Below, piece by piece: positions 1 to 39,836 of a stretch of DNA of 39,836 nucleotides. Below the pieces are notes generated by a model that was not told where the DNA came from, did no database searches, and was given only the letters and a program-made list of their open reading frames with translations. Source of the stretch: Treponema sp. (GTDB taxonomy: Bacteria; Spirochaetota; Spirochaetia; Treponematales; Breznakiellaceae); NCBI GenBank assembly GCA_031258225.1, contig JAIRND010000168.1, forward strand, positions 1 to 39,836, written 5' to 3'. The position numbers were made by a program, and so were the translations under genes. How positions within the stretch are numbered: the first letter of the stretch is position 1; each line of letters begins with the position of its first letter.

Positions 1-30
1 GGCGGCTTCTTCTTCAGTCATTCGTGCCAT
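1..30 (-). CDS. 5' end of a CDS running off the left edge (MARMTEEEAA...)
   Basis: Reverse complement of 1-30 reads ATGGCACGAATGACTGAAGAAGAAGCCGCC, preceded by a purine-rich GAGGAAAAAC. Truncated, so the product is unknown. Confidence 0.5.
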   Translation of the reverse strand, partial: MARMTEEEAA

Positions 31-254
31 GTTTTTCCTCTATTCCCAACTGCTTGCGGAACGCATCCCGGCACTTCATGGCATGGAATACGTTGATACT
101 ATGCTCGTCAATGATATTAAAAGTATATCCCATTTACTGCTAGTGAGCAACACGCCGGAGCCGTCCGGGTGGAAGATACCGGCATCCAAAAAATTAAGCT
201 CCACCTCCAGTTTTACACCGCTAATGACAAGATGTCGAACTTCGGCGCGGCTTG

Positions 255-1139
255 TTAGCCCTTAACGCTGCCCACTACCAGTCCTTTGGTGAAGTAGCGC
301 TGTAGGAAGGGATAGAAGACCAGCACCGGGAAGCAGCCAACAAATACCTGGGCCGTTTTGACCGTCCGGTCGGAAAGCTGGGCGTATTTTACCGCGTCGC
401 TCATGGTTGATATGGTCGACAAATCCAGCGAGAGGATGGTCTGCATGTAGGTCTGCAGGGGGTATGAGTCCATGCTGTTGTTGTAGATAAGCCCGTCGAA
501 CCAGGCGTTCCAGTGGCCCAGAATGGCAAAGAGCGTTACCGTCGCCAAAGAGGCGGTTGACAGGGGCACGTAGATCCGGAGCATCACTGTCCAGTGCCCC
601 GCCCCGTCGATGATGGCGGCTTCTTCGATTTCATCCGGCAGGTTTCTAAAGAAGTTCATCATCAGGATGACGTTACCCAGGGGTACCGCCCCGGGAAGGA
701 TCAGCGCCCAGATGGTGTTCATAATGCCCGTGCGGTACACCGTGAGGTAGGTCGGGATAAGGCCGCCTGAGAAAAGCATGGCCCACAGAAAGAAAGCGAT
801 ATAGTATTTCCGCTGGGGGAACCGGCGGGCTGTTTTGGAAAGGGGATAGGCGCACATCACCGTAAGAACCGTGTTGACAATCACCCCCAGAACCAGCCGT
901 TTTACCGTAACTCCCGCGGCGCGCCAGAATGCCCCATTGGTGGCGATAAAGTTATAGGCCGAAAGGGAGAAACCTTTGGGCCATAGTCCGATCTGCCCCG
1001 CCATGGCTGGTCCGGGTTCGGAAAAACTCGTAGCCAGAATGTTGATCATCGGGAGGACGCAGCTTACGGCCGCGGTAACGAGGATTGCGTAAATAATAAT
1101 GTTTGTCATAACCCCTATAGGGGTAATCCGGTAACGCAT
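255..1139 (-). CDS. Carbohydrate ABC transporter permease (CUT1, YtcP/LplC-type)
   Basis: Multi-span membrane protein with EAA-loop signature EEAAIIDGAGHWTVMLRIYVPLS; follows a second permease and a solute-binding protein in the same orientation. Confidence 0.92.
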   Translation of the reverse strand: MRYRITPIGVMTNIIIYAILVTAAVSCVLPMINILATSFSEPGPAMAGQIGLWPKGFSLSAYNFIATNGAFWRAAGVTVKRLVLGVIVNTVLTVMCAYPLSKTARRFPQRKYYIAFFLWAMLFSGGLIPTYLTVYRTGIMNTIWALILPGAVPLGNVILMMNFFRNLPDEIEEAAIIDGAGHWTVMLRIYVPLSTASLATVTLFAILGHWNAWFDGLIYNNSMDSYPLQTYMQTILSLDLSTISTMSDAVKYAQLSDRTVKTAQVFVGCFPVLVFYPFLQRYFTKGLVVGSVKG

Positions 1140-1148
1140 GGACGCTCC

Positions 1149-2063
1149 TTAAAGGACACGGTAGCCCGTGGTTTTGTAGGCGATACGGTAGGAGATGAGG
1201 ATAAGTACCAGACCTACCACCGAACGGGCCATGCCAAGGGCAGTGGCGGCGCTGTACTGGACGCTCAGGAGGCCCATACGGTAGATGATGGTATCAAGTA
1301 CATCCCCTGTTTCGTAGACCACCGGCGCGTAGAGGTTAAATATCTGATCAAAGTTGGCGCTCAGAATACCGCCTATGCTCAGGGTGGTCATCAGGACAAC
1401 AATAGGCGCTATGCCCGGAATGGTGATGTGGATCGTCTGTTTCCAGCGGTTCGCGCCGTCCATGTAGGCCACTTCGTAGAGGGTCGGATCGATCCCCATA
1501 AGGGCCGCCAGATAGATGATGGAGCCGTAGCCGAATTCCTTCCAGATATCGGAAACGATGACCACCCACGGGAAGGTTGTGTTGTTTCCCAGGAAAAAAA
1601 TTGATTCAAAACCCATGTTCGTAAGCACGGTATTGATAATGCCATACCGGGGGGAGAGGAGATCCTTCAATATCCCCGCCATGAGGATCCATGACACGAA
1701 ATGCGGCAGGTAGATCAAGGTCTGTATGGTCCGCTGAACCCAGCGTTTTTTCACCTCGTTCAGGAGCAGGGCGAAGAAAACCGGCACGACGATATGCAGG
1801 ACTATTCTACAAGCCGCCAGGAAAACAGTGTTCCGCAGGGCCCGGGAGAATTCGATCATGGTAAAGACATTGATAAAATTGCGCAGCCCGACCCAGGGGG
1901 AGCCGAATACGCCCAGGGTCGGAATATAATCCTGAAAGGCCATGAGCAGGCCGAACATGGGAATATAGTTATAGATGATGATCAGTACCACCGCGGGGAG
2001 GAGCATTACCTGGAGGGTAGTCGTGTCGTACTTTTTTTTAAGGCCGGACCGCGCTTTTTTCAT
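1149..2063 (-). CDS. Sugar ABC transporter permease (CUT1, LplB/YteP-type)
   Basis: N-terminal LLPAVVLIIIYNYIPMFGLLMAFQDY and EAA loop YEVAYMDGANRWKQTIHITIPGI are typical of LplB-like permeases. Confidence 0.92.
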   Translation of the reverse strand: MKKARSGLKKKYDTTTLQVMLLPAVVLIIIYNYIPMFGLLMAFQDYIPTLGVFGSPWVGLRNFINVFTMIEFSRALRNTVFLAACRIVLHIVVPVFFALLLNEVKKRWVQRTIQTLIYLPHFVSWILMAGILKDLLSPRYGIINTVLTNMGFESIFFLGNNTTFPWVVIVSDIWKEFGYGSIIYLAALMGIDPTLYEVAYMDGANRWKQTIHITIPGIAPIVVLMTTLSIGGILSANFDQIFNLYAPVVYETGDVLDTIIYRMGLLSVQYSAATALGMARSVVGLVLILISYRIAYKTTGYRVL

Positions 2064-2064
2064 A

Positions 2065-3738
2065 TTATTGCCTGTTCTCCCGGTACCACGCGTTTACTTC
2101 CCTGGTTATGTCATCGCCGCCCTGGCGTTTCCAGTCCGCCACAAAGGTGTCGAAGGCGCTGAGGGGGAGGTCGCCGATGATGATCTTGGTGAATACCTCG
2201 TCCCTGAGGGCGTCCAGGGAACCCTGCCTGGTCCGCATGGTTTCCGTGGCCGGGCCGGTATAGGCCGCCGGAAGGATCTGATCGTTATCGAACATGGAGG
2301 CGATGGCGCCAAAGGCCGACCAAGTGTCGGGGCCGTAGATCGCGGTAAACTGCCAGTTTAAGGGGTCCGATTTGTCGCCGGCATACCATTTCCTGATGTA
2401 CGGATAATTCTTCTCCGCCAGTACCGAGAGCTTGCTGGTGTCCCCGGTTTTGAAAGCCTCTACCAGGGCCCGGTGGTCGGCCAGTTGGAAACTGGGCAGG
2501 TAGCCGCCGCCATAGATGCTCTTGGTCCAGTTTTCCCTGCCCGTTTCGGGGGAATTGAAGAGGTAAGGTTTTTTGATGGGTATCTTCTGATCCCCGTTGA
2601 AGAACTCGAACATATAATTGGCGATCTTGATCACCGCTTCGGGGTTGGCAAATTTCCTGTTCGACACAAAATAACTGATAGGCGAACCGCTCCTTATGGC
2701 CATGGCTGGTTCATTATCCGCCGAGAGCCAGGGGTAGGCGTGGAGCACCGCGCCGGGTTGCATGGTCTCAAGTTGGAGCGCCACCACCGGCAGCCAATTC
2801 ATGCCCAAAACGATGCCGCACTGACCGTTGTACAAAAGTTCCGCGGGGCTTTCCTGGTTTACCCAGTCCCTGGACAAGAGTCCTTCGCTTTGCCATTCCC
2901 TCAGGGCCGCCAGGGCGGTTTTCACCTCGGGCTGGATTACACCGTTAACCAGGCTGCCTGAAGGGTCAAGAAGCCAAGCCTGCCCTTTCTGTTCGGCACT
3001 GGGATATGCGTGGTACGCAAAGAAGAAGAGGGCCAGACTAAAGTTGTCTATATCGAGGAGGTTTTTGCTTGCGTAGAGGCCGATGGTATCGTTTCTACCG
3101 TTCCCGTCGGGGTCCCGTTCAACAAAGGCTTTGGCGATGTTTTTAAGATCGTTTAAGTTCCTGGGTTCCTGGAGCCCGAGTTTGTCCAGCCAGTCCTTGC
3201 GGATCCAGACAACAGGCATGTCGTCCCGGTGGTTAAAGCGGGGAACCGCAAGAAGCTGGCCGTTAAGCGTAACCTGGCTTATCTGGTCGCTGTCCATGGT
3301 GAAGGCCCTTTTCAGCAGCTCGCTGCCGTAGGTACTAAAGGCGCCTGAAAGGTCCGCGAGCTGGTCGCCCCGGGCCAGCATGAGAAACTGTTCCTGGGTG
3401 TTTACGCCGAAAATATCCGGCAGATCCCCGGTGGCGATGCTGGCGGCCAGCTTCTGGTTGTAGTTGGTGGTGGCGGTAACCCAACTGTTTTTCAGGACGA
3501 TACCGAGGGTTTCTTCCATCTCGATAGTCCACTCATTCCGGTCCACATTGTACCCGTTATCGTATAAGTCCGTAGGGTTGCCTCCCCTGCCCACATAGAC
3601 CGTAAGGGGCGGGTCGTACTTCCCCAAAGGACCAGGGGCGGGCGCCTGACGGGCGGTCTGCTGTCTGGCGCCGGCAACGGCCATCGCCGGCAGCAAAAGC
3701 GCGGCCAGCGATACCGCGAGAATCAAAAAACGTTTCAT
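2065..3738 (-). CDS. Extracellular solute-binding protein (family 1, LplA-like)
   Basis: Signal peptide (MKRFLILAVSLAALLLPAMAVAG, no lipobox Cys), then an SBP_bac_1-like sequence with a DPDGNGRNDTIGLY motif; directly upstream of two permeases. Confidence 0.9.
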   Translation of the reverse strand: MKRFLILAVSLAALLLPAMAVAGARQQTARQAPAPGPLGKYDPPLTVYVGRGGNPTDLYDNGYNVDRNEWTIEMEETLGIVLKNSWVTATTNYNQKLAASIATGDLPDIFGVNTQEQFLMLARGDQLADLSGAFSTYGSELLKRAFTMDSDQISQVTLNGQLLAVPRFNHRDDMPVVWIRKDWLDKLGLQEPRNLNDLKNIAKAFVERDPDGNGRNDTIGLYASKNLLDIDNFSLALFFFAYHAYPSAEQKGQAWLLDPSGSLVNGVIQPEVKTALAALREWQSEGLLSRDWVNQESPAELLYNGQCGIVLGMNWLPVVALQLETMQPGAVLHAYPWLSADNEPAMAIRSGSPISYFVSNRKFANPEAVIKIANYMFEFFNGDQKIPIKKPYLFNSPETGRENWTKSIYGGGYLPSFQLADHRALVEAFKTGDTSKLSVLAEKNYPYIRKWYAGDKSDPLNWQFTAIYGPDTWSAFGAIASMFDNDQILPAAYTGPATETMRTRQGSLDALRDEVFTKIIIGDLPLSAFDTFVADWKRQGGDDITREVNAWYRENRQ

Positions 3739-3939
3739 ATTCTTCTCCTATGAAAAAATATCTATACAGGCATACGCCCGTATTCACCGTTTTATGGGCC
3801 CCAGGGGCCTGTGGAACTTGTGGATTTTCTTTATCATTTGGGCTAAAGCCCCACAGACTTCCAGCGGCGGTTACTACGTGGAGTTTTTTTAAGAAATTGG
3901 AGTTTAGGTCAGCGGGTTTTAGATATGTTAGAGATAGGA

Positions 3940-3955
3940 GGGGGGGGGGGGGGGG
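3940..3955. repeat. Homopolymeric G16 tract
   Basis: Direct reading: ...gatagGAGGGGGGGGGGGGGGGGTaaac..., 16 consecutive G, in the intergenic region about 200 bp upstream of the solute-binding protein start. Confidence 0.95.
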
Positions 3956-4112
3956 TAAACGAATGAATAGTTAAGAATGAACAATTAACAATGAATGAGC
4001 AATTACCAAAAGAACAACGAACGGGGACTAGCATGTGGAAGGCGGGGATACACCGGGCGGTACGGTCTGGATTAGGTTTTACGCGGTACATGCCGAATAC
4101 TTCCTTGTCAGC

Positions 4113-4138
4113 CACTGGTCTTTAGTCAAGGACCAGTG
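4113..4138. promoter_or_regulatory. Inverted repeat CACTGGTC-N10-GACCAGTG (possible operator or hairpin)
   Basis: Perfect 8-bp arms with a 10-nt spacer in the ABC operon upstream region. No U-tract, so a terminator is unlikely. Confidence 0.45.
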
Positions 4139-4263
4139 TACCAGCCTTTGACAAAACAGTCAAGGGAATTTTTGACTTTTTATGATTTTTTATGAACCGC
4201 CGTTGGGGACTGCCCTATCTCTCCAATTATGTAGATGATACGGCAGGACCACAACGATATCCC

Positions 4264-5241
4264 TTACGGACAGAGGAAGCGGCGGGAACGCCGGATCTCC
4301 TCAAGCATATCGCCGGGAATGTCCAGGTCCGCGGCGGCCAGTCCCTGGTCAAGCTGGGCAAGGGAACTGAAGGAGGCGATGGGTACCGCGGGGAAGGGCG
4401 CGGCCATGATGTAGGCCAGGACGATGGAGGCGGCAGCGGCCCCCAGCTCCGCTTCCCAGGCGGGCAGGCGGGCAAGAAGAGCGTCGTTTGACGGGCCGCC
4501 GTAGAGGGTCTCCAAGTCGGGGCTGAGCGGCAGACCGCGGCGTTTTTTGGCGAAATAGCCCCCGCAGGCGGACGTGTAGGCCATGACGGATTTCCCGGAC
4601 GCCGCGTGATAGGCAAACGTTTCGCCGTCCATGGCTACCATGGTTTTATCCCCTATGCCGGCTGTGTTGATATCCGCGATGGACCATAGCAGTTGGTTGC
4701 TGATAAAGCCCTCGTATCCCAGCCGGCGGGCCTCCCGGTCGGCGGCCTGAATGCGTTCCAGCTTCCAGTTAGAGCAGCCGTAGCGCCGCAGCTTTCCCTG
4801 GTTCCTGAATTCCTCAAGCATGCCGAGTATCTCCGTTACCGGAACGGCGGGATCGTCCCGGTGGAGGAAGTACAGATCGATACAGCCGGTTCCCAGGGCT
4901 TTAAGGCTCTCCTCCAGGTCCCGGCTGACCTGGGCCTTTTCCATCCGGGGCACGTTCATCGTTTTTAGATCCGGGTGGGCGCCCTTGGTGGAGATAACGA
5001 TTCTGTTCCGGAGTTTCCGTTCTTTCATCCAGGCGCCGATGGTTTTCTCGCTGGCCTGGTCTCCGCCGGGCAGCCAGGCGGCGTAGACCCGCGCGGTATC
5101 CAGAAAGGTACCGCCCCGCTCGTAAAAGCGGTCCAACTGTTCAAACGCCGCGGCCCTGGGAAGACCGGTTCCAAAGGACACCGTTCCCAGGCAGAGTCTG
5201 GACACCGAAGGTCCCGTTTCGGATAGCAAGACGTACCGCAT
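4264..5241 (-). CDS. Aldo/keto reductase
   Basis: AKR fold residues: GTFLDTARVYAAW, ISTKGAHP, DLYFLHRDDP, YGCSNWKLERI. Starts 10 bp after the tonB stop. Confidence 0.9.
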   Translation of the reverse strand: MRYVLLSETGPSVSRLCLGTVSFGTGLPRAAAFEQLDRFYERGGTFLDTARVYAAWLPGGDQASEKTIGAWMKERKLRNRIVISTKGAHPDLKTMNVPRMEKAQVSRDLEESLKALGTGCIDLYFLHRDDPAVPVTEILGMLEEFRNQGKLRRYGCSNWKLERIQAADREARRLGYEGFISNQLLWSIADINTAGIGDKTMVAMDGETFAYHAASGKSVMAYTSACGGYFAKKRRGLPLSPDLETLYGGPSNDALLARLPAWEAELGAAAASIVLAYIMAAPFPAVPIASFSSLAQLDQGLAAADLDIPGDMLEEIRRSRRFLCP

Positions 5242-5250
5242 ACCTGACTC

Positions 5251-6042
5251 CTAATCGCGCAGTCTAAAGCGGACCGGGTAACGGATCCGGGCGGAAACGT
5301 CCTGTCCGTTGGCCTTGGCCGGTTCTTCGCACACGATGCCCTGAAACGCCTTCCTGGCCGCCTCCCCAAAGCCCCTGCCAGAAGGATCCTCCAGCAGGAT
5401 GTCGATCCGCCGTATGGCCCCCGTCCGGTCGATAAACAGATCCAGCACTACCCGTCCCTGGATACCGGCGCGTTTGGCGACGGGGGGGTAGACAAGGGCG
5501 GCGAGTATCTGATCTTCCGGGAATACGGGCATGTCGGAAATTCTGTGGGCGGGGAGGTACTCCTCCTCCAGGATGACGGCCTCCGGCGCGGCGGCCGCGG
5601 CGGGGATACTATTCGCCGGGGCTTGTTCTTCCGGTTCCTCCCCGGTTTCCGCGATTGGCGTCCCGGCGGCAATCTCCACCAGGATCTGTTCTTCCGGTTC
5701 TTCCTCGGTTTCGATCATCACTTCGGCGATGGTCTCCACCGCGTTGTCCGGCGGAGGTTCCGCCTGAACCACAGGCTCCGGTTCAGGAGGAAGCTCCGGG
5801 GGCGGGGGGGGCTCCGGCTCAGGCGGCGGCGGCTTGGGGGGCGGGGGTTCCACCACCGGCGGCGGAGGGGGTTCAGGCGGATCGGGGGGCGGCGGAACGT
5901 ATTCGGCCAGGTCCGCGAGTTTCATCACCCGGACGGCCCGCTCCTCCCGCCGGACAGGCTGTATATCGAAACCAAGGGACACAATCGCCAGGGCGTGAAT
6001 CTCCGCCACCAGGATAAAGAGGGCGATCCGCAGCTTCCTCAT
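5251..6042 (-). CDS. tonB: TonB family protein (energy transducer)
   Basis: N-terminal TM segment, long Pro/Glu-rich spacer (PPPPDPPEPPPPPVVEPPPPKPPPPEPEPPP), C-terminal TonB_C-like domain (YPPVAKRAGIQGRVVLDLFIDRTGAIRRIDIL). Confidence 0.9.
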   Translation of the reverse strand: MRKLRIALFILVAEIHALAIVSLGFDIQPVRREERAVRVMKLADLAEYVPPPPDPPEPPPPPVVEPPPPKPPPPEPEPPPPPELPPEPEPVVQAEPPPDNAVETIAEVMIETEEEPEEQILVEIAAGTPIAETGEEPEEQAPANSIPAAAAAPEAVILEEEYLPAHRISDMPVFPEDQILAALVYPPVAKRAGIQGRVVLDLFIDRTGAIRRIDILLEDPSGRGFGEAARKAFQGIVCEEPAKANGQDVSARIRYPVRFRLRD

Positions 6043-6446
6043 TCCCGGCCGTCCTTTACCACAAAACTGACTACCCGGTACTGGAGCAGTTGGAGGATGG
6101 AGATAACCGCGTCGAGGTGGCGGTAGGGCGTGTTCCTGTCGGCGATAATATGGAGCCGGGTATCCGGGGCGCCGCGGTAAATCTCGTCCACCGCGTCTTG
6201 TACGGCCTCAAGATCGCTTGCCAGTCCGTCCAGATACACCTGGCCTTCCCTGTCGATCCAGATTTCCAGGTTCTTTTCCGCGCTGGTCCGGGAAACTCCG
6301 CGGGCCTCCGGGTATTCAATTTTTACCTCCCGCCGGTAGTTGATCAGGGAAACCAGCATAATAAAAATGAGCAGCAGAAACGCTACGTCCGACATGGAGG
6401 AAAGGGGGATAAGAAAATCTTTGCGCGGCGGACGGTGCAGTCTCAC
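6039..6446 (-). CDS. exbD: Biopolymer transport protein ExbD/TolR family
   Basis: IPLSSMSDVAFLLLIFIMLVS TM with the conserved Asp, then a periplasmic ExbD domain (IIADRNTPYRHLDAVISIL). Overlaps tonB by ATGA. Confidence 0.88.
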   Translation of the reverse strand: MRLHRPPRKDFLIPLSSMSDVAFLLLIFIMLVSLINYRREVKIEYPEARGVSRTSAEKNLEIWIDREGQVYLDGLASDLEAVQDAVDEIYRGAPDTRLHIIADRNTPYRHLDAVISILQLLQYRVVSFVVKDGRE

Positions 6447-6856
6447 AAGGCCTCCACGGGCAATTCCCCCATGACAAACGAAAATGAATCCACCTCAAGG
6501 TCCTGGGCCAGCTCGACAAATTCCACTACGGCCTGCCAGGGGGTCCGCGGGTCCACCGTCAGGAGGACGGCCATATTGGGATGCGTCTCCATGCCCTGCC
6601 GTATCTCCCGTTCCGCGCCGGCGCGATCACAGGGTTCCCCCCTCAGGCTAAGGCCGCCGCCAGAGTCCAGGTAAAAACGGAACAGTTCGTCCTTGTGGAT
6701 AAGGCGCCGCGAATCGGTGGCGGGCAGCGTCAACAGAAATCCTTTGTTGACGTTAAAACCCGCGATCACGATAAAGTAGATGATGAGGAGGAAGGCAATA
6801 TCGCTGGAGGCCCCCGAATCCCCCAGGACCGTTCTTTTCCGCCGTTTAATGGTCAT
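6443..6856 (-). CDS. exbD: Biopolymer transport protein ExbD/TolR family (second copy)
   Basis: SGASSDIAFLLIIYFIVIAGFNVNKGFLLTLP; VDPRTPWQAVVEFVELAQDL. Adjacent ExbD paralog. Confidence 0.87.
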   Translation of the reverse strand: MTIKRRKRTVLGDSGASSDIAFLLIIYFIVIAGFNVNKGFLLTLPATDSRRLIHKDELFRFYLDSGGGLSLRGEPCDRAGAEREIRQGMETHPNMAVLLTVDPRTPWQAVVEFVELAQDLEVDSFSFVMGELPVEAL

Positions 6857-7526
6857 CGTAGAACCGCGTTTCCCGGGCGGGGTCTTTCTGACGGGGGCTC
6901 GTCATTTCGGTGATGAGGGTGGAGCATATCTGTTCCACATCGGCGGAGAACCTGTCCACGATGTGGGAAAAAATCGAGTGGGAGATCATCGCGATAATGG
7001 CGATGACAAGGCCGAATACCGTGGTGATCAGGGCCTCGTAAATGCCGTTGGCTACGATCTGGGCGTTCACCTCCGTGGCCAGGGAAATGGACCGAAAGGC
7101 CCCTATCATGCCCGAAACGGTTCCCAGGAATCCTGTGAGCGGGGAGATGGAACCCAGCGCGGTAAGAAAATTAAGGCCGTTCTCCAGGGAATTGACGCAG
7201 GAAAGTGCCTGGGTCTCCGCCGCCCGTTCCATGCGCTGTTCCCCCAGGCCGGCCCGGTCGATCAGCGTAAGAAGTATTCTGGCCCCCATGCGCCGGTTAA
7301 CCAGGGGGCTCAGGTATTCCCGCCCCTCGGCAAGTTTCCCCTCCCGGATGTAGGTTGAAAGAGCGGCCCCCAGGTCGTCCAGGCGCAGATCGTGGTAGCC
7401 CAGGTAGATAGCCCGTTCCAGGGATATGGCGATCACCGCCACGGAGAAGAAGAGAAGGGGCCACATAAAAAGCCCCCCCATGCGGAACAGTTCCATAAGG
7501 GAGAATGAATTGCCTGTCTCCATCAT
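6846..7526 (-). CDS. exbB: MotA/TolQ/ExbB proton channel family protein
   Basis: LTALGSISPLTGFLGTVSGMIGAFRSISLATEVNAQIVANGIYEALITTVFGLVIAIIAMISH is the canonical ExbB/TolQ core. Confidence 0.93.
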   Translation of the reverse strand: MMETGNSFSLMELFRMGGLFMWPLLFFSVAVIAISLERAIYLGYHDLRLDDLGAALSTYIREGKLAEGREYLSPLVNRRMGARILLTLIDRAGLGEQRMERAAETQALSCVNSLENGLNFLTALGSISPLTGFLGTVSGMIGAFRSISLATEVNAQIVANGIYEALITTVFGLVIAIIAMISHSIFSHIVDRFSADVEQICSTLITEMTSPRQKDPARETRFYDDH

Positions 7527-7554
7527 CGTTAACTCCTTATATCACGTTTCAGTA

Positions 7555-9864
7555 TTAGTAACTCCACCTGAACCCCAACGAGGGGATGGGAATGGGGATA
7601 TGGTAGAGGACCGCCAGGCTCCCCCTGTCCTCCTTCCCGGTGTAGGGGTTAAACGTGGCGTTCCCCAGGGGGCCGGTGGAAAACACATGCTCCACGGCCG
7701 CGTAGAATTCCCACCGGCTCTTTCCGCGGGGGCTATAGACAAGAAAGGAACAGGTAATGTCCACGGGGATGGCAAAGGACCGCTTGTCCGGCTCCGCGGC
7801 GGCAAAGGAGACAAAGCCAAGGCCGGCCGTTACGACGAACCGCTCCACGGGTCTGATGTTGAGGACCATGTCGAGCGAGTGGAAACGGTGAAACGGGAGG
7901 TAGTGCCAGTCCCCGGACACGGCGTTGATGATGTTGGTAAGGGAACCCTCCGGCAGCCCCGGCTCCCGGTAGCGGGCGTGGCTGAACGAATAGACAATCC
8001 GGCCGTCAAGCCGGCGGCCCCCACGTTTCAGGAGCGTAAGATCAAGGCCCCATATATGCCCCTGTCCGTCGGAGTATAGCTCCCACGCGGAAGAAGCGGC
8101 GCCGGCGAACACGTAGGTCCGGTTAACAACATACGTGTAGTAACCTTCAACATCAAGGCTGAAAGCGCCGGCGGCCTCAAGGCGCAGCCCCCCCGCGCCG
8201 GTAACGGCCCGGTCGGGCCGCCGGGCCGCGTCGCCGAACATCTCCCGCATCCACCGGCTGTCCGATACCGCGTTGGCGGAGGAAAAGAATCCCGCCCCCA
8301 GGAACAGGGACAGGGAATCCAACGGCCCCCTGTTTTTCAGGAGGCCGAACTCCAGGTTTAACCGGGGGGAGAGGACGGGCCGACTGGAAGCGGCGGGCCG
8401 CCCGGCGGCCTCCCCCATAACAACCACGTGATCCAGGCGCAGCCCAAGTTCCGTCCCAAAACCCTGGCCGGGGCTCCGGTAGTTCGCCAGAACGTACGCC
8501 GCCCCGGAAAAACTCCGAAGCCGCGTATAATCGGCGCCGGGCGGTTTCATCCCCGCGGGAAGTTCGGCCTCCCCCTCCGGGCGCAGGTAGAGTCCCTCCA
8601 GCCCCAGCGACGTAAGAAAGCCCCGGCCCGGGTTCCATTCAAATTCCGCCCTCCCCTGAACGGTGGCGGCCTCATCGGCCAGGAATATCTCCCCGCCGCT
8701 GGCGCGGCCCTCCAGCTCGGAACGCCGGTAAGCGGCCCCCAGGCCCGCGTTAAGGGTCATGTCGTCCCGTGGATTGTAGCTCAGACCCAACAGACCAAAA
8801 CCCCGGTAGCTTGACCGGTCCCCGGCGATCTCAAGGCCGCTCAGGGGATCCGCCTGTCCTGTACTGGTACGGGCCACACCGTCGGCGCCGAAGAACCCCG
8901 TAAGGCTCAGTTCCAGGCTGCCGGTAACACGGTAAGCGGAATTAAGGGCGATGTCCCGGATGTAGGGGGCTGTTGAAATGGATGCCGCGGACGTTAAAAA
9001 CTCCGGTCCCGATTGCCCGGAGAGCCCCCGCGCCGCCAGGATTACGGGATCGTAGTAACTCAGCCTGCCCGTGATCATCACCGCCCCGCGGCCGGCAAGC
9101 GGGAAGGAGAGGCCGGCGCCGGCCATTGCGGTGGACAGGTCCAGTTCAAATTCCAGGTCCCGGGGGGAAGGTTTTTTGACGGCAAGATCCAGAAGCCCCG
9201 AAACGGCATGGCCGTAACGGACTGAAAACACGCCGTGGGTAAGCCGGGCGCTTTCAAGCGTCCGCGCATCGAATATCGACACTTCCCCGCCCCAGTGGTA
9301 GGGGGGTTCGATGTAGAAACCGTCCAGCGCCGTCATAAGGTCCCCGGGCCGCCCTTCCCGCGGACCGGGCGCGGCGGAAAAGGGCCTCCAATCTCCGGCC
9401 TCCTCCGGCGGCGGTTCCATGGAGACCGCCGGATCTTCAACGATCCCGGGTTCCCCGGCAGGTTGAATTTCCTCCTCTTTCGGAACCACGTCGTGTTTCA
9501 CCGCGTCTTCCACCACCTCCTTCACCTCATCACGGTTCTCTTCCAGAACCAGTTCCTCGGCTTCCAGGGTCCCGGTAAGGCGGAGTTCCAGCACAAATTC
9601 ATCGCCTTCCGTATCGATCGTGAGGCGCCCGGAATCGTAACCCGGATAAGTACCGCGGATAACGACGGGCCGATCATCCGGTACGCTCAAAATAACCCGG
9701 CCCTCCCCGTCCCCCTGGTAACTTGTTCCGTCGTAGGAACGAATCTCCGCCCCTTCCAGGGGGATTCCCAGTTCCCCGTCCAGGATCGTTATACCCACAT
9801 CCCGCGCCCCAAGGGGGAGAACGGCACAAAGCGTTACCGTAAACCAGAATGGCAGGCTTCGCAT
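7555..9864 (-). CDS. TonB-dependent receptor-like outer-membrane protein (carboxypeptidase-regulatory-like N-domain, acidic linker, plug fragment, beta-barrel)
   Basis: Signal peptide; VGITILDGELGIPLEGAEIRSYDG N-domain; plug-like VFSVRYGHAVSGLLDLAVKKPS; alternating beta-barrel C-terminus ending GFRWSY. Adjacent to exbB/exbD/tonB. Confidence 0.82.
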   Translation of the reverse strand: MRSLPFWFTVTLCAVLPLGARDVGITILDGELGIPLEGAEIRSYDGTSYQGDGEGRVILSVPDDRPVVIRGTYPGYDSGRLTIDTEGDEFVLELRLTGTLEAEELVLEENRDEVKEVVEDAVKHDVVPKEEEIQPAGEPGIVEDPAVSMEPPPEEAGDWRPFSAAPGPREGRPGDLMTALDGFYIEPPYHWGGEVSIFDARTLESARLTHGVFSVRYGHAVSGLLDLAVKKPSPRDLEFELDLSTAMAGAGLSFPLAGRGAVMITGRLSYYDPVILAARGLSGQSGPEFLTSAASISTAPYIRDIALNSAYRVTGSLELSLTGFFGADGVARTSTGQADPLSGLEIAGDRSSYRGFGLLGLSYNPRDDMTLNAGLGAAYRRSELEGRASGGEIFLADEAATVQGRAEFEWNPGRGFLTSLGLEGLYLRPEGEAELPAGMKPPGADYTRLRSFSGAAYVLANYRSPGQGFGTELGLRLDHVVVMGEAAGRPAASSRPVLSPRLNLEFGLLKNRGPLDSLSLFLGAGFFSSANAVSDSRWMREMFGDAARRPDRAVTGAGGLRLEAAGAFSLDVEGYYTYVVNRTYVFAGAASSAWELYSDGQGHIWGLDLTLLKRGGRRLDGRIVYSFSHARYREPGLPEGSLTNIINAVSGDWHYLPFHRFHSLDMVLNIRPVERFVVTAGLGFVSFAAAEPDKRSFAIPVDITCSFLVYSPRGKSRWEFYAAVEHVFSTGPLGNATFNPYTGKEDRGSLAVLYHIPIPIPSLGFRWSY

Positions 9865-9912
9865 ACCCGAAGGCTACCACATTCATCCTCTTTCGCGTAC
9901 CCCCAGGGCACG

Positions 9913-9992
9913 GATAAACGCATAGGAATTTTATGGTCGCATCCCCAGCCTACAGAATACCCCAAAACGTACCCTATTCCTATGCGTTTATC
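9913..9992. repeat. Perfect 17-bp inverted repeat GATAAACGCATAGGAAT ... ATTCCTATGCGTTTATC (46-bp spacer)
   Basis: Arms at 9913-9929 and 9976-9992, read directly, in the divergent intergenic region. Confidence 0.9.
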
Positions 9993-9998
9993 GTGTCC

Positions 9999-10047
9999 GG
10001 GGCCGGCGCATATAAACCATGTGAACCGTGCCTAAAACAGGGTTGTG
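9999..10047 (+). repeat. Dispersed intergenic repeat, copy A (GGGCCGGCGCATATAAACCATGTGAACCGTGCCTAAAACAGGGTTGTG)
   Basis: About 44 of 48 positions match the segment at 32319-32365 by hand alignment. Confidence 0.85.
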
Positions 10048-10157
10048 TTGGGTCCTTTTTTCTCGACCTTGTATCAGGCAACGATGGTGGTTATCGTGGG
10101 TATAAGGGCCGGTTGAGCAAACAACATAATCTCATCCGGAGAGCGCCAGGGGGGATC

Positions 10158-11816
10158 ATGCTGGAATTAACATTGGACTGTCTGAAAAAAAAACGGGCGG
10201 AATTTGAACAGGCGGGGATTCGGGTACCCTCCTTTGACATTGAGGCGGTCCGGGAAAAAACCCGCGCCGCCCCGGTCTGGGTTCACTTCAGTTCCGGCAA
10301 CCTGTTCAAGGGGTACCATTCGGCGCTGGCCCAGCGGCTTATCGAGGGGGGCTTTAGCGACCGGGGTATTATCGCCGTGGAGCCCTTTGACTACGAGATC
10401 ATCCACCGCGTCTACGAACCGCGCGACAACCTGGGCATCCGGGTGGTCATGAAGACCGGCGGGGATCTGGAAAAAGAACTTATCGCCGGCGTAACCGAGG
10501 CCCTTGCCACGGACAACGCCGGGTCCTGGGAACGGCTTAAGGTCATATTCCGCGCCCCTTCCCTCCAACTGGTGTCCCTGTCCATCACGGAGAAGGGCTA
10601 CGACCTGCGGACCCTGGACGGCGGCTTCCGCCCGGAGATCAGCGGGGAATTCGATTCGGGTCCCGGCGCCCCGGTCCACGCCATGACCAAACTCTGCGCC
10701 CTCTGCCGGGAACGCTGGCTGGCGGGGGCCGTTCCCCTCGCGCTGGTAAGCACCGATAACTTTTCCCACAACGGGGACCGGCTGAGGGACGCCCTTCTTA
10801 CGGTGGCCCGCGAATGGAAGGATCGCCGTCATGTGGAACAGGGCTTTGTGGACTGGCTTTCCAACCCCGCCTCGGTGTCGTTCCCCCTCAGCATGATCGA
10901 CAAGATCACCCCCTACCCCTCGGAGCGGGTATGGCGGCGGCTTGAGACGCTTGTGAGCGGCATGGAGATCATCACAACCGCGAAAAATTCCGTTACCGCC
11001 CCCTTTGTAAACACCGAGGAAGCCGAATATTTGGTTATCGAGGATCGGTTCCCCAATGGCAGGCCCCCGCTGGAACAGGCCGGTGTCTACATGGCGGACC
11101 GGCGGACCGTGGATATGGCCGAACGGATGAAAGTCTGCACCTGCCTTAACCCGCTGCACACGGCCCTTGCCATTTTCGGCTGTCTTTTGGGCTACCGGAG
11201 CATCGCCGGTGAAATGGAGGACCCGGACCTTGCCGCCCTGGTAACGGGGATCGGCTACGACGAGGGAATGCCCGTGGTCGTCGATCCGGGGATCATCCGG
11301 CCCGCGGATTTTCTTGAGGAGGTGCTGACCAAACGGCTCCCCAACGCCAATATTCCCGATACCCCCCAGCGTATCGCCACGGACACCTCACAAAAACTCG
11401 GTATCCGTTTTGGGGAGACGATCAAACTCTACGCCGCCAGGGACGACCTGGACCTTAACAGCCTTACGCTTATCCCCCTGGTGATCGCCGCCTGGTGCCG
11501 CTACCTTCTGGGCGTCGACGACGAGGGGAACGCCTTCACGCCAAGCCCCGACCCCCTGCTGCCGGAACTCCGGCGGGAACTTGGGGGAGTACAGGCGGGC
11601 CTTCCCGCCAGCGCCGCCGGAAAACTGCGGGGAATCCTTTCCAACAGCAAAATTTTCGCCCTCGATCTCTACGAGGCGGGATTGGGTGAACGGATCGAAT
11701 CCTGTTTCGCGGAACTTCTGGCCGGACCGGGGGCGGTACGGAAAACCCTCCACAAGTACCTTCACGGACGCCGCGGCCGGAGCGGTGAACCGGGGGCTCA
11801 CGGCGCGGCCCGGTAA
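10158..11816 (+). CDS. Mannitol dehydrogenase / fructuronate reductase family protein
   Basis: VHFSSGNLFKGYHSALAQ, PLALVSTDNFSHNGDRLRDALL and RIATDTSQKLGIRFGETI match the mannitol DH family layout. ATG at 10158 chosen because family homology begins there. Confidence 0.85.
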   Translation: MLELTLDCLKKKRAEFEQAGIRVPSFDIEAVREKTRAAPVWVHFSSGNLFKGYHSALAQRLIEGGFSDRGIIAVEPFDYEIIHRVYEPRDNLGIRVVMKTGGDLEKELIAGVTEALATDNAGSWERLKVIFRAPSLQLVSLSITEKGYDLRTLDGGFRPEISGEFDSGPGAPVHAMTKLCALCRERWLAGAVPLALVSTDNFSHNGDRLRDALLTVAREWKDRRHVEQGFVDWLSNPASVSFPLSMIDKITPYPSERVWRRLETLVSGMEIITTAKNSVTAPFVNTEEAEYLVIEDRFPNGRPPLEQAGVYMADRRTVDMAERMKVCTCLNPLHTALAIFGCLLGYRSIAGEMEDPDLAALVTGIGYDEGMPVVVDPGIIRPADFLEEVLTKRLPNANIPDTPQRIATDTSQKLGIRFGETIKLYAARDDLDLNSLTLIPLVIAAWCRYLLGVDDEGNAFTPSPDPLLPELRRELGGVQAGLPASAAGKLRGILSNSKIFALDLYEAGLGERIESCFAELLAGPGAVRKTLHKYLHGRRGRSGEPGAHGAAR

Positions 11817-11831
11817 TCCGGCCCGCCGGTA

Positions 11832-12446
11832 TCAGCGCCGGTTGTTCCAGGCCCCCTGAGCGCAACCAACTCCTAGGGGGATCAGGCTAAGGGCCAGCAG
11901 GGGAAGGCCCAGCCTGTGGTCCTGGCGGAAAAAGGCCCAGTAGGCCGTGGCGGCAAGGAGGGGCAGCGCCAGACCGGCCAGGACGGCCGGAATACGGGCG
12001 AGCCAGGGTCCCCGCAGGATGATGCCCCCCAAAAAAGGAAGCCCCGCGGCAATGGCGGTCCACAGCAGGGGTACCAGTACCAGCAGGACAGGATCCCCCT
12101 GGGCCCCCCAATTCACCGCCCGGAGCGCCCCCATCGGGATGATCCAGAGCAGGGCAAAACCGGTAAAATCCAGGGTCCCGGAGTTCAGCCTGAACAGGGC
12201 CATCACCAGGTACACGAGCAGCGGAAGCAACACCGGCGCGACAACCAAATCGACGCAGCCGGAGAGCCAGCGGGAAAAACCGAAGCCTCCGGGCTTGATA
12301 AACGCGCCGTAAAAAAATTGAAAAATCGCGGCGACACTCCCCAGCAGCAGGGCCCAGACCCCCCCGTACCCGGACTCCCCCGCGGGAGAAACGGAACGCC
12401 AAAACAGGTAAAACAGGGGCAGCCAGAGAAGGCAAAAAATACTCAT
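11832..12446 (-). CDS. Hypothetical multi-span membrane protein
   Basis: ORF with about six hydrophobic segments; no family recognised. Confidence 0.6.
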   Translation of the reverse strand: MSIFCLLWLPLFYLFWRSVSPAGESGYGGVWALLLGSVAAIFQFFYGAFIKPGGFGFSRWLSGCVDLVVAPVLLPLLVYLVMALFRLNSGTLDFTGFALLWIIPMGALRAVNWGAQGDPVLLVLVPLLWTAIAAGLPFLGGIILRGPWLARIPAVLAGLALPLLAATAYWAFFRQDHRLGLPLLALSLIPLGVGCAQGAWNNRR

Positions 12447-12574
12447 ACCGTCAAACTACCACGGGACGCTTTTTTTATACAGTATTCTTGGAGGGATAAA
12501 CCCCTTTTGTTGCCCTGTCCGCGATCCCCGTGGCCTTGATCATTCTCCCCGTTTTTCATATTCTAAAGGCATTT

Positions 12575-14029
12575 ATGGTCCAGAACACCGGGAAACTTAC
12601 CCTGTACAATACTCTGGGACGGGAGACGCGGACTTTTGAGCCTCTGGCGGAGGGCCGGGTCGGGTTTTACGGTTGCGGGCCTACGGTTTACAACTATGCC
12701 CATATCGGGAACCTGCGGGCCTATGTAACCCACGATATTCTTACCCGTACCCTGCGCCGTATGGGCTATGATGTTACCCACGTGATGAACATCACCGATG
12801 TGGGGCACCTTTCCGGCGATAATGACGAAGGGGACGACAAGGTGCTGAAAAGCGCCGAAGAACGGGGCAAGAGCGTCCTGGAGATCGCCGATTTTTACAC
12901 AAAGGCCTTTTTTAACGACACGGAGCGGATGAACATCGAACGGCCCACGGTGGTCTGCAAGGCCACCGAGCATGTGGGGGAGATGATCGACCTGATTAAG
13001 CGGATCGAGGCCAACGGCTATACCTACCTGAGCGGGGGAAACCTCTACTTCGACGTGGGTAAATTCCCCGCGTATGGGGAACTGTCCCCGCGGAACGATC
13101 AGAAGGCCCGGTCGCGGGTAAAAGAGGACCCGAACAAGCGAAACCCCCAGGACTTTGTGCTGTGGTTTACCAGAAGTAAATTCGAGGATCACGCGCTGGC
13201 GTGGGACAGTCCCTGGGGCCGGGGTTATCCGGGCTGGCATATCGAGTGTTCCGCCATGAGCATAAGGTACCTGGGGGAACAGTTCGACATCCACGCCGGG
13301 GGCATCGATCATGTGTCAATTCACCACACCAATGAAATTGCCCAGAGCGAGGCCGCCACGGGCAAGCGTCCCTGGGTCAATTTTTGGGTCCACAACGAGT
13401 TTTTGATTCAGGACAAGGGCAAAATGTCCAAGTCTTCCGGCGGTTTTATTACCTTGCGGAGCCTTATGGACGCCGGTTACGATCCTCTGGATTACCGTTA
13501 CTTTCTCCTGGGCGGCCATTACCGCAGCCAGCTCCAGTTCTCCTGGGAAAGTCTTGAGACCGCCAAAAACGCGCGGCGTTCCCTTATGGAGCGTATCCGG
13601 GTCCTGGGGGCGGGTTCCGGGGGGAGGCGGGGTTCCGGCGCTCGCGGGCTGTCGGAAAAGGCGAACGCCCATCTGGCGGCCTTTAACCGGGCCCTGGAGG
13701 ACGATCTTTCCAGCCCCCGCGCCCTGGCGGAACTGTGGGGGCTTATCCGGGATCCGGATGTTGAGGCGGGAGAGGCCCTGGCCTGCGCCGTTGACATGGA
13801 CCGGGTGCTGGGTTTTGGGCTTGCCGGGGAGGACCGGGGCGGGGATGATCCCGAACGGGAAAAGGAAATAGAGAGGCTTGTAGCCGAAAGAACAGCCGCG
13901 AAAAAGGTAAAAGACTATGCGAAGGCGGATGGCATACGCGCGATTCTTAACGAACAAGGCATCCTGTTGGAGGACGGTCCGGCGGGTACGCGTTGGCATA
14001 AAATCCAGGGGTGGACCCAGGGGAGATGA
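12575..14029 (+). CDS. cysS: Cysteinyl-tRNA synthetase
   Basis: GCGPTVYNYAHIGNLRAYV (HIGH-type), GWHIECSAMS, HTNEIAQSEAATG, KGKMSKSSGG (KMSKS). Confidence 0.97.
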   Translation: MVQNTGKLTLYNTLGRETRTFEPLAEGRVGFYGCGPTVYNYAHIGNLRAYVTHDILTRTLRRMGYDVTHVMNITDVGHLSGDNDEGDDKVLKSAEERGKSVLEIADFYTKAFFNDTERMNIERPTVVCKATEHVGEMIDLIKRIEANGYTYLSGGNLYFDVGKFPAYGELSPRNDQKARSRVKEDPNKRNPQDFVLWFTRSKFEDHALAWDSPWGRGYPGWHIECSAMSIRYLGEQFDIHAGGIDHVSIHHTNEIAQSEAATGKRPWVNFWVHNEFLIQDKGKMSKSSGGFITLRSLMDAGYDPLDYRYFLLGGHYRSQLQFSWESLETAKNARRSLMERIRVLGAGSGGRRGSGARGLSEKANAHLAAFNRALEDDLSSPRALAELWGLIRDPDVEAGEALACAVDMDRVLGFGLAGEDRGGDDPEREKEIERLVAERTAAKKVKDYAKADGIRAILNEQGILLEDGPAGTRWHKIQGWTQGR

Positions 14030-14074
14030 ACCGTCCCGGGCTGTAACAAATCAGGGAAATAGGTTGTTTTTAGT

Positions 14075-14638
14075 ATGGATAAGAAATCTCCAGGCCCGGA
14101 ATTCCGTAATCTCTATGATACGGTGTTTCCTATCCTGTTTCGTGTCGCCTACCGGATTGCCGCCAGTGAAGAAGCGGCCGAGGATCTGTGTCAGGAGGCT
14201 TTTTTTCGACTTTATGAAAAAAACATGGTATTTCCCAACCCGGAGGAGGCCAAGTATTGGCTTATCCGGGTAGTTAAAAACGCGTCGCTAAATTACGCAA
14301 AACGCAAAGAACGGGAACGGAAGGCCTACCAGCGGGCTTTCCGGGAAGATGTAAGGGAGACCGAAAGCGGGGAGGGGCTTCTTATAAAAAAAGAGGTCCG
14401 GCGGGAAGTCCAGGAAGCGATGAAAAAGCTGCCGGAGAACCTGCGAATGGTATTGATATTGAAAGAGTATGGTGAGATGAATTACAAGGATATTGGCCGT
14501 ACCTTAGGAATAAGCGAAGGGAATGTCAAAGTCCGGGTTTTTAGGGCCCGGGAGCGGCTTTCCGCTATTCTGGAAGCGGTGGAACAGCGTCAAATCGCTG
14601 AAAAGCGTCCAGGAAAGGATGGTTCAGATGTGTCCTGA
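14075..14638 (+). CDS. RNA polymerase sigma factor, ECF / sigma-70 family
   Basis: Region 2 (AAEDLCQEAFFRLYEKN) and region 4 (LPENLRMVLILKEYGEMNYKDIGRTLGISEGNVKVRVFRARERL). Confidence 0.93.
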   Translation: MDKKSPGPEFRNLYDTVFPILFRVAYRIAASEEAAEDLCQEAFFRLYEKNMVFPNPEEAKYWLIRVVKNASLNYAKRKERERKAYQRAFREDVRETESGEGLLIKKEVRREVQEAMKKLPENLRMVLILKEYGEMNYKDIGRTLGISEGNVKVRVFRARERLSAILEAVEQRQIAEKRPGKDGSDVS

Positions 14639-15245
14639 TCGTCAAATTCTTTCACTGTATCTGGACGGGGAGTTACCCTCCCCCTGGAAGGAAAAATTGG
14701 AGGCCCACCTGGCCTCCTGCCCCGGCTGCCGGGCCGCGGTCGGCGCCTGGGAACGGATTTCCAAGGAACTGCGGATTGAAGACAAGCCGGGCCGCGGCGA
14801 GCGGGTGTGGGAACGTCTGGGCGCCCGTGTAGCCGCCGTCGAAGCCGCCGCAACCGCTCCGCCGCGGGGGCCGCGGGAGTTCTCCGGTCTGCGGAACCTT
14901 GGGGGGTTCTGGCGCCGCAGGGTAAGCCTTCCCCTCCCCGCCCTGGCGGCGCTGGGCGCGGCGGCGGCGGCCTTTGTGTTCATTCTGGGCTCACGGTGGT
15001 TGAATCCCCCCTCTGTGCCTCCCTCGACTTCGCCGTTTATTTCCATGGATTCCGGGGGCATCGATATGGAATTCAGGGATATCCCCGCCGTTATGGACGG
15101 CACGGACCTGTTTCAATATCTGGAAAACGCGGATTCAAGTGAGATTATGATTATCCGCCTGCCCGAAAACCGGAGTTTCCGCAGCGCCGGGGAACCGACG
15201 ATCATCAAAGCCGCGGATTATTATCCGGGAAGGTTCCAGGAATGA
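14628..15245 (+). CDS. Anti-sigma factor with zinc-finger (ZAS) domain and one TM segment
   Basis: MCPDRQILSLYLDGELPSPWKEKLEAHLASCPGC (HxxxCxxC) and a mid-protein hydrophobic segment; start overlaps the sigma gene stop by 11 bp. Confidence 0.85.
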   Translation: MCPDRQILSLYLDGELPSPWKEKLEAHLASCPGCRAAVGAWERISKELRIEDKPGRGERVWERLGARVAAVEAAATAPPRGPREFSGLRNLGGFWRRRVSLPLPALAALGAAAAAFVFILGSRWLNPPSVPPSTSPFISMDSGGIDMEFRDIPAVMDGTDLFQYLENADSSEIMIIRLPENRSFRSAGEPTIIKAADYYPGRFQE

Positions 15246-15820
15246 TCCGTTTTCCGCGTCCCTGCCACGACCTTTTGAGGGGCATTGTATTTATCACGAC
15301 TCTGGGCGCCGGTTTCGGCCAGGAACCCTCGCTGGAAGACCTGCTGCCGGGGCTCAAGGAACGGGCGGTTGTTCTGGAGATCACCTCCCGGGTGGTGGAC
15401 CGGAACCAGCAGATCGTCTGGAATTCGGTTAATTCCAAGGTAATGTTCCCCGGAAGGCCGGTACGGATAAACATGATGGGGACCAACGTGGCGATGACCC
15501 TCCAGTTTACCCTGTTCTTTAGGCTCGGAACCCCCGAAAGCGTCCTTGTGGCCCAGGGGCAGATCTGGGTGGAGGTGCCGGATAAGGGTATCTGGTATCA
15601 GCCTACCCTGCAGACCATTCCGATAGAAGTTGGGGAGTCCATATTCTTTTTCCCCCTCGGTTCCCCCAATTCGCCGGAAGAAACACGGATAGAGCTGCTG
15701 CTGGAGATCCGGCCCTACGACGATGACCGCATGGAACGGCCGGGGCCGCGCGACCGGCAGGAACCCGCCGGACCCGGACCGTCCCCGGAAGCGCCGGGGG
15801 GAGAACCCGAAGCCCGGTGA
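15242..15820 (+). CDS. Hypothetical exported protein
   Basis: Signal-peptide-like N-terminus; overlaps neighbouring genes by 4 bp at both ends (operonic). Confidence 0.65.
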   Translation: MIRFPRPCHDLLRGIVFITTLGAGFGQEPSLEDLLPGLKERAVVLEITSRVVDRNQQIVWNSVNSKVMFPGRPVRINMMGTNVAMTLQFTLFFRLGTPESVLVAQGQIWVEVPDKGIWYQPTLQTIPIEVGESIFFFPLGSPNSPEETRIELLLEIRPYDDDRMERPGPRDRQEPAGPGPSPEAPGGEPEAR

Positions 15821-17484
15821 GGCGTTGGCCGGGGGGCTTGCCGCGGAGGCGGCCCCGTCAGCGAATAATCCCCGTTCTGTTGTTGTTCCCGGCGGTTCTG
15901 GCGGGCCTGGTTTCATGTAAAGAGAAACCGCCCGTTATTCACAGTCTTGATCCGTCCATCGGTATGCTGGGGGAGATTCTCACCATCCGGGGGGAGCGAT
16001 TTGGCGACGAGCGGGGGGAATCCTACGTCAGCATCGCCGGAATTGCCCCTACCGCGTCTTCCTACGTCCGGTGGGAGGATACCCTTATCACGCTGCGCCT
16101 CCCCGAATTCGGCGATTCCGGTTTGATCCGGGTTCATGTGGGGGGCGGGAAGAGCAACGCGCTGCTCTTTTCCAACCGGGCGACCATTCCGGCCCCGGTT
16201 GAGGGGGAGGATTTCGGCATAGGCCCCCGGATCGGCTCCATTGAGCCCGCCGGCGGGCGGACAGGGGCCCTTGTGTCCATTATCGGGAGCGGCTTCGGCA
16301 ATTTCCGGGAACAAAGCGGGGTTTTCTTTTCCTGGGACGCGGAAAGCGCGCCGGGAACCCCGGTGGAGAACCGCAGCCCCGGTTCCATCGAGGTGTTTGA
16401 GGGCGATCTTGGCTACGATCTGTGGACCGACCGGGAGATTCGGGTCCGGGTTCCCGACGGGGCGGTAAGCGGGAACGTGGAGGTTAGGACCCCCAGGGGC
16501 GCGTCCAGGCCCGTCTTTTTTGAGGTGTCGGGTAAACCCGGAACCAAGACCTTCAAGAACAGGCGCAGCTATACGTTCAGCCATTCGGTGCAGGTACAGG
16601 CGCGGGAGGCCCTTGCGCCCAACACCCTGTACCTGTGGATACCCCGGCCGGTACTCTCCGCCTCCCAGCGTAATCCGGAACTCCTTACGCGGAACATGGA
16701 GAGTTTTGTGGAAGACTACCGGGGAACCAACCTGTTCCGGCTTGTGGACCTTGCGGTGGATTCCACGGTAACGGTCGATCAGACCTGGGTGGTGGAAGTC
16801 TACGCCCAGGAGACGAACCTGCGCTACCAGCAGATCACGCAGGACACCTCCTCCCCAATCCACGCCGCCTACACCCAGGCCGACGCGCTGATCCCCTCGG
16901 AGGACCAGCGGATCCGGGCCCTGGCGGACAGAATATGCGGGCGGGAACGGAATCCCTATCTTAAGGCCCGGCGGATCTACGAATGGCTTGTGAAAGAGGC
17001 GGACCTGAGTCTTTCAGGCGACGGAACCACCGGGGTTCTGGACGCGCTGGAAGAGGCGCGTTTCGATTCCTATACCGCGTCGCTGCTTTTCTGCTCCCTG
17101 GCCCGCTCGGCGGGGCTTCCCGCCGTCCCGATTTCCGGTGTTTTGGTGAACCAGGGGGAAACCCTTAGGCACTGCTGGGCGGAATTCTGGATTGACGGCT
17201 TCGGCTGGGTTCCGCTGGACCCCGTTCTGGGGGCCGGAGTGGCGCCGGAGGGTTTTACCGTAAGGGAGGACGCGGAATCCTGGTATTTCGGTAATCTTGA
17301 CAACCAGAGGATTGCCTTTTCACGGGGGCAGAACACGCTGTCCCGCATGGACCCCAGGGGAAGAACCGTACAGCGGGACCGGGACTACGCCCTGCAGAAC
17401 CTCTGGGAGGAGGCGGTTGGAGAATTGAGATCCTATTCGTCCCTGTGGGGAGACATAACCATTACCGGCATATACGCCCGTTAG
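15817..17484 (+). CDS. Transglutaminase-like protein with IPT/TIG repeats, putative lipoprotein
   Basis: GTG start overlapping the preceding TGA; lipobox-like VLAGLVSC; two IPT/TIG-like segments (PPVIHSLDPSIGMLGEILTIRGERFG; PRIGSIEPAGGRTGALVSIIGSGFG); C-terminal transglutaminase fold (LRHCWAEFWIDGFGWVPLDPVLG). Confidence 0.85.
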   Translation: MRRWPGGLPRRRPRQRIIPVLLLFPAVLAGLVSCKEKPPVIHSLDPSIGMLGEILTIRGERFGDERGESYVSIAGIAPTASSYVRWEDTLITLRLPEFGDSGLIRVHVGGGKSNALLFSNRATIPAPVEGEDFGIGPRIGSIEPAGGRTGALVSIIGSGFGNFREQSGVFFSWDAESAPGTPVENRSPGSIEVFEGDLGYDLWTDREIRVRVPDGAVSGNVEVRTPRGASRPVFFEVSGKPGTKTFKNRRSYTFSHSVQVQAREALAPNTLYLWIPRPVLSASQRNPELLTRNMESFVEDYRGTNLFRLVDLAVDSTVTVDQTWVVEVYAQETNLRYQQITQDTSSPIHAAYTQADALIPSEDQRIRALADRICGRERNPYLKARRIYEWLVKEADLSLSGDGTTGVLDALEEARFDSYTASLLFCSLARSAGLPAVPISGVLVNQGETLRHCWAEFWIDGFGWVPLDPVLGAGVAPEGFTVREDAESWYFGNLDNQRIAFSRGQNTLSRMDPRGRTVQRDRDYALQNLWEEAVGELRSYSSLWGDITITGIYAR

Positions 17485-17492
17485 GAGGAACC

Positions 17493-18179
17493 ATGATAAG
17501 CGTTATTTCCCTTGGCGGCTCCATCGTCGCCCCCGACGGGGTGGATGAGGAGTATTTGCGGCAATTCCTGGCCCTGGTGAACCGTTTGCTGCTGGAAGAC
17601 GGGGAGAGGAAGTTCATCGTTGTGGTGGGGGGCGGCGGTCCGGCCCGTTCCTGGCAGAAGGCCTACCGCAATCTGGCGCGGACTCCCTCCGACGACGAGG
17701 CGGACTGGATCGGCATTATGGCGACCAGGCTCAACGCCCAGCTTGTCAAAGCCCTGATGGGCGGCTGGTGCCGTGAGAATCTCGTAACCAATCCGTTCCA
17801 GGCGGATTCGTTCAAAGGCCGGGTACTGGTGGCCGCGGGCTGGAAGCCCGGTTTTTCATCGGACTACGACGCGGTGCTTCTGGCGGAACGGTTTAACGCG
17901 TCCTGTGTGATCAACCTTTCCAACATCGAACAGGTCTACTCAGGCGATCCCCGCGAGGATCCTGACGCGAAGCCCATCGCGTCGATAAACTGGCCGGATT
18001 TTATCCGCATCGTGGGGGACAAATGGACGCCGGGGAAAAACGTGCCCTTTGACCCGGTTGCAAGCCGCTACGCGGCCGGTCTGGGCCTTAGCGTGCTGTT
18101 CGCGGCGGGGAGGAACCTGGACAATCTGGAAAAGATACTCAGGGGCGAAGACTTTCTGGGTACCCGTATCGGCGGTTAA
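17493..18179 (+). CDS. Amino acid kinase family, archaeal-type UMP kinase-like
   Basis: [16 protein letters not shown]...[67 protein letters not shown] precedes ATG 17493. Confidence 0.83.
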
Positions 18180-18258
18180 CGGCCCCGGTCCGCCGGCTTC
18201 TCAAAGTCCGTGTATTTTATTACCATCCGGAAACATCACGCACGAGGAGAATAAACCT

Positions 18259-19920
18259 ATGGAAATTTCCGTGTTACAGAACCTGCGTTACGCCTACCGT
18301 CCCAAACTTCCCGCCAGTCTTTCACAGGACATCGCCGGCATCGGGATGGAATACGGCGAACCGACCGAATCGATTTCGGATCAGGAGGCCCTGCGGGGGC
18401 TTTTTAAGCATACCTACGGCAAGCCCATTGTTACGTTTGGCCGGGGCCGGAAGGCCGGCATCGGCCACAAGTTAAGGGTGGGGGTTATTCTTTCCGGCGG
18501 CCAGGCGCCCGGGGGCCACAACGTTATAGCCGGTCTTTTTGACGGTCTTAAAAAGGGGAACCCCGAATCCGCGCTTTACGGATTTTTGGGCGGCCCGTCG
18601 GGCCTTATCGGCAACAAGGCCGTGGAGATTACCGCGTCCATGATGGACGAGTACCGCAACACCGGCGGTTTCGACATGATCGGTTCCGGGCGTACCAAAA
18701 TTGAGACCCCCGAACAGTTTGCCGCGTCCCTGGAGACGGCGGCGAAGCTCGGCCTTTCCGCCGTCGTGATCATCGGCGGGGACGATTCCAACACCAACGC
18801 GGCGCTGCTGGCGGAATATTTTCTGGAACGGGGATCGCCGATACAGGTGATCGGCTGTCCCAAAACCATCGACGGGGACCTGAAAAACGCCCTTGTCGAA
18901 ATTTCCTTTGGTTTTGACACGGCGGTAAAAACCTACAGTGAACTTATCGGGAATATCGGGCGGGACGCCAACTCCGCGAAGAAGTACTGGCATTTCATCA
19001 AACTTATGGGCCGCTCGGCAAGCCATATCGCCCTGGAGTGCGCCCTCCAGACCCGGCCCAACGTCTGCCTTATCTCCGAGGAGGTGGAGGCGAAGAAACA
19101 TTCGTTGAAACAGATTGTGGACAATCTCTGCGATTCCATCGCCCGGCGGGCGGCCAACAAAGAAAACTTTGGGGTGGTGCTGATCCCCGAAGGGCTGGTG
19201 GAATTTATCCCCGAAATGAAGACCCTGATCGAGGAACTGAACGACATTATGGCCGCCGGCGGGGATGAATTCGCCAACGTGGAAAAAGAATCGTTCCGGG
19301 AGATTGTCGCGTGGCTTGCCCGCAAACTTTCCGGCCCTTCGGAATCACTGTTCCTGAGCCTTCCCGAGGAAATCGCCAAACAACTGCTGGCGGACCGGGA
19401 CCCCCACGGGAACGTACAGGTCTCCCGGATCGAAACGGAAAAACTGCTCATCGGCATGGTGGAAAAAGAACTGAAAAAACGGGCGGACGCGGGAACCTAC
19501 CGGGGTAAATTCAGCGCCCTGGGGCATTTTTTCGGTTACGAGGGCAGGTGCGCCTTCCCCTCCAACTTTGACGCGGACTACTGCTACAGCCTGGGATTCA
19601 GCGCCTTTGTGCTGATCGCCGCGGGGCTTACCGGCTACCTTTCCAGCGTGCGGAACCTCAGCGCCCCGGCGCGGGAGTGGATCGCCGGGGGAGTGCCGCT
19701 GACCATGATGATGAACATGGAACACCGCCACGGTTCACAGAAGCCGGTGATACGGAAAGCCCTGGTGGACCTTGAGGGGGAACCCTTTAAGGTCTTTGCC
19801 CAAAACCGGGATGCCTGGGCGCTGGCGACCGGCTACCGGTACCCCGGCGCAATCCAGTACTTCGGCCCCCCGGAGATCGCCGACATCACCACGGCGACCC
19901 TGAGGCTGGAACACCCGTAG
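18259..19920 (+). CDS. pfp: Diphosphate--fructose-6-phosphate 1-phosphotransferase (PPi-PFK)
   Basis: GGDDSNTNA (Asp replacing Gly of GGDGS) and [10 protein letters not shown] are PPi-specific signatures; long PFK architecture. Confidence 0.95.
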
Positions 19921-19967
19921 TACGCAGTCATCATTCAACCTGTGAGTAGTCAGTTTGATACGCCAAA
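19918..19967 (+). repeat. Copy of the terminal segment of the 25 kb palindromic element, beginning at the pfp stop codon
   Basis: TAGTACGCAGTCATCATTCAACCTGTGAGTAGTCAGTTTGATACGCC equals the reverse complement of about 25226-25272 except for a small mismatch/indel around GAGT(C/A)G. Confidence 0.9.
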
Positions 19968-20033
19968 TTTGGGCCGGCACCATGCGCGATGCACGCGTTT
20001 CCATAACGGGATTTTTCGGGTATTCTTGCCGCA

Positions 20034-22676
20034 ATGGCGGCGATAATATTCCTGATCGTTACGGCGTCTCTTTTTTCCGTGATTGGCGTCATCGTCCTCC
20101 TGGCCAAGGTTTCCCGTCAGGAGGATCTTCTACGGGAATACGGAGAACGGCTGGATCGTGTGGAGAAGGCCCCGTACCCTTCCGTGGGGAAAGCGTTCTT
20201 ACCGCCGGCGGCGAAAATTCCACCGATGGGCGCGCCGCCAATGGACGAGGCGCCGACGGAGAAGGCTCCGTTTATCTGGAAGCCGGAGGAAAGCCCGGCG
20301 GCTGAGCGGCCCGCCGCCCGTTCCGCGCCGGGGAATTTCCCGCCGGCCTTTTTGCGCGGGGTGAACCTCTGGGCCGCGGGGGGGATTCTGCTCCTCCTGG
20401 CCGGTTTTGCCACCCTTGTTACCCACCTGGCACACAGGGGCTTCTTTACCGTTGAAATGGGGATCGCCGCCGCGGCTCTCTGCGGTCTTGTCATGCTGGT
20501 CCTGGGCTGGCGTTTCAGGAAAAAACGGCCCCTCTACTTTCTCCCCCTCCAGGGGGGCGGCATTGGCATTCTCTACTTTTCCGTTTTTGCCGCCGCCAGG
20601 TTTACCGCCCATCTTTCCCCACGCGCCGGCCTGGTTTTCATGAGTCTGCTCGTCCCCTCGGCCATTGCCCTGGCCCTCGTTCAAAATTCCCAGGCCCTGG
20701 CCCTGGTGGGTTTTCTCGGCGGTTTCGCCGTCCCCCCGCTCATGGCCTGGGGCGGGGGAAACCAGGTCTTCCTCTTTGCCTACTACCTGGTCCTTGATCT
20801 GGGGGTCCTGTGTATCGGCTTTTTCCGCCGCTGGAACCCCCTTAACCTCCTTGCCCTGCTGTGCTGTTTTATTCCCGCCGCTGTCTGGACGCTGAACTAC
20901 TACACGGTGGAACTCTTCTGGTCCGTGGAACCGTTCTTCCTGGCCTATTTCCTCATCTTCACGGTTCTGAGTTTCCGGGGTTCCGCTCTGAAAATCGCCC
21001 CGAATTTTGACATGGCGCTGATCCTGGGAACCCCCATCCTGGCGGCCCCGCTTCAGTGGAAGGTTTTTGAGCCGGTGGCCCACGGACACGCCCTGGCCTG
21101 CCTGTGCTTTTCCGCGTTTTACATCGCGGCGGCCTTTGTACTGTGGAAGCTGAGACGGGCGGAGGGGCGGCTTCTTCGCGAAGCCTGCCTGGACTTTGGG
21201 GTTCTGCTGGCAAATCTCGCCATACCCCTGGAACTTAGCCCCGGGATCACCAGCGCCGTGTGGGCCGCCGAGGGGCTTGTGGTTTTCTTCGCGGGCCTCC
21301 GCCTGAAAAGCGGAAGGATCACGGCTGCCGCCCTTGTCCTTCACGCCGCCGGGGCAATCGCCTTTTTCTTTAAGGCGGGAACCCCCGTTTACGACGGTGT
21401 TCTGAGCGCCGGATTTACCGGATCTCTTGTCATCGCCCTTTCGGCCCTGGCTATGGTGTACGGCGCCGAACGGCTTTCGGCGCGGCCCCGCCCCGCCCTT
21501 TCCCTTGTTCTCGCCGTCTGGGGCTTCCTCTGGTGGTTCGGCGGCTGGTGGTACGGGATCTCCCGCGGTTCCGCCAATCCGGGCGCGGCGCTGTTCCTGC
21601 TCTGTTCCCTAAGCGCCCCGGCGGCCTACGGGGCCTCGCGATGCCTGCGGGTTCCCCTGTTCCGCCTGGGGATGATCCCCTCCCTTGCCGGGGGCTTCCT
21701 CGTGTGGTTCGCCTTTTTTTCCATCCACCTGTTCAGCGTTTTTACAAACCGCCCCTGGGTGATGCTGAGCCACAATTATTTTACCGGCGCGTATGGCTGG
21801 GCCTGGCTTGTCTTTTTTGCCGTTCAGGGCGTCTTGATCGTGTTATCACGGAGGGAACTGCGGGAGGATGTTCACGGCGTATGGATCCTGATCGCGGTCC
21901 TGGTAAGCCTGGGAGTCTTAACCTCATCGGGCCGTGCCTTTACCATTTTCCGGAATCTCGCCCCGGCCTGGACAAGTTTCGCGGGGCTTCTCCCCGTTTT
22001 TGCCGCGATGACCGGAATTAGTTTGTCCGCGCGGCGTCTCGCGGGGAAGGCGGACGGGGCCCTTACCCGCGCCCGGCTTGTCTTTTACATCCTTCCCCTT
22101 CTTCTAAGCGCCGTATTGGGCCTCTGGTTCCTCGTTACCCTGTTTTTTCCCGGGAATCCGGCCCCCCTGCCCTTCTACATCCCCATCCTCAACCCGCTTG
22201 ACCTGGAGGAACTTTTTTGCCTTGTGGTCTTCCTCCTCTGGCAATCCGCCCTGATGAAAAGAAATGACCTTCCGGTATTGAAGAAATGGGTCCTCGCCAT
22301 CATCGTTGATGGTGTGGTACTTCTCTACGCAGTCGCCGCGGTCGCGCGGGGCGCGCATTTCTACGGCGGCATAGCCTACCGGGACCTGGCGTATTCCGAC
22401 GTGTTCCACCTGTGCCTTTTCATCCTCCTGGCCCTGTACGGCATGGGGCATATCATCGGGGGAAACAGGCTGTCCCAAAGGCCGCTCTGGATCGCCGGGG
22501 CCGTCCTGATGATCGCGGATACCGCCAAGTTCCTCCTCTTCGATCAGGCAAGCGCCGGGGCGGCCGCGCGGGTCGCATCGTTCTTTCTGGCGGGTCTCCT
22601 GTTCCTCGTTATCGGCTGGGCCGCTCCCCTGCCGCCTTCGTCCGGGCCCCGTCCGGGTAAACGCCGTGACGGGTAA
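20034..22676 (+). CDS. DUF2339 domain-containing multi-span membrane protein
   Basis: N-terminal TM + coiled coil, then GVNLWAAGGILLLLAGFATLVTHLAHRGFFTVEMGIAAAALCGLVMLVLGWRFRKK and more than 20 hydrophobic segments, typical of DUF2339. Confidence 0.85.
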   Translation: MAAIIFLIVTASLFSVIGVIVLLAKVSRQEDLLREYGERLDRVEKAPYPSVGKAFLPPAAKIPPMGAPPMDEAPTEKAPFIWKPEESPAAERPAARSAPGNFPPAFLRGVNLWAAGGILLLLAGFATLVTHLAHRGFFTVEMGIAAAALCGLVMLVLGWRFRKKRPLYFLPLQGGGIGILYFSVFAAARFTAHLSPRAGLVFMSLLVPSAIALALVQNSQALALVGFLGGFAVPPLMAWGGGNQVFLFAYYLVLDLGVLCIGFFRRWNPLNLLALLCCFIPAAVWTLNYYTVELFWSVEPFFLAYFLIFTVLSFRGSALKIAPNFDMALILGTPILAAPLQWKVFEPVAHGHALACLCFSAFYIAAAFVLWKLRRAEGRLLREACLDFGVLLANLAIPLELSPGITSAVWAAEGLVVFFAGLRLKSGRITAAALVLHAAGAIAFFFKAGTPVYDGVLSAGFTGSLVIALSALAMVYGAERLSARPRPALSLVLAVWGFLWWFGGWWYGISRGSANPGAALFLLCSLSAPAAYGASRCLRVPLFRLGMIPSLAGGFLVWFAFFSIHLFSVFTNRPWVMLSHNYFTGAYGWAWLVFFAVQGVLIVLSRRELREDVHGVWILIAVLVSLGVLTSSGRAFTIFRNLAPAWTSFAGLLPVFAAMTGISLSARRLAGKADGALTRARLVFYILPLLLSAVLGLWFLVTLFFPGNPAPLPFYIPILNPLDLEELFCLVVFLLWQSALMKRNDLPVLKKWVLAIIVDGVVLLYAVAAVARGAHFYGGIAYRDLAYSDVFHLCLFILLALYGMGHIIGGNRLSQRPLWIAGAVLMIADTAKFLLFDQASAGAAARVASFFLAGLLFLVIGWAAPLPPSSGPRPGKRRDG

Positions 22677-22775
22677 ACCCGGATTCGTTTATCCTGTGGG
22701 GTATTCTGATTCTTTCGGTACCTGTTCTATGCGGCATGCGCTTTATATCGTCAAATCCATGCGAAAGGAGACATC

Positions 22776-24824
22776 ATGACACGACCGTATTTCGCGCTGG
22801 TCATCGGCGCGATTTTTTTCACCGTGTTTAGCGGCCCCCGGCCTGAGGCCCAACCCCTTAGGGACGGGGAGAGCCTTCCCCTTGAGACCCAGGCGGGGGC
22901 GATGCCCCTGAGGAAGATCACCGTCTACTCATCGGGAGTCGCGTTTTTTGAACATTCGCGGGTACTCAGCGGGCCGGCGGTGTTCAGGCTGCCCTTTACG
23001 GCGACGGCCCTGAACGACGCGCTCAAATCCCTCCTGCTGCGTGATCCCGCGTCGGCCTTCCCCCTGATCGGCTATTCCCCGGAGCAGGGCCTTCCGGAGA
23101 CCCTGCGGAGCCTGGGCGTCGACCTGTCCGGCAATCCCGGCATGGCGGAGATCCTGGAGAACCTTCGGGGGGAGGAAGTGGAAGTCAACGTTCCCGAACC
23201 CATACGGGGGAGGATCATGGCCCTTGAGTACCGGCGGGCAGGGGACGGGGGGCCGGCGGAACCCTGGCTTTCCCTGCTTGGCCCCCAGGGTATCAGGCTC
23301 CTGAATCTGGCGAAGATCGATTCCCTGCGCGTCACCAACGCCGATCTGAACGCGGACCTGGAACGGGCCCTTGACCTTATCATGGCCTCCAGGAACTCCC
23401 GGACCAGGGAGCTTACAATCACCCTTCCCGGCGGCGGAAGCCGTTCAGTCTCGGTAAGTTACGTGATCCCCTCGCCGGTCTGGAAGGTTTCATACCGTCT
23501 GGACCTGGGGAACGGGACCTCCGCTCCGGCCCGTTTTCAGGGCTGGGCCATTGTCGATAACGACAGCGATGAGGACTGGCGGGACGTGGAACTCTCCCTG
23601 GCGGCGGGGCGGCCCGTGTCGTTTATCCAGAACCTCTACCCCCCCTACTACCAGGACCGCCCTACCCTGCCCCTGGCCATTGCCGGGAGCGCCGCCCCCG
23701 TAACCTACGCCGCGGCGGATTCCCGGCAGCGGGCAACGCTCAACAGCCCGGTGGAAAAATCCGCGGCGGCTGAGGAGCTGGTCGAGTTTGAGCCCTCCCC
23801 CCGGGCCGCCGCGCCGGTCCCCGCCCCCGAACCGCTCCCGGTTACCGGGGCCGACATGGCCGATCAGTTCAGTTTTACCCTGAGTAGTCCGGTGAGTATT
23901 GACCGCAAAAGCAGCGTCATGTTTCCCCTGTCGGACACGGAAATTTCCGTCCGCAAATTCCTGATCTTTTCCGGGGTCCAGACCGGCCGGACCGTTCACC
24001 CCGCCGTTGGGGCGGAACTGAACAACACCACGGGTCTCCGCCTCCCCGCCGGTCCCATTACGGTCTACGACGGGGGTTCCTACGCCGGGGACGCCCTGCT
24101 GGAGTTCCTCAACCGGGATGAAAAGCGGCTTATCTCCTGGGGGGAGGACCTTTCGGTTACCGGGACTTCGAGTGTCTCTTCCACGCGGATCGTAACCGCG
24201 GTAACGGTAAGCGGCGGGGTTATGACCCTGAACCGCCGGCAGAGTACCGAGAAAACCTACCGTTTCAGAAACACCGGACCGGAAGCCAAAACAATTGTCA
24301 TTGAACACCCCATTACCACAGGCGCCGCGCTCGCGGAGCCCGCGAACTACGACGAAGCCACCGGCACCGCCTACCGGTTCATCCGGCAGATTCCCCCGGG
24401 AACCGGCGGGACGGGGGAAGCGGAACTGCGTGTCCGGGAAGAAACCCCCCTTTCCCAGCGGATCAGCCTGACAAACCTGACGCCCGCCGCCCTGTTAAGC
24501 TACTCCTCCAGCCAGGAGATCCCCGCCGCCGTCAGAACAAGCCTGGCGCAGGCGGTGGAACTATGGCGGGGCGTGGAAGACGCGGAGAAGGCGCGGACGG
24601 AAACCGAGGCCCGCAAGAACGCCCAGGCCGCCGAACAGGATCGTATCCGCGGAAACCTGGAGGCCGCGGGAAACGAAACCCCGCAGGGCCAGGAGTACCT
24701 GCGCCGCCTTACGGCGCTGGACGCGGAGATCGACCGCCTGAACGGGGACCTGGAACGGCAGCGGGCCGGGGCGCTGGAGGCCCAGGCCGCCTACGAGAAC
24801 TACCTGCGGAACCTTAGCTTTTAG
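22776..24824 (+). CDS. DUF4139 domain-containing secreted protein
   Basis: Signal peptide; ITVYSSGVAFFEHSRVLSGPAVFRLPF; SYVIPSPVWKVSYRLDLG...GWAIVDNDSDEDWRDVELSLAAGRPVSFIQNLYPPYY is characteristic of DUF4139. Confidence 0.85.
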   Translation: MTRPYFALVIGAIFFTVFSGPRPEAQPLRDGESLPLETQAGAMPLRKITVYSSGVAFFEHSRVLSGPAVFRLPFTATALNDALKSLLLRDPASAFPLIGYSPEQGLPETLRSLGVDLSGNPGMAEILENLRGEEVEVNVPEPIRGRIMALEYRRAGDGGPAEPWLSLLGPQGIRLLNLAKIDSLRVTNADLNADLERALDLIMASRNSRTRELTITLPGGGSRSVSVSYVIPSPVWKVSYRLDLGNGTSAPARFQGWAIVDNDSDEDWRDVELSLAAGRPVSFIQNLYPPYYQDRPTLPLAIAGSAAPVTYAAADSRQRATLNSPVEKSAAAEELVEFEPSPRAAAPVPAPEPLPVTGADMADQFSFTLSSPVSIDRKSSVMFPLSDTEISVRKFLIFSGVQTGRTVHPAVGAELNNTTGLRLPAGPITVYDGGSYAGDALLEFLNRDEKRLISWGEDLSVTGTSSVSSTRIVTAVTVSGGVMTLNRRQSTEKTYRFRNTGPEAKTIVIEHPITTGAALAEPANYDEATGTAYRFIRQIPPGTGGTGEAELRVREETPLSQRISLTNLTPAALLSYSSSQEIPAAVRTSLAQAVELWRGVEDAEKARTETEARKNAQAAEQDRIRGNLEAAGNETPQGQEYLRRLTALDAEIDRLNGDLERQRAGALEAQAAYENYLRNLSF

Positions 24825-24830
24825 GGGGCT

Positions 24831-24898
24831 AGCAGCCTGTTGTACTTGTAGGTTTTTGCTCCACGTTGTGTCGCAAAAACCACGATAAATGGGCTGCT
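24831..24898. repeat. Nested hairpin: AGCAGCC/GGCTGCT outer, GGTTTTTGC/GCAAAAACC inner
   Basis: Outer arms 24831-24837 and 24892-24898; inner arms 24851-24859 and 24873-24881, read directly. Confidence 0.8.
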
Positions 24899-24981
24899 TA
24901 CGCAGTCATGATTGTAATTGTGGGGTTTTTTGGTACTTCCGATGCTTCCCGAACCTCCACGACTCTGCCCTCTTTGTGGTG

Positions 24982-25273
24982 TAGTCAGACACCATTTAAC
25001 CTGAGGTTTTAGGTTTGACAGCCGCCTAACCTTAACTCCCTATCGTGAACCACTGCGGGGGCGGGGATAGCCCGGCGGGAAGACATTTGGAATTCTCCGC
25101 CGCAGCGTATCGGAGGCTTTGACGCGGATGCGTCAAGCCTATCGATAGCAAAGGCGGATTCTACAAGCGTTTTTCCGCCGGGCTATCCCCGCCCCTGCCG
25201 GGAAGCGGTAGAGGGTTACGTTCAGGCGTATCAAACTGAACGACTCACAGGTTGAATGATGACTGCGTACTAC
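24982..25273. repeat. MITE-like long imperfect palindrome with perfect 21-bp inner arms
   Basis: Perfect IR GGGGCGGGGATAGCCCGGCGG at 25058-25078 / 25175-25195; central hairpin 25114-25125 / 25130-25140; outer arms align imperfectly (e.g. CATTTAACCTGAG... vs CATTCAACCTGTGAG..., GTTTGACAGCCGCCTAACCTTAAC vs GTTTGATACGCCTGAACGTAAC). Confidence 0.8.
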
Positions 25274-27663
25274 AGGGATTCCAGCTTTTCCCGCACGGCG
25301 TCGTATTCCAGATTGTCCAGTTGTTCGCGGAGCCAGGGGATAAGGTCTCCGCCCGATTCGTATTCGCGGCTTTCAAGTTCCGTCATCACATCTTCCATGA
25401 TGGCGGGCTTGAACCGCCTGCTGGCGTCGAGCAGTTTTTCAAGCAGGCCCGTGTCGGGGGCGGCGGCTTTCGTTTTTGGGGTATTGTTTTCCGCCGCGGC
25501 TTCAAGCAGGCGGCCCAGGTTCTCAAGGGCCGTTTCAACCTTCGCGATAAAGGCGGCGTTTTTGGAATGTACCGTTTCGTAATCGCCGGCCTTGGCGGCA
25601 CGTTCAAGTTCCTCCGCTTCGTTGCCGATTGTTCCGGCGCAGATTCCGTAGCTTGCGCCTTTAAGGCCGTGTACCGTTATGGCGTAGCGCGCCAGGGTTT
25701 CCCGCGACAGGGATCTGAGTTTTTCCAGCAGTTCCGGTGTGTGGTTCAGGTACGATTGAAGAATCCGCAGGTAGATCTCCTCGGTTCCGTAGCGTTTCAG
25801 CCCCGCCGCGAAGTCCATGCCGTCCAGCCGCGCGTTGGCGAGCGGGCCGCCTTCTACCGTGGTTTCAACCTCGTTGGCCTCCTGCCCGGCCTTCCACAGG
25901 GTCTCCTCAGTCTGCTTGTCCCGCACCCACTGGTTAAGGACCACATCCAGCCGCATAATATCAATGGGTTTCGCGATAAACGCGTTAAAGCCCGATGACA
26001 GGAACATATCCTCGTTTCCCGCCAGGGCGTTGGCGGTAAGGGCGATAATGGGTACGGTTTTGGCGTACTCCGTGCCGATTTCGTTACGGATGATCCGGGT
26101 GGCCTCAATGCCGTCCATGCCGGGCATCATGTGGTCCATGAATATTACATCGTACCGTACCTCTTCTTTACGCACCTTTTCTATCGCTTCCGGTCCGCTC
26201 AGCACGCAGTCGATGGTAAGGCCGTAGGGCAGCATGAGTCCCCTGGCCACATCCAGGTTGGTAACCACATCGTCCACTACCAGCACTTTCCCGTAGGGCA
26301 TGCGCGCCCGGATCAGGTTTTTGCTCCGGCTGCGCCGTGTCTCGATAAGCCGGAACGACATAAGGTTTTCCGCCACTTCCTTTCCAATGGGCTTGGCGTC
26401 AATGATTGTTTGGTTGATTCGCACGGTAAAGGTGCTGCCCCACCCGTATTCACTTTCCACCTCGATGGTCCCGTTCATCATTTCCACAAGCCGCTTGGTA
26501 ATGGAAAGCCCAAGGCCCGTGCCTTCGATCTTCCGGTTTGCCCTGGCGTCAAGCTGGCTGTACTCCGAAAAGAGCTTGTCGATGTCCTCCGGCCTGATCC
26601 CCTGGCCGGTATCGCTTACGGAAAAGATCACTACCGCGTCGTTGCCCTGTTGTTCCCAGCGGATCTTGAGGGTAACAACCCCCGCCCTGGTGTACTTAAA
26701 GGCGTTGGAGAGGATGTTGTTCAGCACCTGTTTTACCCGCAGTTCATCGCCAAAAAGCCGGGCGGGCAGGGTATCGTCAACGATGAGTTTGAAGGTAATG
26801 GCCTTGGAACCGATACGCACGATGTTAAGCTGTACCGTGTCGTTGATAAGGCTGGGGGTATCGTAGTTCTCCGGGATAAGTTCAAAGTTGCCCGCCTCAA
26901 TTTTGGAAATATCCAGAATGTCGTTGATGATCCCCAGGAGCGTGGAACCTGAATTGTATATCTTTTCCAGATCGGCGTGGACGGCCTCGCTCAGGTCGTT
27001 TTGCAGTTGTATCTCCGACAGGCCGATGATGGCGTTAAGGGGGGTACGGATCTCGTGGCTCATGGTAGCCAGGAAGGCGCTCTTTGCCTTTGAAGCCGCC
27101 TCCGCCGCTTCCTTGGCCTGCAGGGTCTCGGTAACATCGTGGAAGAGGATCATAACGCCCTCCACCTTGCCGGATTTGTCCCGCATGGCGGTGGTATTGG
27201 TGGTGTAGATTCTAAAGTCGCCGCCGCCGGTAATGTCCAGCGTTTCTTCCGATTCGATGGTCCCGTGTTCGACCATGGCGCGGCCGATGTAGGTTTTGGC
27301 GTGTTCCGAAAACGTATCGTTGTGGAACCGCTCAAAAACCCCGGAAAAGTGCAGTCCGTCGATAAGGCCGAAATTCTGAATCCCCGCTATTCTCAGAAAT
27401 GTATCCGTACAGTAGGCAAAGCGGCCTTCGCCGTCCAGCAGGATGATGATGTTGGAACTGTTTGTCAGCATCATGTTCATGAATTTTTCCTGCTTGGTCT
27501 GTTCCTCTTTCAGCATTGTGGCCAGGTGGTCACGGGTGGCGGACATTTTTTCAAAACGGTACATGACGTTTTGCTGCATTGCGATCTGCCGGTTGAGTTT
27601 TTTTACCTGAATCCGCAGATCCGCGTTTTCCTGCCGCAGGGCCGCTAGTTCTTCCTCTGTCAT
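25270..27663 (-). CDS. Hybrid sensor histidine kinase / response regulator with PAS and C-terminal Hpt domain
   Basis: Coiled coil + PAS; HisKA FLATMSHEIRTPLNAIIGLSE; HATPase NILSNAFKYTRAG; REC VLVVDDVVTNLDVARG...VIFMDHMMPGMDG; Hpt ITVHGLKGASYGI. Confidence 0.95.
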   Translation of the reverse strand: MTEEELAALRQENADLRIQVKKLNRQIAMQQNVMYRFEKMSATRDHLATMLKEEQTKQEKFMNMMLTNSSNIIILLDGEGRFAYCTDTFLRIAGIQNFGLIDGLHFSGVFERFHNDTFSEHAKTYIGRAMVEHGTIESEETLDITGGGDFRIYTTNTTAMRDKSGKVEGVMILFHDVTETLQAKEAAEAASKAKSAFLATMSHEIRTPLNAIIGLSEIQLQNDLSEAVHADLEKIYNSGSTLLGIINDILDISKIEAGNFELIPENYDTPSLINDTVQLNIVRIGSKAITFKLIVDDTLPARLFGDELRVKQVLNNILSNAFKYTRAGVVTLKIRWEQQGNDAVVIFSVSDTGQGIRPEDIDKLFSEYSQLDARANRKIEGTGLGLSITKRLVEMMNGTIEVESEYGWGSTFTVRINQTIIDAKPIGKEVAENLMSFRLIETRRSRSKNLIRARMPYGKVLVVDDVVTNLDVARGLMLPYGLTIDCVLSGPEAIEKVRKEEVRYDVIFMDHMMPGMDGIEATRIIRNEIGTEYAKTVPIIALTANALAGNEDMFLSSGFNAFIAKPIDIMRLDVVLNQWVRDKQTEETLWKAGQEANEVETTVEGGPLANARLDGMDFAAGLKRYGTEEIYLRILQSYLNHTPELLEKLRSLSRETLARYAITVHGLKGASYGICAGTIGNEAEELERAAKAGDYETVHSKNAAFIAKVETALENLGRLLEAAAENNTPKTKAAAPDTGLLEKLLDASRRFKPAIMEDVMTELESREYESGGDLIPWLREQLDNLEYDAVREKLESL

Positions 27664-27673
27664 TGCCTTCCTC

Positions 27674-28822
27674 TTACAGAATACAGATGATTAGCGAGTC
27701 GTTTTGCAGGTGGTTTACCACGCTGCCGTTATCAAGAAACGAAGGAAATATTTCACCCCCCGAATACACAAAATAGTAGGGCGCCCGGTCGCCGACGCAG
27801 TCCCGTACTGTTTCGTGTTCCGCCATTGTCTTTACGCCAAGGGCCCAGTTCCGGCCCGCGCAGGAGTACATCAGTATGCCCCGCCCGCGGGCTTTTTCCA
27901 GGGCTTCCCGTACCTTGCCGGCGGTAGAGCTGATTACGTCTTCCTGGCTCATGGGCGCCAGGGCCAGGGTGGAATTGACCGGGGCGGCGCCGCAGAGAAT
28001 AACCCCGCCGCCCTCGGCGGCGCTTATGGCCGCCCTGACCAGAATGGACCGGTCTTCCAGTTGGATGATAAAGGGCAGGGAAGCAAGGGCCCCAATATCG
28101 CCGCTTTTCACCAGGCCGACGGATTCCAGATAGGCAACGGCGGGCATGTTATTTACGGTTTGTAAAACATTGCGGTTTATTCCGGTGATCACCGCCTTCT
28201 GTTTCAGTATGTTTTCCTCGCTTACCGAAACACTGAGGAAGACAGGATCCACATCGCCGGAAAGCGCCAAAAGAACCATGGACTCCGTGTAGCTCTGGCC
28301 CCTGTAAATTGTGTAGGACCTGCTGAAATCCGGCTCGTTGGAAATGGCCAGAGTCCCAAAGGCGGGGATGCCCCCGGAAAGCGAATCGACCTGCTCGATA
28401 AATTCGTCCCCCCCCACGGTTAGCATGAACGGGATAAACGGCATAAGCAGCGAAGGTTTTCCGGCGGCGGCGATCCTGTTGTAGAGTTCCGTCAGGGGCC
28501 CGTCAACCGAATCGGTAATGGGCGATGAAACACCGCTTGTAAATTTGACCGAATCGCTGGTCAGCACCGTCAGGCTAAGACCCATGTCGCTGATACACAA
28601 CGGCGTTGAAAGGCTTATGGTGGTAGTACCCACCACGTCAAAGGGGAGTTTATCGGAAAGGGCCTTCACCACCCCGTTGTCCAGAAACTCGCTGAAGCAA
28701 TGGACAATTCCCACCGAGTTCGCCAGCAGATTGTTGTCCGGATCCACCTGTTTCAGCAGTTCCGCTACCGCCGCTTCCTGATCGTCAATCTCATCGGTAA
28801 AAGCGTTGATCGTCCTGATCAT
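27674..28822 (-). CDS. FIST domain signal-transduction protein
   Basis: FIST_N-like PFDVVGTTTISLSTPLCISDMGLSLTVLTSD and FIST_C-like ITGINRNVLQTVNNMPAVAYLESVGL...SCAGRNWALG. Confidence 0.85.
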   Translation of the reverse strand: MIRTINAFTDEIDDQEAAVAELLKQVDPDNNLLANSVGIVHCFSEFLDNGVVKALSDKLPFDVVGTTTISLSTPLCISDMGLSLTVLTSDSVKFTSGVSSPITDSVDGPLTELYNRIAAAGKPSLLMPFIPFMLTVGGDEFIEQVDSLSGGIPAFGTLAISNEPDFSRSYTIYRGQSYTESMVLLALSGDVDPVFLSVSVSEENILKQKAVITGINRNVLQTVNNMPAVAYLESVGLVKSGDIGALASLPFIIQLEDRSILVRAAISAAEGGGVILCGAAPVNSTLALAPMSQEDVISSTAGKVREALEKARGRGILMYSCAGRNWALGVKTMAEHETVRDCVGDRAPYYFVYSGGEIFPSFLDNGSVVNHLQNDSLIICIL

Positions 28823-28837
28823 GATCCAACCTCCATC

Positions 28838-29872
28838 CTATTTCTTGGCTGCCGCCCGGGCCAATTCTTCGTTAATGGCCTCAAAGGCGTCTATAATCCG
28901 TTCATCAAAGACGGTTCCCTTACCATCTATGATGATACGGCAGGCTTCCGCGTGGCTCATTCCCCGGCGGTACACCCGGTTATCCACCAGGGCGTCGTAC
29001 ACATCCGCTACCGCCATGATCCGTCCGCACAGGGGTATGTCGTCCCCGGCAAGGCGGCGGGGATACCCCTTGCCGTCGTACCGCTCATGGTGGGAGGCGG
29101 CGATCATCCTGGCGTAGTGAAGGTACTGCTGGGTGGGGGTACGGGCCAGCATGTTCTTCAGTATTTCCTCGCCGATGATCGTATGCTGCTTCATGGCGGC
29201 AAATTCCCCGTCGTCCAGCCGGCCGGGCTTCAACAGTATCGTATCGCTGATGGCGATCTTCCCAATATCGTGAAAGGGGGCGGCCCGGACCATCATGGCA
29301 AGATCCATTGATGTAAGTTCATCGGTAAAAAGCCCCATGTCAATAAGTTTACGGCCCAGCATGTTCACGTATCCGCTGGTCCGAGCTACATGCTCCCCGG
29401 TGTTTTCATCCCTGCACTCAATAAGTTCCGCAAAGGACAGGGCCACGCTGTCCGACATCTTCGCCACGGTGTTTTCAAGCTGGGCCTGGTAGGATGAAAA
29501 GCGCAGGTGCAATTCGATGCGGTGCAGCAGGATACTTTTTTCTACCGGCTTGGTAATAAAGTCCCGTGCCCCGGACTGGAGCCCCCGGACCTCGGTTTCC
29601 GTATCGTGATTGCCGGTAAGAAAGATAACCGGAATACTCCCCAGATAGTGGTTCAGCCTGAGCCGTTTCAGAGTCTCAAAGCCGTTCATGCCGGGCATTT
29701 CAATGTCAAGGAGGATAAGGTCGGGCTTTTCCTTCATGCAGATCTGCAGGGCCAGGGGGCCCGATTTCGCCAGGGAAACCTCGTAGTTTTCCCCCAGTTG
29801 GGCGCCGATCTGCTTGAGGCTTGAGATGTTGTCGTCAACCACCAGTATTTTGCTCAGGGGATTTTCATTCAT
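28838..29872 (-). CDS. Response regulator with HD-GYP output domain
   Basis: REC KILVVDDNISSLKQIG...LILLDIEMPGMNGFE; HD AAPFHDIGKIAI; GYP HHERYDGKGYPRRLAGDDIPLCGRIMAVADVYDAL. Confidence 0.94.
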   Translation of the reverse strand: MNENPLSKILVVDDNISSLKQIGAQLGENYEVSLAKSGPLALQICMKEKPDLILLDIEMPGMNGFETLKRLRLNHYLGSIPVIFLTGNHDTETEVRGLQSGARDFITKPVEKSILLHRIELHLRFSSYQAQLENTVAKMSDSVALSFAELIECRDENTGEHVARTSGYVNMLGRKLIDMGLFTDELTSMDLAMMVRAAPFHDIGKIAISDTILLKPGRLDDGEFAAMKQHTIIGEEILKNMLARTPTQQYLHYARMIAASHHERYDGKGYPRRLAGDDIPLCGRIMAVADVYDALVDNRVYRRGMSHAEACRIIIDGKGTVFDERIIDAFEAINEELARAAAKK

Positions 29873-30929
29873 TCCGTAAATCTCTCCCCTGAATTTTTAC
29901 CAGCGACTCCACGGAAACGATAAGAGACGCGAATTCCTGCCGGACGGAGGCAAAGGCGTCCACGATCCTTGGATCAAACCAGGTTCCCTTCCCATCAAAA
30001 ATGACGCGGCAGGCGTCCTCGTGGCTCAGGGCCTTCCGGTAAACCCTGTCGGTTATGCAGCCGTCATAAACGTTGGCCACCGCCATGATCCGCGCGCAAA
30101 GGGGAATGTCGTCCCCGGCAAGCCCGTGGGGGTAGCCTGTGCCGTCGTACTTTTCGTGGTGGCTTTCGGCGATAAGCCTGGCGAATTTAAGGTAGTGCTG
30201 CTCCGGGGTGCGCCTGTAGATCGCGTCAAGAAAATGCGCCCCAATAAGGGTATGTTTTTTTACCTCGGCGTACTCGTCAGGCGTAAGGGCCCCCTTCTTG
30301 AGCAGGAGCGTATCGCTGACGCCGATCTTGCCGACATCGTGGAACGGCGCCGCCCGGGCGATCATATCCATGTCGGCCTCGTTAAGCGTGTCCCCAAAAA
30401 CGCCGCTTGCCAGGAGTTCCCGGCCCAGAATCTCTACGTATTTGCCGGTCCGCAGCACGTGGGTTCCCGCGTTATCGTCCTTACATTCAACCAGTTCCGC
30501 GAACGAGGTAACAATACTGGTTTCCAGTTCCTTTACCGTGTTTTCCAGGGAACTCTGATAGGCGGCAAACTGCAGGTGGAGTTCCAGCCGGTGAAAGAGA
30601 ATGTCCTTGTTGGCCGGTTTGGTAATAAAATCCATGGCCCCCGACTCAAGGGCCCTGATCTCGGTAGCCGTGTCGCGGTTGCCCGTAAGAAAAATAACCG
30701 GTATGGGACTGAATTCCGGGTCCGCCTTGAGCCTGCCGATAGTCTCAAAACCGTCCATGCCGGGCATCTCAATATCCAAAAGAATAAGATCGGGCCGTTC
30801 CTGCCGGCATATCTTCAGCGCCATGGAGCCCGATTTGGCAAGGGAAACTTCGTAATGGGAGGTAAGCTGCGCGCCGATTTGCTTGAGACTTGCCAGATTG
30901 TCATCCACAACCAGTATCTGTTTTGCCAT
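29865..30929 (-). CDS. Response regulator with HD-GYP output domain (tandem paralog)
   Basis: REC QILVVDDNLASLKQIG...; FHDVGKIGV; HHEKYDGTGYPHGLAGDDIPLCARIMAVANVYD; overlaps the next HD-GYP gene by 8 bp. Confidence 0.94.
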   Translation of the reverse strand: MAKQILVVDDNLASLKQIGAQLTSHYEVSLAKSGSMALKICRQERPDLILLDIEMPGMDGFETIGRLKADPEFSPIPVIFLTGNRDTATEIRALESGAMDFITKPANKDILFHRLELHLQFAAYQSSLENTVKELETSIVTSFAELVECKDDNAGTHVLRTGKYVEILGRELLASGVFGDTLNEADMDMIARAAPFHDVGKIGVSDTLLLKKGALTPDEYAEVKKHTLIGAHFLDAIYRRTPEQHYLKFARLIAESHHEKYDGTGYPHGLAGDDIPLCARIMAVANVYDGCITDRVYRKALSHEDACRVIFDGKGTWFDPRIVDAFASVRQEFASLIVSVESLVKIQGRDLRNE

Positions 30930-31048
30930 GCCGGTAATACTCCTGTATAAAGTTAACAGCCTTCAAGCAGGGTTAATCTACCACGTATCCGGTACTTGCG
31001 CAATATTTCAACCGGCCATTATTCCCACAACACCCGCCGATGCCCTGC

Positions 31049-31069
31049 CACGGTAAACCCATAGAAATT
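31049..31069 (+). repeat. Degenerate copy of the 9909-9930 motif (CACGG-TAAACCCATAGAAATT)
   Basis: Hand alignment to CACGGATAAACGCATAGGAATT with one gap and two mismatches. Confidence 0.55.
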
Positions 31070-31086
31070 GGAGCGGTAGCCGGATA

Positions 31087-32274
31087 CTAAAAATCGTTTT
31101 TTACGGCGCGGCCGCCTATCAGAACGGCCCGGATGTTGAAATCCCCGTCAAATACCGTAATATCCGCGTCATGTCCGGGGATAATGGCCCCCTTGCGCCG
31201 GTAGCGCATCACGTTGGCCGGGTTAAACGTGGCGGTTTTTACCGCGTCCTCTATGGTAAAACCGTATGTTACCAGGTTCCGTATTCCCCGGATAATGGTC
31301 AGCGAGGAACCCGCGATAACATCGTCAAGTTTCCGGTGAAACACCCCGTCGTGGAAGATCACTTCCTCGCCGTTGGCGAAGAACGGGCCCGTTTCCTGTT
31401 CGGTGGGTTTTAAGGCGTCGGTAACCAGGACGATCTTGTCTATCGGCTTGTCCCTGAGGAGGAGCTTGTACAGGTCCGGGTGTACGTGGTGGCCGTCGGC
31501 TATTATCTCGCAGGATATTTCCGGATGTATCAGGATGGCCCCCACGGCGTTGGGGTTCCGCTGGTCCAGCTTGCTCATGGCGTTGAACAGGTGGGTTGAG
31601 TGGAGAATTCCCGCCTGCATGCCTTCGACCATGTTCTCGTAGTTGGCGTCGGTATGCCCCGCCTGCAGGATAATTCCCTTTTTGATGCAGTAAAGGGCCA
31701 GCTCCCTCATGCCCTTTAGTTCCGGCGCCACCGTCATGTTGATGATGTGTCCGCTTGACGCATCCCAGAGCCGCTCCATCAGGGGCATGTCCACAAGGCT
31801 TACCGTTTCCGGCCTCTGCACGCCAAGGCGGTTGGGGGAAATGAACGGCCCCTCCAGGTGGAGGCCCATGATCCGCGCCCCCTTCTCTTTTCCCATCGCG
31901 CCGGTTACGGCTTTTACCGCGTTAAGAAGGGTTTCAGGGTCCGAGGGGTAGAGGGTGGGATGAAAGGAGGTAACTCCGTAGTTCGCGAGAATCCGGGACA
32001 TTTCAATGGTGGAATCGACGCCCCTGTCCCGCGAAACAAAGGCGTCGTCCGTGCCATACCCTCCAAAGCCGTGAATATGGGTATCAATAAACCCCGGGGC
32101 AATGTAGCTTTCCGCTACGTCAACAATTCTGGTTCCCGCCCCGAACCGCTTTTGGTCGAAACGGCGCCGGGAAAAAACATCCGCCACCAGCCCGTTTTCC
32201 ACAAGCACGGCGCAGTGTTCCATGGCGGCAAAGCCGGTCATCACCGTGCCATTGTACAGGCATATCGAATCCAT
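31087..32274 (-). CDS. nagA: N-acetylglucosamine-6-phosphate deacetylase
   Basis: IAPGFIDTHIHGFGGYGTDD; GLHLEGPFISPNRLG; AGHTDANYENMVEGMQAGILHSTHLFNAM; GHDADITVFDGDF. Confidence 0.94.
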   Translation of the reverse strand: MDSICLYNGTVMTGFAAMEHCAVLVENGLVADVFSRRRFDQKRFGAGTRIVDVAESYIAPGFIDTHIHGFGGYGTDDAFVSRDRGVDSTIEMSRILANYGVTSFHPTLYPSDPETLLNAVKAVTGAMGKEKGARIMGLHLEGPFISPNRLGVQRPETVSLVDMPLMERLWDASSGHIINMTVAPELKGMRELALYCIKKGIILQAGHTDANYENMVEGMQAGILHSTHLFNAMSKLDQRNPNAVGAILIHPEISCEIIADGHHVHPDLYKLLLRDKPIDKIVLVTDALKPTEQETGPFFANGEEVIFHDGVFHRKLDDVIAGSSLTIIRGIRNLVTYGFTIEDAVKTATFNPANVMRYRRKGAIIPGHDADITVFDGDFNIRAVLIGGRAVKNDF

Positions 32275-32318
32275 ACGTTAAGTATAGACGATTGGACGGG
32301 ATCTTCAAATACGGCCGC

Positions 32319-32365
32319 GGGCCGGCGCATATAAACCATTTGAACCGCGCCTAACACAGGTTGTG
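32319..32365 (+). repeat. Dispersed intergenic repeat, copy B
   Basis: GGGCCGGCGCATATAAACCATTTGAACCGCGCCTAACACAGG-TTGTG vs copy A at 9999-10047. Confidence 0.85.
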
Positions 32366-32392
32366 CGAAATTGGTTGGCAATCATGTTAGCC

Positions 32393-33934
32393 TTACATCA
32401 GGGGGGCAAAGAGCCGCAGGGCGTCGGGGATAACCCGCTGGACTATGGTACGGGCGCAGTCCTTGGGCGTAATTTCGTGGCAGAGGGGCAGGGTGTTAAG
32501 AAAGTCCTCCTTAACGGCCATTATGCTCCGGTTGTGGTACAAAACCACCCCGCATTCAAAGTGCAGGTACAGGCTGCGGAAATCCAGATTGGTGGTGCCT
32601 ACCGTGGCTACCCGGTCGTCGGATACAAAGGTCTTGGAGTGGTTAAAACCGTTGGTATACTCGTAGACCCTTACCCCCGCGCTGATAAGCTGCCGGTAAT
32701 ACGAGCGGGACGTAATGGCCACAATTTTTTTGTCCCAGCGGTGGGGCGTAATAATCCGCACGTCCACTCCGCTCTTTGCCGTCAGCGTAAGGGCGGAGAT
32801 AATATTATCGTCCACTACAAGGTAGGGAGTATTGATGTACACATAATCCCGCGCGTTGTTGATAATCTGAATGTACACGTGTTCTCCCACGTGTTCAGTG
32901 TCAATGGGACTGTCCGCGTAGGGCTGGACAAACCCGTCGGATTCTACCGGACAGCCGTCCTTCCAGGGGTACAGGGCCGGATACTGTTCGTTCCGCCAGG
33001 GTTCCATGTTCCACATCTGGAGGAAGATAAGGGTAAGGGACCAGGCCGCTTCTCCCCGCAGCATAATCGCGGCGTCTTTCCAGTGTCCAAAACGTTCCAC
33101 GATGTTGATATACTCGTCCGCAAGGTTAATGCCGCCGGTAAAGGCCGTCTTCCCGTCAATGCAGATAAGTTTGCGGTGGTCCCGGTTGTTTTGCAGGGAA
33201 GAGAGTATGGGCCTGAAGGTGTTAAAGACGATGCACTTGATTCCCTTCCGGTCCATTTGGTCGATAAAATTTGGGGGCAGGGACATGAAGCACCCAAGGT
33301 CGTCGTAGATAAGCCGTATGTCAAGACCGTCCCGGGCCTTACGTTCCAGAATTTCCAGGATGGAGTCCAGCATCTGCCCCTGCCTGATGATAAAAAATTC
33401 CAGAAAAATGTAGCGTTCCGCTTTTTCCAGTTCTTCCAGGACCTTTTTGTAAAAAGCCTCCCCGGAGGGCAGGTATTCCGCCTGGGTATGCCGGTAGATC
33501 GGGAATCCGGCGTATTTCTGCAGGTAGCGGGCCTGGGGAAGAAAATCCAGGCTTTCCGCCGGCAGGGAGGGGAGGATGTCACCGGGAAGATAGAAATACT
33601 CCTCGCTCCGGCGTCTTGCCTGTTCCGAATAGCGGCGGAGCTTGCGGGGATTGGAGTTAAAGAGAAAGATGATGTACAGGATACCGCCAAAGATGGGGAT
33701 GAGCAGGATAAGGAAAATCCAGGTTAGTTTGTAGGCGGGCTTTTCAACTTTATTAAGGATGTACACGCATACAATAATGCTTAACACCTTAAGTGCCCAG
33801 TTGACGTAGAGAAACAGTATGCTGGAACCGGCAATCAGCGACACCAGAAAACCGATCTGGAGCAGCAGCGCGCCCGCCACAAGAAACCGGCGGCGGAACA
33901 CCACCCGCGCCCAGGGATTTTTTATGCCGGCCAT
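32393..33934 (-). CDS. cls: Cardiolipin synthase (PLD family)
   Basis: N-terminal TM helices, two HKD-type motifs (DHRKLICIDGKTAFTGGINLADEY; NHSKTFVSDDRVATVGTTNLDFRSL). ATG at 33934 (MAGIKNPWARV) preferred over the upstream ORF start. Confidence 0.93.
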   Translation of the reverse strand: MAGIKNPWARVVFRRRFLVAGALLLQIGFLVSLIAGSSILFLYVNWALKVLSIIVCVYILNKVEKPAYKLTWIFLILLIPIFGGILYIIFLFNSNPRKLRRYSEQARRRSEEYFYLPGDILPSLPAESLDFLPQARYLQKYAGFPIYRHTQAEYLPSGEAFYKKVLEELEKAERYIFLEFFIIRQGQMLDSILEILERKARDGLDIRLIYDDLGCFMSLPPNFIDQMDRKGIKCIVFNTFRPILSSLQNNRDHRKLICIDGKTAFTGGINLADEYINIVERFGHWKDAAIMLRGEAAWSLTLIFLQMWNMEPWRNEQYPALYPWKDGCPVESDGFVQPYADSPIDTEHVGEHVYIQIINNARDYVYINTPYLVVDDNIISALTLTAKSGVDVRIITPHRWDKKIVAITSRSYYRQLISAGVRVYEYTNGFNHSKTFVSDDRVATVGTTNLDFRSLYLHFECGVVLYHNRSIMAVKEDFLNTLPLCHEITPKDCARTIVQRVIPDALRLFAPLM

Positions 33935-34581
33935 TTTCCCGCTCCTTGCCGGATAACACGTACCTCGTCTTCCGTCATGTCCAGAACCGTTGAAAAAATA
34001 CGGGGTTGACTTTCGTCCCCGGAAATAATCATATCCAGACTCTCGATGGATTCCAACTCCCAATCCGCCTCAAAAAGATCTTCCTCCGGAATGTCCGCCG
34101 GCCCGTTCCCGCCTTCCCGGTCTCCTCCCGGCCCCGCCATATCCCGCTTCGCGGTTATCGAGTACAGGGGAGAACCCAGGGCCCTGATCAGAGCCCGCGG
34201 TATGGGATGATCGGGAATACGGATCCCCACTTCCCGGCGGCGTATGTCAAGGCTCTTTTCCGTGCCCGGAAGCGTTTTAAGGATAAAGGTGTAGGGCCCC
34301 GGGGACAGCCGCTTGATAAGCCGGAAACGGGTGTTGTCCATGCCGCACAGTTCCCCAAACTGGGAAATATCCGCGCACAGCAGAGTAAAATGCCGTTCAT
34401 CCCGCTCCCGCGAAAGGGACTTGAGGTGTTTTATTCCCACCTTTGAGGCAAGCGAACAGGTTAAGGCCCAGCTTGTGTCGGTGGGCAGCGCCGCAAGGCC
34501 CCCCCGGTTAAGCAGGTTAACCGCCCTTGCCACAACCCGGTCGTCGATGTTTTCCGGAGTCACGTATTCAATCATGCCCAC
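33922..34581 (-). CDS. YrdC/YciO-family (Sua5/TsaC-like) protein
   Basis: LNRGGLAALPTDTSWALTCSLASKVGIKHLKSLSRERDERHFTLLC; LSPGPYTFILKTLPGTEKSL; VGIRIPDHPIPRALIRALGSPLYSITA. Confidence 0.85.
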   Translation of the reverse strand: MGMIEYVTPENIDDRVVARAVNLLNRGGLAALPTDTSWALTCSLASKVGIKHLKSLSRERDERHFTLLCADISQFGELCGMDNTRFRLIKRLSPGPYTFILKTLPGTEKSLDIRRREVGIRIPDHPIPRALIRALGSPLYSITAKRDMAGPGGDREGGNGPADIPEEDLFEADWELESIESLDMIISGDESQPRIFSTVLDMTEDEVRVIRQGAGKWPA

Positions 34582-34712
34582 TGCCCCTGATGCGCCACTT
34601 CCACATTATATCACAGTTATGTTATCTTTTCTATACGAAAAACTGGTCCGGATGTATGAGAATTCATACGTGCGGGCTCCGCCGTTGAAAGGCCCCGGAA
34701 TTCCCGGTGTTT

Positions 34713-34739
34713 GTAACTCCTTATGCCATAAGGAGTTAC
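34713..34739. promoter_or_regulatory. Perfect dyad GTAACTCCTTAT-GCC-ATAAGGAGTTAC
   Basis: 12-bp perfect arms with 3-nt spacer, read directly, about 27 bp upstream of the -24 element. Confidence 0.9.
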
Positions 34740-34765
34740 GGAATCGCGGCGGCGTCCGGCCAAAC

Positions 34766-34782
34766 TTGGCACGGAATTTGCA
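34766..34782 (+). promoter_or_regulatory. Sigma-54 (RpoN) -24/-12 promoter TTGGCACGGAATTTGCA
   Basis: Exact match to YTGGCACGrNNNTTGCW with GG-N10-GC spacing, 42 bp upstream of the ATG at 34825. Confidence 0.88.
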
Positions 34783-34824
34783 GTATTATACTGGACCTGT
34801 TGAAGAACTCGTCCGGAGGCGATT

Positions 34825-35688
34825 ATGACAAGCGTAAAACGGAACGGGGAAGGCGCTCAAGAACTTAGCGTTCTTCAGACCTATTTCAACCAGATCAAGG
34901 CAATTCCCCTGTTGAGTTTTGAGGAGGCACTGGAGTTGTCCAAGCGGATTCAACAGGGCGACAAGGATGCCCGCCGCAGGCTTATCGAGGCCAATCTGCG
35001 TTTGGTCATTAAAATTGCCCGCGCCTACGCGGCCAGCGGCGTTCCGCTTATGGACCTTATTCAGGAAGGGAACCTGGGGCTTATCCGGGCGGCGGAAAAG
35101 TACGATCATTCCAAGAATGTCCGTTTTTCCACCTACGCCAGTTGGTGGATTCGCCAGTCCATTTCCCGCTTTATCTCCAACAAACAGCGGGTCATCCGTC
35201 TGCCCCACCGGAAAGAGGTACTGCTCTACAAGATACGGAAGGCATATCAGGCCCTTAGCCAGACCCTTATGCACCAGCCCAGGCTTGATGAAATAGCCGA
35301 CTACCTGGGGCTCCCGGTGGCAGAGGTGGAGCGGCTTATCAAGGCGGGTAACGGGGCCATTTCCCTGGAAATGGACGCCGGACCCGATGAATCGGTGGCC
35401 ATTGAGGACCTGCAGGAGGATTACACCTACAATCCCGAACGGGCCTTCCTGCGCAAGAGCGCCCGTGCCGATACAATCCGGTTTTTGAATATGCTCAAAG
35501 ACAGGGAAAAGAAAATACTGATGGACCGGTATCAGCTTAACGGCTGTGAAGATCGTACCCTTAAAACCATCGGGGACAAGATGGGGATTTCCCCGGAAAC
35601 GGTTCGCCAGATCGAGATTAAGGCCCTGAAGAAGATCAGGAACCATGCGGAGGAACTGCGGGCCGCCGTCTACAACGAGGCGATCTAA
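34825..35688 (+). CDS. RNA polymerase sigma factor, RpoD/RpoS-type (sigma-70 groups 1/2-like)
   Basis: LIEANLRLVIKIARAYAASGVPLMDLIQEGNLGLIRAAEKYDHSKNVRFSTYASWWIRQSISRFI and TLKTIGDKMGISPETVRQIEIKALKKIR; short, no large region 1.1. RBS GGAGG upstream. Confidence 0.95.
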   Translation: MTSVKRNGEGAQELSVLQTYFNQIKAIPLLSFEEALELSKRIQQGDKDARRRLIEANLRLVIKIARAYAASGVPLMDLIQEGNLGLIRAAEKYDHSKNVRFSTYASWWIRQSISRFISNKQRVIRLPHRKEVLLYKIRKAYQALSQTLMHQPRLDEIADYLGLPVAEVERLIKAGNGAISLEMDAGPDESVAIEDLQEDYTYNPERAFLRKSARADTIRFLNMLKDREKKILMDRYQLNGCEDRTLKTIGDKMGISPETVRQIEIKALKKIRNHAEELRAAVYNEAI

Positions 35689-35709
35689 ACTCCGGCGCGG
35701 GTACATGGG

Positions 35710-35739
35710 ACCGGCGGGTTTTTCCCCGCCGGTTTTTTT
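35710..35739 (+). terminator. Rho-independent terminator ACCGGCGGG-TTTTTC-CCCGCCGGT-TTTTTT
   Basis: 9-bp perfect GC-rich stem plus U-tract, 22 bp after the sigma factor stop codon. Confidence 0.93.
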
Positions 35740-35759
35740 ATGGGAATGGAGCCCATCTT

Positions 35760-36830
35760 ATGAAGATCCTGGGTGTTGAATCCTCCTGCGATGAATGTGC
35801 CGCCGCGGTGGTGGAGGACGGCAGGACCATACATTCCAGCGTTGTGAGTACGCAGATACCCATCCATGCCGTTTATGCCGGCGTGGTCCCGGAACTGGCA
35901 AGCCGTAAACATACCGAATGGATTTACGCGGTGGTACACGAGGCCCTGACCGGCGCGGGCTTGGGCCCGGGGGACATTGACGGAGTCGCCGCTACCTCCC
36001 GGCCCGGCCTTTTGGGTTCCCTCCTGGTGGGCCTTAGCTTTGCCAAGGCCTTTGCCTGGGCCCGGAACCTGCCCTTTATCGCGGTGAACCACATGCTGGC
36101 CCATCTCTACGCTTCCCGGCTCGAAAACGCGCCCCGCATCGCGCACGGGGGGGCGGACGCCGGGCTTCCCGCCTCTCCCCCCCCGTACCCCTTTTTGGGG
36201 CTCCTGGTTTCCGGGGGACACAGCCTTATCTGCCGGGTGGATGATTTTGACAACATCACCGTGCTGGGGACGACAATTGACGACGCGGTGGGGGAGGCCT
36301 TTGACAAGGTTTCCACGTACTACGGCTTTGGCTACCCCGGAGGGGCGGTAATCGACAGGCTGGCCCGGAAGGGGGATCCATACGCCTTTAACTTCCCCCT
36401 GCCCAATCTGCGCAAGGGGCAGCATCCCTACGACGTATCCTATTCGGGGCTTAAAACCGCGGTGATAAACCAGTTGGAGCGGTTTCGCCGCGCCGGCGCG
36501 GGGGTGAAAGAGGACGAGGGGGCCGACATTGCCGCGTCCTTCCAGCGTACCGCCGTGGAGATACTGCTCCGCGCCCTTTTCAGGGCCGCCGATGATACCG
36601 GACTCCGCGTGATTGTGGCCGGCGGCGGGGTGGCGGCCAACTCCTTCCTGCGGGAACGGCTTGCCGCCCGTTCCGACCTGCGCTGCGTCTTCCCCCCCCT
36701 GGAACTGTGCGGCGATAACGGCGCTATGGTGGCCGGTATCGGCTTCCGGTACCTGGCCCGGGGGGAAACCTCGCCGCTTACCGTAAGCGCCTCTGCCCGC
36801 GTGGAGGGCTTTAAGCGCGCGTACCCTTAG
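35760..36830 (+). CDS. tsaD: tRNA N6-adenosine threonylcarbamoyltransferase
   Basis: MKILGVESSCDECAAAVVEDG; SRKHTEWIYAVVHEAL; VNHMLAHLYA; GLLVSGGHSLI; VIVAGGGVAANSFLRERL. Confidence 0.97.
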   Translation: MKILGVESSCDECAAAVVEDGRTIHSSVVSTQIPIHAVYAGVVPELASRKHTEWIYAVVHEALTGAGLGPGDIDGVAATSRPGLLGSLLVGLSFAKAFAWARNLPFIAVNHMLAHLYASRLENAPRIAHGGADAGLPASPPPYPFLGLLVSGGHSLICRVDDFDNITVLGTTIDDAVGEAFDKVSTYYGFGYPGGAVIDRLARKGDPYAFNFPLPNLRKGQHPYDVSYSGLKTAVINQLERFRRAGAGVKEDEGADIAASFQRTAVEILLRALFRAADDTGLRVIVAGGGVAANSFLRERLAARSDLRCVFPPLELCGDNGAMVAGIGFRYLARGETSPLTVSASARVEGFKRAYP

Positions 36831-36910
36831 CCGGCAGGGCAACGGCGTTTACGTTTATATAAAGGGTTGTTGAACTCCTCCAACGGCAATCCGGCGGGGA
36901 ACCCTGAGCC

Positions 36911-37927
36911 TTACCAAATACGCGATTCTTCGGGTTTTTTCCAGAGGTCCAGATAATCGCCCAGTTTGTCGAACAGGGGTTTACTCAGATCGTCCAGGGC
37001 CTTAAGGATTTCCGGGGGCAGTGTTGTTTCCACCGCCGCCGCGTTTTCACGCAACTGTTCCACCGTCCGGCAGCCGGCAATAACGCCGGCAACCGCGGGT
37101 TTTTGGCAGAGCCAGGCCACGGACAGGGTCCCGCAGGGGAGGCCGGTCGCGGCCGACAGTGCCCGCAGTTCCCGGAGAACGGTTTCAACCTCGGCGTCCG
37201 CTCCGTCCGCGCCATGACCGGAGTAGGGGTTGCCGTTTTTGGCGTAGTGGATCGTGCGGCGGCGCATGGGGGGAATGTCGGCGATGGTTTCGTATTTTCC
37301 GGCCAGAACTCCCTGCATCAGGGGCATATAGGCCAGAAAGCCGATGTGGTTTTTTTCGCAGTAGGGCAGGAGTTCGCGTTCCGGCCCCCGCGAGATAAGG
37401 TTAAAGGCGAATTCGTCCGCTATAACCTGAACGCCGGTTTCCCTGGCGATTTCCAGGGTTTTCAGGGAAAAATTGCTTACGCCGATTTCCCGGATCATCC
37501 CCTTGCGCCGGAGCCCCAGCAGGGCTTCCAGATTTGCCCGCAGCAGGCTTTCGTCAGGAGTGGGCCAGTGGATCATCAAGAGGTCGATGTAATCGGTGTT
37601 AAGGCGTTTAAGGGCATCCCCCACCATGGTTTCATAGTCCTGTCCCAGGCGATCCGCCGGCTGTATCTGAACCTTGTCGCATATCACCGCCTCCGCCCGG
37701 CGTTTCCCCAGGGCCTTGCCCAGGGACAGCTCACTGTTGCCGTCGTTGTAGCCCACGGCGGTGTCGAAGAAGTTGATATTCCGGTCAAGCCCCTCCGCCA
37801 CCAGGGCGTCAACATCCGCCTGGTTCTGTTCACCCCAATAGCTTTTGCTGTCGCCGCCGAAACTCCAGCATCCCACCACCAGGGGGCTTACCAGCAGAGC
37901 GGAATTACCCAAACGTACTTTTTCCAT
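36911..37927 (-). CDS. Aldo/keto reductase
   Basis: INFFDTAVGYNDGNSELSLGKAL; DLLMIHWPTPD; IREIGVSNFSLKTLE; AGVIAGCRTVEQLREN. Confidence 0.93.
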   Translation of the reverse strand: MEKVRLGNSALLVSPLVVGCWSFGGDSKSYWGEQNQADVDALVAEGLDRNINFFDTAVGYNDGNSELSLGKALGKRRAEAVICDKVQIQPADRLGQDYETMVGDALKRLNTDYIDLLMIHWPTPDESLLRANLEALLGLRRKGMIREIGVSNFSLKTLEIARETGVQVIADEFAFNLISRGPERELLPYCEKNHIGFLAYMPLMQGVLAGKYETIADIPPMRRRTIHYAKNGNPYSGHGADGADAEVETVLRELRALSAATGLPCGTLSVAWLCQKPAVAGVIAGCRTVEQLRENAAAVETTLPPEILKALDDLSKPLFDKLGDYLDLWKKPEESRIW

Positions 37928-37929
37928 GA

Positions 37930-38919
37930 TTAACCTGCCTTGTATTTTTCGTGTCCAACGGCGTTAATAAGCGCCTTCATGTAACCGATCTCATAGGCGG
38001 CGGACACCGCGTTTCCCGCGGATACCGCCGGTGTGTGATCGTAGATCATCGTACCATCGTAATCCGCGTCAAAAAAGGCCCGGATCAGGGTGTACATATC
38101 CATATAGCCGTCATCCAGAAAGGTTTCCTCAAAATAGGGCAGCGGCGCGGACACATTACGGAGATGGGTGATAAAGACCCGCCCCTCCCGCACGAAAGAA
38201 CGGACCCCTTCCAGAATATCGCCGAACCGGCTGCCCCCCTCAAGCCAGCAGCCGCAGCAAAACTCCATCCCCAGGTTCCGGCTTCCGGCGATGTCGAAAG
38301 CCCGGCGGTAATCCCCGGCGCTGTTTATCAGGGTGGCGACACCGCCTATCATGGGCATGGGGGGGTCGTTGGGATGCAGGGCCAGGCGGACTCCGGTTTC
38401 CTCGGACACGGGGATCACCTTTGTCATAAAATAGCGGAAGTTCTCCCACAGTTCGTCCTTTTCGTAGATACGTCCGTGCCTGGGGGGCACGGTTTCCAAC
38501 TGCCGCTCGTCTACCGTCCGGGTTTTTGCCCCCCCTCTCCCCGGCGCGTCGTGGGCGGTGGACCACACATGATCCGGTTCCCAGGTAAAGGTGGTGGTAA
38601 AAATGCCGGTTTTTGACAGGACCCGGAGCATCCGGTTAAAACGGGCAATATCCCGGTCCCGGTCTTCCGTGGCCAGGTGGATATTCGCGGATTTTGCCAC
38701 CCCAAGGTCCCCGGCGTTGTACAGGGTGATCCCCCGGCGGGCAAGCCGTTCTTTCAGCAGCGCCAGTTCCCCCTGACGCTCCGCCAGATTGTCCATCCAG
38801 GTATAGGCGTAAGGTATCCCCATCTGGGCATGAAAGGCTATGTCGTCCTCTCCGGCATTCTGGGGAATAAAGGCGCTCAGTTTAATCCTGCCGTACCAGT
38901 CGTTGGGCCCCTTGTTCAT
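37930..38919 (-). CDS. uxuA: Mannonate dehydratase (UxuA family)
   Basis: MGIPYAYTWMD; RLALHPNDPPMPMIGGVATLINS; LGMEFCCGCWLEGG; FITHLRNVSAPLPYFEETFLDDGYMDMY. Confidence 0.9.
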   Translation of the reverse strand: MNKGPNDWYGRIKLSAFIPQNAGEDDIAFHAQMGIPYAYTWMDNLAERQGELALLKERLARRGITLYNAGDLGVAKSANIHLATEDRDRDIARFNRMLRVLSKTGIFTTTFTWEPDHVWSTAHDAPGRGGAKTRTVDERQLETVPPRHGRIYEKDELWENFRYFMTKVIPVSEETGVRLALHPNDPPMPMIGGVATLINSAGDYRRAFDIAGSRNLGMEFCCGCWLEGGSRFGDILEGVRSFVREGRVFITHLRNVSAPLPYFEETFLDDGYMDMYTLIRAFFDADYDGTMIYDHTPAVSAGNAVSAAYEIGYMKALINAVGHEKYKAG

Positions 38920-39803
38920 GGTTTGTCCTCGTCATTGCGAAGATTGTCCCCCACTATTCCATCCAGGTAGCGCCGCTGTTCGGCGGACAGGACCGCGAAG
39001 GGTTTCCGGGGAGGACCGGCGGGAATCCCCTGACGATCCAGGATGTACTTGATGGCCGGGATCAGGCCCACCCGGTTCAGGGCGGCCATGATGTTGTTGG
39101 CCTTGACCTGCAGGTCAAGGGCCTCCCGGCTTTCCCCGGCCCGGTAACGGTCGTAGATCTTTTTGTAGTGGGGGAGCATAAAATTGAAGGTGCTGCCGAT
39201 GGAACCGTCCGCGCCCAGGGCAAGACCCCCCAGCATGGTTTCATCGTAGCCGTTCATGATGACCAGTTTGGGCGCCAGGGCCCTGATCCGCTCCATCTGG
39301 GAAAGATCGTGGTTCGTATGCTTAATGCCGAATACGGCCTGGGAGCGCAGCAGGGTTACGGTGGCCGGATGCTCCAGGTTGAAGGGTTTGTTGGTATTGC
39401 CGGGGAAATTGTAGATCATCACCGGCATACCGGCGGCGCGGGCGATGTCGTAGTAGTACTCCGCGATAAGTTCCGCTGAAAAACCGTAGTAAAAGGGAGG
39501 GGTTGCCGCGATATGCTGAAAGCCGAACCTTTTGGCGGCCACGGCGTACCGTAGCGCCTCGCCGGTGGAAATCGCGCCGGCATGGGCTATCAGGGTAGTC
39601 CGGTCCCGAAACGCCGAAGCCGCTTCAAACACGGCGATCCGTTCCGCTTCGGTCAACAGGAAACACTCCCCCGATGAACCGCCGATGAAAAAACCTGAAG
39701 CCCCTTCCGCCAGGTTCCGTTCCACCAGGCGGCTCAGCGTGTCCACCTGAAATTCTCCCGCTCCGTCAAAAGGCGTAATCGACGCCGGATAAATACCGTT
39801 CAT
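38916..39803 (-). CDS. Dihydrodipicolinate synthase / N-acetylneuraminate lyase family protein
   Basis: MNGIYPASITPFD; GFFIGGSSGECFLLTEAERIAV; MPVMIYNFPGNTNKPF; FGIKHTNHDLSQM (Schiff-base Lys). MNG start at 39803 preferred over 39815. Overlaps uxuA by 4 bp. Confidence 0.9.
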   Translation of the reverse strand: MNGIYPASITPFDGAGEFQVDTLSRLVERNLAEGASGFFIGGSSGECFLLTEAERIAVFEAASAFRDRTTLIAHAGAISTGEALRYAVAAKRFGFQHIAATPPFYYGFSAELIAEYYYDIARAAGMPVMIYNFPGNTNKPFNLEHPATVTLLRSQAVFGIKHTNHDLSQMERIRALAPKLVIMNGYDETMLGGLALGADGSIGSTFNFMLPHYKKIYDRYRAGESREALDLQVKANNIMAALNRVGLIPAIKYILDRQGIPAGPPRKPFAVLSAEQRRYLDGIVGDNLRNDEDKP

Positions 39804-39836
39804 AGGTTTCCACATTGTAGGAATTACGAGCGGTTT

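Follow-up and report, generated by a model that had tools for sequence, protein, structure and literature searches.

An RpoS-family sigma factor gene behind a conserved RpoN promoter in a treponeme, a probable layer of an old spirochaete cascade

Background

The closest described system to the locus analysed here is the HK2-Rrp2-RpoN-RpoS cascade of Borrelia burgdorferi. There is dispute over where Borrelia RpoS (BB0771) came from and even over its identity (PMC6719511, section 23), and its residues R121/K122 have been proposed to stand in for the K173 of other RpoS proteins (PMC6719511). In Treponema denticola, RpoS has been reported missing, and induction of the sigma factor TDE0937 is 2.8-fold on heat, 21.8-fold on oxygen exposure and 14-fold on osmotic downshift (PMC2965109). 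The PAS domain of Hpk2 in the same species senses oxygen, and Rrp2 there is predicted to be an enhancer-binding protein (EBP) (PMC12070737). A review of Leptospira sigma factors describes L. interrogans as being without RpoS (PMC12655853). We found no description of an RpoN-RpoS cascade outside Borrelia in the open-licence literature searched; an earlier account elsewhere is possible.

Here we describe a sigma factor gene in a 39.8-kb window, by which we mean the whole stretch of DNA that was analysed. An initial annotation had likened the gene and its upstream region to the Borrelia cascade. Our main reading, to which we assign a probability of roughly 0.85, is of an old spirochaete cascade in which one layer is an RpoN promoter driving an RpoS-type sigma factor, an orthologue of Borrelia RpoS.

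The sigma-54 promoter and its conservation

The features of the locus are as follows.

33922..34581, minus strand: tsaC/Sua5-like gene, the divergent neighbour (TIGR00057 above cut-off; the same neighbour is found in many family members)
34713..34739, no strand: 27-bp dyad, a putative operator or upstream activator site (exact inverted repeat, centre about 67 bp 5' of the predicted start)
34767..34782, plus strand: sigma-54 (RpoN) promoter, -24 TGGCACG and -12 TTGCA (12/12 consensus)
34793, plus strand: predicted transcription start, approximate
34815-34819, plus strand: ribosome-binding site GGAGG, a good match seen in the sequence
34825..35688, plus strand: clade A sigma factor (spirochaetal RpoS family), 287 aa (Pfam regions 1.2, 2, 3 and 4; in clade A with Borrelia RpoS)
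35710..35739, plus strand: intrinsic-terminator-like hairpin with T run, ACCGGCGGGTTTTTCCCCGCCGGTTTTTTT, in the interval between sigma gene and tsaD (read from the sequence)
35760..36830, plus strand: tsaD (TIGR03723 above cut-off), a syntenic marker common with the Borrelia rpoS locus

The initial annotation had placed a -24/-12 element with GG-N10-GC spacing, TTGGCACGGAATTTGCA at 34766-34782, 42 bp upstream of the sigma gene, and its coordinates are correct. The 16-mer TGGCACGGAATTTGCA (34767-34782, plus strand) matches the consensus TGGCACGN4TTGCW at 12 of 12 positions, with GG at 34768-34769, ten intervening bases and GC at 34780-34781. It is the sole 12/12 site in the window; the remaining GG-N10-GC sites on both strands of the whole 39.8 kb reach 9/12 at most. 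The box is separated from the ATG at 34825 by 42 bases, and transcription is predicted to begin near 34793, about 12 nt past the -12 GC, because this is the usual spacing. No sigma-70 promoter was found on the plus strand of 34560-34840. Since the hairpin and T run at 35710-35739 lie between the sigma gene and tsaD, the sigma gene is probably transcribed alone, as its own transcription unit.

Conservation of the -24/-12 element in orthologous upstream regions, which the initial annotation had made a test of its proposal, extends across the phylum. Orthologues were drawn from 80 contigs, 60 family genomes and 247 phylum genomes, and a box was counted if it matched at least 10 of 12 positions with GG and GC intact and lay no more than 200 bp 5' of the gene. 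Such boxes precede 109 of 118 genes of clade A, compared with 5/1180 other windows, 4/1180 Markov shuffles and 3/31 non-spirochaete relatives. Related genomes are counted here as if they were independent; inherited neutral sequence is nevertheless an unlikely cause, because the orthologues range from 37 to 100% identity and are spread over many families. Conservation is the most decisive evidence for the box, and on these sequence comparisons the predicted RpoN promoter at 34767-34782 is real and strongly conserved.

A second group of short spirochaete sigma factors, clade B (L002 on G000:C182 in the host genome, and L191-L210), has a sigma-54 box at 29 of the 38 genes examined; that of the host gene L002 is TGGCATGGTTCTTGCA. 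Outside the spirochaetes, boxes of 11-12/12 were seen 5' of related sigma factors at three proteobacterial MAG or contig loci (L107, L109 and L113), hinting at RpoN-to-sigma control there as well. E. coli rpoH also has an upstream site matching the sigma-54 box.

Relation of the sigma factor to Borrelia RpoS

At 287 aa, the window sigma factor differs from an RpoD, which has region 1.1, a long non-conserved region and a length of about 580-620 aa, and the Pfam domain search placed no region 1.1 in the window protein. Its best NCBIfam match is TIGR02394, the gammaproteobacterial RpoS, at 249 bits against a cut-off of 378.7; TIGR02392 (RpoH) matches weakly, at 172 of the 323 bits required. A phage search gave no match to the gene. 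It resembles gammaproteobacterial RpoS in size class, domain make-up and its character as a stress-type group 2 sigma factor, but stands on a separate branch and carries ETVRQ in place of ERVRQ at the -35-recognition residues. The first description as RpoD/RpoS-like should be amended: the gene belongs to a spirochaetal RpoS family distinct from the gammaproteobacterial one.

The family f6 genomes are inferred from position and neighbours to be Borrelia, as G100 is to be T. pallidum and G202 to be T. denticola. In several f6 genomes the sigma match lies near 813 kb, in G256 Rrp2-HK2 lies about 7.5 kb from it, and flagellar genes are found upstream. The best f6 matches to the window sigma factor have 40-42% identity and an upstream box, TGGCATGATTTTTGCA or TGGCACAATTTTTGCA. 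Gene order is also common to both groups: sigma gene, PF04748 gene (divergent polysaccharide deacetylase) and tsaD follow one another on the same strand in inferred Borrelia and in many treponemes and other spirochaetes, and in most relatives, as in Borrelia, tsaD lies 3' of the sigma gene on the same strand. In the window the PF04748 gene is missing and tsaD comes directly after the sigma gene.

One residue signature of region 3.0, P[HY]RKE, and one of region 4.2, S[PAS]ETVRQ, are common to clade A and Borrelia RpoS; in the window protein they read LPHRKE and SPETVRQ. In RpoD, clade B and proteobacterial RpoS, the -35-recognition helix has T[RK]ER[IV]RQ in place of S[PAS]ETVRQ. A K173-type lysine, first suggested as an RpoS mark by a phmmer alignment, is not supported by the multiple alignment: most clade A proteins have E or D in the K173 column (the -13C contact), directly preceded by RK. 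The window protein likewise has no K173 equivalent in strict alignment, RK standing one and two residues before as in Borrelia, and R121/K122 of Borrelia RpoS appear to be the RK of the P[HY]RKE motif.

The sigma phylogeny, another check proposed at the outset, places clade A and Borrelia on one side of a branch with SH-aLRT 92, rising to 98.6 when the small clade A2 is included; clade B forms its own group (99), and proteobacterial RpoS lies elsewhere. AU tests leave standing a grouping of Borrelia RpoS with clade B (p 0.36) and one with RpoD (p 0.12), because the Borrelia branch is long. Orthology to Borrelia RpoS therefore rests on synteny and signatures more than on the tree; together with the tree branch, these support the window gene as an orthologue.

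Sigma and sigma-54 genes of the host genome

The host genome (2.6 Mb, 254 contigs) is estimated to be 76.5% complete, and its closest named relatives are Treponema MAGs, which we read from their isolate names as termite-gut genomes. Five sigma-70-family loci were identified in it: the window gene, the second short sigma factor L002, two RpoD-related loci (L003 and L004) and one of FliA/WhiG type (L005). A full-length RpoD was not found in this 76.5% complete MAG; a separate 587-aa RpoD ORF is present in one genome of the same genus. A larger RpoD had been left to be looked for in the initial annotation, and with this ORF and five loci in the host the window gene is not the sole sigma factor.

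The second gene left to be looked for, rpoN, is present in the host (PF04552 match, 458-aa ORF), as it is in 243 of the 247 spirochaete genomes. The host also encodes two genuine sigma-54 activators, L115 (GAF-AAA+-Fis) and L116 (receiver-AAA+-Fis), and a histidine kinase gene adjoins L116. The genome further has two genes of the Fur family, to which BosR, a co-regulator in the Borrelia cascade, belongs; their presence does not imply BosR identity or action at this promoter.

Using as the Rrp2 query a protein of an inferred Borrelia genome (L309), we found one orthologue in each spirochaete genome compared for EBPs, at 50-57% identity and nearly always with an adjacent kinase; the next class begins at about 42%. 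The host orthologue is L116, one-to-one with Borrelia Rrp2 at 55.5% identity and with its kinase alongside. In another spirochaete genome (G062), an HK2-Rrp2 pair lies directly 5' of a clade B sigma gene (L302). A different kinase-EBP pair is directly 5' of a clade A sigma gene in G039 (L222, G039:C1:112500-118500) and is a candidate dedicated regulator of that gene.

The parallel that the initial annotation drew with the Borrelia Rrp2-RpoN-RpoS cascade is supported by rpoN, the Rrp2 and kinase orthologues, the conserved box and the orthologous sigma factor, and is probably strengthened to homology. B. burgdorferi and the treponeme are alike in the box 5' of the orthologous sigma gene, in the single Rrp2 orthologue with adjacent kinase and in rpoN, and the downstream order of PF04748 gene and tsaD in Borrelia is that of the family. 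They differ in that the treponeme, from a termite gut as we read it, has a conserved phased dyad (Borrelia has none), a second sigma-54-driven sigma factor (clade B) and, in the host MAG, tsaD directly after the sigma gene.

The 27-bp dyad

A perfect 12-bp dyad had been reported just 5' of the box, and GTAACTCCTTAT-GCC-ATAAGGAGTTAC is indeed exact at 34713-34739, its arms lengthening to 13 bp when the first G and last C of GCC are included. No perfect inverted repeat in the window is longer (the next is 10 bp), and 100 shuffles gave no chance match. The search for it in the genome and in relatives proposed alongside showed that it is conserved and recurs within genomes, in the form GTAATTCCTTAT-N3-ATAAGGAATTAC. 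A symmetric weight matrix trained on clade A promoters (GTAATTCCTTATAATATAAGGAATTAC) scored at least 12 at 67 of 113 clade A promoters against 0.27% of shuffles, and at 13 of 29 clade B promoters against 0%; clade B is the cleaner test, given that training set. Of the 67 clade A promoters having the dyad, 51 have it at -52 to -55 from TGG.

In a composite search of 120 family genomes for the dyad followed, at any gap from 20 to 50, by a -24 box, 92 matches were found in 57 genomes, and the reversed control gave 0. The gaps fall into three groups (26-29, 33-39 and 42-49) with one match at 24 and none at 20-23, 30-32, 40-41 or 50; the groups are about one helical turn (~10.5 bp) apart, and our earlier position data agree. 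Phased gaps are the pattern expected when an activator has to face the polymerase, and the dyad's spacing points to, but does not prove, a site for such an activator on one DNA face. The initial annotation had left open whether the dyad was an EBP or a repressor site; of the two, an activator fits the phased spacing better. A palindrome in helical phase with the -24 box is also what is seen at upstream activator sites of EBPs, and the dyad resembles the enhancer sites of NtrC or PspF in being a phased palindrome 5' of -24 with a presumed activator. It differs from them in its 27-bp length, in its consensus and in occurring also at tRNA 3' ends and dnaA.

We read 31 of the composite units, which precede clade A sigma genes (9, gaps 26-28), clade B sigma genes (8), hsp20 (10), glutamine synthetase III (GSIII; 1), a membrane protein without Pfam match (2) and no clear gene (1). 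Loci with dyad and box include hsp20 (L356, L362-L365 and L269-L270), GSIII (L357) and the membrane protein (L355 and L359), and these genes are candidates for a regulon in common with the sigma genes.

Dyad copies number about 10-60 per termite-treponeme genome. They lie 4-55 bp 3' of many tRNA genes (16 loci), several of these copies adjoining tyrosine integrase genes, and 5' of dnaA and dnaN (L277, G029:C1:134; L271, G039:C1:1837), positions close to the likely replication origin. Further copies are 5' of genes that have sigma-70 promoters and encode outer-membrane-like proteins. Most of the non-sigma copies (tRNA 3' ends, dnaA) have no adjacent sigma-54 box. In two genomes, similar membrane protein genes have the dyad 219 bp (L125) and 142 bp (L289) upstream, again with no sigma-54 box, possibly as a conserved target at another promoter type.

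Pairing between the dyad halves is at the level of shuffled sequences, and their covariation is no better than in shuffles, which argues for a dimer-type DNA site and not an RNA hairpin; the site is also upstream of the promoter. A terminator of a neighbouring gene does not account for the dyad either: the neighbours are divergent and 34560-34840 holds no terminator-like site. No dyad was found in Borrelia, in inferred T. pallidum (G100), in G065 or in G212, all of which have Rrp2, and this distribution does not support Rrp2 as the binder. Nor is Fur/BosR supported: Fur-family genes are present whether or not a genome has dyads, and in G044 dyads occur with no Fur match. Borrelia BosR binds other sequences, TAAATTAAAT (PMC3037356). 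From the distribution of the dyad, its putative binder is probably a global DNA-binding protein and not Rrp2.

Alternative explanations

Two alternatives concern the dyad. With the sigma-54 promoter taken as real, the dyad might be a repressor operator or belong to the divergent tsaC gene, which its place between divergent genes and its form, a perfect palindrome being a usual repressor operator, would suit (that it is clear of the sigma-54 box can be listed here too). We regard this as unlikely, since the dyad also precedes clade B, hsp20 and GSIII promoters with other neighbours and keeps a ~10.5-bp phase to -24 over three turns; neither a repressor nor an unrelated promoter would require such phasing. 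It is similarly improbable that the dyad is one copy of a dispersed palindrome (REP-like, an integration site or a tRNA terminator) and is here by chance. The copy number of about 10-60, the many copies shortly after tRNA genes and those beside tyrosine integrases speak for this, but a fixed, phased position by sigma-54 boxes in dozens of genera, the presence of the dyad at orthologous promoters in other families and the lack of covariation beyond chance, as in a dimer-binding site, speak against it.

The other two concern the sigma factor and its link to Borrelia. The Borrelia RpoN-RpoS link could be independent and the treponeme arrangement convergent; AU tests leave the Borrelia position open, and sigma-54 control of sigma factors may occur elsewhere, as at the E. 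coli rpoH site and the boxes of the three proteobacterial relatives. However, the common gene order and the signatures of regions 3.0 and 4.2 count against convergence, as does the box, which nearly every intervening lineage has, and with synteny and box retained in the intermediate spirochaete lineages it is unneeded; we consider it very unlikely. Least credible, and in our view extremely improbable, is a constitutive housekeeping or heat-shock (RpoH-like) sigma factor with an incidental box. The lack of a full-length RpoD in an incomplete host MAG and the weak TIGR02392 match would agree with it, but the protein has no region 1.1 and falls well short of the RpoH score (172/323 bits), a separate 587-aa RpoD exists in the same genus, the plus strand of 34560-34840 has no sigma-70 promoter and the box is conserved. 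We thus retain the reading of an RpoN-driven orthologue of Borrelia RpoS.

Proposed mechanism and significance

In the proposed mechanism, a PAS-type histidine kinase would phosphorylate an Rrp2-type response regulator (receiver, AAA+, Fis-type HTH), and this EBP would open sigma-54 RNA polymerase held at 34767-34782. Transcription would then start from about 34793, and the sigma product would redirect polymerase towards a regulon for stress or host adaptation. Help from the same helix face may come from a dimeric activator bound to the dyad (34713-34739), either an EBP or a separate co-activator. Rrp2 as the activator here, the signal, the regulon and the activating role of the dyad protein are predicted parts of this scheme.

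A lead on function comes from clade B. In inferred T. denticola (G202), the clade B sigma gene L229 adjoins groES and has an upstream dyad and a degenerate box, TAGCATAGTTTTTGCT; it matches TDE0937, which by its locus number also lies next to groES. The host genome has the corresponding clade B gene in L002 with its sigma-54 box, and TDE0937 is a paralogue, not an orthologue, of the window gene.

The HK2-Rrp2-RpoN-RpoS layout is present here and across spirochaetes, which indicates an ancient, phylum-wide system and not a Borrelia invention. New relative to the known cascade would be its phylum-wide extent, its two sigma factors and the phased dyad. A wider proposal, which we hold tentatively and at somewhat less than even odds, is that the spirochaete ancestor had a sigma-54 cascade to clade A and B stress sigma factors, that the Lyme cascade is what is left of it in reduced form, and that in termite treponemes a global dyad protein serves as a face-specific activator (both sigma factors, hsp20, GSIII) while also occupying tRNA ends and the region upstream of dnaA.

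Placing BB0771 in a spirochaete-wide RpoN-driven family with common synteny would give a concrete answer on its disputed origin, and suggests an older stress cascade as the source from which the virulence cascade of Lyme Borrelia was adapted. Treponemes, in which RpoS was reported missing (PMC2965109), gain candidate stress sigma factors with testable promoters, and a conserved phased dyad comes to light as the site of a putative binding protein.
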